Shown piece by piece: positions 1 through 64,000 of a stretch of DNA of 64,000 nt (position 1 is the first letter of the stretch; each line of letters begins with the position of its first letter). Below the pieces are notes generated by a model. That model saw nothing but the letters and a program-made list of their open reading frames with translations. It did no database searches and was not told the origin of the DNA. Source of the DNA: Mesorhizobium sp. ZC-5 (lineage in GTDB: Bacteria > Pseudomonadota > Alphaproteobacteria > Rhizobiales > Rhizobiaceae); contig NZ_JAOWPT010000005.1 in the NCBI RefSeq assembly GCF_025753855.1, positions 372,001 through 436,000 of the forward strand. The letters are read 5' to 3'. The translations under genes and the position numbers were made by a program.

Positions 1-147
1 GTACGTCGTGCCGTCAAAGACGATGGGGCCTGGTATGTCCAGATAATCGACAACGTCTTCAGACCGCGCCGCAGTAGACATCGCCAGAATTGCCGCGGTG
101 ATTGCTAACAGTCGAATTGCGGCGGCAAAAGCCGATTGCATTCCCAT
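1..147 (-). CDS. Secreted protein of unknown function, 5' part only
   Basis: The first 49 codons of a minus-strand gene run off the left edge. The ATG at 147 has an AAGGAGG ribosome site (154-160) six bases upstream. The N-terminus has an Ala/Leu-rich hydrophobic stretch followed by an AARSED junction, which looks like a signal peptide cleaved near residue 28. The next residues (DVVDYLDIPGPIVFDGTTY) begin the mature protein. It lies about 60 bases downstream of mfd on the same strand and could be cotranscribed. Too little is present to assign a family. Confidence 0.6.
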   Translation of the reverse strand, partial: MGMQSAFAAAIRLLAITAAILAMSTAARSEDVVDYLDIPGPIVFDGTTY

Positions 148-206
148 GGGAAGCCTCCTTGGCGGGTCGCAATGAGAAGCTACATCAAATGATGTCGCAG
201 ACAACC

Positions 207-3707
<3,501 letters not shown>

Positions 3708-3708
3708 G

Positions 3709-4002
3709 TCAGTTGCGGAAATTCATGGCCTGGCGGAACGCCAGGACTTTCAGGAGAATATCGGTCCGGCTTGTTTCGGGGATCGCGCGTTCGCCGGTGA
3801 TCCAGGGCAACAGCTCGGTGTCGGAAATGTCGAGAAGCATCTCATATTGTTCGATTTCGGCTTCGGTCAAGGCGCTGATCTCGGCGTCGGCGAAGCTTCC
3901 AAGAATCAGATCCATCTCGCGCATGCCGCGATGCCAGGATCGGAACAGAAGCTTGCGCCGCCGGGCATCCAGTCCTTCGCTCGATCGCGTCATGCCGGTC
4001 AT
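3709..4002 (-). CDS. sdhE: FAD assembly factor SdhE (DUF339)
   Basis: A 97-residue protein of the SdhE/Sdh5 family, which promotes covalent flavin attachment to the succinate dehydrogenase flavoprotein subunit. The family RGxxE motif is visible as HRGMREMD near residues 24-31, followed by an all-helical acidic body (DILKVLAFRQ tail). The open frame extends upstream to 4080. The start at 4002 (MTGMTRSS) gives the family length; an ATG at 3993 is also possible. The gene sits directly before mfd with TGA-C-ATG spacing. It is divergent from recG, so the roughly 90 bases between them must hold both promoters. Confidence 0.9.
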   Translation of the reverse strand: MTGMTRSSEGLDARRRKLLFRSWHRGMREMDLILGSFADAEISALTEAEIEQYEMLLDISDTELLPWITGERAIPETSRTDILLKVLAFRQAMNFRN

Positions 4003-4091
4003 CGTCGTTTTCCCATGAAAGCGGCGCATATAGCGTGGATGTCGGCCCCTGTCAGCCTTGCATGAACCGCCGGCCTGCATAAGTTGGCGGC

Positions 4092-6200
4092 ATGCGCCCT
4101 TCCCTGCTCGATCCGCTGTTCGTTCCCCTGACCTCGCTCGAAGGCGTCGGCCCGAAAGTCGCGGACATGATCGAGAAGGTCGTGCCCGCCGACCTTACCG
4201 ACCGGCGCGGTCGGGCCGGCGATCTCCTGTTCACCTTGCCGCATTCCATCATCGACCGCCGCAACCGCCCCGGTATCGCGTTTTCGCCGGCAGGCGCCAT
4301 CGTCACCCTCGACCTGCGCGTCGACCGTCATCAGCCGGCACCGCGCGGCAATCGCTCGGTGCCGTACCGGGTCTATGCGCACGACGACACCGGCGAGATC
4401 GGCCTGACCTTTTTCCACGCGCATGCTGCCTATCTGGAGAAAGCCATGCCGGTCGGCGAAAACATCGTCGTCAGCGGCCGCATGGAATGGTTCAACGGCC
4501 GCCCCACCATGGTGCATCCGGATCACATCGCATTGGCAGGCCAGGCCGACGGCCTGCCCCTGCTGGAGCCGGTCTATCCGCTGACAGCGGGACTGTCCTC
4601 CAAGGTGCTGCGCCGCGCCATCGGCCAGGCGCTGGCACGGCTTCCGCAGCTTCCGGAATGGCTGGATGCCGACATAAAGCGGCGCCAGACGTTTCCGCTG
4701 TTCGATGAAGCACTGCAGCGTCTGCACAATCCCGCCGACCCGATCGACGTTTCACCGGAAAATCCTGCCTGGCGGCGGCTCGCCTATGACGAACTGCTGG
4801 CCGGGCAGATCTCGCTGGCGCTGGTCAGGGCGCGCACGCGGCGCCTCTCCGGCCGGCCGCTGAAAGGCGACGGCCGCATCGTCGAACATCTGCGGGCAGC
4901 ACTTCCCTATTCGCTGACGCGCTCACAGGAACAGGCACTGGCCGAGATCAACGCGGATCTGGCGAGTTCCGACCGCATGCTGCGCCTGCTGCAGGGCGAT
5001 GTCGGCTCCGGCAAGACGGTGGTCGCGCTGCTCGCAATGGCCCGTGCCGTCGAAGCCAGCGGCCAGGCGGCACTAATGGCGCCGACGGAAATCCTCGCCC
5101 GCCAGCATTTCGCCACCATAACGCCGCTTACAGCGCGCGCCGGGTTGACCACCGCCATTCTCACCGGCCGCGAAAAAGGCCGCGAGCGTGCGGAAATCCT
5201 GGCCGGACTGGAAAGCGGCGCGATCAACATCGTCGTCGGCACCCATGCACTCTTCCAGGAACCGGTGGTCTACCGCGACCTGGTCCTGGCGATCGTCGAC
5301 GAACAGCACCGTTTCGGTGTCCACCAGCGGCTGGCGATCACCGCCAAGGGCGACGCGCCCGACATGCTGGTGATGACGGCGACGCCGATCCCGCGCACGC
5401 TCGTGCTGACCGCTTTCGGCGACATGGACGTCTCGCGGCTAACTGAAAAACCGGCTGGCCGCCAGCCGATCCGCACGGTGACCTTGCCGCTCGACCGTCT
5501 CGACGAGTTGATCGGCCGCATGAGCGATGCGATCGCCGACGGCCAGAAGATCTACTGGATCTGCCCGCTCGTCGAGGAATCCGAAGAAATAAAGCTGATG
5601 TCGGCCGAGGATCGCCACGCGATGCTGCAGTCGATCTTCGACGATCCTGTCGGTCTCGTGCATGGCCGCATGAAAGGCGCCGAAAAGGACGAGGCGATGC
5701 GCGCCTTCAAGGCCGGCGAAACCCGCATCCTGGTTGCCACGACGGTGATCGAGGTCGGCGTCGACGTGCCCGACGCCACCATTATCGTGATTGAACATGC
5801 CGAGCGGTTCGGGCTCGCCCAGTTGCATCAGCTGCGTGGCCGTGTCGGCCGCGGCGACAAGCCGTCGTCATGCGTGCTGCTCTACAAGGATCCGCTCGGC
5901 GAGACGGCCAAGCGCCGGCTCTCGGTGATGCGCGAAACCGAGGACGGGTTTTTGATCTCCGAGGAGGATCTTAAGCTGCGCGGCGAGGGCGAAGTGCTCG
6001 GCACCCGCCAATCGGGTACGCCCGGCTTCCAGATCGCCCGCATCGAGTTTCATGCCGATCTTCTGGAAACTGCCCGCGACGATGCGCGGCTTCTGCTCTC
6101 GCGCGATCCCGAACTGCAAACCGAGCGGGGCGTTGCGATCCGGCTGCTGCTTTATCTTTTCGGCCGCGACGAGGCGGTGCGCCTGCTCCGCGCCGGCTGA
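4092..6200 (+). CDS. recG: ATP-dependent DNA helicase RecG
   Basis: At 702 aa this is the standard length. RecG remodels stalled replication forks and branch-migrates Holliday junctions. The N-terminal wedge/OB domain covers about residues 1-250 (includes VVSGRMEWFNGRPTMVHPDH). The helicase core follows, with Walker A GDVGSGKTVV near residue 301, DEQHRFG near 402, the SAT-like MTATPIPRT, and motif VI-like QLRGRVGRG. The TRG-type C-terminal element is also present. Its last 49 bases overlap the convergently transcribed DUF502 gene, so the two 3' ends share sequence. Confidence 0.97.
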   Translation: MRPSLLDPLFVPLTSLEGVGPKVADMIEKVVPADLTDRRGRAGDLLFTLPHSIIDRRNRPGIAFSPAGAIVTLDLRVDRHQPAPRGNRSVPYRVYAHDDTGEIGLTFFHAHAAYLEKAMPVGENIVVSGRMEWFNGRPTMVHPDHIALAGQADGLPLLEPVYPLTAGLSSKVLRRAIGQALARLPQLPEWLDADIKRRQTFPLFDEALQRLHNPADPIDVSPENPAWRRLAYDELLAGQISLALVRARTRRLSGRPLKGDGRIVEHLRAALPYSLTRSQEQALAEINADLASSDRMLRLLQGDVGSGKTVVALLAMARAVEASGQAALMAPTEILARQHFATITPLTARAGLTTAILTGREKGRERAEILAGLESGAINIVVGTHALFQEPVVYRDLVLAIVDEQHRFGVHQRLAITAKGDAPDMLVMTATPIPRTLVLTAFGDMDVSRLTEKPAGRQPIRTVTLPLDRLDELIGRMSDAIADGQKIYWICPLVEESEEIKLMSAEDRHAMLQSIFDDPVGLVHGRMKGAEKDEAMRAFKAGETRILVATTVIEVGVDVPDATIIVIEHAERFGLAQLHQLRGRVGRGDKPSSCVLLYKDPLGETAKRRLSVMRETEDGFLISEEDLKLRGEGEVLGTRQSGTPGFQIARIEFHADLLETARDDARLLLSRDPELQTERGVAIRLLLYLFGRDEAVRLLRAG

Positions 6201-6946
6201 GCCGGCGCCTCGACTGTCGGCTTGTTGGCCGGCGGCGGGGTTTCGGGCACCACAGAAAGCTTCTGTTTTGCCAGAGCCTCCTTGGCCAATGCCTTGGTTT
6301 TATTCTTGTATTCCGGCCCAACCAACCCTGCCGATATCAGCAGTTTGGCGGCGTCCTCGACGCTCATTTCGAGCGGGATAACGTCCTTTTCAGGCACGTA
6401 GAGCAGATAGCCGGTCGTCACATTGGGCGTGATCGGGCGGAACACGGCGATCGTCTTGCCTTCCCGCTCTTCCAGTGCATCGCTGATCTCGCTGTCTTCC
6501 TGCGCGGCAATGAAAACGATCGACCACGAGCCCTTGCGCGGATATTCGAACAGCCCGACCTTGCTGAAAAGCTCGGTGCGATGCGCCAGCACCGTCTCGA
6601 AGATCTGCTTCAGCCCGCTGTAGACGTTGCGCACCAGCGGCATGCGATTGAGCAGCTTTTCGCCATAGGAAACGATCGAACGCCCGATGATGTTGGCGGT
6701 CAGGAAGCCGATCAGCGTGATCATCACCAGCGCCACGATCAGGCCGAAGCCGGGCACCGCGAATGGCAGATAGTTGTCCGGATTATAGCGCCCTGGAATG
6801 TAGGGCTTCACCCATGAGTCGACCCAGTGGATCACGCTCCACGAAAGGTATGCGGTGATCGCCAGCGGTGCGCACACGATGATGCCGGTCAGGAAGTAAT
6901 TCCTGAGTTTGGTCATACCGGAAATGGAGGTGGCTGGCGTCGACAT
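6152..6946 (-). CDS. DUF502 family inner-membrane protein
   Basis: A 264-aa protein with two clear transmembrane segments (about residues 17-38 and 61-86) separated by a short periplasmic stretch. It then has a soluble domain with the DUF502 landmarks (IPLVRNVYSGLKQIFETVL near residue 105; a FEYPRKGSW motif). The C-terminal 40 residues are a Pro/Ala/Arg-rich tail likely to be disordered. DUF502 proteins are widespread in proteobacteria and their biochemical role is unknown. The gene is convergent with recG and overlaps its 3' end by 49 bases, an arrangement I recall as common in rhizobial chromosomes. Confidence 0.88.
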   Translation of the reverse strand: MSTPATSISGMTKLRNYFLTGIIVCAPLAITAYLSWSVIHWVDSWVKPYIPGRYNPDNYLPFAVPGFGLIVALVMITLIGFLTANIIGRSIVSYGEKLLNRMPLVRNVYSGLKQIFETVLAHRTELFSKVGLFEYPRKGSWSIVFIAAQEDSEISDALEEREGKTIAVFRPITPNVTTGYLLYVPEKDVIPLEMSVEDAAKLLISAGLVGPEYKNKTKALAKEALAKQKLSVVPETPPPANKPTVEAPAQPARSRRTASSRPKR

Positions 6947-7030
6947 TAGCCTTCAATAACATTGTGCGCCGCAACAAGGTAGCGCGTTGAAACAATGTTT
7001 GAATAGCCGAATGTGACGATAGCGCGACAG

Positions 7031-8854
7031 CTACTCGACCGTCACCGATTTTGCCAGGTTTCGCGGCTGGTCGACGTCCGTGCCCATGAAAACCGCGGTG
7101 AAATAGGCGAGCATCTGGATCGGCAACGCGTAGATCAGCGGGGTGATGATTTCCGGCACGTCGGGGAGAACGATGGTTTCCATCGTCTTCACGGTCGCCT
7201 GGGCTGCCCCCTTCTTGTCGGTGATCAGGATGATCTTGCCGCCACGCGCCGCCACTTCCTGCATGTTCGACACGGTTTTCTCGAAGATTCGGTCGTGCGG
7301 CGCGATCACGATAACCGGCATGTTCTCGTCGATCAGCGCGATCGGCCCGTGCTTCAGTTCGCCGGCGGCATAACCTTCGGCGTGAATGTAGGAGATTTCC
7401 TTGAGCTTTAGCGCGCCTTCCATGGCGAGCGGAAAGTTGGTGTCGCGGCCGAGATAGAGCACATGGTGATAGCGCGACAGCTCACGGGCGAGCTTTTCGA
7501 TCTGCTCTTCGAGCTTCAGCACCTGGGTGGCGAATCGCGGCGCTTCCGAAAGCTGGCGCACCAGCAGCTTCTCCTGCTCGCGTGACACCGTTCCGCGCGC
7601 GACGCCGGCCCTGACGGCGAGCGATGCCAGCACGGAAAGCTGGCAGGTGAAGGCTTTTGTCGAGGCAACGCCGATTTCCGGCCCGGCAAGCGTCGGCAGG
7701 ATGACGTCGGCTTCGCGCGCGATGGTCGATTCGCGAACGTTGACGATGGCGCCGATCGGGATGCCGGCGCTGCGGCAATAACGCAGCGACGCCAGCGTGT
7801 CGGCCGTTTCGCCGGATTGCGAGATGAAGAACGCCGCGCTGTTCTTCGAGATCGGCATCTCGCGGTAGCGGAACTCCGAGGCGATATCGATGTCGACCGG
7901 CAGGCGGGCGATGCGCTCGAACCAGTATTTGCCGACGAGCCCGCTGAGATAAGCCGTGCCGCAAGCGGAAATGGCAATGCGGTCGAGCTTGGCGAAGTCG
8001 AACGGCAGATCGATCGGCTTCGCCGTGTCGCTGGTGAAGTCGAGATAATGGGCCAGCGTGTGCGAGATCACTTCCGGCTGCTCATGGATTTCCTTTTCCA
8101 TGAAATGCCGGCGGTTGCCCTTGTCGACCATGTAGCTGGTCGACAGCGATTGCTGGCGCTTGCGCTCGACGCGGACGCCATCCATATCGAATATCTCCGC
8201 TCTGTCGCGGCGCACGACGGCCCAGTCGCCATCCTCGAGATAGGTGATCGAATTGGTGAAAGGGGCGAGTGCAATGGCATCGGACCCGAGGAACATCTCG
8301 GCTTCGCCGTGTCCGACGGCCAGCGGAGGACCGTTACGGGCGCCGATGATGAGGTCTTCATCACCCTGGAACATGATGGCCAGCGCGAAGGCGCCTTCCA
8401 GCCGCTTCAACGTGGCGTGAGCGGCGGCAACCGGGTCGGAACCGCGCTTCAGTTCACGCGCCACCAGATGCGCCACCACTTCGGTGTCGGTCTGCGAGGC
8501 GAATTCGTAGCCGTCCGCGATCAGTTCGTCGCGCAGCACGGCGAAATTCTCGATGATGCCGTTGTGGACGATGGCGACGCCGCTGGAGAAATGCGGATGG
8601 GCGTTGGTTTCGTTGGGCACGCCATGCGTGGCCCAGCGTGTATGTCCGATGCCGATATTGCCGCTCAGAGGTTCGGCGTTCAACCGCTTCTCAAGATTGA
8701 CAAGCTTGCCTTCGGCCCGGCGGCGATCGAGCGTACCCGCTTCTATCGTCGCTACGCCGGCTGAATCATAACCGCGGTATTCAAGCCGCTTCAGCGCGTC
8801 GACGATAAGCGGCGCCACCGGCGTCCGGCCGACAATCCCCACAATTCCGCACAT
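7031..8854 (-). CDS. glmS: Glutamine--fructose-6-phosphate aminotransferase GlmS
   Basis: A 607-aa amidotransferase that makes glucosamine-6-phosphate from fructose-6-phosphate and glutamine, the entry step to UDP-GlcNAc for peptidoglycan and lipid A. The N-terminus reads MCGIVGIVG, exposing Cys2 as the glutaminase nucleophile. The class II GATase domain spans about residues 2-215. Two SIS domains follow (SQSGETADT near 345; the second near 470), and the C-terminus ends with the hallmark LAKSVTVE. It lies 157 bases downstream of glmU on the same strand, so the two pathway steps are probably coexpressed. No glmS ribozyme is expected in this lineage and none was seen. Confidence 0.97.
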   Translation of the reverse strand: MCGIVGIVGRTPVAPLIVDALKRLEYRGYDSAGVATIEAGTLDRRRAEGKLVNLEKRLNAEPLSGNIGIGHTRWATHGVPNETNAHPHFSSGVAIVHNGIIENFAVLRDELIADGYEFASQTDTEVVAHLVARELKRGSDPVAAAHATLKRLEGAFALAIMFQGDEDLIIGARNGPPLAVGHGEAEMFLGSDAIALAPFTNSITYLEDGDWAVVRRDRAEIFDMDGVRVERKRQQSLSTSYMVDKGNRRHFMEKEIHEQPEVISHTLAHYLDFTSDTAKPIDLPFDFAKLDRIAISACGTAYLSGLVGKYWFERIARLPVDIDIASEFRYREMPISKNSAAFFISQSGETADTLASLRYCRSAGIPIGAIVNVRESTIAREADVILPTLAGPEIGVASTKAFTCQLSVLASLAVRAGVARGTVSREQEKLLVRQLSEAPRFATQVLKLEEQIEKLARELSRYHHVLYLGRDTNFPLAMEGALKLKEISYIHAEGYAAGELKHGPIALIDENMPVIVIAPHDRIFEKTVSNMQEVAARGGKIILITDKKGAAQATVKTMETIVLPDVPEIITPLIYALPIQMLAYFTAVFMGTDVDQPRNLAKSVTVE

Positions 8855-9011
8855 GCGTTAAACCCCGATTCGAAGAGCGTCGCCCTGGCTCCCTCTAGAA
8901 TGGAAGCGGGCCACGCAAAAATCACTTGTCGTTTCGTTTCTTGTCAGAACCAACCGACCCGGATGTCCTCTATTATGTAGCGGGAGCGATTGCAAAGCGT
9001 TGTGGCCGCGC

Positions 9012-10358
9012 TCATTTCTTTGCCGCGGCACGGCGCTCGCGCAATTGTTTGGCGCGTTCCGGCAAGGTTTTCTGCCGCGCCCGGCCAAACGCCAGCGCAT
9101 CGTCCGGAACTTCTTCCGTAATCACGCTGCCGGAGGCGACATAGGCGCCGGCGCCGATCCTTATCGGTGCCACCAATGCAGAATTGGAGCCGACAAAAGC
9201 GCCGGCGCCGATGTCCGTGAAGAACTTGCTGTAGCCGTCATAGTTGCAAGTGATTGTTCCGGCACCGATATTCGCCTTGGCGCCAATTCTGGCATCGCCG
9301 ATATAGGAGAGATGGTTGACCTTGGCTCCGGCCTCGATGGTCGCCTTCTTCACTTCGCAGAAATTGCCGACTTTCGCGTTTTCACCAAGATCGGCGCCCG
9401 GCCGCAGCCGTGCGAACGGGCCTACGGACGCTCCCGTCGCAACGGTCGCCCCCTCGAGTTGCGAAAATGCATGAATCGTGGCGCCGCCGGCGATTTTGAC
9501 TCCAGTGGCGAAATAGACGTTCGGCTCGACCACCGTCTCGGCGCCGATTTCGGTGTCGTGCGAGAAGAAAACCGTCTCCGGGGCGATGAGCGTCACGCCG
9601 CCGAGCATCATTTCCCGCCGCTTGCGGTTTTGCCAGATCGTCTCCGCCTCCGCCAGTTCGGCCCGGTTGTTGATGCCGAGCACGTTTTCATAGCTCGCCT
9701 CGGTGGCGACGACACCCAGACCCTTGGCGTGTGCGATCTCGACGATATCGGTCAGATAAAATTCGCCCTTGGCGTTCTTGTTGCCGACGGCATCGAGAAG
9801 CGCCAGCGCATGAGTTCCGGCGATCGCCATCAGGCCGCCGTTGCAGAAACCGATCTTTTTTTCTTCCGGCGAACAGTCCTTGTCCTCGCGGATGGCGACC
9901 AGGGCGCCGTTTTCCTCGATAAGACGGCCATAGCCGGCGGGATTGGGCGGCCGGAAGCCGATGACGACAACGGCATTGCCTGCGGCAAGTTTCTCGCGCG
10001 CCGCCGTGAGCGCATGGGCTTCCACCAGCGGCGTGTCGCCGAACATGACCAGGATATCGTCATAGCCGCGCGCGATGGCCGTGCGCGCCGCAAGTGCCGC
10101 ATGCGCGGTTCCAAGCCGCTCCGGCTGGACGAAACTCTCGGTGTTGCCGGCAAACGACGTGGCCGCGGTGCGCACCGCCTCGGCGCCGTGCCCGACCACG
10201 AGTGCCACATCTCCGGCGCCTGCCGCCTGGGCGGCGCGTACCACATGCGCCACCATCGGCAATCCGGCGATCTCATGCAGGACCTTGGGCTTGGTGCTTT
10301 TCATGCGTGTGCCTTCGCCGGCGGCGAGGATGATCGACAGGCAGGTTCTCGAGCTCAT
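9012..10358 (-). CDS. glmU: Bifunctional GlcNAc-1-phosphate uridylyltransferase / GlcN-1-P acetyltransferase GlmU
   Basis: A 448-aa cytoplasmic enzyme performing the last two steps to UDP-GlcNAc. The N-terminal pyrophosphorylase domain carries the signature [20 protein letters not shown] at residues 9-28. The C-terminal half is a left-handed beta-helix with hexapeptide repeats (for example [12 protein letters not shown] and [10 protein letters not shown]) that forms the acetyltransferase site. The open frame extends 17 codons further upstream, but [16 protein letters not shown] at 10358 is the conserved N-terminus. It is cotranscribed toward glmS. Confidence 0.96.
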
Positions 10359-10448
10359 GGGAAATGTCCGGAAAAGGCAAACGGAGGATTCGGGGAGGAT
10401 GTGTATCATTGGAGGCGTTGCACTCCAATGCGGCAGAGCTTTGACGCC

Positions 10449-11192
10449 CTATCCGAGTTGCCCGAGTGCGGGGAATGTCTCCAGCAGCCAGTAGGCACTG
10501 CTCTGCACGCCGCCGGTGATGAAGAAAATGCCGGCCAGTACCAGCATTGCGCCGATCACCTTTTCCACCCGGCCGAGATGCATACGGAAACGCGACAGGA
10601 ACCGCATGAAGGCGCCGGAAAACAGCGCGGCGATGAGGAATGGAATGCCGAGCCCGATCGAATAAGCGCCAAGCAGCAGCGCGCCCTCGCCCACCGTCTC
10701 GCGGCCTCCGGCAAGCGTCAGGATCGGGCCGAGTACCGGGCCGATGCAGGGCGTCCATCCGAACGCAAATGCCAAGCCCATGACATAGGCCGCAGCGACG
10801 CTGGCCGGCTTGCCTTCGGCCTGGAAACGCGCCTCGCGCGACAGAAGCGGGATGCGCAGCACGCCAAGAAAGTTCAGACCCATCAATATGATAAGCACGC
10901 CGGCGGCCATGCCGAGTGGTTCCTGCCAGACCCGCAGCAGCCGGCCGATCGTCGAGGCACCCGCGCCGAGCGCGACGAAGACGGTGGAGAAGCCCAGCAC
11001 GAAGGCGACGGAGGCGGCGATCAGCGCCTTCTTCGCTCCCGCATTGGCGGTTGCCGAGTCTGCGCGAAAATCCTCGACCGAAACACCGGCCATGTAGCAG
11101 AGATACGGCGGCACGAGCGGCAGCACGCAAGGCGACAGGAAGGACACCGCCCCTGCCCCGATCGCGCTGAGATATCCGACGTCTATCGCCAT
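10449..11192 (-). CDS. ccdA: CcdA-type cytochrome c biogenesis / thiol-disulfide transporter
   Basis: A 247-aa polytopic membrane protein of the CcdA/DsbD-beta family, which passes reducing equivalents from cytoplasmic thioredoxin to periplasmic thiols. It has about six transmembrane helices. The family Cys sites are in SFLSPCVLPLVPPYLCYMAG (about residues 18-37) and in GWTPCIGPVLGPI (near residue 150). The open frame extends far upstream, but homologous sequence begins at MAIDVGYLSAIGAG, giving a start at 11192. It is followed after 90 bases by glmU on the same strand. No cytochrome c maturation genes are adjacent, so its client is unknown. Confidence 0.87.
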   Translation of the reverse strand: MAIDVGYLSAIGAGAVSFLSPCVLPLVPPYLCYMAGVSVEDFRADSATANAGAKKALIAASVAFVLGFSTVFVALGAGASTIGRLLRVWQEPLGMAAGVLIILMGLNFLGVLRIPLLSREARFQAEGKPASVAAAYVMGLAFAFGWTPCIGPVLGPILTLAGGRETVGEGALLLGAYSIGLGIPFLIAALFSGAFMRFLSRFRMHLGRVEKVIGAMLVLAGIFFITGGVQSSAYWLLETFPALGQLG

Positions 11193-11445
11193 GAAGGGAA
11201 TTCGCTTCGCCCGCAATTTTTCGCGACTGCATATAGCCGCGTTGCGCGGACCGCTCCAATCACCATTGCGTGGCAAGTCGTCGCTGGCAAAATTGACGCC
11301 GGCGACAATGCTTGTCCCGGCAATCGGCAGCACAAGCATTGTCGTATTGGCAACCTTGCCGCGCTGGCTCCAAGACTTGGCGACGGCGCGCTGAGATGTT
11401 AGGGACGAACGACCATACTCGTCCACCGGTGCTGAGTGAACAGCT

Positions 11446-12042
11446 ATGAACAATCATAACATTACGCGCCGGGGGTTTGTGCTGGGCAGCCTGACGCTCG
11501 CCGTTGCCGGATGCACGCCGATGGTACAGCAAGCGGTCGAGCCCTTCTCATCCACCTTCAACAAGCCAAAAGGGCTAAACCCCGCGTTCCGGCGACGGCA
11601 CGTGCGCTATTCCGGCGGCGAAGCGCCCGGAACGATCGTCGTCAATACGTCGGAGCGCTTCCTCTATCTGGTCGAGGATAACGGCTGGGCGACTCGCTAC
11701 GGCGTCGGTGTCGGCGAACAGGGCCTCACGCTCAAGGGCAAGGCCACCATCGGCCGCAAGGCGGAATGGCCCTCATGGACCCCCACCGAGAACATGATGA
11801 GACGCAAGCCGCGCCTGGTGCAATATGCCGGCGGGGTTGCGGGTGGACCGAACAATCCTCTCGGCGCGCGCGCGCTTTATCTCTATCGCGGCAATCGCGA
11901 TACCATGTTCCGGCTGCACGGCACGAATGAGCCTTGGACGATCGGCACGGCGGTGTCGAGTGGATGCATCCGCTTGACGAATGAAGACGTCGTCCATCTC
12001 TACGAACGCGTCCCCGAGGGAACGTCGGTGTTGGTTATCTGA
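11446..12042 (+). CDS. L,D-transpeptidase (YkuD / ErfK family) lipoprotein
   Basis: A 198-aa putative periplasmic L,D-transpeptidase that would form 3-3 peptidoglycan crosslinks or attach proteins to murein. Residues 1-23 include a twin-arginine-like RRGF and a lipobox LAVAGC, so Cys23 is probably lipidated. The YkuD domain follows, with FRLHGTNEP and the catalytic SSGCIRLTNED motif (Cys174). Length and domain position match the single-domain ErfK-type enzymes common in rhizobia, where paralogues are numerous. It is divergent from the ccdA-like gene across about 250 bases. Confidence 0.93.
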   Translation: MNNHNITRRGFVLGSLTLAVAGCTPMVQQAVEPFSSTFNKPKGLNPAFRRRHVRYSGGEAPGTIVVNTSERFLYLVEDNGWATRYGVGVGEQGLTLKGKATIGRKAEWPSWTPTENMMRRKPRLVQYAGGVAGGPNNPLGARALYLYRGNRDTMFRLHGTNEPWTIGTAVSSGCIRLTNEDVVHLYERVPEGTSVLVI

Positions 12043-12244
12043 TATTGCCGGCAGCCGGGACATCTGCCCGCGATGAGACTGTTAACCATGTCAAGCCTCT
12101 GAGCGGATGTCTGAGGGAACTGGTTTACCACTGTGACTTTGGTGCACTAGACGTCGACACCGTTCACCCTATCTTGGCTAAACCACGACTCATTTGTGGT
12201 ACGTGCCTTAGACCTATTCCACTTCCGGGGAAAGGATTGCTTGG

Positions 12245-12382
12245 ATGAGCAGGATTCTAATCGCAGTGGTTACAGCAGCTTTCGTCGTCAGCGGCCTTAG
12301 TGGCTGCGGGACACTCGGCAAAGGCAAGGGGAAAGCCCCACCGCCAGTCGAAGAGCCGGCAGCCGCGCCTATATACAAATAA
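12245..12382 (+). CDS. Small putative lipoprotein (45 aa)
   Basis: A short ORF, MSRILIAVVTAAFVVSGL then SGCGTLGKGKGK, with a hydrophobic N-terminus and a lipobox-like LSGC (Cys21), followed by a Lys/Gly then Pro/Glu/Ala-rich tail ending PIYK. An AAAGGA purine run lies about 9 bases upstream of the ATG. Small lipoproteins with a GCG-Pro-rich layout are common in alphaproteobacteria (lipoprotein-attachment-site families). A strong hairpin follows 18 bases after the stop, which supports a real transcription unit. Function unknown. Confidence 0.6.
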   Translation: MSRILIAVVTAAFVVSGLSGCGTLGKGKGKAPPPVEEPAAAPIYK

Positions 12383-12399
12383 ACGGACCTCTGGTTCGC

Positions 12400-12427
12400 A
12401 TGGGAAGGGCCGGCAGGCCCTTCCCAT
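12400..12427 (+). terminator. Strong 12-bp hairpin after the small lipoprotein gene
   Basis: ATGGGAAGGGCC and GGCCCTTCCCAT form a perfect 12-bp stem with a GGCA loop, 18 bases after the stop at 12382. There is no T-run behind it, so it may be an inefficient intrinsic terminator, an mRNA 3'-end stabiliser, or a site for Rho-linked ending. Confidence 0.5.
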
Positions 12428-12504
12428 ATGACTTCGATGCGGCCGTTCAGTCCGGTTGCAGGCGGAGCCTACTTTGATTTGGGCTCGTCGGAGTTCGAAA
12501 TAGG

Positions 12505-13122
12505 ATGACGTTTGTAGGTGGCCGTCTCTTGGTCGTGGTTTCGCTCGCGCTTGCAGCCACGGCGTGCCAGACTCAGGACAAGGCTCCCCAGCCGCGTTTT
12601 GTGTCGGATGCACGCGATAGCGGAACAGCAGTGCCCGCAAGACGAAGCGCAGCCAGTGTCGCGAAATCGTCTCAAAGCGCAGGCAATCGGTATTTTATCG
12701 AATTCCGCTCCCGCTACGCACTTAGTTACGGCCATTCTTACGTGGTTTTTGGACGTACGAACAAGGCTGGCGCGATGATCAATCCCGAGGTCGCGGGCCT
12801 GGCGCCGGCTTCCAACAGCGAAGTTCCTTACGTTCTCGGCCATATCGTGCCGGTCCCGGCCGAAACCGGGTGGAGCGATGGCGATCTGGAGGAAAGATAC
12901 AGGTCCGCCAGTTGGCGCGTCATGCTGACCGAGCCTGAATACAGGGAAGTCGTCGCGGACATTCGCAAGCTGCAGGCCAGTTCCTCAACCTGGAACGCGA
13001 CATTCTATAACTGCAACGCCTTCGTGGCGAGCATCGCGCGTTCCATGGGCTACAAGGCCCCCTCCAAATGGCTGCGGCCACAACAGTTCATTACCACGCT
13101 TCGAGAAATGAATACGGGTTGA
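12505..13122 (+). CDS. Putative lipoprotein with papain-like (permuted His...Cys) motifs
   Basis: A 205-aa protein beginning with a hydrophobic segment and a lipobox LAATAC (Cys21), then about 40 disordered Ser/Ala/Arg-rich residues. The folded part begins near residue 62. It shows a strand-turn motif YGHSYVVFG (His77) and, about 90 residues later, FYNCNAFVASIARSMG (Cys170) at the start of a helix. The His-first, Cys-on-helix order resembles circularly permuted NlpC/P60 (LRAT/PPPDE-like) enzymes; this is an inference from motif layout only. No family name is recognised. Both neighbouring genes also look envelope-related. Confidence 0.65.
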   Translation: MTFVGGRLLVVVSLALAATACQTQDKAPQPRFVSDARDSGTAVPARRSAASVAKSSQSAGNRYFIEFRSRYALSYGHSYVVFGRTNKAGAMINPEVAGLAPASNSEVPYVLGHIVPVPAETGWSDGDLEERYRSASWRVMLTEPEYREVVADIRKLQASSSTWNATFYNCNAFVASIARSMGYKAPSKWLRPQQFITTLREMNTG

Positions 13123-13227
13123 CGGCAATTGGTAGTGCGGTCACACCGCCTTATTCACGAAACGAAGAGAGAGTCGGCCTTACTGACCCCGACCTTTCGG
13201 ATCGAAGAAAGGCGCGGCGGCCATAAC

Positions 13228-13821
13228 GTGAGCACAACAATGGCTACAGTCGGTGAGATCGCGTGGGTGCTCGGTGTCGTCGCCTGGTATGTGATCCGGT
13301 ATCCCTTTGAGCGTCGGGCCAAGCGCGTGCGGGTTGTAAGCGGCCGGCGTTCACCTTCCGACATGATCGGCCTTGCAGCCGCTCTTTTTGGCCTCGGAAT
13401 CCTGCCCGGGATCTATGTTGCCACTGGCTTTCCCAAAGGTGCCGACTATCCCGCTACCGTGTGGGCGATTGTCCTCGGAACGATCGCATTTTTGGCCGCG
13501 CTGTGGGTTTTTCGCATTTCCCACAAGGAACTCGGGCGGAACTGGTCGATCACGCTTGAGATTCGCGAGCAACACAAACTGATCTCTACCGGCCCGTACG
13601 CTCTTGTCCGCCATCCCATGTACACGTCATTTTTGCTGATGGGCGTCGGCCAGGCTTTCCTGCTGTCCAACTGGGTTGCCGGCCTGGCTGGTCTGGTCGG
13701 CTTCGCGGTGCTTTTTTTTCTGCGGGTGGACAAGGAAGAGCGTATGATGATGGAGAATTTCGGCGCGCGATATCAGGCCTATATGGAAAGGACCAAGAGA
13801 CTGGTCCCTTACCTCTATTAG
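13228..13821 (+). CDS. Isoprenylcysteine carboxyl methyltransferase (ICMT)/PEMT-like membrane protein
   Basis: About 197 aa with four to five hydrophobic helices and the C-terminal ICMT/phospholipid methyltransferase block GPYALVRHPMYTSFLLMG. A charged tail follows (DKEERMMMENFGARYQAYME) that binds S-adenosylmethionine in this family. Bacterial members methylate small lipids or unknown acceptors, so the substrate is not predictable. The start is uncertain: the frame is open from 13129, and GTG 13228 or ATG 13240 are the likeliest starts. It is followed ten bases later by an acyltransferase-domain gene, so the two may act on the same molecule. Confidence 0.8.
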   Translation: MSTTMATVGEIAWVLGVVAWYVIRYPFERRAKRVRVVSGRRSPSDMIGLAAALFGLGILPGIYVATGFPKGADYPATVWAIVLGTIAFLAALWVFRISHKELGRNWSITLEIREQHKLISTGPYALVRHPMYTSFLLMGVGQAFLLSNWVAGLAGLVGFAVLFFLRVDKEERMMMENFGARYQAYMERTKRLVPYLY

Positions 13822-13831
13822 GGTTCCGCAT

Positions 13832-14620
13832 ATGAAAGGCCGAGCCATCAAGCTTTCGGCGTCCCGGCGCCTGGTTGGCGACCTGATGTGGTTTTCAATC
13901 AGGGTGCCGCGGATCACGGTGCAGCGTCAGATGAACATCGGTCCGCTGCTGAAAGCCAGAGCGACCCGGGAGAAGCGACTTTCCTGGACCGCTATCTTCC
14001 TGAAGGGATACGCACTTCTCGCCCGGGAGACGCCGGAGTTGCGGCGCGCTTACGTAAAGCTGCCTTGGCCGCAGCTCTATGAATATCCGGTGAGCGTGGC
14101 TTCGATTGCGCATGAGCGCGAGCATGACGGCGAGCAGGCCGTACTGTTGAGTCACATCAAAGGTCCAGAGCGTTACTCCGTCGCCGAGATCGAAGCATTG
14201 ATTTATGAGGCCCGGTCGCTGCCGGTCCTGGAGGTCAAGGACTTCCGACGTGCCTTGAAATTTGCCCGCGCGCCAGCACCCTTCAGACGGTTGGTGATGT
14301 GGCTCGGGCTGAATATTGCACGGCAAAGGGCGAACTATTTCGGCACGTTTCAGTTGTCGGTCTATTCCGGCCTCGGTGCCGAATCGCTCAACCCGCTCTC
14401 ACCTTTGACCACCCTCTTCAACTACGGATCGATCGGCAAGGATGGATCAGTCACTGTGCGCATCCACTATGACCACCGGGTCATGGACGGGGCAAACGTC
14501 GCGCGAGCACTGGAGAGGTTTGAAAAGATATTGAACAGCGATGTCGCTGACGAAGTGAAGGGCTCGCTGAAGGTGATGCCGCTGCGTGAAAGCGACCGGG
14601 CTAAAGGCGCTGGTCGCTGA
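13832..14620 (+). CDS. Stand-alone 2-oxoacid dehydrogenase acyltransferase (E2) catalytic-domain protein
   Basis: A 262-aa protein matching only the catalytic domain of E2 acyltransferases (CAT-like fold). The C-terminal active-site motif is YDHRVMDGA, with the general-base His and Asp conserved. There is no N-terminal lipoyl or peripheral-subunit-binding domain, and no E1 or E3 gene is nearby, so it is not a classical dehydrogenase component. The N-terminal region MWFSIRVPRITVQRQMNIG resembles the domain's usual beginning. The family includes stand-alone acyltransferases of unknown substrate. It directly follows the ICMT-like gene and is probably cotranscribed. Confidence 0.75.
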   Translation: MKGRAIKLSASRRLVGDLMWFSIRVPRITVQRQMNIGPLLKARATREKRLSWTAIFLKGYALLARETPELRRAYVKLPWPQLYEYPVSVASIAHEREHDGEQAVLLSHIKGPERYSVAEIEALIYEARSLPVLEVKDFRRALKFARAPAPFRRLVMWLGLNIARQRANYFGTFQLSVYSGLGAESLNPLSPLTTLFNYGSIGKDGSVTVRIHYDHRVMDGANVARALERFEKILNSDVADEVKGSLKVMPLRESDRAKGAGR

Positions 14621-14962
14621 CGTCAACCAAGCCGATACCCGGCCTGGACAACCATTTTCCGCCGCCCCCGGCGAATTGATCTGAAGACGACGTTCGGGAG
14701 GAATTGCCTGAATGGCGGGAGAACCGCCTCCTTCCGAACATCGATCGCGGAGCTACTCGTTACAGACGCGATGGCCAACCTGATACAGGTCGTTGGTGAA
14801 CAAATCCCTACCGGGTTGCATCAAATCCACCATTTTGTCATGACCCGTTCAAGGATTCGTCAACGCTTTCCGCTAGACTTGGCGATCACATGATGGCCCT
14901 TTAGTGGGCCTGGTTTCGTTGCGCGCTGCAACGGTTCGTGATTTGCGCGCGCGACCTGCCCC
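14621..14962. other. Intergenic stretch upstream of tamA
   Basis: 342 bases with no convincing ORF, RNA or repeat. It presumably carries the tamAB promoter, but no good -35/-10 pair was found. Confidence 0.5.
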
Positions 14963-16936
14963 ATGAAGATGGGTCTGAATGCCCGCCCATCGCGTCGAGG
15001 AGTGTTGGTGAAAGTTTTGGCGTCGCGGCATTGTTCTCTGCTTCTCGGGGTGATTTTCGCGGGCGCGACCGTTGTCGCGCCGTCGCCTGCCGCTGCCTTT
15101 GAACTGTTCGGTATTCATATCTTCGGGCCGAAGAAGGCTGACGAAGCCGACGAAACCATCGGCGAACCGCAAAACTACACGGTGGATTTCGTCGTCACCG
15201 GCGAAGAGCGCGATGTCGAGAAGACCATGAAAGGCGCATCCGGCCTGTGGAACGACCGCGAAAAACCGGCTTCCGGTGCAGCGGGCCTGCTCGCCAAGGC
15301 GCGCAGTGACTACAAGCGCCTGCTTGCCGCGCTCTACGGCCAGGGCCGCTACGGCGGCACCATCAGCATTCTGGTCGATGGGCGCGAAGCTGCCGACCTG
15401 CCGCCCGATGCCGCCGTGGCCGAGACCGCTTCGATCAAAATCACGGTCAGTCCCGGCCCCGTGTTCCTGTTCGACAAGGCGAGCGTCATCAACCAGGCGC
15501 CGCCGCCGCAACGCCGCAACGACCGGGTCCCGCTTCCGCAGGATGAAGGTTTCGCATCCGGACAGCCCGCGCGCTCCGGTATCATCCTGCAGGCCGAAAA
15601 ACTTTCCGTCGAGGCATGGCGCCAACAAGGCCACGCCAAGGCGAACATCGCCGACCGGCGCGTCACCGCGGCCCATGCCAGCAACACGCTCGACGCCATC
15701 ATCGAGGTCGATCCGGGCCGCAAGGCCTATTACGATCAGGTCGCGGTCGAAGGCACCGAGCGGATGGATCCGGCTTTCGTCGCCTGGATGACCGGACTGA
15801 AACCCGGCCAGGAATACGATCCCGACGATCTCGATCGCGCCAACAAGCGACTTTCCCGGCTCGATGTCTTTCGTGCGCTGCGCATCCAGGAAGCCGATGT
15901 GATCGACGAAAACGGCCGCCTGCCGCTGACGGTCGTCGTGCAGGAACGGAAACTGCGGCGTTTCGGCGTCGGCGGCAGCTATTCGACGCTCGACGGTCTC
16001 GGGCTGGAAGCCTACTGGCTGCACCGCAACCTGTTCGGCAGGGCCGAACGGCTGCGTTTCGACGCCAAGATCGCGGGCATGGGCGAGACGTTCGAGCCTG
16101 ACGAACTCACCTACCGGATAGGCGCCACCTTCATCAAGCCGGGCGTCTATACACCGGACACGGATTTCGAGGCGTCGATTTTCGGCGACCGCGAGGTGCT
16201 CGACCCCTATACGCGCACTGCCGTTACGGGGCAGCTCGGTTTCAATCACATGTTCACCGAACAGCTGGCGGCCAGGCTTTTCCTCAACGGCGGCTATTCC
16301 GAATTCGAGGACGATACCTTCGGCACGCGCGATTTCGTTAATGTCGGCTTCCTGGGCGGCCTCACCTTCGACAACCGCGACAACAAGACGGATGCGACCG
16401 AGGGCTATTTCCTCGAGGCCATCGCCGAACCGTACTACGAGTTCAACTATGGCAATGCGGTCGGGAAATTTACCGCGGAAGGCCGGACCTACTACGGTTT
16501 TGGCAAAGACAATCCCGTGGTGCTGGCCGGCCGGGTGAAAATCGGAACCCTGTTCGGATCGCCGATCTCCGAAACCGCCCCGGACAAATTGTTCTTCGCC
16601 GGCGGCGGCGGCTCGGTTCGCGGCTATGCCTACCGCAACATCGGCGTGGTCACGGCGGCGGGCGACGTCATCGGCGGGCGTTCGCTGATCGAGGCCTCGA
16701 CGGAAATCCGCTATCGCGTCACCGAAAGCATCGGCATCGTCGGCTTCGTCGATGCGGGTTATGTCGGCGAGGAATCCTTCCCCGATTTCGCCGAGGACCT
16801 GCGCATCGGCGCCGGCGGCGGCCTACGCTATTACACCGGCCTCGGTCCGATCAGGCTCGATGTCGCCGTGCCGCTCGACCGGCAGCGCGATGACCCGAGT
16901 GTCGCTTTCTATGTTGGAATAGGACAGGCGTTTTGA
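14963..16936 (+). CDS. tamA: Autotransporter assembly complex, outer-membrane protein TamA
   Basis: A 657-aa Omp85-superfamily barrel. A signal peptide ends around residue 47 (PSPAAAFELFG). POTRA-like repeats follow to about residue 340, then a D15/surface-antigen beta-barrel with the conserved loop motif GGGGSVRGYAYR (about residue 548) and a C-terminal strand ending in Phe (FYVGIGQAF), the outer-membrane insertion signal. TamA pairs with the inner-membrane-anchored TamB to insert outer-membrane proteins or move lipids between membranes. Its stop codon overlaps the tamB start, so production is coupled. The exact Met is uncertain because ATG, ATG and GTG options lie close together. Confidence 0.93.
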   Translation: MKMGLNARPSRRGVLVKVLASRHCSLLLGVIFAGATVVAPSPAAAFELFGIHIFGPKKADEADETIGEPQNYTVDFVVTGEERDVEKTMKGASGLWNDREKPASGAAGLLAKARSDYKRLLAALYGQGRYGGTISILVDGREAADLPPDAAVAETASIKITVSPGPVFLFDKASVINQAPPPQRRNDRVPLPQDEGFASGQPARSGIILQAEKLSVEAWRQQGHAKANIADRRVTAAHASNTLDAIIEVDPGRKAYYDQVAVEGTERMDPAFVAWMTGLKPGQEYDPDDLDRANKRLSRLDVFRALRIQEADVIDENGRLPLTVVVQERKLRRFGVGGSYSTLDGLGLEAYWLHRNLFGRAERLRFDAKIAGMGETFEPDELTYRIGATFIKPGVYTPDTDFEASIFGDREVLDPYTRTAVTGQLGFNHMFTEQLAARLFLNGGYSEFEDDTFGTRDFVNVGFLGGLTFDNRDNKTDATEGYFLEAIAEPYYEFNYGNAVGKFTAEGRTYYGFGKDNPVVLAGRVKIGTLFGSPISETAPDKLFFAGGGGSVRGYAYRNIGVVTAAGDVIGGRSLIEASTEIRYRVTESIGIVGFVDAGYVGEESFPDFAEDLRIGAGGGLRYYTGLGPIRLDVAVPLDRQRDDPSVAFYVGIGQAF

Positions 16937-19900
16937 CCCGCTTCCTCTTCGCCCTCGCCCTGCTGTTCTTTGCGCTGCCTGCCTTCGCGCAGGAAACCGC
17001 GGATGAAGAACGTTCCTATTTCGTCGGCTTCGTCGAGAACCAGCTGTCGACACCGAACCGGCAGATCAGGATTTCTGGCATCCAGGGCGTGTTGTCGTCA
17101 AACGCCACGATCGGCCAGATCACCATTGCCGACCGCGAAGGCATCTGGCTGCGCATCACTAATGCCCGCATCGTCTGGACCCGCTCCGCACTTCTGCTCG
17201 GACGCCTGGATATCGCCACGCTTGCCGCGGACAGCATCGATGTCCTGCGCAAGCCGCTGCCCGAGGAAGGTCTGCCGGCGCCTGAATCGAGCGGCTTCCA
17301 GATTCCCGAACTGCCGCTGTCGATCACGCTTGGCGAACTCAACGTGCCGCGCGTCACCTTCGGCGAAGGCGTGTTCGGCCTAGGTTCCGAGATAAGCGTC
17401 ACCGGGCGTCTGCGGCTTGCAGATGGATCGCTGGATACCGCGCTCAACGTTACCAGGCTGGACGGACCGGGCGGCAAGCTCGGCCTGACCGCGACCTATG
17501 CCAACGCGACGCAGAATCTCGACCTCGATTTCACACTGTCCGAGCCGGCCGATGGCATCGTCGCCAACCTGCTTGCCATCGACGGCCGTCCGCCGGTTGC
17601 GCTGGCCCTCAAGGGATCAGGTCCGCTTTCTGATCTCGATCTCGCGCTGACCCTCGACGCGGCGGCCGAGCGGGTGCTGACCGGCGCCATGCGTATCCGC
17701 CGCCAGAGCGACGGCTATGGCTTTTCGACCAATCTGGAAGGTCCGATCGCCAAGATCATCCCAGCGCAGTTCCGCGCCTTCTTTGGTGCCGAGACGACGT
17801 TGACTGCGGATGGCCTGGTCCGCGACGCCGGCGGCTTCCTGCTCGAGAGCCTCAACCTCAGGAGTGCCGCACTGAATGTCGATGCCGCCGCCGAGACCGC
17901 GGCCGACGGATTTCTGCAGCGCCTGAAGCTCGATGCGGTGGTCGACAATGCGTCCACCGAAAAAGTGGTGCTGCCGGTGCCTGGCGGCGAGACGACGGTC
18001 GACCGCGCCGCGCTGAGGCTGTCATTCGGCGAAAGCGCCAGTGAGGAATGGAACGGCGCCGTCGATATCGACGGGCTGACCACGGCTACATTTGGCTCGG
18101 ACAAGATCGCCGTCACGCTGCGCGGCCTCGCCCAGAATCTTTCGCAGCCGGCCAGCCGCCGCATAACGTTCGACGCGGATGGTGCGGCTACAGGCATCAT
18201 CTCGGATCGCGCCGATGTCCAAAAGGCGCTTGGCGAGCGCATCACGCTCGATATCGAAGGCGGCTGGGATGCCGGCCAGCCGGTCAGGCTTGCCAAGGCA
18301 TTGCTGGCCGCGAATGGTCTCAGCGTCTCGCTCGCGGGCGAGATCGCAGAGCTCGCCTTCAGGGGCAACATCGCGGTCGACGCAGCCAGCATCGCGCCGT
18401 TTTCGGATCTCGCCGGGCGGCAGCTTGCCGGTGGGCTCGATCTCGACGCCAATGGCGAAGTGAAGCCTGTCGGCGGCGGTTTCAACCTGACCCTCGATGG
18501 CACCGCGAGCGGGCTGCGCATCGACAGCCCGGCTGCCGACAATGTGCTCCAGGGCGATACGCGGATCACCGGCCGCGTGGCGCGCGGCGAAACCGGCCTC
18601 GTCGCCGACAAGCTGCGGATATTCAACGATCAGGTCGACCTCACGGCCGACGGCACCTATGCGACCGGCACCGCGGACTTCAACTTGGATCTGGCGCTCG
18701 CCGATCTTGCCCTTCTGTCGGACAAGGCCTCCGGCCGCCTGACGGCCAAGGGCCGCGCAGCCGGCGCCGACGGGTTGATCGGACTGACTTTCGGCGCCGA
18801 CGTCCCCCAGGGCACGCTGGTCGGCAAGAACCTCAACGATGCAGCGCTCGCCTTCGAAGGCACGTTGCAAAACAACGACCTCAATGGCCAGCTTACCGGC
18901 AGCGCGTTTCTCGACAGGGTGAAAGTGAGCCTCGCCTCGGCGGTCGCCCTCACGGAAAACGAGCGCCGACTTGGCGATCTCGACTTTTCCGCCGGTGGCA
19001 CCCGCATCACCGGCGATGTCGTGCAAACAACAAAAGACGGCCTGCTGAACGGCAAGCTCGAGCTGAAATCGGCCGATGTTTCAACGGCTGCGGCGCTCCT
19101 GCTGCTCGAAGCCAAGGGTGCGGTCGAAGCGACGATCGATCTTTCCGCCGCGGGCGTCGCCCAGAACGCCGAGGTGAAAGCCACCGTCAACGGCCTCGAG
19201 GCCAATACCGTGAGGATCGGCAAAGCCGACCTGCAGGCCACCATCGCCGACCTCTTCAACGTACCGGCGATCAACGGTTCGATGTCGGCCAGTGACCTGT
19301 CGGCCGGCGGCATCGACGTCGCCACGCTGCAGGCGACGGCGGTGCAGAACGCGGATACCACCGGTTTTGTCGCCGACGCTGAGCTGGAGAATGGCACCAA
19401 GGCAGCCGTGAAGGGCGCGCTCAGCCCGGTCGAAGGCGGTTACCGGGTCGGTCTCGACAGCCTCGACCTGACGCAGGGCCAACTCGCTGCCCGCCTCGTG
19501 CAACCTGCCGCCATCACCATCCGCGGGCAGAACCTGGCAATCGACAATCTCGCGATGGACGTCGGCGGCGGCCGCATCACCGCATCCGGAAAGGTCGAGG
19601 ACACGCTCGATCTGAATGTCGTCATAAAGGCGCTGCCGTTGGCCATCGCCAACACGATCAAGCCCGACCTCCGGTTGGGCGGTACGCTGGACGGCACCGC
19701 CAGGATCGCCGGGACGCGCGCCAAACCCGACATCAGCTTCGGCCTGCAGGGCCGCCAGCTTGCCGCCGCGGCGCTCAGCCAGGCGGGGCTGAGGTCGATC
19801 TCCGTCGATGCCAAGGGGACATCGTCGACAAGCCGCCTCAATCTCGACGCCACGATCACCAGCCCCGAAGGCCTGCGCGCCACGCTCGCGGGCGGTGTGC

Positions 19901-21528
19901 CTCTCGACAATGGCGACCTGGCGCTCGATGTCGCGCTCAACGCTTTCCCGCTGGCGGTGCTGAATGCGGCCGCGCCCGGGCAGAACCTTGGCGGCAATCT
20001 TTCCGGAACGGCCAAGGTGACCGGCAATCTGGCCGATCCCGCCGCTTCGTTCCAGTTGCGGGCCGCCGGCGTCAGGGCAACACCGATCGAGGCCGCGGGT
20101 GCGGCGCCACTCGACGTGGCGGCAGCCGGCAGCTACCACGCAGAAGTTCTCACCCTGTCTTCCGCGACCGTCAACGGCCCGCAAGGCCTGACGGTTTCGG
20201 CCAACGGCCGCATCCCGTTTTCCGGCAGCGGCGTCGGCATCAGCATCAGCGGCGATGCGCCGCTGGCGCTCGCCAACCGCTTCCTTGCCGATCGCGGCGC
20301 CCAGGTCTCGGGCACGCTGAAACTCAGCGCCAATGTTTCCGGCAGCCTCCGGCAGCCGGCGATCCGCGGCATGTTCTCAGCCACCGGCGCCGAGTTTGTC
20401 GATCCCGAAACCAACACGAGGCTGCGCGACATTGCCTTGATGGCAAGCATCGACGGCGAGACGGTGACGCTGCGCAACGTGTCGGCGGCGCTGGCGTCAG
20501 GCGGCAGGATCGGCGCCTCGGGCACGGTTTCCACCGCCGCCGGCTTTCCAGCCAACATCAGGATCACTCTCGACGAGGCCCGCTATGCCGACGGCAACAT
20601 GGTCGTTGCCACCGTGAACGGCGCGCTTGCCGTTACAGGCCCCCTCGCCCGCGATCCGCTGATTTCGGGTACGATCGACGTCGACCGCGCCGAGATCATG
20701 GTTCCGGACAGCCTGGGTGGCGGCGCCGCCGCGATCGATGTCAGGCATATCGACCCGCCGAAGGGCGTTGTAGCGACATTGAAGCGCGCCAAGGCCAATG
20801 ACGGCACGCCGACGCCCTCCGCGCGTCCGAGCGTCGTCAGGCTCGATGTCACGGTGAACGCGCCGCGCCGCATCTTCGTGCGCGGGCGCGGTCTCGACGC
20901 CGAGCTCGGCGGGTCCGTACGGCTGACCGGACCGGTTACCGACATCCAGCCCGTCGGCGGCTTCCAGATGGTCCGCGGACGGCTATCCATTCTCGGCCAG
21001 CGCATCACCTTCGACGAGGGCGAAGTCTCGCTTGTCGGCGACCTCGATCCGTTCCTGAACTTTGTCGCCCGCTCGCCGGGCTCCGACATCACCGTGTTCA
21101 TCACCGTCAGCGGCCGCGTCTCCGACCTCAAGGTCGAGTTCTCCTCGCAGCCGGAACTGCCCCAGGACGAGGTTCTCGCCAGACTGATTTTCAACCGCGG
21201 CATCAATGAATTGTCGCCGATCCAGATCGCCCAGCTTGCCGCCGCCGCGGCCGAGCTTGCGGGTGGCTCCAACACCTCGCTGCTCGGCAATCTGCGCGGC
21301 GCCACCGGGCTCGACGACCTCGATGTCGTCACCGACAGCGAAGGCAACGCGGCGGTGCGCGCCGGCCGCTACATCAGCGACAACGTCTATCTCGGTGTCG
21401 AGGCCGGAGCCGGAGGCTCCACCAAGGGCACCATCAATCTCGACATCACGGAAGACCTGAAGGCGCGCGGCTCGGTCGGGTCGGACGGCGATTCGGGTCT
21501 CGGGATCTTCTACGAGAAGGACTATTGA
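16933..21528 (+). CDS. tamB: Translocation and assembly module TamB (DUF490)
   Basis: 1531 aa, AsmA-like and typical of TamB. An N-terminal hydrophobic anchor/signal (residues 1-18, FALALLFFALPAFA) precedes a very long repeated beta-strand body, which in the family forms a lipid-conducting groove across the periplasm. The C-terminal DUF490 domain (about 1150-1531) contains PELPQDEVLARLIFNRGINE. The start is TTG at 16933, overlapping the tamA stop TGA (TTGA), so translational coupling is likely. The body is rich in Asp/Gly/Ala beta repeats. Function follows from the family and from the adjacent tamA. Confidence 0.94.
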   Translation: MTRFLFALALLFFALPAFAQETADEERSYFVGFVENQLSTPNRQIRISGIQGVLSSNATIGQITIADREGIWLRITNARIVWTRSALLLGRLDIATLAADSIDVLRKPLPEEGLPAPESSGFQIPELPLSITLGELNVPRVTFGEGVFGLGSEISVTGRLRLADGSLDTALNVTRLDGPGGKLGLTATYANATQNLDLDFTLSEPADGIVANLLAIDGRPPVALALKGSGPLSDLDLALTLDAAAERVLTGAMRIRRQSDGYGFSTNLEGPIAKIIPAQFRAFFGAETTLTADGLVRDAGGFLLESLNLRSAALNVDAAAETAADGFLQRLKLDAVVDNASTEKVVLPVPGGETTVDRAALRLSFGESASEEWNGAVDIDGLTTATFGSDKIAVTLRGLAQNLSQPASRRITFDADGAATGIISDRADVQKALGERITLDIEGGWDAGQPVRLAKALLAANGLSVSLAGEIAELAFRGNIAVDAASIAPFSDLAGRQLAGGLDLDANGEVKPVGGGFNLTLDGTASGLRIDSPAADNVLQGDTRITGRVARGETGLVADKLRIFNDQVDLTADGTYATGTADFNLDLALADLALLSDKASGRLTAKGRAAGADGLIGLTFGADVPQGTLVGKNLNDAALAFEGTLQNNDLNGQLTGSAFLDRVKVSLASAVALTENERRLGDLDFSAGGTRITGDVVQTTKDGLLNGKLELKSADVSTAAALLLLEAKGAVEATIDLSAAGVAQNAEVKATVNGLEANTVRIGKADLQATIADLFNVPAINGSMSASDLSAGGIDVATLQATAVQNADTTGFVADAELENGTKAAVKGALSPVEGGYRVGLDSLDLTQGQLAARLVQPAAITIRGQNLAIDNLAMDVGGGRITASGKVEDTLDLNVVIKALPLAIANTIKPDLRLGGTLDGTARIAGTRAKPDISFGLQGRQLAAAALSQAGLRSISVDAKGTSSTSRLNLDATITSPEGLRATLAGGVPLDNGDLALDVALNAFPLAVLNAAAPGQNLGGNLSGTAKVTGNLADPAASFQLRAAGVRATPIEAAGAAPLDVAAAGSYHAEVLTLSSATVNGPQGLTVSANGRIPFSGSGVGISISGDAPLALANRFLADRGAQVSGTLKLSANVSGSLRQPAIRGMFSATGAEFVDPETNTRLRDIALMASIDGETVTLRNVSAALASGGRIGASGTVSTAAGFPANIRITLDEARYADGNMVVATVNGALAVTGPLARDPLISGTIDVDRAEIMVPDSLGGGAAAIDVRHIDPPKGVVATLKRAKANDGTPTPSARPSVVRLDVTVNAPRRIFVRGRGLDAELGGSVRLTGPVTDIQPVGGFQMVRGRLSILGQRITFDEGEVSLVGDLDPFLNFVARSPGSDITVFITVSGRVSDLKVEFSSQPELPQDEVLARLIFNRGINELSPIQIAQLAAAAAELAGGSNTSLLGNLRGATGLDDLDVVTDSEGNAAVRAGRYISDNVYLGVEAGAGGSTKGTINLDITEDLKARGSVGSDGDSGLGIFYEKDY

Positions 21529-21580
21529 GGCCGGGGGGCTTCTCGCGCCACTGAAGGCGTTACCAAGCGAGGACTTCATC

Positions 21581-22102
21581 ATGGCTTGGCCGGCAATTGC
21601 TCCGACAGCGATTGGTATTATCCTGGGCATATCCAGCCTTCACTCGCCTGCCGCGCTGGCGGCTTCGGAAGAGTGCCGCGTCATACGGAATGCTGTGGCC
21701 CAATCCTCCGAGGCACAGCGAGCGCGGATGAGACAGGTGCTGCAGACGAATGATGGCCGCGAGGTGCAGCGCGAGTGGCGGATGATTGGCAACCGCCACT
21801 ACCACAAGGTGGACAATGCTGCGTGGCGCTCCGATCCGCGCAAGCACGATTGGATGGACCTCAGGGACGGAGAGATTTCGGACTGCAAGCGCACCGGTGG
21901 GGAGTCGATAGACGGCGTTTCGGCAACCGTTTGGAGCTATTCGCGCGACGGAAAAACCGGAAGCGGCACCGTGAAGATGTGGATAGACAACGAGGCGGGC
22001 CGGGTTCTGCGCACCGAAATCGATTTTTCGCCCGGCCAGGCAAAGTATCGGAAATCGATCAGCCGATTTGACTACGGGAACGGTATCAGCGCCCCCGAGT
22101 AA
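21581..22102 (+). CDS. Secreted protein of unknown function (173 aa)
   Basis: The N-terminal 28 residues form a signal peptide (hydrophobic TAIGIILGISSL, cleavage after AALA). The mature part contains VQREWRMIGNRHYHKVDNAAW, a WMDLRDGEISDCK segment with one of two cysteines, and TEIDFSPGQAKYRKSISRFDYG near the end. That beta-strand-rich layout resembles small periplasmic lipid- or metal-binding proteins, but no family was recognised. It starts 52 bases after tamB on the same strand and could be read through from it. Confidence 0.7.
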   Translation: MAWPAIAPTAIGIILGISSLHSPAALAASEECRVIRNAVAQSSEAQRARMRQVLQTNDGREVQREWRMIGNRHYHKVDNAAWRSDPRKHDWMDLRDGEISDCKRTGGESIDGVSATVWSYSRDGKTGSGTVKMWIDNEAGRVLRTEIDFSPGQAKYRKSISRFDYGNGISAPE

Positions 22103-22152
22103 CAGATAAGCGGATCGACATTTGGGCAGCACCCAAGCCTGCCGATCGAGAC

Positions 22153-22260
22153 ATGAATAAAAGCAATATCGTCTTCTTCATCCTGTTCCTGATCGTCCTG
22201 CAGGGCATCGCGACTCTGGCCTGCTTCAGATACGGGCTGGGCCGAGCCTGTCCTTGGTAG
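22153..22260 (+). CDS. Possible 35-aa single-span membrane protein
   Basis: MNKSNIVFFILFLIVLQGIA followed by TLACFRYGLGRACPW: a classic one-helix miniprotein with a Lys N-terminus and an Arg-flanked C-terminus containing two cysteines. The ribosome site is weak (CGAG only). It lies 50 bases after the preceding gene. It is reported because of its strongly membrane-like composition, but it could be fortuitous. Confidence 0.4.
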   Translation: MNKSNIVFFILFLIVLQGIATLACFRYGLGRACPW

Positions 22261-22299
22261 GCGTGGATGGAGCGGCATTCCCGGCCAAAAAGGGCCGTT

Positions 22300-22461
22300 T
22301 CATTGCCAATTACCGTGATACCAGATCAGCCAGACTACCACCGCCACCGCGGTGACGAATATCCAGTCGCGGGTGGATTTCTGGATGACTTTTAATTTTC
22401 GACCGGCCCGATACCACGACCGGCTGTGCGATTGGATCAAGGCGGAGAACCAGGCTTTCAT
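22300..22461 (-). CDS. Possible 53-aa C-tail-anchored membrane protein
   Basis: The frame encodes MKAWFSALIQSHSRSWYRAG, a basic middle (RKLKVIQKSTRDW), then one hydrophobic helix (IFVTAVAVVVWLIWYHG) ending NWQ. The charge distribution gives a consistent cytoplasm-in topology. A GGAAAG purine run lies about 12 bases upstream of the ATG. It is convergent with the small ORF ending at 22260. Function unknown. Confidence 0.45.
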   Translation of the reverse strand: MKAWFSALIQSHSRSWYRAGRKLKVIQKSTRDWIFVTAVAVVVWLIWYHGNWQ

Positions 22462-22503
22462 TGTCTCGCGGCTTTCCAAGGTACCATCGCGCGGCGGTGT
22501 TAC

Positions 22504-22520
22504 CTTAGGTGCTACCTAAG
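22504..22520. repeat. Perfect 7-bp inverted repeat CTTAGGT-GCT-ACCTAAG
   Basis: A perfect dyad with a 3-base centre between tRNA-Lys and the 53-aa ORF (both minus strand). There is no T-run on either side, so an operator or an RNA-processing hairpin is as likely as a terminator. Confidence 0.45.
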
Positions 22521-22560
22521 AGCCCGGAAAGATGCGACGAAAATCGGCTAACTTGTTTAT

Positions 22561-22636
22561 TGGTGAGCGCGCAGGGATTCGAACCCTGGACCTACTGATT
22601 AAAAGTCAGTTGCTCTACCGGCTGAGCTACGCGCTC
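22561..22636 (-). tRNA. tRNA-Lys (anticodon UUU)
   Basis: On the minus strand a complete cloverleaf of 76 bases folds: acceptor GAGCGCG/CGCGCTC, D arm GCTC/GAGC, anticodon stem ACTGA/TCAGT with loop CTTTTAA, and T arm CAGGG-TTCGAAT-CCCTG. A discriminator A and an encoded CCA follow. The anticodon read from the loop is UUU, decoding lysine AAA/AAG. No integrase or duplicated tRNA 3' end was seen nearby. Confidence 0.96.
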
Positions 22637-22845
22637 CCGTGGCCGGCAAGAACCGTCCCCGAAATTGCGGCGGAACATAGGGAGACAGGCGGGGCCGGTC
22701 AACCGGAAAAACGCCGTTGCAGCAAGCCGTTTCCTTCACCGCTTGCAAGTAGCGCGACATCACGGTTATCTGATCGCGGGGAACAAAATCCTCCCCCGCC
22801 CGTTGCTCCCGGCAAGGGACCGATGAATCCGTCGAGGAGACAACC

Positions 22846-23379
22846 ATGAAGAAGATTTTGTCAGGTCTTTGCGCCACGGCGCTGGCCTTCACCTTCGCCG
22901 TTACGGCGGTGGTTCCGGTCAACGCGGCGCCGGTCGTGGTGGCGCCGAAGGCCGAATCCATGACCGACGTGAAGTTGGTGCAGTCAGGCCCGGAGTGGCG
23001 CCGGCTGCAGCGCCGCGGCATGCGCCAGGACCGTCGTCAGTTCCGTCGGGATTTCCGCCAGGACCGCCGTCAGTATCGCCGCGAAGTCCGCCGGGATCGG
23101 CGCGAATTCCGGCGTGACCGGGATTATGGCTGGTATCGGGGCCATCGTGGCTACCGCGACTATCGCCCCGGCTACCGCGAATATAATGGCTTCTGGTTCC
23201 CGGCTGCGGCTTTCATAACCGGCGCGATCATTAGCGGCGCGATCGCCAACCAGCCGCGCGTCAGCGGCGGCAGCGCCCATGAACAGTGGTGCTACAACCG
23301 CTACCGGTCGTATCGTGCCTACGACAACACGTTCCAGCCGTACAACGGCCCGCGCCAGCAGTGCTATTCGCCCTACTGA
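22846..23379 (+). CDS. BA14K family protein
   Basis: 177 aa with a signal peptide (cleaved after VNA, about residue 27) and a long Arg/Asp/Gln-rich central region of near-repeats ([19 protein letters not shown]). A short hydrophobic segment follows ([17 protein letters not shown]). The C-terminal BA14K block contains [20 protein letters not shown] and ends QQCYSPY, with two cysteines. The founding member is a Brucella immunoreactive protein with lectin-like activity; the role of this one is unknown. An intrinsic terminator follows at 23405. The gene supports placement in the Hyphomicrobiales. Confidence 0.9.
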
Positions 23380-23404
23380 TTCGCGTGATCGGATAAACAA
23401 GCGA

Positions 23405-23434
23405 GAACCCGCGTTTCGGCGCGGGTTCTTTTTT
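23405..23434 (+). terminator. Intrinsic terminator of the BA14K gene
   Basis: GAACCCGCG / CGCGGGTTC forms a perfect 9-bp stem with a 6-base loop, followed by six T. It lies 25 bases after the stop codon and 15 bases before the convergent glpK stop. Confidence 0.9.
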
Positions 23435-23448
23435 GTACTATTTCCGCG

Positions 23449-24935
<1,487 letters not shown>

Positions 24936-24939
<4 letters not shown>

Positions 24940-25433
24940 GTGTCTCCCGTTGGATTGTCCTTGGCGTCACCCGGCAGGTGCACGTCGTAGCGCGCAAAGA
25001 TATCCCGTTGCCAGTCCGCGTCGTGGAAAGAGAGCCGATAGTCGCCGACATCAGCCAGCCTGACGCGTTTCCAGCCGCGATTGTGTACCGCCATTATCAC
25101 CAGACGATATTGCACGCTGGGCGGTCCGGACAGCGTGTAGAAACAGTAGTAGTCGATACTTGGCTGACGCCTGCGGCTCACCTTCTGGCAGAAGACATCG
25201 TCGATGCTCACGAAGCTCGACCTGTTGATCTCCTCGGCGCTGCCATCCCCCCTGAATGCGGTGAGCGTCCCGTTGCGGATGAAGCCGTATTCAAGGAACG
25301 TATCGAGGTCGGAACGCGCGGGAAATCCCCATCCCAGGAGCCAGTAGAAAAACAGGAAAGCGGCGGTGAGCACTGTTGCAACCACCGCCCATGAACTTTT
25401 GAAGAATCTGTCGCGCTCCGAATAGGTCGCCAT
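24936..25433 (-). CDS. Single-span membrane protein of unknown function in the glycerol cluster
   Basis: 165 aa with one transmembrane helix near residues 15-36 ([22 protein letters not shown]) and a predicted periplasmic domain of about 125 residues containing two cysteines (DDVFCQKV and DYYCFYTL). No recognised domain. It sits between the transporter binding-protein gene and glpK, overlapping glpK by four bases (ATGA), so it is translated with the glycerol genes. Membership suggests an accessory envelope role, which is inference only. Confidence 0.7.
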
Positions 25434-25509
25434 TCATCTTCCTGAAAAGGGCGGGCTCGACGCCCGCCCTCCAAAAGCAGCGATCTCGGCGGCAAACCGC
25501 CAATCGCTC

Positions 25510-27234
25510 TTACTTCTGCCAGCTCTTCACCAGCTCGTCATAGCTTACGGTCTGGCCTTGTTCCTTCTCGTTCTCGATCTTCAGCTGCGGCGCGAGATTG
25601 CCTGCCTTCACCGCTTCCGCGTTCCAGTAGGCCAGGTCGTGCTCCTCGGCGAGCTTCGGGCCGATATCGCCCTGCACACCGGCGCGCTCGAGACGCTCCA
25701 GCACCTGCTCCTGTTCCGCGCAGAGCGAGTCCATCGCTTCCTGCGCTGTCTTGGCGCCCGACGACGCGTCGCCGATCGCCTGCCACCACAGCTGGGCCAG
25801 CTTCGGATAATCCGGCACGTTCGTTCCCGTCGGCGACCACTGCACGCGGGCCGGCGACCGGTAGAACTCGATCAACCCGCCGAGCTTCGGCGCGCGATCG
25901 GTGAACGACTTGTGCTGGATGGTCGATTCGCGGATGAGCGTCAGGCCGACATGGCTCTTCTTCACATCCACGGTCTTGGAGGTGACGAACTGCGCATAGA
26001 GCCAGGCAGCCTTGGCGCGGTCGTCCGGCGTCGACTTCAGCAGCGTCCAGGAACCCACGTCCTGGTAGCCGAGCTTCATGCCGTCCTTCCAGTAGACGCC
26101 GTGCGGCGACGGAGCGAAACGCCATTTCGGCGTGCCGTCCTCGTTCACCACCGGCAGGCCCGGCTTGACGAAGTCAGCCGTGAAAGCCGTATAGGTGAAC
26201 ATCTGCTGCGCGACCTCGCCCTGCGAGGGAACCGGCCCGGATTCGCCAAAAGTCATGCCCTGGGCGGCGGCCGGTGCGTAGGCCTTCAACCAGTCGAGAT
26301 ATTTCTGGATGGCATAAACCGAGGCCGGGCCGTTGGTGTCGCCGCCACGCGCCACGCACGAGCCGACCGGCTGCGACTTGTCGTTGACCTTGATACCCCA
26401 TTCGTCGACTGGCAAGCCGTTCGGCAGGCCCTTGTCGCCGTTGCCGGCCATGGAGAGCCAGGCGTCGGTGAACCGCCAACCAAGCGACGGGTCCTTCTTG
26501 CCATAGTCCATGTGGCCGTAGACCTTCTTGCCGTCGATCTCGCGACCGGTGAAGAACTCGGCGATGTCCTCATAGGCCGACCAGTTGACCGGCACGCCGA
26601 GATCGTAGCCGTACTTCGCCTTGAAGTCGGCCTTGTTCTTCTCATCGTTGAACCAGTCGTAGCGGAACCAGTAGAGGTTCGCGAACTGCTGGTCGGGCAG
26701 CTGGTAGAGGTCGCCGTCCGGAGCCGTCGTGAACTTGGTGCCGATGAAGTCGGCGAGGTCGAGGTTCGGGTTGGTGACATCCTTGCCCTCGTTCGCCATC
26801 CAGTCGGTCAGGCTGCGCGCCTGCTGGTAGCGCCAGTGCGTTCCGATCAGATCGCTGTCGTTGACGTAGGCGTCATAGACGTTTTCACCCGACTGCATCT
26901 GGGTCTGCAGCTTTTCGACGACGTCGCCCTCGCCGATCAGGTCATGGGTGATCTTGATGCCGGTGATGTCCGAAAACGCCTTGGCCAGCGTCTTCGATTC
27001 ATATTCGTGGGTGGTGATCGTTTCCGAGACGACCTTGATCTCCATGCCGGCGAATGGCTTCGCCGCATCGATGAACCACTGCATTTCGGCTTCCTGGGCG
27101 GCGCGGTCCAGGGTCGACATGTCCTGGATTTCGGCGTCGAGGAACGCCTTGGCTTCGTCCATGCCGGCCCAGGCCTGACTGGAGCAAAGGACAAGTGCAA
27201 GAATGCTCGTTGATGCTAATATTTGCCGTCGCAT
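25510..27234 (-). CDS. glpV: Glycerol ABC transporter, periplasmic solute-binding protein
   Basis: A 574-aa extracellular solute-binding protein, longer than typical family-1 sugar-binding proteins but the size of rhizobial GlpV. A signal peptide covers about residues 1-23 (ILALVLCSSQAWA). The body has aromatic-rich segments such as YWFRYDWFND and LPDQQFANLYWFRYDW and a C-terminal YDELVKSWQK. By gene order it captures glycerol for the GlpSTPQU importer described genetically in Rhizobium leguminosarum. It is separated by 77 bases from the DUF2160 gene and starts its own ribosome site after a short leader. Confidence 0.9.
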   Translation of the reverse strand: MRRQILASTSILALVLCSSQAWAGMDEAKAFLDAEIQDMSTLDRAAQEAEMQWFIDAAKPFAGMEIKVVSETITTHEYESKTLAKAFSDITGIKITHDLIGEGDVVEKLQTQMQSGENVYDAYVNDSDLIGTHWRYQQARSLTDWMANEGKDVTNPNLDLADFIGTKFTTAPDGDLYQLPDQQFANLYWFRYDWFNDEKNKADFKAKYGYDLGVPVNWSAYEDIAEFFTGREIDGKKVYGHMDYGKKDPSLGWRFTDAWLSMAGNGDKGLPNGLPVDEWGIKVNDKSQPVGSCVARGGDTNGPASVYAIQKYLDWLKAYAPAAAQGMTFGESGPVPSQGEVAQQMFTYTAFTADFVKPGLPVVNEDGTPKWRFAPSPHGVYWKDGMKLGYQDVGSWTLLKSTPDDRAKAAWLYAQFVTSKTVDVKKSHVGLTLIRESTIQHKSFTDRAPKLGGLIEFYRSPARVQWSPTGTNVPDYPKLAQLWWQAIGDASSGAKTAQEAMDSLCAEQEQVLERLERAGVQGDIGPKLAEEHDLAYWNAEAVKAGNLAPQLKIENEKEQGQTVSYDELVKSWQK

Positions 27235-27311
27235 GAGTTTCCTCCCTTAAAGGTTTCAAAGTGCGATTTGGGGCGGTCGCCGGCACGCGGCCGCTCCAAC
27301 AGTTTCCCCCT

Positions 27312-27722
27312 CTATACGTAGCGGAACACGCCGATGGCGTAGACCACGGAGAGAGCGAGAGCCCACCACAGGCTAGGTCCGACAAGACCCAGCCAAGCGA
27401 GATGGATGAAGGCGCTGCCGAGCAGCGAAACGAAGAGACGGTCGCCGCGCGTCGTCTCGAAGCGCAGCACGCCGACACGCGGATTGCCGCCCGGCGAGGC
27501 AAACTCCCACACCGCCATCAGCAAAAGCAGCAGAAGAATGGTCAGGAAGAACAGCGCGCTCGGAAACGACCACGCCATCCAGCCGCCGGGGAAAAGCGAA
27601 GCGAACCAGTCGATCTCGCCGTCCTTGAGCGGCAGTTGCATGGCAAGCAGCCACGCCACGACACCGTAGAGCACAAGCACGACGACAAGCGGTATCTGCC
27701 AGCGACGGGTGGCGGTCATCAT
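27312..27722 (-). CDS. glpU: DUF2160 membrane protein of the glycerol transporter
   Basis: 136 aa with three to four hydrophobic helices (IPLVVVLVLYGVVAWLLAM; ALFFLTILLLLLLMAVW; ALALSVVYAIGVF) and the DUF2160-type centre DWFASLFPGGWMAW and RGDRLFVSLLGSAFIHLAW. It is a conserved component of rhizobial glycerol ABC loci (glpU) with an unresolved role. The start at 27722 (ATGATGA) overlaps the glpQ stop; the second ATG at 27719 is equally possible. It is part of the uninterrupted glpD-S-T-P-Q-U-V operon. Confidence 0.85.
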   Translation of the reverse strand: MMTATRRWQIPLVVVLVLYGVVAWLLAMQLPLKDGEIDWFASLFPGGWMAWSFPSALFFLTILLLLLLMAVWEFASPGGNPRVGVLRFETTRGDRLFVSLLGSAFIHLAWLGLVGPSLWWALALSVVYAIGVFRYV

Positions 27723-28642
27723 ACCCTCCCCAGGGCAAAGCCCTTGGCGATGTAGTTGCGCACGAACCAGATCACCAGCGCACCGGGAATGATGGTGAGC
27801 ACACCGGCCGCCGCCAGCACGCCCCAGTCTAGCCCGGAGGCCGACACGGTGCGGGTCATGATCGCGGCGATCGGCTTGGCGTCGGTGGTTGTCAGCGTGC
27901 GTGCGATCAACAATTCCACCCACGAGAACATGAAGCAGAAGAAAGCCGCGACGCCGATGCCGCTGGCAATCAGCGGGGTGAAGATCTTCACGAAGAAGCG
28001 CGGGAAGGAATAGCCGTCGATATAGGCGGTCTCGTCGATCTCCTTCGGCACGCCGGACATGAAACCTTCAAGAATCCACACCGCCAGCGGCACGTTGAAC
28101 AGGCAGTGCGCCAGCGCCACCGCGATATGGGTGTCGATCAGCCCGAAGGCGGAATAGAGCTGGAAGAACGGCAGCGCGAACACCGCCGGCGGCGCCATGC
28201 GGTTGGTGAGCAGCCAGAAGAACAAATGCTTGTCGCCGAGGAAGCGGTAGCGCGAGAAGGCGTAGGCCGCCGGCAGCGCCGCGAGCACGGAAATCACCGT
28301 GTTCATGACCACATAGATGATCGAGTTGATGTAGCCCTTGTACCAGGACGGGTCTGTGAAGATGACGGCGTAGTTGCGCAGGGTCGGGTCCTGCGGCCAC
28401 AGCGAAAACTGACCAAGGATTTCCTGATTGGTCTTGAAGCTCATGTTGATGAGCCAATAGATCGGCAGCATCAGGAAAATGATGTAGAGCGTCGGCACCA
28501 GCCACCAGAAGCGCGATTCATCGCCGCGGCGGCGCATGCGGCGACCGATCTCGGCTTGCGACAGATTGCCGGCCGTTGCCCGTGCTTCGGCCTGCCGGGC
28601 CAGCATTTCGTTATTGGCGGTGTTCTGATCGGGCGCCGCCAT
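27719..28642 (-). CDS. glpQ: Glycerol ABC transporter permease GlpQ
   Basis: A 307-aa inner-membrane permease of the MalG type with six predicted helices. A cytoplasmic N-terminal extension of about 45 residues is rich in Arg/Glu/Ala. The EAA-like loop that contacts the ATPases is EIDETAYIDGYSFPRFFVKI near residue 210. It pairs with GlpP. It begins one base after the glpP stop and its own stop overlaps the DUF2160 start, indicating a tightly packed operon. Confidence 0.92.
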   Translation of the reverse strand: MAAPDQNTANNEMLARQAEARATAGNLSQAEIGRRMRRRGDESRFWWLVPTLYIIFLMLPIYWLINMSFKTNQEILGQFSLWPQDPTLRNYAVIFTDPSWYKGYINSIIYVVMNTVISVLAALPAAYAFSRYRFLGDKHLFFWLLTNRMAPPAVFALPFFQLYSAFGLIDTHIAVALAHCLFNVPLAVWILEGFMSGVPKEIDETAYIDGYSFPRFFVKIFTPLIASGIGVAAFFCFMFSWVELLIARTLTTTDAKPIAAIMTRTVSASGLDWGVLAAAGVLTIIPGALVIWFVRNYIAKGFALGRV

Positions 28643-28643
28643 C

Positions 28644-29510
28644 CTATTTCTCCGCGTCGTAGTTTGTCATCACGGTGTAGAACACCCATGAAAACAGAAG
28701 CACGATCAGGAAGTAGATGATCGACATCGCGGCCGCCGGTCCGAGGTCGAACTGGCCGATCGCCATCTTCACCAGGTCGATCGACAGGAACGTCGTGGAG
28801 TTGCCGGGGCCACCGCCGGTCACCACGAAGGGCTCGGTGTAGATCATGAAGCTATCCATGAAGCGCAAGAGCACGGCGATCAGGAGCACCCGGTTCATCT
28901 TCGGCAGCTGGATATAGCGGAAGATCGCCCAGCGCGACGCCCCATCGATCTTGGCAGCCTGGTAATAGGCGTCGGGGATCGACACCAGACCGGCGTAGCA
29001 CAAGAGCACGACAAGGCTCGTCCAGTGCCAGACATCCATGACGATAACCGTCACCCAGGCATCGAACGGATCGTTGACGTAATTGTAATCGATGCCGAGC
29101 TGCCTCAGCGTATAGCCCAGAAGCCCGATGTCGACGCGTCCGAAGACCTGCCAGATCGTGCCGACGACATTCCACGGAATGAGCAGCGGCAGCGCCATCA
29201 GCACCAGGCAGACCGGTACCCCCCAGCCGGACTTCGGCATGTTGAGCGCAATGAAGATGCCCAGCGGTATCTCGATCGCCAGAATGATGGCGGAAAAGAT
29301 GAGATTGCGGCCCATCGCCTCCCAGAAGCGGTCCGACGTCAGCATCTCCTCGAACCACTCGCTGCCGACCCAGAAGAAGACGTTGTTTCCGAAGGTGTCC
29401 TGAACCGAGTAGTTGACCACCGTCATCAGCGGGATCAGCGCCGAGAAGGCCACCAATATCAGCACCGGCAGCACCATGAACCAGGCTTTGTTGTTCCAGG
29501 TCTTTTCCAT
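28644..29510 (-). CDS. glpP: Glycerol ABC transporter permease GlpP
   Basis: A 288-aa MalF-type permease with six hydrophobic helices. The coupling loop is YQAAKIDGASRWAIFRYI near residue 195. Together with GlpQ it should form the glycerol channel across the inner membrane, energised by GlpS and GlpT. The ATG lies two bases after the glpT stop. Confidence 0.92.
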   Translation of the reverse strand: MEKTWNNKAWFMVLPVLILVAFSALIPLMTVVNYSVQDTFGNNVFFWVGSEWFEEMLTSDRFWEAMGRNLIFSAIILAIEIPLGIFIALNMPKSGWGVPVCLVLMALPLLIPWNVVGTIWQVFGRVDIGLLGYTLRQLGIDYNYVNDPFDAWVTVIVMDVWHWTSLVVLLCYAGLVSIPDAYYQAAKIDGASRWAIFRYIQLPKMNRVLLIAVLLRFMDSFMIYTEPFVVTGGGPGNSTTFLSIDLVKMAIGQFDLGPAAAMSIIYFLIVLLFSWVFYTVMTNYDAEK

Positions 29511-29512
29511 GG

Positions 29513-30583
29513 TCAGGCTCCCATCTCGACACGCCAGGAGCCGGCGTAGATGTTGATCCCCTTGGGGTCGAAGGTGACATGCGGGTCAGCTGGAATGTAG
29601 GCGTCCTCGCCGACGATCGCCGCGATCTCGCGGCCTTCGAGGTTGGCGCGGACGATCTTCTGGCGGCCGATGTCCTCGACCTTGCGGATCGACACCGGCA
29701 TGCCGGTCTTGCCGAGCCTGACGAATTCGGGGCGGATGCCGAGTTCCGTCGCCCCCTCGCCTGGACTTTTCAGCCCACCCGGCAGCTGAATCGTCTGGCT
29801 GCCGACGCGCGCCTTGCTGCCGTCGATGGCCACCGGCATGACGTTCATGCCGGGCGAGCCAATGAAATAGCCGACAAACGTGTGGCTCGGCCGCTCGAAC
29901 AGCTCGTCGGGCGTGCCGATCTGCACGATCTCGCCCTCGTACATCACCACCACCTTCTCGGCGAAGGTCAGCGCCTCGGTCTGGTCGTGGGTGACGTAGA
30001 CCATCGTATAGCCGAAGCGCCGGTGGAGCTGCTTTAATTGCGAGCGCAGCACCCATTTCATGTGCGGGTCGATGACGGTCAGCGGCTCGTCGAACAGGAT
30101 GGCGTTGACGTCGGAGCGCACCAGCCCGCGGCCGAGCGAGATCTTCTGCTTCTGGTCGGCGGTCAGACCGCGCGCCTTCTTCTTTGCCCAGTCCGCGAGG
30201 TCGATCATCTCGAGGATTTCGCGTACCTTGCGGTCCACATCGGCCTCGGCGACGCCGCGATTGCGCAGCGGGAACGCCAGATTGTCGTAGACGGTCATGG
30301 TGTCGTAGATGACCGGAAACTGGAACACCTGCGCGATGTTGCGCTCCTGCGTCGACAGATTGTTGACGTCGGTGCTGTCGAACAGCAACTGGCCGTGCGA
30401 GGCGCGCAGCAGGCCGGAAATGATGTTCAAGAGCGTGGTCTTGCCGCAGCCCGACGGTCCGAGCAGCGCATAGGCGCCGCCGTCGGCAAAACTCGTATGC
30501 ACTTCCTTCAGCGCATAGTCGGATTCGGCTTTCGGGTTCGCCACATAGGAGTGGCGGATGTGGTTGAGGTCGATCCGAGCCAT
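29513..30583 (-). CDS. glpT: Glycerol ABC transporter ATPase GlpT (degenerate signature motif)
   Basis: A 356-aa MalK-like ATPase with a C-terminal TOBE/OB regulatory region. Walker A is LLGPSGCGKTTLL (near residue 40), Walker B AILFDEPLTVID, and the switch histidine is present in VYVTHDQTEAL. The ABC signature normally read as LSGGQ is LTADQ here (GLTADQKQKISLGRGL), so this subunit contributes a poor signature to the opposite ATP site. Its partner GlpS has the reverse defect. It lies 11 bases downstream of glpS. Confidence 0.93.
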   Translation of the reverse strand: MARIDLNHIRHSYVANPKAESDYALKEVHTSFADGGAYALLGPSGCGKTTLLNIISGLLRASHGQLLFDSTDVNNLSTQERNIAQVFQFPVIYDTMTVYDNLAFPLRNRGVAEADVDRKVREILEMIDLADWAKKKARGLTADQKQKISLGRGLVRSDVNAILFDEPLTVIDPHMKWVLRSQLKQLHRRFGYTMVYVTHDQTEALTFAEKVVVMYEGEIVQIGTPDELFERPSHTFVGYFIGSPGMNVMPVAIDGSKARVGSQTIQLPGGLKSPGEGATELGIRPEFVRLGKTGMPVSIRKVEDIGRQKIVRANLEGREIAAIVGEDAYIPADPHVTFDPKGINIYAGSWRVEMGA

Positions 30584-30594
30584 CCTGCCCTCCT

Positions 30595-31677
30595 CTAGGC
30601 CGCCAGTTTCGGGGAAACGCCGGCCGCGCGGCCGTCGCTATCGAACACCATCAGGTGGCGCGGGTCGATGAACACATCGACAGTCTCGTCCGCCTCGAAA
30701 TGATGGATGCCAGGCGCCAGCATGACCCATCGCGCATCGGCGAAATCGAGATGCACGAAGCTTTCCGAGCCGGTGATCTCCGTTGCCGTCACCTTGGCGC
30801 GCACCGGCACCGCCTCGGCATTCGGGCGGCTGAGAGAAAGATGGTGGGGCTGGAAGCCGATCGTATAGGGACCGTCGGCTATGCCGGAGAGTTCGCGGGG
30901 AACAGGCAGGCCCACCCCACCATCAAGCTGGAAACCGGATCCCGTCTTGCGCAACACGATCGTGTTCAGCGGCGGGTCGGCGAACGTTTTTGCGGTGACC
31001 AGGTCGTTCGGCTTGCGGAACACCTCGATCGTCGGCCCGAACTGCGTCACCCGGCCCTCCGACAGGGTTGCGGTGTTGCCGCCGAGCAGCAGCGCTTCGT
31101 GCGGCTCCGTCGTCGCATAGACGAAGATGGTGCCGGCTGCGGCGAAGATTTTTGGCAATTCGGCGCGCAACTCCTCGCGCAGCTTGTAGTCGAGGTTGGC
31201 GAGCGGCTCGTCGAGCAGCACCAGCCCAGCGTTCTTGACGATGGCGCGCGCCAGCGCCGTGCGCTGCTGCTGGCCGCCGGAAAGGTTGAGCGGCGTGCGG
31301 TCGAGATAGGGCGTCAGCCGCAGCAACTCGGCAGCGCGGCGGACTTCAGCGTCGATCTTGGATTGCTCGGCGCCGGCGACCCGCAGCGGCGACGCAATGT
31401 TCTCGTAGACGGTCATCGCCGGATAATTGATGAACTGCTGGTAGACCATGGCGATCTTGCGCTTCTGCACCGGCACGCCGGTGACATTGACACCATCGAA
31501 CCAGACGGAGCCCGACGTCGGCACGTCGAGCCCGGCCATCAGCCGCATCAGGCTGGTCTTGCCCGACAGCGTAGGGCCGAGTAGCACGTTGAGCGAGCCG
31601 TGCTGAAGCACCAGCGACACGTCGCTGATGTGCGACTGGCCGCCTGCCACCTTCGAAACATTCCTGAGCTCGAGCAT
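30595..31677 (-). CDS. glpS: Glycerol ABC transporter ATPase GlpS (H-switch histidine missing)
   Basis: A 360-aa MalK-like ATPase. Walker A is GPTLSGKTS, the signature is intact as LSGGQQQRTALARAI, and Walker B is VLLDEPLANLD. The H-loop, normally YVTHDQxEA, reads VYATTEPHEAL, so the switch histidine is replaced by threonine. The C-terminal OB/TOBE part follows. The open frame extends 17 codons further, but MLELRNVSKVAGG at 31677 is the family N-terminus. It begins the transporter part of the operon, 19 bases after glpD. Confidence 0.93.
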   Translation of the reverse strand: MLELRNVSKVAGGQSHISDVSLVLQHGSLNVLLGPTLSGKTSLMRLMAGLDVPTSGSVWFDGVNVTGVPVQKRKIAMVYQQFINYPAMTVYENIASPLRVAGAEQSKIDAEVRRAAELLRLTPYLDRTPLNLSGGQQQRTALARAIVKNAGLVLLDEPLANLDYKLREELRAELPKIFAAAGTIFVYATTEPHEALLLGGNTATLSEGRVTQFGPTIEVFRKPNDLVTAKTFADPPLNTIVLRKTGSGFQLDGGVGLPVPRELSGIADGPYTIGFQPHHLSLSRPNAEAVPVRAKVTATEITGSESFVHLDFADARWVMLAPGIHHFEADETVDVFIDPRHLMVFDSDGRAAGVSPKLAA

Positions 31678-31696
31678 CGGTTCCTCCCGCCCCGCC

Positions 31697-33217
31697 CTAT
31701 TCCGCCGCTGCCGTGTGCGTATTGGCAAGCCCGCGCATGAATTCCTCCAGCACCGACGCCTGTTCCCGCGTCAGCCGCAGGCCGCGCTTGGTACGCCGCC
31801 ACAGTACATCTTCGGCGGTCACTGCCCACTCGTTTTCAGCGAGGTAGCGTACTTCCGCCTCGTAGAGATCGGCACCGAAATTCCTGCCGAGGTCCGCGTT
31901 CGATTTGGCGAGGCCGAGAACAGTTTTTGCCCGCGTGCCGTAAAGCCGGGTCAACCGGCGCGCATGAACGAAATCGAGAAACGGATAGGCATCCTTGAGC
32001 TTTTTCACCTGGGCATCAAAACCCTTGGCGGGAAAGTCGCCGCCCGGCAATGCGGCACTTGCCGTCCACGGCTTGCCCTTCCTGCCAAGCAAGGCCTCGA
32101 CCTTCTCCAGCATCGCCTCCGACAGGCGGCGGTAGGTGGTGATCTTGCCGCCGAAGATGTTGACGATCGGCGCCGCACCCTCGGGGTTCTCCGCCTTCAG
32201 CACATAGTCGCGCGTCGCCTCCTGCGCCTTCGCGGCGCCGTCGTCATAGAGCGGGCGCACCGCCGAGTAGGTCCAGACGATGTCCTCGCGTTTCACCGGC
32301 TGGCTGAAATACTCACTTGCCGCGTCGCATAGATAGTCGATCTCGGAATCGGAGATGACCACAGCATTCGGATCGCCTTCATAGTCGCGGTCCGTGGTGC
32401 CGATCAGAGTGTAGTCTTCCTCGTAGGGAATGGCGAAGATGATGCGGCCATCGCGGTTCTGGAAAAAGTAGGCCCTTGGATCCTCGAACTTTTTCGGCAC
32501 CACGATATGGCTGCCCTGGACCAGGCGCACATTATGGACATCGTTCTGTCCGACCGCCGCTGAGAGCACGTGATCGACCCACGGGCCGGCGGCGTTGACG
32601 ATCAGCCGCGCCCTCACCTCCTCGGTCCGGCGGGTGCGCGAATTCTCGACGCCGATCACCCAGTGACCATTGTCGCGGCGCGCGCCGGTGACCTTGGCGC
32701 GGGTGCGGACCGTCGCGCCACGGTCGGCCGCATCGCGCGCGTTCAGCACCACCATGCGGGCGTCGTTGACCCAGCAGTCGGAATATTCGAAGGCCTTTTT
32801 AAACAGGTTTTTCAACGGCTTGCCCGAAGCGTCGACGGCCATGTCGAGCGTCTTCGTCGCCGGCAGTTCCTTGCGTCCGCCAATGTGATCGTAGAGGAAA
32901 AGCCCGAGCCGGATTAGCCAGGCCGGGCGCAGCCCTTCGGCGTAAGGCAGAACGAAACGCATCGGCCATATGATGTGCGGCGCATTGCGCCACAGCACTT
33001 CGCGCTCCATCAGGGATTCGCGCACCAAACGAAACTCGTAATGTTCGAGATAACGCAGCCCGCCGTGGATCAGCTTGGTCGAACCGGATGAAGTTCCGCT
33101 GGCCAAGTCATTCATTTCGCATAGGAAAACGGAATAGCCACGACCCGCTGCGTCACGCGCTATGCCGCAGCCATTAATGCCGCCGCCGATGACAAAGATG
33201 TCATGGATTTCGTCCAC
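31697..33217 (-). CDS. glpD: Glycerol-3-phosphate dehydrogenase GlpD
   Basis: A 506-aa membrane-associated flavoenzyme oxidising glycerol-3-phosphate to dihydroxyacetone phosphate with electron delivery to quinone. The N-terminal FAD Rossmann motif is VIGGGINGCGIARDAAGRG (residues 9-27), followed by the family segment GTSSGSTKLIHGGLRYLEHY. The C-terminal DAO_C domain is present (about 390-500). It is the first gene of the glp operon, with a 126-base gap to glpR that carries CGAAA repeats which are probably repressor sites. Confidence 0.95.
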   Translation of the reverse strand: MDEIHDIFVIGGGINGCGIARDAAGRGYSVFLCEMNDLASGTSSGSTKLIHGGLRYLEHYEFRLVRESLMEREVLWRNAPHIIWPMRFVLPYAEGLRPAWLIRLGLFLYDHIGGRKELPATKTLDMAVDASGKPLKNLFKKAFEYSDCWVNDARMVVLNARDAADRGATVRTRAKVTGARRDNGHWVIGVENSRTRRTEEVRARLIVNAAGPWVDHVLSAAVGQNDVHNVRLVQGSHIVVPKKFEDPRAYFFQNRDGRIIFAIPYEEDYTLIGTTDRDYEGDPNAVVISDSEIDYLCDAASEYFSQPVKREDIVWTYSAVRPLYDDGAAKAQEATRDYVLKAENPEGAAPIVNIFGGKITTYRRLSEAMLEKVEALLGRKGKPWTASAALPGGDFPAKGFDAQVKKLKDAYPFLDFVHARRLTRLYGTRAKTVLGLAKSNADLGRNFGADLYEAEVRYLAENEWAVTAEDVLWRRTKRGLRLTREQASVLEEFMRGLANTHTAAAE

Positions 33218-33277
33218 AAAACCTCCCGGCTTTCGCAGTGCAGCATTCTTGCGGCTTTCCGAAAGCGTTTGGGAATT

Positions 33278-33309
33278 ATTTCGAACGAAGAACGAATGTC
33301 AAACGAAAT
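33278..33309. promoter_or_regulatory. Candidate GlpR operator upstream of glpD (four CGAA half sites)
   Basis: Between glpR and glpD, ATTTCG (33278-33283) and CGAAAT (33304-33309) face each other, and CGAA recurs at 33282, 33286, 33293 and 33304. The same CGAAA word dominates the glpR upstream region. DeoR-type repressors often bind such repeats, so the assignment to GlpR is inference. Confidence 0.5.
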
Positions 33310-33343
33310 CTCAGCTCACGCAGCACATTCGCTTTGCACGGCC

Positions 33344-34108
33344 TCAGGGCAGCGTCTCGACGAGCTCGACTTCGTTGTCCTGGCAGATCTTGCGCACCTC
33401 TTCGATGTCGCAGCGGTCGGTGATGAAGGTGTCGACCTGGCTGAGATGGCCGATGCGCACGGGGGCGGTGCGTTCGAACTTGGTCGCGTCGGAGACCAGG
33501 ATTACCTGGCGCGCATTGGCGATGATGGCCTGCGCCACCTTCACTTCGCGAAAATCGAAGTCGAGCAGCGCGCCGTCGAGATCGATGGCCGAGGCGCCGA
33601 TCACTGCGTAGTCGACCTTGAACTGCTTGATGAAATCGACCGCCGCCTCGCCGACGATGCCGCCATCGGACCCGCGCACGACGCCGCCGGCGATCACGAC
33701 CTCTATCTCAGGATATACCCGCATCCGGTTGGCAACATTGATGTTATTGGTGATGACCATGAGTCCGGTATGGTCGAGAAGCGCCTTCGAGACGGCCTCG
33801 GTGGTGGTGCCGATGTTGATGAAAAGCGATGCGTTGTCGGGGATCAGCCGCGCGGCTGCCTTGCCGATCGCCTCCTTCTCGTCGGCGGCGATTTTCCGGC
33901 GCGCCTCGTATTCCATGTTCTCGATGCCGGACGGGAAAAGCGCCCCGCCATGGACGCGGGTCAGAAGCCGCTGATCGCACAAATCATTGAGATCCTTGCG
34001 GATCGTCTGCGGCGTCACCGCAAAATGCACGGCGAGGTCGTCGACCAGCACCCTTCCGTTGTCCTTCGCCATCTGGATTATCTCGGAATGGCGCGGGGTC
34101 AGGTACAT
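33344..34108 (-). CDS. glpR: DeoR-family glycerol-3-phosphate regulon repressor GlpR
   Basis: A 254-aa DeoR regulator. The winged-helix N-terminus has MYLTPRHSEIIQ then FAVTPQTIRKDLNDL (recognition helix) and the family turn TRVHGGALFPSG. The C-terminal sugar-phosphate sensor domain has NIGTTTEAVSKALL, which binds the phosphorylated effector. The frame is open further upstream, but MYLTPRHSEI is the conserved start. Position next to glpD makes glycerol-3-phosphate the likely inducer. An imperfect palindrome at 34125-34159 just upstream suggests autoregulation. Confidence 0.9.
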   Translation of the reverse strand: MYLTPRHSEIIQMAKDNGRVLVDDLAVHFAVTPQTIRKDLNDLCDQRLLTRVHGGALFPSGIENMEYEARRKIAADEKEAIGKAAARLIPDNASLFINIGTTTEAVSKALLDHTGLMVITNNINVANRMRVYPEIEVVIAGGVVRGSDGGIVGEAAVDFIKQFKVDYAVIGASAIDLDGALLDFDFREVKVAQAIIANARQVILVSDATKFERTAPVRIGHLSQVDTFITDRCDIEEVRKICQDNEVELVETLP

Positions 34109-34124
34109 GGCTCGGGTGCTCCCG

Positions 34125-34159
34125 TTTTCGTTTTTTATGATCATATTCGAAAACGAAAG
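34125..34159. promoter_or_regulatory. Candidate GlpR operator upstream of glpR
   Basis: TTTTCGTTTT (34125-34134) and AAAACGAAAG (34150-34159) form inverted arms matching at 9 of 10 positions, centred 34 bases upstream of the glpR ATG. Inside lies the perfect palindrome TATGATCATA (34136-34145). A further AAACGAAAC word is at 34184-34192. Confidence 0.5.
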
Positions 34160-34333
34160 CGAGAAAGAGTCAATGCTTTGGCCAAACGAAACGCCAAATC
34201 CGCCAAAATGCCCGAATTTTTCACGAAATTTCCAGGCGAACTCGAAAATGCCGCAGTTCCGACCAGGTTTTGCAGCCGCAACCCGCGCGTTCCATGCATC
34301 GTGCATGTCAATTCAGCCTGGCAATCGGCTGGA

Positions 34334-35755
34334 TCAGCCGTTTTCGTGCCGCCTGCATGCTATTTCGGTGATCGTCTTGAAAGCCGAGTCGATATCGGCC
34401 TCGGTTGTCTCGAACTGCCCTGCCTGAAAACGGATCGCCACCTGGCCGTCTACCCGCGTCTGCGTCAGGTAGATGCGGCCGTCGTCATTGATCGCGTTGA
34501 CGAGGGCGAGATTATGCCTGTCGGCATCGCTCCCCGCGGGTGGCTGGTGGCGGAACGAAAACAGCGACAGCATCGGCTCGGAGACGATCTCGAAACCCGG
34601 CTCGGCGGCGAGGCGCGCTGCGAGCTTTTCGCTCCAGCGGACATGGTTGCGGATCATTTTTCGCAACCCTTCCAGCCCGTGCGCCCTTAGCAGGAACCAC
34701 AGTTTCAGTGCGCGGAAACGCCGGCCGAGCGGCACCGACCATTCCGAGTAGTTGATGATGCCGTCCTTGCCATGGGTCTTCAGATATTCCGGCTGGATCG
34801 CCAGCGTCTTCACCAGGCTATCAGGCTCTCGGATGAACTGGATCGAACAGTCGAACTGCGCGCCCAACCATTTGTGCGGGTTGAAGACGATGGAATCGGC
34901 GCCGTCGACGCCAGCCCAATAGTGCCGGAATTCTTCGCAGATCATGGCAGAGCCCGCCCAGGCGGCGTCGACATGCACGTAGAGGCCGTGCCTGGCGGCG
35001 ACCGCGCAAACGCCTGCGATGTCGTCGGTGCCGCCAATGCTGGTGCCGCCGACGCAGGCAATGATGCCTGCGGGCAGAAACCCGGCCGCCTTGTCGGCGG
35101 CGATTCCTGCCTCCAGTGCGGCGATATCCATGCCGCGCAAGGCGCCGGCGGTCGGGATACGGACAAGGTTTTCCTCGCCGATGCCCGATACCCAGATGGC
35201 GCGGTCGATCGAGGTGTGGACCTGGTCGGAACAGTAGATGCGAATGGCAGGCTGGCCGCTGAGCCCCTGCTTGTTGCCTTGCCAGCCGAGCGCCCGTTCG
35301 CGCATCACCAGCACGGCGGCAAGCGTCGCCGACGAGGCGGAATCTTGGATGACGCCGGAAAATCCTTCCGGCAGGCCGAGCGCCTGGCGCATCCAGTCGA
35401 CGATGCGCGTTTCGAGTTCTGTCGCGGCCGGCGAGGTCTGCCACAGCATGCATTGCGCGGCCATCGCTGAGACGAGGTATTCGGCGACCACCGAAACCGG
35501 CGCCGCATTGGCGGGAAAATAGGCGAAGAAGCGCGGATGCTGCCAGTGCGTCATGCCGGGCACGATCTTTTCCTCGAAATCCGCGAGGATCGTTTCCATC
35601 GGCTCGGCGGCTTCCGGCGGCGATGCGGCAATTTGGGCCAAGATGTCGCCCGGTTGCGTCTGCGCGCGCACCGGCCGTTCACGCAAGGTCTCGCGGTAAT
35701 CCGCACCCCATTCGGCGGCCTTGCGGGACCAGTCGCGGAATTCGTCAGGATTCAT
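34334..35755 (-). CDS. PLP-dependent aromatic-L-amino-acid-type decarboxylase
   Basis: A 473-aa group II decarboxylase related to tryptophan/DOPA/tyrosine decarboxylases. Typical elements in order: HWQHPRFFAYFPANAA (residues 70-85), DSASSATLAAVLVMRERA, HVDAAWAGSA with the cofactor-ring Asp263, and the Schiff-base lysine in FNPHKWLGAQFD (Lys295). The C-terminal small domain ends QVAIRFQAGQFETTEADID. It would convert an aromatic amino acid to an amine or aldehyde in the cytoplasm, but the substrate cannot be read from sequence. It is transcribed away from the FadR-type regulator and may share its control region. Confidence 0.88.
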   Translation of the reverse strand: MNPDEFRDWSRKAAEWGADYRETLRERPVRAQTQPGDILAQIAASPPEAAEPMETILADFEEKIVPGMTHWQHPRFFAYFPANAAPVSVVAEYLVSAMAAQCMLWQTSPAATELETRIVDWMRQALGLPEGFSGVIQDSASSATLAAVLVMRERALGWQGNKQGLSGQPAIRIYCSDQVHTSIDRAIWVSGIGEENLVRIPTAGALRGMDIAALEAGIAADKAAGFLPAGIIACVGGTSIGGTDDIAGVCAVAARHGLYVHVDAAWAGSAMICEEFRHYWAGVDGADSIVFNPHKWLGAQFDCSIQFIREPDSLVKTLAIQPEYLKTHGKDGIINYSEWSVPLGRRFRALKLWFLLRAHGLEGLRKMIRNHVRWSEKLAARLAAEPGFEIVSEPMLSLFSFRHQPPAGSDADRHNLALVNAINDDGRIYLTQTRVDGQVAIRFQAGQFETTEADIDSAFKTITEIACRRHENG

Positions 35756-35889
35756 GGGATTTTCACCGGCAAGGTTTCGAAGCGTCTTCCATCCTTAGCA
35801 GACATTTCGCCCGTAGGGCGCGCCGGCTGGCCAATGAAACCAGTTCCCACAGACGAAAACCAGACCGCCGAGGCGCAATGTCCTTCCGC

Positions 35890-35919
35890 TTGACATAAGT
35901 GGTATGACCACTGTATGGC
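35890..35919 (+). promoter_or_regulatory. Promoter of the regulator-TRAP operon with embedded operator
   Basis: TTGACA (35890-35895, perfect -35) is followed after 18 bases by TATGGC (35914-35919, weak -10). The perfect palindrome AGTGGT-ATG-ACCACT (35898-35912) fills the spacer. TGGT-N3-ACCA is the usual FadR/GntR operator core. The predicted transcript start falls near 35926, next to the ATG at 35927. Confidence 0.55.
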
Positions 35920-36673
35920 CACTGACATGGAGGAGCTTCAGGCAGACAACGACGCATTGCTCGGCGCGGAGAAAGTGTTCTCCTTTTTCCGCAAGGCGCT
36001 GCTCGACGGGCGGCTGAAACCGGGCGACCGGCTGCTCAGCGAACGCGAACTGTCGCTGTCGCTCAGCGTCTCGCGGCCGGTCCTCCGCGAAGCGTTCCGC
36101 GCCTTGGCGATGCTGGGTTTCCTCGACATCCGCCATGGCAAGGGCGCCTATGTGAAAGGCCCCGACATTTCGGTGCTGACCGATTTCCTGACCTTTTCGT
36201 TGGCGCAGCAGCCGGACATTCTCGACGACGTCATGCAGGCGCGCATCGCCATCGAATGCCAGGCGATAAGGCTGGCGTGCGAACGCGCCGGCGATGCCGA
36301 CCTCGCCGCGATCGGCGGGCGGCTGACACGGCTGATGGATACGCTCGACGACCCGGAAGCCGGCGGCGAGGCCGACTACGCGTTCCACCTGGCAATCGTC
36401 GAGGCGGGACGCAGTGCCGCGCTCGTCACGCTCTATCAGGCCATTTCCGAACTTTTGAAGCGCAGCCATACGGCGCGACGGCAGCTGACCGTCGGCGTTC
36501 AGGGCATCCGCGACTATCTCGTCGACGCGCACCGCGAGGTGTTTCTGTCGATCGTCGCGCGCGATCCGGACGCCGCCGAAGCCCGGCTGCGCGAGCATTT
36601 TGCCATCGGCGACGAATTGCGCCGCAAGAGCATGCTGGCGGCCTACGCCAAGATCGGCCGGCCGGACAGCTAG
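35915..36673 (+). CDS. FadR/GntR-family transcriptional regulator
   Basis: A 252-aa regulator with an N-terminal winged helix (LKPGDRLLSERELSLSLSVS then RPVLREAFRALAMLG, about residues 34-70) and an all-helical FCD effector domain (FHLAIVEAGRSAALVTLY and DAHREVFLSIVARDPDAAEA), which in the family binds small acids through a metal. An AGTGGT-ATG-ACCACT operator lies immediately upstream. The ATG at 35927 (MEELQADND) may be the true start of a leaderless message; 35915 overlaps the putative -10. It probably represses the TRAP/rpiB genes that follow and itself. Confidence 0.9.
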   Translation: MATDMEELQADNDALLGAEKVFSFFRKALLDGRLKPGDRLLSERELSLSLSVSRPVLREAFRALAMLGFLDIRHGKGAYVKGPDISVLTDFLTFSLAQQPDILDDVMQARIAIECQAIRLACERAGDADLAAIGGRLTRLMDTLDDPEAGGEADYAFHLAIVEAGRSAALVTLYQAISELLKRSHTARRQLTVGVQGIRDYLVDAHREVFLSIVARDPDAAEARLREHFAIGDELRRKSMLAAYAKIGRPDS

Positions 36674-36702
36674 AACCAGAAAATCAACAGGGAGGAAGAC
36701 AA

Positions 36703-37698
36703 ATGTTCCAGTTCAGGATTTCAAGGGCAATTGCCGGGGCGCTGGTCGCCGCCGGTCTTGCGGCCTCGGCCGCCGTGGCGCAGGAGCTGCGTTACGCCCA
36801 TGTCGGCGCCGAGGGCGACATCCAGACGCGTTATGCCGAGGAAGCCGCCAAGGCGATCGCCGCGGCGACCAACAACGAAATCACGGTGCAGGTCTATCCG
36901 GCGAGCCAGCTCGGCGGCGTCGCCGAAATGGTCGACGGCGTCAAGATGGGCTCGATCTCACTGGGTCACCACGACTTTGCGTCGCTCGCCCGCATCGTGC
37001 CCGAGGTCGCCGTGTTCAATGCGCCCTTCATCTACCGCGACGGCGCCCATGCTCTGGCCGCTACCGACCCGGCGACCTCGCCGGCGCTGCAGGCGATCAA
37101 CGAAAAGCTGATCGCGTCCGGCGGCATGCGCATCATCGGCCGCATCTATCGCGGCGACCGCCACATCTCCTCGAACTTCGCGGTGAAAACGCCCGACGAC
37201 CTCGCGGGCAAGCCGTTCCGCGCCGTTCCGCTCGAATTGTGGGTATCGATGGTGAAGGGTTTTGGCGCTATCCCGACGCCTGTCGAGGTGTCGGAACTGC
37301 CGACCGCGCTGATGACCGGCGTCGTCGTCGGCCAGGAAAACCCGCTGACCATGATCGCCTCCAACAACCTCAACGAGGTGCAGTCGCACCTGTCGATGAC
37401 CGGGCACATGCGGGCCGTGCTCGCGGTCTTCATCAACGAGGAGGTCTGGCAGGGGCTCAGCGAAGAACACCGCGCCGCGATCTCCAAGGTGCTGGACGAC
37501 AAGGCGAAGGAATCGCTGCAGTGGGCAGATGAAGCCGAGGCGAAGCTGGTCGACGAACTGAAGGGGCGCGGCATGACCGTGGTGACCGAAGCCGACGGTC
37601 TCGACCTCGCGGCCTTCCGCACCAAGGTCAACGCCCAGATCGCCCAGGACTTCCCGTCCTTCGGGCCGCTGATCGAACAGATCCAGGCCGTCAAGTAA
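36703..37698 (+). CDS. TRAP transporter substrate-binding protein (DctP family)
   Basis: A 331-aa periplasmic receptor with a signal peptide of about 26 residues (AGALVAAGLAASAAVAQ). It has DctP landmarks: GGVAEMVDGVKMGSISLG, the DLAGKPFRAVPLELWVSMVK segment with the conserved carboxylate-binding Arg, and VVVGQENPLTMIASNNLNEV. Start chosen at 36703 after a GGGAGGAAG ribosome site. It delivers a carboxylated solute to the adjacent QM membrane subunits. The neighbouring isomerase suggests a sugar acid or related compound, which is inference. Confidence 0.93.
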   Translation: MFQFRISRAIAGALVAAGLAASAAVAQELRYAHVGAEGDIQTRYAEEAAKAIAAATNNEITVQVYPASQLGGVAEMVDGVKMGSISLGHHDFASLARIVPEVAVFNAPFIYRDGAHALAATDPATSPALQAINEKLIASGGMRIIGRIYRGDRHISSNFAVKTPDDLAGKPFRAVPLELWVSMVKGFGAIPTPVEVSELPTALMTGVVVGQENPLTMIASNNLNEVQSHLSMTGHMRAVLAVFINEEVWQGLSEEHRAAISKVLDDKAKESLQWADEAEAKLVDELKGRGMTVVTEADGLDLAAFRTKVNAQIAQDFPSFGPLIEQIQAVK

Positions 37699-37753
37699 GG
37701 CGGGCGGGGCCTGCAAAGGGCCCCGCTTCCCAACTCCCCGGGAGGAAGAAAAC

Positions 37754-38221
37754 ATGGAGACCGCGATGCGGATACTGACGGCTGTCGTTGTCGTGCTCAT
37801 GGCCGGCATCATCCTGGTGCCGATGGCACAGGTGGTGATGCGCGGGGTCTTCGGCCTGCCTTTCATCGGGGCGGAAGAACTGACCCGCTTTCTGCTGATC
37901 TGCCTGATCTTCTGCGCCTATCCGCTCGTCGTCGAAGCCGGCGAGAACATCGTCATGGGTGAGTTCAAGGCAGCGATGCCGCGCACTTTGCGCGGCATCG
38001 TCAACGTGACGATCTCGGTTTCGGCGGTCGCCGTGACGGGGTTCTTCGCCTATGTCACCGCAGCGAACATCACCAAGAACCTCGACAACGCGACGCCAAC
38101 GCTCGGCATTCCCTTCGTCATCTTCCTCGGCGCGACGCTGTTCGGTTTCGCTGGTGCTGCGATCGTCCACCTCGTGCATTTGCGCAAGCCGCCGCAAGCC
38201 GACACCAACGTGTCGATCTGA
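37754..38221 (+). CDS. TRAP transporter small permease (DctQ family)
   Basis: 155 aa with four transmembrane helices and the DctQ layout: helix 1 ILTAVVVVLMAGIILVPMAQ, RFLLICLIFCAYPLVVEAGE, and a conserved ENIVMGEF turn. Works with the large permease and receptor flanking it in a sodium- or proton-driven importer. A GGGAGGAAG ribosome site precedes the ATG, and its stop is 10 bases before the dctM-type start. Confidence 0.9.
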   Translation: METAMRILTAVVVVLMAGIILVPMAQVVMRGVFGLPFIGAEELTRFLLICLIFCAYPLVVEAGENIVMGEFKAAMPRTLRGIVNVTISVSAVAVTGFFAYVTAANITKNLDNATPTLGIPFVIFLGATLFGFAGAAIVHLVHLRKPPQADTNVSI

Positions 38222-38231
38222 GGCCGCCGTC

Positions 38232-39506
38232 ATGGGGTTCCTGTTCGTCGCGGTCTTCCTTGCCCTGTTCATGCTGGGCTTCCCGGTGGTCTACGCCATC
38301 CTTTTGCCGTCGGTCGGCTACGTGCTGATCGAAGGGCTGCCGTTCGGCCTGCTTGCCCAGCGCATCACCTATGCGCTCGACAGCTTTCCGCTGGTCGCGG
38401 TGCCTTTGTTCATCTTCGTCGGCAACCTGATGAACCTGTCCGGCATCACCGACCGCATCTTCCGTTTCGCCTATACGCTGGTCGGACGCGTTCCCGGCGG
38501 GCTGGCGCAGGTCAACGTGTTCGGCAGCCTGGTGTTTTCCGGCATGTCGGGAGCCGCCCTCGCCGACATCGGCGGCCTCGGCCGCATCGAGATCGACGCC
38601 ATGAAGAAGCGCGGCTTCGACCCGGCCTTTGCCGGCGCGGTGACGGGGGCCTCGGCGACGCTCGGCCCGATCTTCCCGCCGTCCATCCCGCTGATCGTCT
38701 ATGGCTCGGTCACCAGCGTCTCGATCGTCCAGCTGCTGATAGCGGGCATCCTGCCGGCGATCCTGTGCACCCTCTTCCTGATGCTCACGGTGCTGATCAT
38801 CGCGATGCGGCACGGCCATCCCCGCGCCGAGCGCTGGCCGACCTTGCGCGAGATCGTGCGCGACTTCCTGCCGGCGCTGCCGGCAATCATCGCGCCGGTG
38901 CTGATGGTAGGCGGCATGATGGCCGGCGCCTTCACCCCGACCGAGGCGGCCGCCGTCACCGCCGCCTATGTCATCTTCATCAGCGCCGTGTTCTACCGGG
39001 AGCTGACGCTGGAGCACCTGTGGAATTCCGCGGTGCTTACCGCACGCAGTTCGAGCGCCATCCTGATCATCGTCGCGGCGGCTGCCCTGTTCGGCTGGGT
39101 GCTGGCGGTCGAGCAGGTGCCGCAGATGTTTGCCGCGACGCTGCTCGGCTGGTCGAAGGACCCGCTGATGCTGCTGATCATCGCCAATCTCATCTTCTTC
39201 GTGGCCGGCATGTTCCTGGATTCGACGACGGCGACGCTGCTCCTGGTGCCGATCATCGCGCCGCCGCTGGTGCTGGCGGGCGTCGACCCGGTGCAGCTCG
39301 GCATCGTGGCGATCTTCAACCTGATGATCGGCCTGTTGACGCCACCGATGGGACTGTCGCTGTTCCTTGTCGCCAACATAGCGCAAATTTCGATCAAGCA
39401 GTTGCTGCGCGCGCTGCTGCCCTTCTACGTTCCGCTGCTGGCCACGCTGGCGATCCTCACCTTCATGAAGGATCTGACGTTGTGGCTGCCGCGGATGATC
39501 CAGTGA
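38232..39506 (+). CDS. TRAP transporter large permease (DctM family)
   Basis: A 424-aa membrane protein with about twelve hydrophobic helices. It has family elements FSGMSGAALADIGGLGRIEI, SATLGPIFPPSIPLIVYGSV and GLLTPPMGLSLFLVANIAQ, which form the two pseudo-symmetric transport hairpins. The open frame extends upstream into dctQ; MGFLFVAVFLALFMLGFPVV at 38232 is the natural start. It carries out the ion-coupled uptake step and is cotranscribed with the receptor, small subunit and isomerase. Confidence 0.93.
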   Translation: MGFLFVAVFLALFMLGFPVVYAILLPSVGYVLIEGLPFGLLAQRITYALDSFPLVAVPLFIFVGNLMNLSGITDRIFRFAYTLVGRVPGGLAQVNVFGSLVFSGMSGAALADIGGLGRIEIDAMKKRGFDPAFAGAVTGASATLGPIFPPSIPLIVYGSVTSVSIVQLLIAGILPAILCTLFLMLTVLIIAMRHGHPRAERWPTLREIVRDFLPALPAIIAPVLMVGGMMAGAFTPTEAAAVTAAYVIFISAVFYRELTLEHLWNSAVLTARSSSAILIIVAAAALFGWVLAVEQVPQMFAATLLGWSKDPLMLLIIANLIFFVAGMFLDSTTATLLLVPIIAPPLVLAGVDPVQLGIVAIFNLMIGLLTPPMGLSLFLVANIAQISIKQLLRALLPFYVPLLATLAILTFMKDLTLWLPRMIQ

Positions 39507-39537
39507 TTTTCAGGCTTTCCGAGGAGACATCTTCCTG

Positions 39538-39984
39538 ATGCGCATCGTTATCGGTTCAGACCATGCCGGCTTTCCGCTCAAGGCGACGATCGCCGACCAC
39601 ATCCGCGCGCTCGGCCATGAATTGCAGGACGCCGGTTCCTACGATCCCAATCCGGTCGATTTTCCCGACATCGCCAAGGCGGTCACGTCAGCGATCGTCG
39701 CGGGCAAGGCCGACCGCGGGCTGATGGTCTGTGGCACCGGCGTCGGCGCCTCGATCGCGGCCAACAAGGTCAAGGGCATCCGCGCGGCGGTCTGCCACGA
39801 TGTCCATTCGGCGCACCAGTCGGTCGAGCACGACGACGTCAACGTGATGTGCATCGGCGCGCAGATCGTCGGGGCATGGCTGGCGAAGGACCTGGTCAGC
39901 GCCTACCTCGGTGCCGAATTTTCCACCGACGAGGATTTCCGGCGGCGGGTGGCGAAACTCGCCGACATGGACGCCGAGCGGTAG
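39538..39984 (+). CDS. rpiB: Ribose-5-phosphate isomerase B family sugar-phosphate isomerase
   Basis: A 148-aa RpiB/LacAB-family aldose-ketose phosphate isomerase. It has SDHAGFPLK (residues 7-15), the catalytic Cys65 in CGTGVGASIAANKV, the His of AVCHDVHSAH, and DDVNVMCIGAQIVG. RpiB can interconvert ribose-5-P and ribulose-5-P, but relatives act on allose-, galactose- or tetrose-phosphates. Placement after a TRAP importer suggests an isomerisation step in catabolism of the imported compound. It is the last gene of the operon and convergent with the next cassette. Confidence 0.88.
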   Translation: MRIVIGSDHAGFPLKATIADHIRALGHELQDAGSYDPNPVDFPDIAKAVTSAIVAGKADRGLMVCGTGVGASIAANKVKGIRAAVCHDVHSAHQSVEHDDVNVMCIGAQIVGAWLAKDLVSAYLGAEFSTDEDFRRRVAKLADMDAER

Positions 39985-40070
39985 GCGGGCGATTTGAGCA
40001 AATCTCTCCGGCTCTGATCGCGCCGGCCGATCACGCAAGGGCCGCCACAGCTGTCCTCGGCATGCTCGAC

Positions 40071-42005
40071 TCAGTGGATCGTCCGGCAACGCGATGCAGG
40101 AGGTCGTGGCCATTCGCTGGATTTCGTGTAGGAAGTATACCTCCCGCTTCTCCTGTCGAGCGTATAGTGGCTGAACAGGGACTTGAAATCCTCATTTTCC
40201 CTAAAGAAGCGCAGCAAATCGAAATCCGGATACCGCGAAGGGCTGAAATCGTCGACCAGAATAATTTCGGGAGGATTGCAGGCGAGATCCTCCACGGTTT
40301 GACGACGGACCGTATCGGCCATTGCCGCAAGTTCCGGCGACAGCATTCCATTCTGCTTCTCTTCCGCGAACAGCACGTATGTCATCCAGAAGGCATAATG
40401 GCGCGACGGCCAGACCAATCCGGCATTCTCGACCATCGGCCACATCCTGGAAGGACTACCTGTAAGGGCGACAGCGACCGTGCCCGGCTTGCTGTCCCGC
40501 AGCAATTCGGAGACGCGCGCCTCGGCTGGATTCTTGTACAGACCGCTGGCAACGCCGACGCAGACGGGAGCCAGCAGGCAAACAATCAGCAAGGCGCTCG
40601 CGGCGACCCGCATATCGGTCCAGCGGTAGTTCGGCAACACTGTCGCCGTGGCGAAAAACAGCAGGGCACTGACCGGAAGCGCATGATAGGGCCAGCCCTT
40701 CCCTTGCATGAAATAGGCCGCGCAGAAGGCCGCCGCCGCGATGGTCGATGCGACGGTCAGTGAAGAGGCCTGACCCCGCTGCAGCCACAAAACGACAAGA
40801 GTGAACACCCATATGCTGACGAACGGCTTTGCTATCTGCGTCAGGAGCGGCACCTCGTAACCATCGTATGCGGCGTTGACCATCGGCACCATGGTCGTGA
40901 AGAAGGCTGGAGCGAAAAGCAGAACAGCCGCCGCGTAGCAGATTGCTCCGACAGAGAGGACGAGGGTTTCGGGACGCAACGGCATCCATTTGCGCCGTTG
41001 CGCATGGAGCAGCCAAAGCTCGAGCAGGATGGGAACAAGGACAAAATAGTGCTTGAGCGCAAAACCCATCCCGCCAATCAGGCCGATCGCGGCGGCGGCC
41101 CGCCAGTCGATTTCCCTTCCGTCGAAACGTCGGGCGATCAGCGCGAGATACGCGACGGCGCCGATCAATGAGAGGTGTTCGCGCTGGGCGAAATGCGCCA
41201 GCGGCAGGAGCACCAGCGCGAGCAAGGCCGAGGCAAGCAGCATCGCCCGGGTCAGCGGCGGTTTGTCGGCAATCAGAACGGCCAGCAGGAAAAGCGCCGC
41301 GCCGATCATCGAGAATACGGCTGCGACGATTGCCTGCGTCGGCGAGATGCCGAACGCCTGCGCGATCCACTCGACCGGTACCGCCATCCAGAACCAGAGT
41401 GGCGGATTGAGCTCCAGGATATCGACGTAGAGGGCAGCACCACCAAGCAGTTGGCGCGCGATCCACATCTGCCAGACCACGTCATGCGAGACCGGGATGT
41501 TGCGGAGCAGGAGATAGGCGCCAACGATGCCGGTCAACACGCCGGCTTCCGGCCAGCGCTTCGCAAAAAAACCAATGGAAAGACCGCCGCGACCGACCTG
41601 CTCCGGGTTGGCTGCGACGAAAACGAAGCGCGCCGAGCAAAGGTAGAAAATCACCGAATAGGCGCAGATCCCGACGAGATGGGTAAGCGGGTTGTCGACA
41701 AGGCCGAGGGCGCGAAACGACAGCAGGATCGCCAGATTGACGCCATAGGCCAGAACGAACGCCATCGCGTATCGCGTAAGGACGCCGCTCCCGAAACCCG
41801 GTGTCCAGCGGAAGGTCCAGCGGCTGTTGAGGATAAAGCCCAGGGCAAGCCCCGCGGCGTAGCCGCTGACGTTCGCGATGATGTCGCCGAAACCCAGTTG
41901 GAGCGCGGCAAGGATCACCCCGTAGCCGACCACGGTATTCAGCAGCCCGACAACGCCGAAGCGGACAAAGCGGGACTGCTCAGCCGTGTTTGACCGTATG
42001 GACAA
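40071..42005 (-). CDS. GtrA-domain / membrane glycosyltransferase fusion
   Basis: About 644 aa. The N-terminal 130 residues are a GtrA-type four-helix domain (RFVRFGVVGLLNTVVGYGVI; LGFILNSRWTFRW; a third and fourth helix), related to flippases of lipid-linked sugars. It is fused to a polytopic GT-C-like glycosyltransferase region of about ten helices (for example NPPLWFWMAVPVEWIAQAFG in the first outer loop) and a soluble C-terminal part. No ATG is available; a TTG at 42005 with GGAG ten bases upstream is the best start and overlaps the methyltransferase gene by 26 bases. It probably transfers a bactoprenol-linked sugar to a surface glycan. Confidence 0.78.
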   Translation of the reverse strand: MSIRSNTAEQSRFVRFGVVGLLNTVVGYGVILAALQLGFGDIIANVSGYAAGLALGFILNSRWTFRWTPGFGSGVLTRYAMAFVLAYGVNLAILLSFRALGLVDNPLTHLVGICAYSVIFYLCSARFVFVAANPEQVGRGGLSIGFFAKRWPEAGVLTGIVGAYLLLRNIPVSHDVVWQMWIARQLLGGAALYVDILELNPPLWFWMAVPVEWIAQAFGISPTQAIVAAVFSMIGAALFLLAVLIADKPPLTRAMLLASALLALVLLPLAHFAQREHLSLIGAVAYLALIARRFDGREIDWRAAAAIGLIGGMGFALKHYFVLVPILLELWLLHAQRRKWMPLRPETLVLSVGAICYAAAVLLFAPAFFTTMVPMVNAAYDGYEVPLLTQIAKPFVSIWVFTLVVLWLQRGQASSLTVASTIAAAAFCAAYFMQGKGWPYHALPVSALLFFATATVLPNYRWTDMRVAASALLIVCLLAPVCVGVASGLYKNPAEARVSELLRDSKPGTVAVALTGSPSRMWPMVENAGLVWPSRHYAFWMTYVLFAEEKQNGMLSPELAAMADTVRRQTVEDLACNPPEIILVDDFSPSRYPDFDLLRFFRENEDFKSLFSHYTLDRRSGRYTSYTKSSEWPRPPASRCRTIH

Positions 42006-42678
42006 AATACTGGGCTCCGAGAGGAATGGAGGTGAGAAAACGCTCGAACGGCCGCAGTCCTGCAAGGGCGCGCGGGAAAAATATCCGGAAAACGGTCTGC
42101 ATGTGCGGGAAACCGGCGGCGGCCAGCCGCGCGCGCATCGCACCGGGCTTTATCAGCACGGCATTCTCGTCGAAGGCGCAGTTTCGAACCGCATGCAGGG
42201 TCAGCGGATTCCAGGGATTGTGCTCGAACAGAAAGAAACTCCCGCCGCTGGCGAGCACGCGGCCGATCTCCCTGAGCAGGCCGACATGAAGCGTTTCAGG
42301 AATGTGGTGAAAGACGCAGGCGGTGAAGACCAGGTCGAAATGCCGGTCGCCGAATGGAATGGTCTCGCCGTCGAACGGCTGGAAACGGGCCTCCCCCGGA
42401 AATCGCTGGCGGGCGATGTCGAGCGATTGCGACGACGGGTCGAGCATTACGATCTCGCTGTCGGGAAAGGCATTGCGCATATGCTTGAGCGAATTTCCAA
42501 CGCCGGCGCCGAAATCGAGGATGCGGCGCGGCTTGACGCTCCGAGCGGCGAGCACCCTGGCGACGTCGTCTATCTTGTATTTGGCAAAGAATTCAGGCTT
42601 TTCGCCGCTCAGCCGGATGCTGGCCTCGTGCTGCGCCTGGTATTCGGCCGCGAACCGATCGAACTCCGCCTCAAGCAC
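41980..42678 (-). CDS. SAM-dependent class I methyltransferase
   Basis: 232 aa, Methyltransf_11/25-like. Motif I is ILDFGAGVGNSLKHM, with the acidic SAM contact LDPSSQSLD and the post-I motif DLVFTACVFHHIPE. A basic C-terminal region follows (RIFFPRALAGLRPFERF). Start taken as GTG at 42678 with AAGGA eight bases upstream, overlapping the preceding glycosyltransferase gene by eight bases. Between two glycan genes, it probably methylates a sugar or lipid carrier, though the acceptor is unknown. Confidence 0.8.
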   Translation of the reverse strand: MLEAEFDRFAAEYQAQHEASIRLSGEKPEFFAKYKIDDVARVLAARSVKPRRILDFGAGVGNSLKHMRNAFPDSEIVMLDPSSQSLDIARQRFPGEARFQPFDGETIPFGDRHFDLVFTACVFHHIPETLHVGLLREIGRVLASGGSFFLFEHNPWNPLTLHAVRNCAFDENAVLIKPGAMRARLAAAGFPHMQTVFRIFFPRALAGLRPFERFLTSIPLGAQYFVHTVKHG

Positions 42679-43702
42679 GAACCGCTTCCTTGACGAGTTT
42701 CTGGAGGCGATGAACCGGCAACGCCGCTTCCGTGCCGGCAGTCCCATGAGCGGCTATCTCGTTCACGATGTACAGCGGCCGCCGCTTGGCTTCCATGTAC
42801 ATGCGTCCGAGATATTCGCCGAAAATACCGAGCACCATCAGTTGGACGCTGCCAAGGATCAATATGATCGCGGCAAGGCTGGTCCATCCCGGCAGCACGC
42901 TGCCCACGGCCCAGGAAATCAGCGTGTATCCCAGGGTAAGGAAACCCATCAGCCCAAACGCAAGGCCCAGATGGGACGCAAAGCGCAGCGGCGCGATGGA
43001 GAAACTCGTCATCGCGTCCATCGCCAGAAGGATCATCTTCCTCAAGGGATAATGCGTGGTGCCGGCAAAGCGGCGATGCCGGCGATACGGGAATGCCACC
43101 TGCCTGAGCCCGATCCAGCTGACCATTCCGCGAATGAAACGATAGCGCTCGGGCATCGCGTTCAAATGATCGAGCGCGCGGCGGCTCATCAAACGGAAAT
43201 CGCCGGTATTGGGCGCGATGTCGACGTCGACCATCCGGCGCAACACGCGATAGAACGCCGACGCGGTAGCCAGCTTGAACCAGCTTTCCCCCTCGCGCTC
43301 CAGCCGCTGGCCGTAGACCACGTCGAAACCCTCGTCCATCTTGCCCATGAGGTCGCCGAGCAACTCCGGCGGATCCTGCAGATCGGCGTCGAGGATGAGA
43401 ATCCGCTCGCCGCGGCAAAACTCCAGGCCCGCGCTGAGCGCAATCTGATGACCATAATTCCGGGCGAGATCGATGCCGACAATCCGGCTGTCGGTGGCGG
43501 CCAGCGCAAAGATTGCGTCGCGCGTACCGTCAGTGGACCCATCGTTCACCAGGACGATCTCGTAGGAATGGCCGGTTTGCTTGCGGCAGGCTTCGGTTAC
43601 GCGCCGGTAAAGTTCATCTATTCCGTCCCGCTCGTTGTAGCAGGGAACCACCACCGACAGCGCAACATCGTGCAACGTCGAAACTTTTTTGAGACCGCCC
43701 AC
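42671..43702 (-). CDS. GtrB/DPM1-like family 2 glycosyltransferase
   Basis: 343 aa. A GT-A catalytic domain has VVVPCYNERDGIDEL, VLVNDGSTDGT and the metal-binding ILDADLQDPPEL, followed by two C-terminal helices (FGLMGFLTLGYTLISWAVG; LAAIILILGSVQLMVLGIFG) and the GtrB/ArnC-type ending GEYLGRMYMEAKRRPLY. Such enzymes charge undecaprenyl phosphate with a sugar on the cytoplasmic face. Together with the GtrA fusion it forms a three-step decoration route: charge, flip, transfer. First gene of the cassette. Confidence 0.9.
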   Translation of the reverse strand: MGGLKKVSTLHDVALSVVVPCYNERDGIDELYRRVTEACRKQTGHSYEIVLVNDGSTDGTRDAIFALAATDSRIVGIDLARNYGHQIALSAGLEFCRGERILILDADLQDPPELLGDLMGKMDEGFDVVYGQRLEREGESWFKLATASAFYRVLRRMVDVDIAPNTGDFRLMSRRALDHLNAMPERYRFIRGMVSWIGLRQVAFPYRRHRRFAGTTHYPLRKMILLAMDAMTSFSIAPLRFASHLGLAFGLMGFLTLGYTLISWAVGSVLPGWTSLAAIILILGSVQLMVLGIFGEYLGRMYMEAKRRPLYIVNEIAAHGTAGTEAALPVHRLQKLVKEAVRA

Positions 43703-43814
43703 CGCTCAATTCTCCGCCCGATGCGGACGGATCATAAAGTCGAGAGGTTAGAAAACAGATAATTGCCCCTTCCCGCCGCCTTCGGGAGGGGCCTTCCGCC
43801 AAGCCGGTTTCTGT

Positions 43815-44549
43815 TCAGGTTTCCGGAAAATCCGGCAACTGCTTGAAGGCTTCCTTCAGAGCGTTGGACCAGCCGTCGGAGATGGTGCGGTAATACGGAT
43901 CGTCGATGCCGATGCGCTTCCTGAAGCCGACCTTCATGGTGTCCTTGGGATAGAACATCAGGTCGAGCGGCAGGCCGACGGAAAGGTTCGATTTCAGTGT
44001 CGAGTCGAACGAGACCATCAAGAGCTTGGCCGTTTCGGCGAAACTCATCGCCTTGTCATAGGCCCGCACGATGATCGGCTTGCCGTATTTGGTCTCGCCG
44101 ATCTGGAAGAACGGCGTGTCCTCGCTGCACTCGATGAAATTGCCTTCCGGATAGATCTGGAACAGCCGCGGCGGGCTGCCTTTGATCTGGCCGCCGAGGA
44201 TGAACGAGGCGTTGAAGTAGGAATCCGCCTTCTGCCCCTCGTCGGCATGGCTGGCGATGACTTCCTTGACGGTGTTCCCGACCAGCCTTGCGGTCTGGTA
44301 CATCGAAGGCGTCTCGAGCAGCGTCGGCATGCGGTCGGCGACGGCCTTGGTGCGCTCGTCGAGCAGGCTCACCACCGATTGCGTCGTCGCCAGGTTGCCG
44401 GCGGTCAAAAGCACGATGACGCGCTCGCCCGGCTCCTCCCAGATATGCATCTTGCGGAAGGTGGATATGGAATCGATGCCGGCATTGGTGCGCGTGTCCG
44501 ACATGAACACGAGGCCGCTATCGATCCTGAGGCCGACACAATAAGTCAT
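43815..44549 (-). CDS. Anbu, proteasome-like peptidase
   Basis: A 244-aa Ntn-hydrolase of the Anbu branch (proteasome/HslV relatives). After loss of Met, Thr1 of MTYCVGLRI is the expected nucleophile, with Asp17 in SDTRTNAG and Lys32 in TFRKMHIW at the usual supporting positions. Published Anbu proteins assemble into open-helical or ring-like particles with weak or unknown peptidase activity. The downstream pattern (ASFILGGQIKG, LMFYPKD) fits the family. It is the last gene of an operon with ATP-grasp, alpha-E and transglutaminase genes, the neighbourhood by which Anbu is usually recognised. Confidence 0.9.
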   Translation of the reverse strand: MTYCVGLRIDSGLVFMSDTRTNAGIDSISTFRKMHIWEEPGERVIVLLTAGNLATTQSVVSLLDERTKAVADRMPTLLETPSMYQTARLVGNTVKEVIASHADEGQKADSYFNASFILGGQIKGSPPRLFQIYPEGNFIECSEDTPFFQIGETKYGKPIIVRAYDKAMSFAETAKLLMVSFDSTLKSNLSVGLPLDLMFYPKDTMKVGFRKRIGIDDPYYRTISDGWSNALKEAFKQLPDFPET

Positions 44550-44582
44550 CGAATCTCGCTGACTGCATACGATATCGGGGGA

Positions 44583-45377
44583 TTACTGCTCTACCGTGAT
44601 GTGGACTGCAAGCTGTTCTTCCGCCTGTCCCAAACGAATGCCGGAGACCGGCATGGCGTCGCGATAGTCGCGGCCGGTGGCGACACGGACGTAACGCTCG
44701 TCGGCCGAAATGCCGTTGGCGACGTCGAATGCCACCCAGCCGAGATTGGCGACATGGGCTTCCGCCCAGGCATGGGTGGCGACCTGGTCCAGCCTGTCGT
44801 TCATCATCAGATAGCCGCTGACGTAGCGCGCTGGAAAGCCCAGCAGCCGCGCGGCGGCGATGAAGATGTGGCTGTGGTCCTGGCAGACGCCGGTGCCCTG
44901 AAGCAGCGCGTCTTCGGCGACCGTGGTGGAATCGGTGGCGCCGATCGTATAGGCGACGCGCCCGTGGATCGCCGCCATCAGCCGGTGCAGCCGGTCGAGA
45001 TCGGCGCCACCGTTGATCTCCTTGGCCAGCCCGCGGATGCCTTCTCCAGTCGCAGTCAGCGGCGTTTCGCTTCCGAACAGCCAGAGCGGCGCGAAACCGC
45101 GATGCGCGCCCATCACGCCGGCGGTGTTGTGGGTCTCGACCTCGCCGGTCGCTTCGACGCTGATGACATGCGGATCGCCCTCGACGCTCAGGAGCCGCGT
45201 ATCGTTGCCGAAATGATCGGTGAACCGCACCTCCTCTCGCGCGCCGTCGATAGCCAGCGACCATGATCTGATCGTTTGCGTCGAACCGCCATAAGGCACC
45301 AGCCGCAACCGCTGCAGCGCGTAATGCACCGGTACATCGTACCGGTATTCGGTGCGGTGGGTGATTTTCAGGAGCAT
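44583..45377 (-). CDS. Transglutaminase-like cysteine protease-fold protein
   Basis: 264 aa. An N-terminal bacterial transglutaminase N domain (HRTEYRYDVPVHYALQRLRL, residues 7-26) is followed by the papain-like core with a Cys165-His202-Asp218 triad (GTGVCQDHSHIF; ATHAWAEAHV; WVAFDVANG). In Anbu operons it is proposed to cleave or ligate amide bonds of a peptide product. It lies 15 bases after the alpha-E gene and 33 bases before Anbu, on the same strand. Confidence 0.9.
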   Translation of the reverse strand: MLLKITHRTEYRYDVPVHYALQRLRLVPYGGSTQTIRSWSLAIDGAREEVRFTDHFGNDTRLLSVEGDPHVISVEATGEVETHNTAGVMGAHRGFAPLWLFGSETPLTATGEGIRGLAKEINGGADLDRLHRLMAAIHGRVAYTIGATDSTTVAEDALLQGTGVCQDHSHIFIAAARLLGFPARYVSGYLMMNDRLDQVATHAWAEAHVANLGWVAFDVANGISADERYVRVATGRDYRDAMPVSGIRLGQAEEQLAVHITVEQ

Positions 45378-45392
45378 GGTGTCTTTTCGCCG

Positions 45393-46334
45393 TCAGTAGA
45401 AGCGGAAGTTCTGCGCAACCTCGTCACCCAACCTGTTGTTGTCGCGGATGAATTCGACCAGGAATTCGTGCAGGCCGGCATCGAAGATGTCCTTGATCGA
45501 ATTGACCTTCAGCTTGGCCAGGGTCTGGTCGAGCGTGTCGTGGCAGCAGTGGCGCGTGTTGTAGTCCTTCTCCAGGTAGGAAAGGCTCTCCGAGATGTTC
45601 TGGTAGCAATAGGCGAGCGACCGCGGCATGCGGCCGTTGAGGATGAGGTAGTCGGCGATGTTGGTCGGCCGGTAGTCGGCTTCGTAGACCCAACGGTACG
45701 AACGATGCGCGGCGACCGAGCGCAGGATCGATTCCCACTGATAATTGTCGAGCGTCGATCCGACCCAGGCTATCGACGGCAGCAGCACGTAATATTTGAC
45801 GTCGAGGATGCGCGCCGTGTTGTCGGCCCTCTCGATGAAAGTGCCGAGTTGGGCGAAGTCGAAATTTTCGTTGCGCAGCGCCGTGCCGTGAAATGAACCG
45901 CGGATCAGCGCCGTCTCGCGCTTGATGGCGTCGAGCACGCTCGGCAGTTCGGTCTGCTCGACCGGCCTCGCCAGCATACGCTTCAGCGCCATCCAGGCTT
46001 CGTTGATCGATTCCCAGGTCTCGCGCGTCAGCGCGGTGCGCACCATGCGGGCGTTGCTGCGTGCCGTCTCGATCGCCCCCATGACGCTCGACGCATTGGT
46101 CGGCTCGCGCAGCAGGAAATCCGACACGGTTTCGGCGTTCACGTCCTGGTGCCGCTGGCGGAAGGCGACGTCGGCGCCGGCGCTCAGGAGCACGGAGTTC
46201 CATTCCTCCGACGAACTCGCCGTCCGCGTCAGCGCCATCCGCAGGCCGGCATCGAGCAGGCGGGCCATGTTCTCCGTCCGCTCGATATAGCGGCTCATCC
46301 AGTAGAGGCCATTGGCGGTGCGGCCGAGAAGCAT
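45393..46334 (-). CDS. Alpha-E domain protein (DUF403)
   Basis: A 313-aa, entirely helical protein with the alpha-E N-terminus MLLGRTANGLYWMSRYIERT, a repeated four-helix pattern and the conserved WESILRSVAAHRSYRWVYE segment. Function unknown; it is always linked with permuted ATP-grasp and transglutaminase genes. The open frame begins earlier, inside the heptamer repeat array, so the natural start is 46334, about 11 bases after an AGGAG ribosome site. An inserted repeat-flanked element lies directly upstream, separating it from the ATP-grasp gene with which it would normally be contiguous. Confidence 0.88.
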   Translation of the reverse strand: MLLGRTANGLYWMSRYIERTENMARLLDAGLRMALTRTASSSEEWNSVLLSAGADVAFRQRHQDVNAETVSDFLLREPTNASSVMGAIETARSNARMVRTALTRETWESINEAWMALKRMLARPVEQTELPSVLDAIKRETALIRGSFHGTALRNENFDFAQLGTFIERADNTARILDVKYYVLLPSIAWVGSTLDNYQWESILRSVAAHRSYRWVYEADYRPTNIADYLILNGRMPRSLAYCYQNISESLSYLEKDYNTRHCCHDTLDQTLAKLKVNSIKDIFDAGLHEFLVEFIRDNNRLGDEVAQNFRFY

Positions 46335-46353
46335 TAGCGCGACGCTCCTCTCG

Positions 46354-46388
46354 ATAGTGAATGGTGAATAGTGAGTAGTGAGTAGTGA
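46354..46388 (+). repeat. Heptamer array (GTAGTGA-type), five units, left flank of inserted element
   Basis: ATAGTGA, ATGGTGA, ATAGTGA, GTAGTGA, GTAGTGA lie in perfect tandem register. The same heptamer, reversed, is repeated at 46784-46818 on the far side of the four-helix-bundle gene. Confidence 0.9.
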
Positions 46389-46400
46389 CAAACCGCCATC

Positions 46401-46742
46401 TCAAGGCTTCCGCTGCAGGCTACGGATCATTGCGCGCAGCATTTTGCCCAGGTCATCAGACTGGGTCAGCAACCGAAGGACGTCGCTTTCGACCATCAAA
46501 TTCACCCTTCCACACAAAATCAGATGCGTCTCCAACTCTTTGAGAGAACCCTGCGCGATCCTCAGAAACTGAATAAACGACCCTCTATGCTCCCTTCCGT
46601 AACCTTCGGCGATGTTCGCCGCGATGGAGGCTGCCGACCGTCGAACCTGCGACATCATTCCGTAAATCTCACTATTCGGAAACGCTTTGGTTGCTGCATA
46701 GCAGTCCACAGCGAGTTCGATCGCCGCCTTCCAAACAAGCAA
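46401..46742 (-). CDS. Four-helix-bundle (S23 / 23S rRNA intervening-sequence-type) protein
   Basis: 113 aa with the family core MSQVRRSAASIAANIAEGYG, REHRGSFIQFLRIAQGSLKE and LETHLILCGRVNL, a short up-down helical bundle. Relatives are encoded in rRNA intervening sequences or scattered in genomes, and their role is unknown. The family N-terminus YRDLLVWKA is legible, but no ATG exists in frame before the stop upstream, so only TTG 46742 remains; the usual start seems lost. It sits inside inverted heptamer arrays between two genes of the Anbu operon. Confidence 0.8.
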   Translation of the reverse strand: MLVWKAAIELAVDCYAATKAFPNSEIYGMMSQVRRSAASIAANIAEGYGREHRGSFIQFLRIAQGSLKELETHLILCGRVNLMVESDVLRLLTQSDDLGKMLRAMIRSLQRKP

Positions 46743-46783
46743 ATCTCTGTAGGAATTTACAGTCGTCGCCGAGCCCTTTCATT

Positions 46784-46825
46784 TCACTACTCACTACTCA
46801 CTACTCACTACTCACTACTGCCTAC
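46784..46825 (+). repeat. Heptamer array (TCACTAC), right flank of inserted element
   Basis: TCACTAC is repeated five times without error (46784-46818), then one degenerate copy (TGCCTAC). It is the reverse complement of the GTAGTGA unit at 46375-46388, so the arrays face each other and end 16 bases before the ATP-grasp stop codon. Confidence 0.9.
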
Positions 46826-46840
46826 TCACCTCCCCACCCT

Positions 46841-48253
46841 TCAATCATCCAACACCCACGTATCCTTCGTCCCGCCGCCTTGCGATGAGTTGACCACCAG
46901 CGATCCCTGCTTCAGCGCCACGCGGGTCAGGCCGCCGGGCACGATCTGGATGCGATCCGACACCAGCACGAACGGCCGCAGGTCGACATGGCGCGGCGCC
47001 AGTCCCTTTTCGGTGAGGATCGGGCAGGTCGACAGCGAAAGCGTCGGCTGCGCGATGTAGTTCGACGGGCGCGCCGCGAGTTTCTTGGCGAAATCCTCGC
47101 GCTCCTTGCGGCTGGCCGCCGGGCCGACCAGCATGCCGTAGCCGCCGGACCCGTGCACTTCCTTGACCACCAGGTCGGCAAGGTGCTCCAGCACGTATTT
47201 CAGGCTGTCCGGTTCCGAGCAGCGCCAGGTCGGGATGTTGCCGAGGATCGCCTTGCGGCCGGTGTAGAATTCGATGATCTCGGGCATATAGGAATAGATC
47301 GCCTTGTCGTCGGCGATGCCGGTGCCGGGCGCGTTGGCGATGGTGATGTTGCCGGACCGGTAGACATCCATGATGCCCGGCACGCCGAGCGTCGAATCCG
47401 GCTTGAAGGTGAGCGGGTCGAGATAGGCGTCGTCGACCCTTCGGTAGAGCACGTCGATCTGCTTGTAGCCTTCGGTCGTGCGCATCGCGACATGGCCGTC
47501 GACGACGCGCAGATCCTGCCCCTCGACCAGTTCGACGCCCATCTGGTCGGCAAGGAACGCATGCTCGAAATAGGCGGAATTGAAGCTGCCCGGGGTTAGC
47601 ACGGCGATGCGCGGTGCATCGCGCACATTATCGGGCCTCACCGCGCCCAGCGACTGCCGCAGCAACTGCGGATAGTTCTCGACCGGCCGCACCTTCACCC
47701 GCTGGAACAGCTCGGGGAAGAGCTGCATCATCGTCTCGCGGTTCTCCAGCATGTAGGAAACGCCTGACGGCGTGCGCGCATTGTCCTCGAGCACGTAGAA
47801 CTCGTTCTCGTCGATGCGCACGATGTCGACGCCGATGATGTGGGTGTAGACGCCTTTCGGCGGCCTTATGCCGATCATCTCCGGCAGGAACGCTTCGTTG
47901 GCGGCGATCAATTCCTTCGGCACGCGGCCGGAGCGCAGGATTTCCTGGCGATGATAGATGTCGTCGAGAAAGGCGTTGAGCGCCTGCACCCGCTGTTCGA
48001 TGCCCTGGGTAAGCCGCCGCCATTCGGAACCCGAGATGATGCGCGGCACGATGTCGAACGGGATCAGCCGCTCGGCGGCTTCTTCCTCGCCGTAGACGGC
48101 AAAGGTGATGCCCGTCTTGCGGAACACGCGCTCGGCGTCACGCATTTTTTCGGTAAGTCTTGCGGGGTCCTGGGCCTGAAACCAGCGATCATAGGCTGAA
48201 TATGGTTTGCGCAACCCGGTCTCTTCGGGGTGCATCTCATCGAATGCTGTCAC
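46841..48253 (-). CDS. Circularly permuted ATP-grasp protein (DUF404/407)
   Basis: About 470 aa. Recognised by PYSAYDRWFQAQDPARLTEKM near the N-terminus, the central FYVLEDNARTPSGVSYMLEN and GVELVEGQDLRVVDGHVAM segments, and the late HGSGGYGMLVGPAASRKERE. The family is predicted to couple ATP to amide-bond formation. The first ATG (48259) has no spaced ribosome site, while GTG at 48253 has AGGGGAG six bases upstream and is preferred; ATG 48235 is also possible. It heads the Anbu operon as the presumed ligase. Confidence 0.87.
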   Translation of the reverse strand: MTAFDEMHPEETGLRKPYSAYDRWFQAQDPARLTEKMRDAERVFRKTGITFAVYGEEEAAERLIPFDIVPRIISGSEWRRLTQGIEQRVQALNAFLDDIYHRQEILRSGRVPKELIAANEAFLPEMIGIRPPKGVYTHIIGVDIVRIDENEFYVLEDNARTPSGVSYMLENRETMMQLFPELFQRVKVRPVENYPQLLRQSLGAVRPDNVRDAPRIAVLTPGSFNSAYFEHAFLADQMGVELVEGQDLRVVDGHVAMRTTEGYKQIDVLYRRVDDAYLDPLTFKPDSTLGVPGIMDVYRSGNITIANAPGTGIADDKAIYSYMPEIIEFYTGRKAILGNIPTWRCSEPDSLKYVLEHLADLVVKEVHGSGGYGMLVGPAASRKEREDFAKKLAARPSNYIAQPTLSLSTCPILTEKGLAPRHVDLRPFVLVSDRIQIVPGGLTRVALKQGSLVVNSSQGGGTKDTWVLDD

Positions 48254-48534
48254 GCACATCTCCCCTGTGACGCCATTTCAGCGGCGTCAGGGCGGAAAAG
48301 CAAGCGTAATCGCATAGTTGTCGCCGGGCACGAGCCGCTGACGCGCGTTTGCCCAATTTCGCGGCACCTTGCATGCCGCTTTGCGGCGGCCTTGGGCAAC
48401 CGGCGCGGAGCCGAGTGAACCCGGAGGAAATCAGGGCCGCCAGTGAAACCCCACACGCCCGCCCGCCGTATGATATTATGGAGGTCCGGGCGAATCCGCC
48501 GGCAAGCGGCTGGCGCCAGGACGGGAGATAGCCC

Positions 48535-48948
48535 ATGCGCATCGCCTTTGTTGGTCTGTTCATGCTTGCGCTGGCGTTGCCGGCGTCCGCCGGCGATGCC
48601 GAGGTCAAGGCGGCGCAAGGCGCCATTGACGGCCAACTCAGGGCCTTTCGCGCCGGCGACGACGAAGGCGCCTACAGTTACGCCGCGCCCAATGTGAAGC
48701 GCATTTTCCCGACGCTCGACATCTTCATGAACATGGTCACCGGCGCCTACAAGCCGGTTCACAAGCCGCGCAACTATGCGTTCGGCAAGGTCCAGGAACT
48801 GAGCCCGACATCGATCATCCAGCAGGTCATGATCGTGGGCGAGGACGGCAAGGACTATGAAGCCGTCTACACGCTCGAATTGCAGCCGGACGGCAAATTC
48901 CGCATCACCGGTGTCAGCCTGCGCGCCTCGACCTCGCTGAGCACCTGA
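48535..48948 (+). CDS. DUF4864 secreted protein
   Basis: 137 aa with a cleavable signal peptide (LFMLALALPASAGD). The mature domain starts AAQGAIDGQLRAFRAGDDEG and includes YAAPNVKRIFPTLDIFMNMV and a C-terminal YTLELQPDGKFRITGVSL. This cone-like SnoaL/NTF2-type alpha-beta pattern is typical of DUF4864. Role unknown. It is followed after 19 bases by the DUF2177 gene and transcribed divergently from the Anbu operon. Confidence 0.85.
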   Translation: MRIAFVGLFMLALALPASAGDAEVKAAQGAIDGQLRAFRAGDDEGAYSYAAPNVKRIFPTLDIFMNMVTGAYKPVHKPRNYAFGKVQELSPTSIIQQVMIVGEDGKDYEAVYTLELQPDGKFRITGVSLRASTSLST

Positions 48949-48967
48949 ACCGGGCGACGAAGACACC

Positions 48968-49381
48968 ATGAAACACGCAACTACCTATGGCCTGGCGCTG
49001 CTCATCTTCCTGCTGCTCGATTTTCTCTGGCTCGGTTTCGTCGCGCGCGGCTTGTACGTCAGCCGCATCGGCGAGATGATGCTCGACCGGCCGAAATGGG
49101 GCGTTGCCGGTGTCTTTTATGCCCTCTATGTGATCGGCCTCGTCTATTTTGCCATCAGCGCCGGCCTGGAAGCCGGCAACTGGCGGATTGCCGCTGTCAA
49201 CGGCGCGCTGTTCGGCTTCTTCACCTACCTCACCTACAACGCCACCAACCTGTCGGTTTTCAGGGGATACGATCCGGTCGTCGCCGTCGTCGACACGGCC
49301 TGGGGCACCCTGATGGGTGCGGTGGCCTCTGGCGTCACAGTGGCGATCCTCGTTCCATTCTGGCGCGACACGCACAGCTAG
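48968..49381 (+). CDS. DUF2177 membrane protein
   Basis: 137 aa with four transmembrane helices (TYGLALLIFLLLDFLWLGFV; AGVFYALYVIGLVYFAISAG; NGALFGFFTYLTYNATNLSV; WGTLMGAVASGVTVAILVPF). The conserved LDFLWLGFVARGLY and TYNATNLS motifs mark DUF2177. Function unknown. Cotranscribed with the DUF4864 gene. Confidence 0.87.
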   Translation: MKHATTYGLALLIFLLLDFLWLGFVARGLYVSRIGEMMLDRPKWGVAGVFYALYVIGLVYFAISAGLEAGNWRIAAVNGALFGFFTYLTYNATNLSVFRGYDPVVAVVDTAWGTLMGAVASGVTVAILVPFWRDTHS

Positions 49382-49417
49382 GGCATGTCGCGCGATGACG
49401 TTCATTCAGTCAGGCGG

Positions 49418-49756
49418 CTAGAATGAAAACTCAAGCGTTACGCCTGAGCGTTGGGGCCGCCAGTAACGGTGATGATAGCGGGAGCCGTGCCGCCTGTAGT
49501 AATAATCGTCGTCGTAGTAACGATCCCGCCAGGCGTGCCTTCTCCAGTGACGGCGTTCAGCGCGCCAATGACGACGTTCGGCGCGCCAGTGACGATGCCC
49601 GCGGTGCCACTTCCGGTGCCTGACTTGTTGGACATCGGTTCGCGTCTCAACGGACTTCGGTACGAAGACGGGGGCCGCATTCAGCGGCATCGCCGGCGCA
49701 ATCAAGAACGACGCCGCCAGCGTGGTGGCCAAAAAACCAGATTGAAGCCTGTTCAT
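49418..49756 (-). CDS. Small secreted His/Arg/Tyr-rich protein
   Basis: 112 aa. The signal peptide (TTLAASFLIAPAMPLNAAP) is followed by a basic, low-complexity tail with near-repeats RHWRAERRHWRAERRHWRRH and a YDDDYYYRRHGSRYHHRYW segment, ending SGVTLEFSF. Similar Arg/His/Trp-rich secreted proteins are frequent in rhizobia and resemble the linker of the BA14K protein at 22846. A short repeat HWRAERR is visible twice. Start ATG at 49756 follows a GGAGGAAG ribosome site; the frame upstream is open without homology. Confidence 0.7.
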   Translation of the reverse strand: MNRLQSGFLATTLAASFLIAPAMPLNAAPVFVPKSVETRTDVQQVRHRKWHRGHRHWRAERRHWRAERRHWRRHAWRDRYYDDDYYYRRHGSRYHHRYWRPQRSGVTLEFSF

Positions 49757-49913
49757 TGCTTCCTCCTGACAGTCGAGGTTGTCGTCCCTAATCTGATCGA
49801 AAAACGTACCAGGACAGCCGGGGTTCCGGTCTGCACCTTCACGGTATGTTGCGCACAATGCCCGAATGGCATCGATTCGGAAGGGCGCATTCGACCTCGG
49901 CGGTTGATGACCC

Positions 49914-51044
49914 CTAGATCGCCGCCAGATCACCCCTCGCCCAGCCTTCGCTGATGGCCGCGGCCCTCTCGGTGAACTGGCCCGCCTCGATCGCGTCGCG
50001 GATGTCCTGCATGAGCCGCTGGTAATAGGAAAGATTGTTCCAGGTCAGAAGCATGGCGCCCAGTGCCTCCTGCGACTTCACCAGATGGTGCAGGTAGGCG
50101 CGGGAATAGTCGCGCGCCGCGGGGCAATCGCTTTCCTCGTCCAGCGGGCGCGGATCGTCGGCATGGCGGGCATTGCGCAGATTGACCTTGCCGCGACGGG
50201 TATAGGCAAGGCCGTGGCGCCCTGCCCTGGTCGGCATCACGCAATCGAACATGTCGATGCCGCGGGCCACCGATTTCAGGATGTCGTCGGGCGTGCCGAC
50301 GCCCATCAGGTAGCGCGGCTTTTCCGCGGGCAGTTCGGGACAGGTGACGTCGAGCATGTCGAGCATGACGGCCTGCGGCTCGCCGACTGCCAGTCCGCCG
50401 ACTGCATAACCTTTCAGGTCCATGCCGCTCAGCGCGGACGCGGAACGCACCCTCAGCCGCGCATTGTCACCGCCCTGGACGATGCCGAACATCGCCTTGC
50501 CCGGCTGCACGCCGAAGGCTGTCTTGCAGCGCTCGGCCCAGCGCAGCGAAAGCTCCATGGCGCGCTCGATCTCGTTTTCCTTGGCCGGCAGGGCAACGCA
50601 CTCGTCGAGCTGCATCTGGATGTCGGAATCGAGCAGACCCTGGATTTGGATCGAACGCTCCGGCGACATCTCGTAGGCGGCGCCGTCGATATGCGAGCGG
50701 AAGGTGACGCCCTTCTCGTCGAGTTTCCTGAGCTGCGCCAGCGACATCACCTGGAAGCCGCCGCTGTCGGTGAGGATCGGATACGGCCAGCGGGCAAAAT
50801 CGTGCAATCCGCCGAGACGAGCCACGCGCTCGGCGCCAGGCCGCAGCATCAGATGGTAGGTGTTGCCCAGGATGATGTCGGCGCCGACACCGCGAACCTG
50901 GTCCATATACATGGCCTTGACGGTGCCGCCGGTGCCGACCGGCATGAAGGCCGGTGTGCGCACGGTGCCGCGCGGCATCGAGATTTCGCCGCGCCGTGCC
51001 TTGCCGTCGGTTGCCTTGAGCCGGAATCCAAAATTATCCGCCAT
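49914..51044 (-). CDS. tgt: Queuine tRNA-ribosyltransferase Tgt
   Basis: A 376-aa TIM-barrel enzyme exchanging guanine 34 for a queuine precursor in tRNAs with GUN anticodons. It has [11 protein letters not shown] with the nucleophile-region Asp, [14 protein letters not shown], and [12 protein letters not shown]. The zinc-binding end is visible as [20 protein letters not shown], in which only part of the C-x-C pattern is shown by inspection. Of two adjacent ATGs, 51044 has the better distance to AAGGA. It overlaps the 90-aa unknown gene by 11 bases, close to queA. Confidence 0.94.
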
Positions 51045-51306
51045 CATATTCCTTGTCGTGAACGGGCGCACCGGCCGCCTGCTCTTCCAGCGACTGCCGG
51101 TAGTGGATGCAGCCGCGCATGAATCTCGGCCATGGCGGCACCGCGATCGCAGGTGCCGTCTTCTCCGGCAACAGCGCCCACAGGTCGGGGTGGTGCCAAC
51201 ACAGATCGTGACCGGTGGAGTCGCGATGCTTGCGAATGCCGGCCCTCAGTTTCTTTGCCTCGGCGATCAGTGCCGGGCGGTCCATCGTCTGCAGATCGTC
51301 GTCCAT
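51034..51306 (-). CDS. Small unknown protein between queA and tgt (90 aa)
   Basis: 90 aa beginning [21 protein letters not shown] helical N-terminus is followed by [20 protein letters not shown] and a C-terminal [18 protein letters not shown]. The His-Asp-Leu-Cys-Trp-His-His cluster could bind a metal, but no family is recognised. It starts two bases after queA and overlaps tgt by 11 bases, so its expression is fixed to queuosine tRNA modification genes. Codon use is like its neighbours. Confidence 0.7.
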
Positions 51307-51308
51307 CG

Positions 51309-52382
51309 CTATTCCTCCGCTTTGAACAGAAGGCTTGCGTCTCCGTAGGAGTAGAATCTGTAGCGGTTTTCGATGGCGTGGCGATAGGCCTCGCGCATGG
51401 TCTCCAGTCCGGCAAAGGCTGAAACCAGCATGAACAGCGTCGAGCGCGGCAGGTGGAAATTGGTCATCAGCACGTCGACCGCCTTGAAACGATAGCCGGG
51501 AGTGATGAAGATGTCGGTCGGGCCGGACCACGGTTCCACCGTGCCGTCGCGCGCCGCACTCTCGATCAACCTGAGCGAAGTGGTCCCGACGCAGACGACC
51601 CGGCCGCCGCGCGCCTTGGCCGCGTTGATCGCGTCGGCGGTCTGTTTCGAAATATGCCCGGTCTCGGCATGCATCTTGTGGCCGGCCGTGTCGTCGGCCT
51701 TGACCGGCAGGAACGTTCCAGCCCCGACATGCAGCGTCACGAAAAGCCGCTCGATGCCGCGCGCGTCGAGCGCTGCGAACAGGTCCGGCGTGAAATGCAG
51801 TCCGGCTGTGGGGGCGGCCACGGCGCCCTCGTCCCGGGCATAAACCGTCTGGTAGTCGGTCAGGTCGCGGGCGTCGTCAGGACGCTTCGAGGCGATGTAG
51901 GGCGGCAGCGGGATATGGCCGACTGCGTGCAGCGCCTCGTCGAGGAAGGCGCCGGACAGGTCGAAACCGAGCAGTACCTCGCCAGCATCGCGTTTTTCCA
52001 GCACGGTGGCGTCGAGATTCCCGAGGAAACAGGCATTGCCGTCATGGCCGAAGCGAATGCGGTCGCCTTCCGCCACGCGTTTGGCCGGCCGCATGAACGC
52101 AAGCCAGCGGTCGGGCGCGGTGCGCATGTGCAAGGTGGCATCGACATTGGCGAGCGCCTCGCCGCGCTGCCTGGTGCCGTTCAGCTGCGCCGGAATGACT
52201 TTTGTGTCGTTGAAGACCAGCACGTCGCCGGGCTGCAGTAGGGCCGGCAGTGCGCCGACGACATCGTCCACCAGCGGTTTTCCCGGCTGCACGACGAGCA
52301 GCTTTGCGGAATCGCGCGGCACGGCCGGCCGCAACGCGATACGGTCTTCGGGAAGCTCGAAATCGAAAAGATCGACGCGCAT
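51309..52382 (-). CDS. queA: S-adenosylmethionine:tRNA ribosyltransferase-isomerase QueA
   Basis: A 357-aa enzyme forming epoxyqueuosine by moving ribose from SAM to preQ1-tRNA. The N-terminus is [20 protein letters not shown]. It has [32 protein letters not shown] and [13 protein letters not shown]. Length is typical. It overlaps the ydcZ-like stop by one base (TGATG) and is followed after two bases by the small unknown gene. Confidence 0.95.
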
Positions 52383-52831
52383 CAGTAAACGCGGATCATC
52401 AGCGCTCCGGCGAGCAAAAGCAGAGCGCCGACGATCCTGCCCATGGAGATTTCACGCACCGCGACGCCGAGGAAACCGACGCGGTCGATGAGCATGCCGG
52501 CGATGAGCTGGCCGGTGACGAGAAAGGCCATCAACGCCGCCGCGCCGAGCTTCGGCGTCAGGATGACAGCGCTGGTCACATAGGCCGCGCCGAGGAAGCC
52601 GCCGGCGGCAAACAGCCAGAGCGCCGGCGCCTGCCAGTCGATCGAAACCTGCTGCGCCCGCGTCATCAGCAGCGAAATGACGCCGAGGATGACGGCGCCG
52701 GAAAGGAACGAAAAGGCGGCCGCCGCCACCGGCAGGCCGAGCCCGCGCGCCAGTTGCGCGTTGATCGGCGCCTGCACGGCAATGAAGGCGCCCGCCAGAA
52801 CGCCGAGCAACGACCAGAGGACGCCCGCCAT
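52382..52831 (-). CDS. YdcZ-type DMT-family transporter (DUF606)
   Basis: 149 aa, the same length as E. coli YdcZ. Five hydrophobic helices are visible, including [20 protein letters not shown] and [17 protein letters not shown], with the family [15 protein letters not shown] turn. Substrate unknown. Sits between ppiB (12-base gap) and queA (1-base overlap) in the same transcription unit. Confidence 0.87.
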
Positions 52832-52843
52832 TTCCTGCCCCGG

Positions 52844-53362
52844 TCAGGCCGCCTTGACGTCGGCGGCAACCTTCATCGAGACGATCTTGTCGGGATCCTG
52901 CACCGGCTCGCCGCGCTTGATCTTGTCGACATTGTCCATGCCTTCGATGACCTGGCCCCACACCGTGTACTGGCGGTTCAGGAACCCGGCGTCCTCGAAG
53001 CAGATGAAGAACTGCGAGTTCGCCGAATTCGGGTTCTGCGCGCGCGCCATCGAGCAGGTGCCGCGGGCATGGTTCATGTTGGAGAACTCGGCCTTGAGGT
53101 CCGGCTTGTCCGAACCGCCCATGCCGGCGCGCGACGGATTGAACGACGCACCGTCGGACTTGCCGAACTTGACGTCGCCGGTCTGCGCCATGAAGCCATC
53201 GATGACGCGGTGGAAGACGACGCCGTCATAGGCGCCCTCGCGGGTCAGCTCCTTGATGCGTCCGACATGGCCGGGCGCCAAATCCGGAAGCAGTTCGATG
53301 ACGACCTTCCCCTTGGTGGTTTCCATGAGAAGCGTGTTTTCCGGATCCTTGATATCGGCCAT
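52844..53362 (-). CDS. ppiB: Cytoplasmic cyclophilin-type peptidyl-prolyl isomerase
   Basis: 172 aa without a signal peptide. Cyclophilin core: VVFHRVIDGFMAQTGDV (active-site Arg and Phe), GGSDKPDLKAEFSNMNHARG, ARAQNPNSANSQFFICF, and a shifted loop ending NRQYTVWGQVIEG. It catalyses proline cis-trans isomerisation during folding. Adjacent to a second, secreted cyclophilin (ppiA), which shares most motifs and probably arose by duplication. Confidence 0.93.
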   Translation of the reverse strand: MADIKDPENTLLMETTKGKVVIELLPDLAPGHVGRIKELTREGAYDGVVFHRVIDGFMAQTGDVKFGKSDGASFNPSRAGMGGSDKPDLKAEFSNMNHARGTCSMARAQNPNSANSQFFICFEDAGFLNRQYTVWGQVIEGMDNVDKIKRGEPVQDPDKIVSMKVAADVKAA

Positions 53363-53390
53363 CAGCCAATTCCTTCCTGTTTTACTGTGA

Positions 53391-53978
53391 TTATTTTGGG
53401 TCTGCCGCGATGCGGACCTTGATCATGCGGTCGGGATCGCTGACGACCCCGTTCTGCGCCGAATCGCCCTTCTTGATCTTGTCGACCAGGTCCATGCCGC
53501 TTTCGACGGTGCCGACGACCGTGTACTGGCCCTCGAGCGGCGGCGCCGGCGCGAACATGATAAAGAACTGCGAGTTGGCCGAATCCGGGCTCTGGGCGCG
53601 CGCCATGCCGACGGTGCCGCGGACATAGTGCTCCTGGCTGAATTCGGCCGGCAGGTCGGGTTTGTCGGAACCGCCGGTACCGGCTGAGTTGGGATCGAAG
53701 CCGTCATTCATGTCGCCGTACTGGACGTCGCCGGTCTGCGCCATGAAACCGTCGATGACGCGGTGGAAGGCGACGTTGTCGTAGGCGCCTTCGCGCACCA
53801 GCGCCTTGATCTGCTCGACATGCTTCGGCGCCAGGTCGGGACGCAGCGCGATGGTCACGTCGCCGTCCTTCAGCGTGATGACCATGGTGTTTTCCGGATC
53901 GGCGGCGAATGCCGACACGCTTCCGGCGATGAGGCCGGCAACGACAACAAACAGGGAAGCAAGCCTTTTCAGCTGCAT
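53391..53978 (-). CDS. ppiA: Periplasmic cyclophilin-type peptidyl-prolyl isomerase
   Basis: 195 aa with a signal peptide (LFVVVAGLIAGSVSAFAADP, residues 9-28). Cyclophilin motifs: VAFHRVIDGFMAQTGDVQYG, GGSDKPDLPAEFSQEHYVRG, ARAQSPDSANSQFFIMFAPA, LEGQYTVVGTV. Compared with the downstream cyclophilin it has the extra export segment, so the pair covers both compartments. 17 bases after coaD. Confidence 0.94.
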   Translation of the reverse strand: MQLKRLASLFVVVAGLIAGSVSAFAADPENTMVITLKDGDVTIALRPDLAPKHVEQIKALVREGAYDNVAFHRVIDGFMAQTGDVQYGDMNDGFDPNSAGTGGSDKPDLPAEFSQEHYVRGTVGMARAQSPDSANSQFFIMFAPAPPLEGQYTVVGTVESGMDLVDKIKKGDSAQNGVVSDPDRMIKVRIAADPK

Positions 53979-53995
53979 GAATGTCTCCTCGACCT

Positions 53996-54493
53996 TTATT
54001 TTGCGAATTTCTTCTTCAATGCGACCGCGACCGCTTCCGGCACGAAGGGGCGGATGTCGCCGCCCATCGAGGCTATCTGGCGGACAAGTGTGGCGGTAAT
54101 GGTGCGGACCGAGGGGCTCGCCGGAAGAAACACGGTCTGCAGATCCGGCGCCATCGTCTCGTTCATGCCCGCCATCTGCATCTCGTAGTCGAGATCGGTG
54201 CCGTCGCGCAGGCCGCGGATCATGATCGAGGCGCCATGCTTGCGCGCCGCGTCGATGACCAGCCCCTGGAAGGAAACGACGCGGATGCGCTTGCCGTCCT
54301 TGCCGAACTCGGCGGCGGCATTGTCGATCAAAGCCGCGCGCTCCTCGAACGTGAAAACGGCCGTCTTCGACACCTGGATGCCGATCGCCGCGAACACAAG
54401 ATCGGCAACTGCGAGCGACGCCTTGAGGACATCGAGATGTCCGTTGGTCAGCGGGTCGAAGGAACCGGCATAGATAGCGATGCGCTCAGTCAT
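53996..54493 (-). CDS. coaD: Phosphopantetheine adenylyltransferase CoaD
   Basis: A 165-aa nucleotidyltransferase making dephospho-CoA from 4'-phosphopantetheine and ATP. The N-terminal [14 protein letters not shown] holds the TxGH adenylylation motif, [19 protein letters not shown] is the substrate-binding stretch, and [18 protein letters not shown] the C-terminal basic motif. Length is standard. It heads the coaD-ppiA-ppiB-ydcZ-queA-tgt operon. Confidence 0.96.
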
Positions 54494-54691
54494 GGTTGGC
54501 GGTTCTAGCGACCTCTTTCGGCAAAGGCAATTCGCCAGTCACGGACAAATCTCGCGGCCCAGACGTAGCCCGGTGAACGGCCAACGAACGGACGGATCAC
54601 GAAAGGTTCAACGGCGCAATACCAAAGTGACCCTTCAGAAGATGAAACCAAACACCCATGTAAACGTTGTAAGGCGCAGGAGAACAGAACA

Positions 54692-54826
54692 ATGATGATT
54701 TTCATGCTCGCCGCCGCAATGACAGTTGCCATGCTGATCGCCACCGCTTTCGGCATCCATCATGAAGCTCAACGCGTGCGCATGGACGACCGCAACGACC
54801 GTTTTACCCCCTACGGTCACCGCTAG
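54692..54826 (+). CDS. Small membrane protein (44 aa)
   Basis: MMIFMLAAAMTVAMLIATAF then GIHHEAQRVRMDDRNDRFTP: one hydrophobic helix followed by a basic, His-containing tail. An AGGAG ribosome site lies eight bases upstream, and a shared terminator hairpin stands nine bases after the stop. Family unknown. The clear ribosome site and terminator make a real gene likely. Confidence 0.6.
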   Translation: MMIFMLAAAMTVAMLIATAFGIHHEAQRVRMDDRNDRFTPYGHR

Positions 54827-54834
54827 GTCAAGAA

Positions 54835-54859
54835 AAAGGCCGGACACGATCCGGCCTTT
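54835..54859. terminator. Bidirectional intrinsic terminator (gyrA and 44-aa gene)
   Basis: AAAGGCCGGA / TCCGGCCTTT is a perfect 10-bp stem with a 5-base loop. In the gyrA direction it is followed by further T (TTTTTC in all), while the other direction has only TTT, so it serves gyrA best. It is 23 bases beyond the gyrA stop. Confidence 0.85.
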
Positions 54860-54882
54860 GCTGTGCGCGTCTTGGGACGGGT

Positions 54883-57678
<2,796 letters not shown>

Positions 57679-57714
57679 ATTGGGTCACAATCACTATGGG
57701 AATCACACTCGTCT

Positions 57715-57742
57715 TATATAGGAAAGCCTTGCAATTCTCCAA
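57715..57742 (-). promoter_or_regulatory. Candidate gyrA promoter
   Basis: On the minus strand TTGGAG (57737-57742) and TATATA (57715-57720) are separated by 16 bases, 37 bases before the gyrA ATG. Confidence 0.5.
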
Positions 57743-57771
57743 TGGCGACGGGATTTTTCCGGTTCTGATTT

Positions 57772-58806
57772 TTGACGGAAATTCAAGCGGATATCCAAGT
57801 TTGTGACGACGTGCGACAGCATGTCCGAATAGCGCCTCGGTTTATTGTCGCGAAAGCCGGCGAAGGCCGCAACAGTGCATGGCGGATTGCCATCGGCTTT
57901 TCCGTCATCACGCTAATGGTCCTTTTCATCACCATCGCTGCCATCGCCGCCGGCCCATTGGTTTATCAGGGATTTTGTTCGCTCGCAGGCTGCGCGCAGC
58001 CGACGCTTTCGTATTGGGAAGCCTCCGAATTGCTGTATGAATCATTCCTCGATTCATGGCTCGGCTTCGCCCTAGCTTTATCCACGATCGGCGTCGCGTG
58101 GGCTGGCACATGGGTTGCTCTTCGCCTTGTTCACCGCAGGCGGTTGTCCAGCTTGATGGGGGTGACCGGCCGGCTTTCATGGCATGATTTCGCCAGCAGC
58201 TTTGCGGTTTGGTTCATAGTCGGCGTGTTGTCGTCAGCACTCTTTTTCGCCACGGACCCAACAGGCCGAAGGGGCGAGGTAGAACTGCTCAACTGGATCG
58301 TGGCCCTCCTGCCATTCTCCCTGTTGATCCTGGTGCAGAGTTCAGCGGAGGAGCTGGTTTTTCGCGGCTATCTCCAACAGTCGCTTGCGCAACGGTTCCC
58401 CAACTGGCTGGTTTGGGCAGTCTTGCCGACTCTGGTTTTTACGCTGCTGCACTGGGATGGCGACGCCGTGCCCTGGATGAACGCTGCCGTTCTCATCAGC
58501 ATCGCAGTCTTTTCGGTGGCCATGACGCTGCTCGTCTGCGCCACGGGAAACCTTGGCGCGGCATTCGGCGCGCATTGCGCCAACAATGTCGTGGCTATTT
58601 TGTTTTTCGGCGGCGACGCAGACTTCCAATGGGCTGCGTTGTATGTAGGCCTCCCGCTGCAAGACCAGTCATGGACGCCGGCTGACGCGGTATTGATGGC
58701 AATCGCCGGGATTGTGCTCACGATAATCCCACTCGCTTTGTCGCTTCACCCGCGTTCGCCATTCAGGCTGGCAAGCAAGAAAAATATTGCCACGCCAGTT
58801 TTTTGA
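57772..58806 (+). CDS. CPBP family intramembrane glutamic endopeptidase
   Basis: 344 aa, multispanning (about eight helices). The three CPBP/CAAX-protease motifs are in order: SSAEELVFRGYLQQ (the EExxxR glutamates), TLVFTLLHWD (FxxxH-like) and GAAFGAHCANNVVAI (HxxxN/D). A cytoplasmic N-terminus of about 40 residues precedes helix 1. The start is TTG at 57772, the only one giving the full N-terminus without an ATG; a later GTG start cannot be excluded. The substrate of bacterial members is usually unknown. Its stop is upstream of marC-like gene on the same strand. Confidence 0.84.
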   Translation: MTEIQADIQVCDDVRQHVRIAPRFIVAKAGEGRNSAWRIAIGFSVITLMVLFITIAAIAAGPLVYQGFCSLAGCAQPTLSYWEASELLYESFLDSWLGFALALSTIGVAWAGTWVALRLVHRRRLSSLMGVTGRLSWHDFASSFAVWFIVGVLSSALFFATDPTGRRGEVELLNWIVALLPFSLLILVQSSAEELVFRGYLQQSLAQRFPNWLVWAVLPTLVFTLLHWDGDAVPWMNAAVLISIAVFSVAMTLLVCATGNLGAAFGAHCANNVVAILFFGGDADFQWAALYVGLPLQDQSWTPADAVLMAIAGIVLTIIPLALSLHPRSPFRLASKKNIATPVF

Positions 58807-58877
58807 CGGTGCGGGCCAAACTTATCCGCTGGCGATTGCGTCACCCTCCGATTAGTCTGCCTGCAACGGGGTGTCTA

Positions 58878-59507
58878 ATGCCGAGCTATGACAGCCTTTT
58901 CAATGCCTTCGTCACCATTCTCGTGACGATCGACCCGCCGGGGCTGGCGCCGCTGTTCCTGGCGGTGACGCGCGGCATGAACCGCGAGGAGCGAAAACAA
59001 GTCTCGATCCGCGCTTCGATCATCGGTTTTGGTGTGCTCGCCCTCTTTGCCGTCGCCGGTGCGTCGATCCTCTCGGTCTTCGGCATCACCCTGCCCGCCT
59101 TCCGCGTCGCCGGCGGCTTCCTGCTATTCTTCATCGCCTTCGAGATGGTCTTCGAGAAGCGCCAGGACCGGAAGGAGAAGATCTCCGACGTCGCCATCAC
59201 CAGGGACCATATCCACAACGTCGCGGCGTTTCCGCTGGCGATCCCGCTGATTGCCGGGCCAGGCGCGATTTCCGCGACGGTGCTGCTGTCGGGCGGGCTT
59301 CCGACATTCGCCGGTCAGGCAGCACTCGTCGCCATCATCTTCGTCTGCCTGGCGCTCACCTATCTGGTGTTCCTGCTCGCCGAGCGGGTCGACAGGATTC
59401 TCGGCCAGACCGGCCGCTCGATCCTGACCCGGCTGCTCGGGGTGATCCTCGCAGCACTGGCCGTGCAGTTCGTCGCCGACGGCATCAAGGCGCTGATGGC
59501 GGCATAG
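58878..59507 (+). CDS. MarC/YchE family membrane protein
   Basis: A 209-aa polytopic protein with six helices. Family motif near the N-terminus: VTILVTIDPPGLAPLFLAVT. Then ALFAVAGASILSVFGITLPA, FRVAGGFLLFFIAFEMVF, and AFPLAIPLIAGPGAISATVL. MarC members were once thought to be multidrug exporters; the activity is unproven. Start at 58878 is chosen because upstream frame 58803-58877 lacks homology. Confidence 0.9.
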   Translation: MPSYDSLFNAFVTILVTIDPPGLAPLFLAVTRGMNREERKQVSIRASIIGFGVLALFAVAGASILSVFGITLPAFRVAGGFLLFFIAFEMVFEKRQDRKEKISDVAITRDHIHNVAAFPLAIPLIAGPGAISATVLLSGGLPTFAGQAALVAIIFVCLALTYLVFLLAERVDRILGQTGRSILTRLLGVILAALAVQFVADGIKALMAA

Positions 59508-59518
59508 ACCGGCGACAC

Positions 59519-59929
59519 ATGGTTTCCGAGATCACCGCGCACCGCCGCGCCTTCTTTGCCTTCCTTGCCGAGGAATTGCCGGCGCTCAGCACCAGGATGG
59601 AGCGCGGCAACGAGCATTCGCGCTGGCTGGCAGTCGGACCAATGCCGTTGATCGCCGTTCATTACGTCGCCAATGGCGGCGTCGGCCTGTTCGTGCGCGG
59701 CGCGCGCCGCACGAGAAGCGGGTTGATCAGGGAATATCTGTTCCCGCACCGGGAATTCCTCGCTGCGGCCCTCGCCCGCCCAAACCTGCGGCTGCGCGAG
59801 AACTTCCTTCTCGGCTCAAGCCTGCGCACCGACATGCTGGACAGGGCGAACTGGCCGCAAGCGGCGGCCTGGTTCAACCAGCAATCGCCGGTCTACGAGC
59901 AGGCATTGGCAGAACTGCAACGCCGGTAA
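59519..59929 (+). CDS. Unknown cytoplasmic protein (136 aa)
   Basis: 136 aa beginning MVSEITAHRRAFFAFLAEEL, with a LIREYLFPHREFLAAALA centre and an AAWFNQQSPVYEQALAE tail, mostly helical and Arg-rich. A phenylalanine-rich N-terminal helix and the FNQQSPxYE ending suggest a small alpha-beta protein, but no family is recognised. It begins 11 bases after marC and is probably in the same mRNA. Confidence 0.6.
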   Translation: MVSEITAHRRAFFAFLAEELPALSTRMERGNEHSRWLAVGPMPLIAVHYVANGGVGLFVRGARRTRSGLIREYLFPHREFLAAALARPNLRLRENFLLGSSLRTDMLDRANWPQAAAWFNQQSPVYEQALAELQRR

Positions 59930-60357
59930 AATCAAGCCTCCTTGGCGGTCGAAAGACGCATGCCTGCCTGGACACGGTCCCGCATGTGCCGGATTCCCGC
60001 GCTGAATCGGCCGCGAGCTCCGGTCCAGGACTTGACGGCATCCTGGTTTTACATAATGTTATGTCTTTACGGAGTGCTTATGGACGGGCTCCGGCGGCGA
60101 GTGCGATCCGGGCGCCTTCGCCATAGCGCGCAACGAAGTCATGGGCGCGGTGGATATCTTCGATTGGTTGGCCACACAGGCCGGCAAACCACGCATGTGG
60201 CGCCGGACGACGGCTGCGCGTTTGAATTCCGGGAATACGCCGATCCAGGCGCCTTCAACAAGGTCGCCTGTGAGCCAAGCGCCGGCCCCGAGCCCTCCAA
60301 GGAAGGCCGGGAGACAACGGCGGAACGAAACGAAACAAGATCTGGAGGAGCGACAAG
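59930..60357. other. Non-coding stretch with palindrome and possible gene remnant
   Basis: 428 bases upstream of the Bug-type gene. A perfect palindrome ACATAATGTTATGT lies at 60051-60064. Protein-like runs in two frames (for example PGAFAIARNEVMGAVDIFDW and DDGCAFEFREYADPGAFNKV) occur at 60108-60270 but no complete ORF joins them. Confidence 0.45.
60051..60064. promoter_or_regulatory. Perfect palindrome ACATAATGTTATGT, probable operator
   Basis: A fully symmetric AT-rich 14-mer in a GC-rich intergenic region 294 bases upstream of the solute-binding protein gene. TTGACG lies 14 bases before it. No regulator gene is adjacent to explain it. Confidence 0.45.
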
Positions 60358-61350
60358 ATGAAAAGACGGACATTCCTTTCCGCGGCGCTGATGGCTGCCG
60401 GACTGACGGCCACCGCGATCGTGCCGGCCGCGGCCCAGGACAACTACCCGGAGCGCGAGGTTATCGTCGTTGTGCCGTGGGCGGCAGGGGGCGGCGCCGA
60501 TGTCGGCGCGCGCATCATCTTCGATGCCCTCAGCAAGAAGTTCGGCAAGGCCTTCGTGCTCGACTTCCGGCCCGGCGCATCCGGAACCGTGGGCAGCGCG
60601 ACCGTGGTGCGTGCCCCCGCCGACGGCTACATGTTGGACTTCACCTCCGGCGCTCCCCTGGTGAATGCCCTGTTCATGCCGCAGGGCGTGCCCTACGATC
60701 CGACGACCGATCTTCTGCCGGTCGCTCTCGCCACGACAACATCGACATCGATCGCGGCCAGCGCCAGCGCGCCGTTCAACACGCTGGACGAGATGGTGGC
60801 CTGGTCGAAGGCCAATCCGGGCAAGCTGAACGCGGCCGTTTCGGGCGTCGGCGGCAATGCGCATGCGGCGATTTCCCAGATCGCCTACAAGACCGGCGCC
60901 GAGATCCTGATCGTGCCCTATGGCGGCCAGGGCGCGATGGTCGCCGACATGATGGGTGGCGTCACCCATATCGGGTCGGGTTTCCCGTCGGGCTTCGAGC
61001 CGGGCGTAGAATCCGGCAAGCTGAAGTGGATCATGGTGATGCAGCCGGAGCGCGACCCGCTCTATCCGGACATTCCGTCGGTGGACGAGAGCAGTTTCAA
61101 GGGCAAGAACCTGTACAACAGCAGCTGGCTCGCTTTGTTCGCGCCGAAGGGCACGCCGCGGCCGATCATCGACACGCTGAACGCCGCGATCAACGAGTAC
61201 ATTTCCAGCCCCGAGGGCAAGGAGAAGCTTGCCGGAGCGGGTTTTTCCGCGACACCCGGCACGCCGGAAGATCTCGCCAAGCGCCTCGAGGTGGAGCGCA
61301 CCAACATGAAGGCCCTGATCGACGCCGGCGCCTTCAAAATGGGCGGCTGA
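60358..61350 (+). CDS. Bug/TctC-family tripartite tricarboxylate transporter receptor
   Basis: A 330-aa periplasmic binding protein with signal peptide (residues 1-26, MAAGLTATAIVPAAAQ). Bug-family landmarks: VIVVVPWAAGGGADVGARII, RPGASGTVGSATVVRAPADG, LVNALFMPQGVPYDPTTDL, and FAPKGTPRPIIDTLNAAIN. A GGAGGAG ribosome site is eight bases upstream. No TctA or TctB membrane subunits are within the window, so it is an orphan receptor or serves a distant transporter; many such orphans exist in rhizobia and Bordetella. Confidence 0.92.
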   Translation: MKRRTFLSAALMAAGLTATAIVPAAAQDNYPEREVIVVVPWAAGGGADVGARIIFDALSKKFGKAFVLDFRPGASGTVGSATVVRAPADGYMLDFTSGAPLVNALFMPQGVPYDPTTDLLPVALATTTSTSIAASASAPFNTLDEMVAWSKANPGKLNAAVSGVGGNAHAAISQIAYKTGAEILIVPYGGQGAMVADMMGGVTHIGSGFPSGFEPGVESGKLKWIMVMQPERDPLYPDIPSVDESSFKGKNLYNSSWLALFAPKGTPRPIIDTLNAAINEYISSPEGKEKLAGAGFSATPGTPEDLAKRLEVERTNMKALIDAGAFKMGG

Positions 61351-61440
61351 CAAAGTCGGGGCATCGATGGAACGCAACGGCCGGCGCAAGCCGGCCGTTC
61401 GTTTCGGGATCGGCCGAACGTACCGCATCGCCAAGGAAAG

Positions 61441-62361
61441 TCAGGGCATCTCCGCCAGCAGCGCCTTGACGACGCTCGCCGAATTTTTCGACGCCAGCGC
61501 CATGAACGTCGCCATCTCGTTGGCGCCCTCGCCGCCGCCGGCAAGATCCGAAAGGCTGCGCACCGCCAGGAAGGGAACGCCGTTGGCGTAGGTGACATGC
61601 GCGACCGCTGCGCTCTCCATGTCCAGCACCTTTGCGCCGAAGGTTTTCAGCACATATTCGCGGAACTCGGCATTGTCGACAAAGGCCTGTCCCGAGACGC
61701 CGTTGCCGCCGACGACGATTTTCGGCGGCCGCGACAGGCACTTGTTCTCCGGCGCGCAATCCTCGAGATCGAGCTTCGCGGCGACCTTGCGCGCCGCATC
61801 GAGCAGCGCCGGATCGCTCGGAAACCAGAAGCGCGTCTCCTCCGCCTCGCCGCCCTTCCTGGCGACGCTGACGGAGCGCGGAACGATCATGCCGTGGCCT
61901 TCGAACTGGTCCTTGGGCAGGAACGGCGGTATCTGGTAGCCGTCCGCCGTCTCGCGCGCAAAGATCGCCTCGAGATACTGGCCCCACTGGTCGGCGACCA
62001 CAACGTCGCCGATGCCGAGCGCCGGATCGACGCCGCCGGCAATGCCCGAAAAGATCACTGAGGTGACGGTGAACCGGTCAAGCGCCGACTGCGTGGTCAT
62101 CGCGGCGTTGACCATGCTGACGCCGCTCAGGAACAGCACGACATCCTTGCCGCCGAGTTTTCCGGTGATGAACTTGCGGCCGTTGATCGTGTGCTCGGCG
62201 CTTTCGGTCAGGTCCGCCTGCAGCGCCACCCATTCCGGCGGAAACGCCGAAACCACTGCGATGCGCGGCTTTGCGTCGAGCAGTTCCGCGCCGATCGCAG
62301 GCGGCACCGCGATTGCGACCGCAAACAGGCAGAACGCCGCAAGGCGGGCCATCAAGCTCAT
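61441..62361 (-). CDS. Exported MTA/SAH-nucleosidase-like nucleoside phosphorylase family protein
   Basis: 306 aa with an apparent signal peptide (LAAFCLFAVAIAVPPAIGAE, residues 7-26). The PNP_UDP_1 fold is marked by IAVVSAFPPEW, VTSVIFSGIAGGVDPALGIGDVV, the purine-pocket DMESAAVAHV (Glu), and the catalytic Asp in RSLSDLAGG. The insert with two cysteines (DLEDCAPENKCLSR) is unlike the cytoplasmic enzyme. It would cleave extracytoplasmic nucleosides; the substrate is unknown. It ends close to the convergent Bug gene. Confidence 0.83.
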   Translation of the reverse strand: MSLMARLAAFCLFAVAIAVPPAIGAELLDAKPRIAVVSAFPPEWVALQADLTESAEHTINGRKFITGKLGGKDVVLFLSGVSMVNAAMTTQSALDRFTVTSVIFSGIAGGVDPALGIGDVVVADQWGQYLEAIFARETADGYQIPPFLPKDQFEGHGMIVPRSVSVARKGGEAEETRFWFPSDPALLDAARKVAAKLDLEDCAPENKCLSRPPKIVVGGNGVSGQAFVDNAEFREYVLKTFGAKVLDMESAAVAHVTYANGVPFLAVRSLSDLAGGGEGANEMATFMALASKNSASVVKALLAEMP

Positions 62362-62423
62362 GCCGGAAAACCTCCACGCCGATCCAGCATACCCAGGACC
62401 AGCGATGACTTTACGGTTGGATC

Positions 62424-62948
62424 TCAGAACGGAATCTCGTCGTCGAGGTCGCGCGAACCTCCACCGCCGCCGCCACGGCTACCACCGCCGCCGCCGCGAT
62501 TGCCGCCGCCATAGCTGTCATTCGGGCCGGACTGGCCGAAATCCGAGCCGCGCCCGCCACCACCGCCATAGGCAACCTGGCCGCTGTCGCCGCCCTGCCC
62601 GCGCGAATCCAGCATCTGCAACTCGCCGCGGAATTTCTGCAGGACGATCTCCGTCGAATAACGCTCGACGCCGTCCTTTTCCCATTTGCGGGTCTGCAAC
62701 TGGCCTTCGATGTAAACCTTCATGCCCTTTTTCAGGTACTGCTCGGCCACCTTGGCGAGATTGTCGTTGAAGATCACGACCTGATGCCACTCGGTCTTTT
62801 CCTTGCGGTCGCCGGAGTTCTTGTCGCGCCAGCTTTCCGACGTCGCGATGCGCAGATTGACGACCGGTTCCCCGGAATTCAGCCGGCGGATTTCCGGGTC
62901 CGCGCCCAGATTGCCCACCAGAATGACTTTGTTGACGCTACCCGCCAT
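62424..62948 (-). CDS. ssb: Single-stranded DNA-binding protein Ssb
   Basis: 174 aa. N-terminal OB-fold with [35 protein letters not shown] and [21 protein letters not shown] Gly/Asp-rich disordered linker is followed by the canonical acidic tip DLDDEIPF, the docking site for repair and replication proteins. A GGAGAAAG ribosome site precedes the ATG. The SOS box at 63072 lies 124 bases upstream. No uvrA gene, often divergent from ssb, is seen here. Confidence 0.97.
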
Positions 62949-63071
62949 GACACTTTCTCCGCGCTCATCCTAAACAGTCGCAAAAAAATTCCGACGGCGC
63001 ACTCTATCCGATCGGCCTCGGACATGCGCCGCCGCCGTCAGAAAACGGCGCTCTGTCCACACATTGTTTTC

Positions 63072-63086
63072 GTTCCTCTTTTGTTC
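63072..63086 (-). promoter_or_regulatory. LexA-type SOS box GTTC-N7-GTTC upstream of ssb
   Basis: Direct repeat GTTC CTCTTTT GTTC on the plus strand, read GAAC-N7-GAAC toward ssb. This is the alphaproteobacterial LexA operator. A possible -35 TTGCGT (63106-63111) and -10 TAGAAC (63083-63088, 17-base spacer) overlap one half site, so LexA would block the promoter. Confidence 0.7.
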
Positions 63087-63128
63087 TAGTAGAGAAACCG
63101 CCCGGACGCAAGACCCTGAAACAACGAA

Positions 63129-63149
63129 CGGGCCGCCATGGGCGACCCG
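63129..63149 (-). terminator. Possible weak terminator of the SIS-domain gene
   Basis: CGGGTCGCC / GGCGGCCCG pair with one G-U in a 9-bp stem and a 3-base loop, 31 bases past the stop of the gene ending at 63180. The following bases (TTCGTTGTTTC) are only moderately T-rich. Confidence 0.35.
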
Positions 63150-63179
63150 CAAAAGAATTAAGGTAACAACAAGCGAAAC

Positions 63180-63974
63180 TCAGGCGTCGCCCTGCATGCG
63201 CTGCTGGAAGAAACCGAGATGCTTCTTCTGCGCGTCCAGCATGCGCTCGCGGTAGATGCCGTAGATGACGTCGGTGTCGTGCAGCGTCACGCCTTCGATG
63301 GTCGGCGAGGCGAAGGTCGGCAGTTCGATGCCGCGGTCGGCGAGTTTCTGCGCCGTGCGCGCGATCAGCTCGTGCGCCATGATCATGGCAAGCACGGTCG
63401 ACGAGCCGGCCACCGGGCGGCTCCACCCCTTCACCGGAACAATGGCGTCCTCGATCGGCGACGTCGTGTCGATGACGACATCGGCCGCGTCGGCCAGCCG
63501 CTTGCCGGAAGAGTGGCTGGCCGGCTTGTCGAGGTTGTTCTTGCTGGTGATGGCGGTGACGAACAGCCCGCGCTTCTTTGCATAGAGTGCGGCATCGATG
63601 CCCGAGGCGTTGCGGCCGCTGTGGCCGAAGATAATGATGGAATCGCCCGGGTTGAGCGGCTGGTGGTCGAGGAATTTTTCCGCGTATTTTTCCGTGCGCT
63701 CCAGCCATAGCAGTTCGCGCACGCCGCCGGCGCCGAGCACGTTGTGCCACATCACGCGCGGATCGGTGAGCGGATTGAAACCGACATAGCTGCCGTAGCG
63801 CGGGAACGCTTCCTGCACCGGCAGCACGGAATGCCCGGAACCGTAGAGATGCACCAGGCCCTGGTTCGCCAGCGTCTCGGCAAGTTTGGCCGACACGGTC
63901 TCGAATGCCGCTTCGTTGGCCGTTGCCGCGCCATCGATGAGCTTGGCGAGGCGGCTGATGTAGGATGTCGACAT
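63180..63974 (-). CDS. SIS-domain sugar-phosphate binding/isomerase protein
   Basis: 264 aa with one SIS domain. VHLYGSGHSVLPVQEAFPRY near residue 40 and IIIFGHSGRNASGIDAALYA near 110 are the substrate-cradle loops. HDTDVIYGIYRERMLDAQ marks the tail. It resembles the UPF0309/YckH-type group of small SIS proteins that handle amino-sugar or sugar phosphates. Substrate unknown. Starts 26 bases before the right edge, with upstream sequence missing, so operon context is not visible. Confidence 0.82.
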   Translation of the reverse strand: MSTSYISRLAKLIDGAATANEAAFETVSAKLAETLANQGLVHLYGSGHSVLPVQEAFPRYGSYVGFNPLTDPRVMWHNVLGAGGVRELLWLERTEKYAEKFLDHQPLNPGDSIIIFGHSGRNASGIDAALYAKKRGLFVTAITSKNNLDKPASHSSGKRLADAADVVIDTTSPIEDAIVPVKGWSRPVAGSSTVLAMIMAHELIARTAQKLADRGIELPTFASPTIEGVTLHDTDVIYGIYRERMLDAQKKHLGFFQQRMQGDA

Positions 63975-64000
63975 GATCTGAAATTACCTTTCGCGTTGGA

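What the first reader, a model, noticed from the sequence alone, without database searches (positions are those of the whole stretch)
46354..46825. Repeat-flanked four-helix-bundle gene inserted in the Anbu operon
A GTAGTGA heptamer array (five units, 46354-46388) and its exact inverse TCACTAC (five perfect units, 46784-46818) bracket 395 bases holding an S23/IVP-type gene. The block sits between the ATP-grasp stop (46841) and the alpha-E start (46334), where these genes are usually contiguous. Such inverted arrays with a protein-coding core look like a non-autonomous mobile element rather than ordinary intergenic DNA. No transposase is present, so how it moves is unknown.
Basis: partly seen in the sequence, partly recalled or inferred. 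Interest (0 to 1): 0.75.

Follow-up and report, generated by a model that had tools for sequence, protein, structure and literature searches.

The report
Mobile S23 gene with heptamer-array ends
A tiny gene of unknown function sits between mirror-image arrays of a seven-base repeat and looks like a minimal mobile DNA element that recurs across bacteria, in one case inside ribosomal RNA genes, which may link two old puzzles: bacterial heptamer repeats and ribosomal RNA intervening sequences.

Summary
In detail: five RTRGTGA units at 46354-46388 and five TCACTAC units plus degenerate ones at 46784-46829 bracket an S23 (23S_rRNA_IVP) four-helix-bundle ORF between ATP-grasp and Alpha-E genes. It is not a local oddity. 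Period-7 or period-8 arrays lie within 220 bp of 84 of 92 S23 loci in the window's family (matched control 0 of 267), 55 of 80 best relatives from many phyla (9 of 208), 28 of 39 from elsewhere in the phylum (2 of 109) and 26 of 35 on IMG/VR contigs (7 of 79); paired arrays are mostly inverted (98 of 107). Across 298 genomes arrays track S23 (odds ratio 22; 13 within genera), not Y1 transposases or reverse transcriptases. Filled and clean empty sites exist at nuoC|nuoD, in the Anbu operon and on Nostocales plasmids. One genome has such an element inside 23S rRNA. Best reading: a minimal selfish element with tandem-array ends, of which S23-bearing rRNA intervening sequences are copies. Movement itself is not shown; S23-bearing copies are mostly inherited in place. 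Ten open-access searches listed no paper tying S23 genes in general to such arrays; one paper reports heptamers in one rRNA intervening sequence.

The parts
46354..46388 (+). distal arm (3' in operon sense): five heptamers ATAGTGA ATGGTGA ATAGTGA GTAGTGA GTAGTGA
46401..46742 (-). S23/IVP four-helix-bundle ORF read from a TTG; frame open up to 46778 without an in-frame ATG/GTG
46784..46829 (-). proximal arm (5' in operon sense): five perfect TCACTAC units on the + strand, then TGCCTAC and partial units
46335..46840 (-). whole stretch between the ATP-grasp stop and the Alpha-E start codon that holds the element; compact or gene-less in relatives
46841..48259 (-). upstream host gene: circularly permuted ATP-grasp
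45393..46334 (-). downstream host gene: Alpha-E domain protein

Best explanation
The block is one copy of a widespread minimal selfish element, here called an S23 element: a four-helix-bundle gene of about 110-130 codons between inverted tandem arrays of a 7-bp (in one protein clade 8-bp) unit. Shown: the anatomy; the link of arrays with S23; S23-bearing, gene-less and empty states of the same site; purifying selection on the protein; matching of the two arms of a locus; unit length following the protein clade; and the same anatomy inside a 23S rRNA gene of one genome. Inferred: (1) S23, whose solved relative is a ring of five four-helix bundles, binds the folded-back arrays and brings in host replication or repair to copy the element into new intergenic sites. 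(2) Fold-back copying of one arm from the other, plus slippage in whole units, keeps the arms matched while the unit changes. (3) In the transcript the arms close a stem that RNase III can cut, as reported for rRNA intervening sequences, so an insertion inside an operon or rRNA is tolerated. Gene-less array pairs are then relics or by-products.
For: Arrays (period 7 or 8) on at least one side of S23: 84/92, 55/80, 28/39, 26/35 in four sets against 0/267, 9/208, 2/109, 7/79 at matched control positions. Period spectrum near S23 in the family set: 96 zones at 7, 41 at 8, none at 4-6 or 9-12. Arms inverted in 98 of 107. Co-occurrence in 298 genomes: 79 both, 15 S23 only, 39 arrays only, 165 neither, OR 22, P 3e-27; within 16 informative genera OR 13.3, P 4e-5. 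Y1 OR 0.70 and RT OR 1.5 with arrays, neither significant; 38 of 79 genomes with arrays and S23 lack both. nuoC|nuoD in 30 chosen genomes: 10 with an S23 element (450-500 bp), 11 with 0-27 bp; in genus g97 the 9-bp gap of G241 equals the last 9 bp before nuoD in filled G098 and G295. Calothrix plasmids filled where six of eight fetched relatives have 2-3 bp; one Nostoc plasmid junction with S23, gene-less and empty states. Arms share their commonest unit in 52/81 loci against 16.8 when re-paired within sites. Period needs 2 changes on the S23 tree against 21 shuffled. dN/dS median 0.10 over 13 pairs. S23 with heptamer arms inside 23S rRNA in G532. Predicted RNA fold pairs the arms around the ORF.
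Against: No movement was observed. The S23 tree clusters by site (12 changes, shuffled mean 41.8), so S23-bearing copies move rarely, or a few old insertions were lost often. 39 of 118 array-bearing genomes have no S23 hit. Spacers of 16 gene-less elements resemble neither each other nor S23 interiors apart from one 13-bp match, which plain deletion derivatives would not predict. Eight of 107 arm pairs are direct and 25 of 80 multi-phylum loci show no array at the threshold. Control rates are not zero outside the family. In several S23 loci the arrays are degenerate. DDE, serine and tyrosine recombinases were not tested as helpers. The start codon of the window copy is uncertain. The fold energy was not compared with shuffles.
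Confidence: 0.68

Rival explanations
1. S23 and its arrays are a domesticated host system: S23 is a nucleoid, RNA-processing or regulatory protein, the heptamer palindromes are its binding sites, and the gene is flanked by its own sites for autoregulation.
For: Purifying selection on S23; tree clusters by site; arrays elsewhere in S23 genomes; unit length follows the protein clade.
Against: Clean empty sites in relatives; four S23 copies in G167, each with its own commonest unit; a copy inside 23S rRNA; patchy presence, 94 of 298 genomes.
Confidence: 0.17
2. The block is a passive element moved in trans by a Y1 (REP-associated) or other host transposase, like REPINs or MITEs.
For: Gene-less palindromes with short spacers look like REPIN-type doublets.
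Against: Y1_Tnp in 28 of 298 genomes, no association with arrays (OR 0.70, P 0.43), none found in the own genome. No target duplication seen at the g97 nuo site. Units differ between S23 copies of one genome. Other transposase types were not tested.
Confidence: 0.08
3. A retroelement related to diversity-generating retroelements: S23 works as an Avd-like partner of a reverse transcriptase that copies the element's RNA.
For: PF05635 resembles Avd (PMC10053308, passages seen); S23 and RT are weakly associated (OR 2.0, P 0.007); neighbours are more often co-directional by a noisy measure.
Against: Arrays against RT OR 1.5, P 0.09; 40 of 79 genomes with arrays and S23 have no RVT_1 hit.
Confidence: 0.07

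Closest known systems
23S rRNA intervening sequences (IVS) with an S23 ORF, as in Coxiella and Leptospira (PMC4990558)
   Same: S23 ORF in the sense strand, closed by inverted repeats; the Coxiella IVS has tandem heptamers (GACAGAT) before the ORF (passages, discussion section); G532 has heptamer arms inside 23S rRNA
   Different: The window element lies between protein genes, with arrays on both sides and gene-less relatives in the same genome
Heptamer repeats of Xanthomonas and Nostoc (PMC4692102)
   Same: Intergenic arrays of 7-bp units; in Xanthomonas often convergent inverted pairs (70 cases in Xcc, 75 in Xac; section 10 read); few pairs in Nostoc (passage)
   Different: The text search found no 'S23' or '23S' in the paper, and the authors generally found no association with mobile elements
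REPIN/RAYT elements
   Same: Short intergenic palindromic doublets in several copies
   Different: No Y1 transposase found in this genome and no association with arrays; ends are tandem arrays, not single hairpins (REP anatomy recalled; PMC3116915 seen in a listing only)
Avd of diversity-generating retroelements
   Same: Related four-helix-bundle fold (passages; the solved sequence match here is 2GSC)
   Different: None of the four neighbouring genes scanned is a reverse transcriptase

Membership tests
23S rRNA intervening sequence | S23/IVP open reading frame (some have one) | tested here: met
   PF05635 E 7e-34
23S rRNA intervening sequence | complementary ends that close the element in RNA | tested here: met
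   predicted fold of the 505-nt stretch pairs the arms around the ORF; energy not compared with shuffles
23S rRNA intervening sequence | lies inside a 23S rRNA gene | tested here: not met
   window element is between protein genes; the only Rfam match in 45800-47400 is a sub-threshold sRNA hit, E 0.97. Met for the G532 copies L333 and L334
23S rRNA intervening sequence | excised by RNase III without ligation | not testable with these tools
   needs RNA
REPIN/RAYT | associated Y1 (REP) transposase | tested here: not met
   none found in own genome; array association OR 0.70 in 298 genomes
IS/MITE | own transposase gene (IS) | tested here: not met
   between the arms the ORF list shows the S23 ORF and a 64-aa frame on the other strand overlapping it; only S23 was scanned for families
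IS/MITE | target-site duplication | tested here: inconclusive
   none seen at the g97 nuo junction; flanks too diverged at the Anbu site
Diversity-generating retroelement | reverse transcriptase beside the Avd-like gene | tested here: not met
   four neighbouring genes scanned are not RTs; two printed RVT_1 hits of the own genome lie on other contigs, the third is not in the capped list
Diversity-generating retroelement | template and variable repeats | not tested
   not searched
Bacterial heptamer tandem repeats | intergenic period-7 arrays, often inverted pairs | tested here: met

The most novel reading that the evidence does not exclude
S23 elements are a separate class of mobile element. 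A small pentameric four-helix-bundle protein, with no recombinase or reverse transcriptase of its own, builds and copies inverted arrays of a short unit by fold-back synthesis with host enzymes. It thereby spreads both its own gene and gene-less palindromes, sets the unit length, and has seeded S23-bearing rRNA intervening sequences and the heptamer repeats of many phyla.
Probability: 0.35. Interest if true: 0.93.

Novelty: new variant of a known kind. Interest (0 to 1): 0.8.

Why it matters
The function and origin of 23S rRNA intervening sequences are called unclear in PMC4990558 (discussion section). Heptamer repeats in Xanthomonas, Nostoc and Beggiatoaceae have been described with other proposed roles (passages and one section). 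If both trace back to one S23 element, an orphan protein family gains a testable role, genome-wide heptamer palindromes become its traces, and an element whose ends are tandem arrays asks for a copying mechanism. The filled and empty sites listed here can be taken to ordinary laboratory strains.

Tried and rejected
REP/RAYT mobilisation was considered because the unit contains GTAG (tetranucleotide of REPs, recalled) and is disfavoured by the Y1 counts. An RT-driven route is weakened, not excluded. Gene-less elements as simple deletion derivatives were tested: 16 distinct spacers of 22-80 bp gave 0 mutual hits at E 1e-3 and one 13-bp match to an S23 interior. Plasmid or phage carriage was tested with the window protein alone: S23 in 21 of 72,556 plasmid records (20 cyanobacterial, one Gemmatirosa) and 0 of 50,697 phage records; 35 IMG/VR loci did match with the family alignment, and whether those contigs are truly viral was not examined. 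Spacer structure was unremarkable (mean fold z -1.05; 2 of 14 below -2; mononucleotide shuffles). Neighbour orientation by longest ORF is noisy in GC-rich DNA (family set upstream 52 same, 39 opposite, downstream 69 and 23; multi-phylum set upstream 60 and 16, downstream 60 and 15), so it has little weight. Whether gene-less arrays share the unit of the S23 arms of the same genome was judged by eye only, with cases for and against.

Sampling: the family set is 92 of about 122 places (hand count) listed; fragments and other rows were not fetched. The phylum set is 39 of 43 new loci (four of the window's own family dropped) and not all places were fetched; it counts the identical L333 and L334 twice, and in four loci cut by contig ends (L318, L319, L321, L328) the gene was placed by assumption. 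The four sets overlap slightly: 246 loci, 239 distinct by the first 240 nt. Thresholds differ between calls: score 10 and 180 bp, 11 and 260 bp, 11 and 220 bp, 10 and 220 bp. The S23 hit next to an RT in G027 was not fetched. The nuo search used 30 handles that I chose.

Full report
Observation. The right array has five perfect TCACTAC units plus degenerate ones; the left has five units of RTRGTGA form, two of them exactly GTAGTGA. The ORF is PF05635/TIGR02436. In this copy no in-frame ATG or GTG precedes the TTG at 46742. The own genome has one PF05635 gene and six more inverted heptamer pairs without it; five have spacers of 23-53 bp by the two-unit pattern, the sixth (L027) is seen.

Generality. 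S23 hits occur in 94 of 298 genomes of the family. Of 92 loci taken, 59 have a period-7 array within 180 bp on at least one side and 37 on both; of 906 zones 400-1200 bp away, 1 does. Near S23 the period spectrum is 96 zones at period 7, 41 at period 8 and none at 4-6 or 9-12. Of the loci without a period-7 array many carry octamer arrays such as TAGGGGAG; several, mostly at nuoC|nuoD, show only degenerate copies. With both periods and 220 bp, 84 of 92 have an array on at least one side and 53 on both; matched positions 500-1100 bp away gave 0 of 267. The same test gave 55 of 80 (control 9 of 208) for best relatives from many phyla (Cyanobacteria, Acidobacteria, Planctomycetes, Fibrobacteres, Bacteroidota, Clostridia, Chloroflexi and one archaeon among those with arrays), 28 of 39 (2 of 109) for elsewhere in the phylum and 26 of 35 (7 of 79) for IMG/VR contigs. 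Where both sides have the same period, 98 of 107 pairs are inverted, 8 direct and 1 tied.

Co-occurrence. A generic array pattern (RTRGNSA three times) is found in 118 of 298 family genomes: 79 with S23, 39 without; 15 have S23 only and 165 neither (OR 22, P 3e-27). Octamer arrays escape this pattern; seven of the 15 S23-only genomes (G018, G062, G144, G213, G222, G256, G270) have an S23 locus with period-8 arms. Within 16 informative genera the Mantel-Haenszel odds ratio is 13.3, P 4e-5. Y1_Tnp (28 genomes) is not associated with arrays (OR 0.70, P 0.43), nor clearly is RVT_1 (111 genomes; OR 1.5, P 0.09); S23 itself is weakly associated with RVT_1 (OR 2.0, P 0.007); 38 of the 79 lack both. 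Other recombinases were not tested.

Filled and empty sites. (a) Anbu operon, 29 loci including the window's (distances run from the ATP-grasp stop to an Alpha-E motif and include its first codons): G000 and G009 have 515 and 509 bases with an S23 hit. G002, of the same genus, and G010 have gene-less inverted GTGAATG arrays (156 and 142). Ten others have 7-88 bases; in the remaining 15 the motif was not found and about 100 bases of printed sequence showed no array by eye. (b) nuoC|nuoD, 30 chosen genomes: 10 with an S23 element (450-500 bp), 11 with 0-27 bp, 5 with other content of 217-454 bp, among them G000, and 4 in which the script found no stop. In genus g97, G241 has a 9-bp gap GGCGCCAGA; the filled G098 and G295 end in the same 9 bp before nuoD, and the element starts right after the nuoC stop. 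I saw no duplication there. (c) Calothrix brevissima plasmids: an S23 element with GGGTGTA arms lies between an integrase stop and the next gene's ATG; of eight relatives fetched, six have 2-3 bp and two (L304, L307) other inserts. (d) Nostoc plasmids: an S23 element with GGGAACA arms in two; at the same junction an array-flanked stretch without S23 in Nostoc sp. ATCC 53789 (by eye; flanks 96.9% identical over 76% of the query), 50-52 bp in C057 p057_A and p057_K, UHCC 0302 and UHCC 0926, and another insert in p057_H.

Evolution. The S23 tree clusters by site: 12 changes for six site labels against 41.8 shuffled, with many forks unresolved, so most copies are probably inherited in place. Yet G000 has its copy in the Anbu operon while congener G002 has one at nuo, G098 has copies at nuo, hibd and puu, and G167 has four copies. 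The two arms of a locus share their commonest unit in 52 of 81 loci against 16.8 (maximum 28 in 2000) when arms are re-paired within sites. Unit length follows the protein: over 83 rows, period 8 needs two changes on the tree against 21 shuffled; the unit itself needs 33 against 62. The period-8 clade is found at the puu site, downstream of radC and at other places. Array lengths differ between near-identical copies, e.g. 37 and 85 bp on the right of L120 and L134. S23 is under purifying selection: 19 independent pairs, 13 with a defined ratio, median dN/dS 0.10.

Link to rRNA. In G532 two identical loci (L333, L334) have an S23 ORF inside an LSU rRNA gene (Rfam RF02541, 2499 bits over 1-3035 of L333) with heptamer arms (TGATCCC-type; a 33-bp inverted repeat of 88%). 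The same genome holds an S23 gene elsewhere with GAGTGAG arms (L330) and no rRNA match at the gathering threshold. Among all loci held, only L333 and L334 matched the flanking 23S sequence, so this is one genome. The Coxiella intervening sequence has tandem GACAGAT heptamers before its S23 ORF and is cut by RNase III (PMC4990558, passages and discussion section). So S23-bearing intervening sequences and intergenic S23 blocks look like one element type. The predicted RNA fold of the window element pairs the arms around the ORF.

Mechanism. Shown: anatomy, association, site states, matched arms, selection on S23. Inferred: S23 acts on folded-back arrays; fold-back copying and unit slippage rebuild the arms; RNase III trimming makes insertions in operons tolerable. 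Gene-less pairs have unrelated spacers (16 elements, 0 mutual hits), so the arms, not the interior, are the common part; this is the least explained fact. A domesticated host system is the main rival (0.17).

Literature. Ten full-text searches of the open-access library were made. In their listings and the passages I opened, no paper ties S23/IVP genes in general to inverted heptamer arrays. PMC4990558 reports heptamers in one rRNA intervening sequence; PMC4692102 (section 10 and passages) and PMC4679880 (passages) describe heptamers, and a text search of each found no 'S23'. Most subscription papers and preprints are not covered.

Noticed in passing
L023:2193-2241 and 2891-2976; L025:2360-2489 and 3367-3394 (own genome): Single GTAGGGA arrays face a GTAGTGA palindrome across about 0.65-0.9 kb of mostly coding-looking sequence, as if whole genes were bracketed.
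   Followed up: no
L303 (Nostoc sp. C057 p057_H), TraM junction: A roughly 300-bp insertion with AATTCAA inverted repeats is flanked by AATAGTCA and AATGGTCA, a possible 8-bp target duplication, judged by eye.
   Followed up: partly
nuoC|nuoD junction in G000, G011, G020 and G022 (L390, L409, L402, L416): The junction that holds S23 elements elsewhere holds another insert of similar size (424-454 bp) without arrays in the printed ends.
   Followed up: no
S23 loci L062, L064, L084, L171 and others: A protein clade of S23 uses 8-bp units instead of 7-bp at several sites; L169 is a separate change to period 8.
   Followed up: yes
G027:C99:21345-21647 with RVT_1 at 22198-22824: A weaker PF05635 hit (E 6e-8) lies 0.55 kb from a reverse transcriptase, possibly an Avd of a diversity-generating retroelement.
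   Followed up: no
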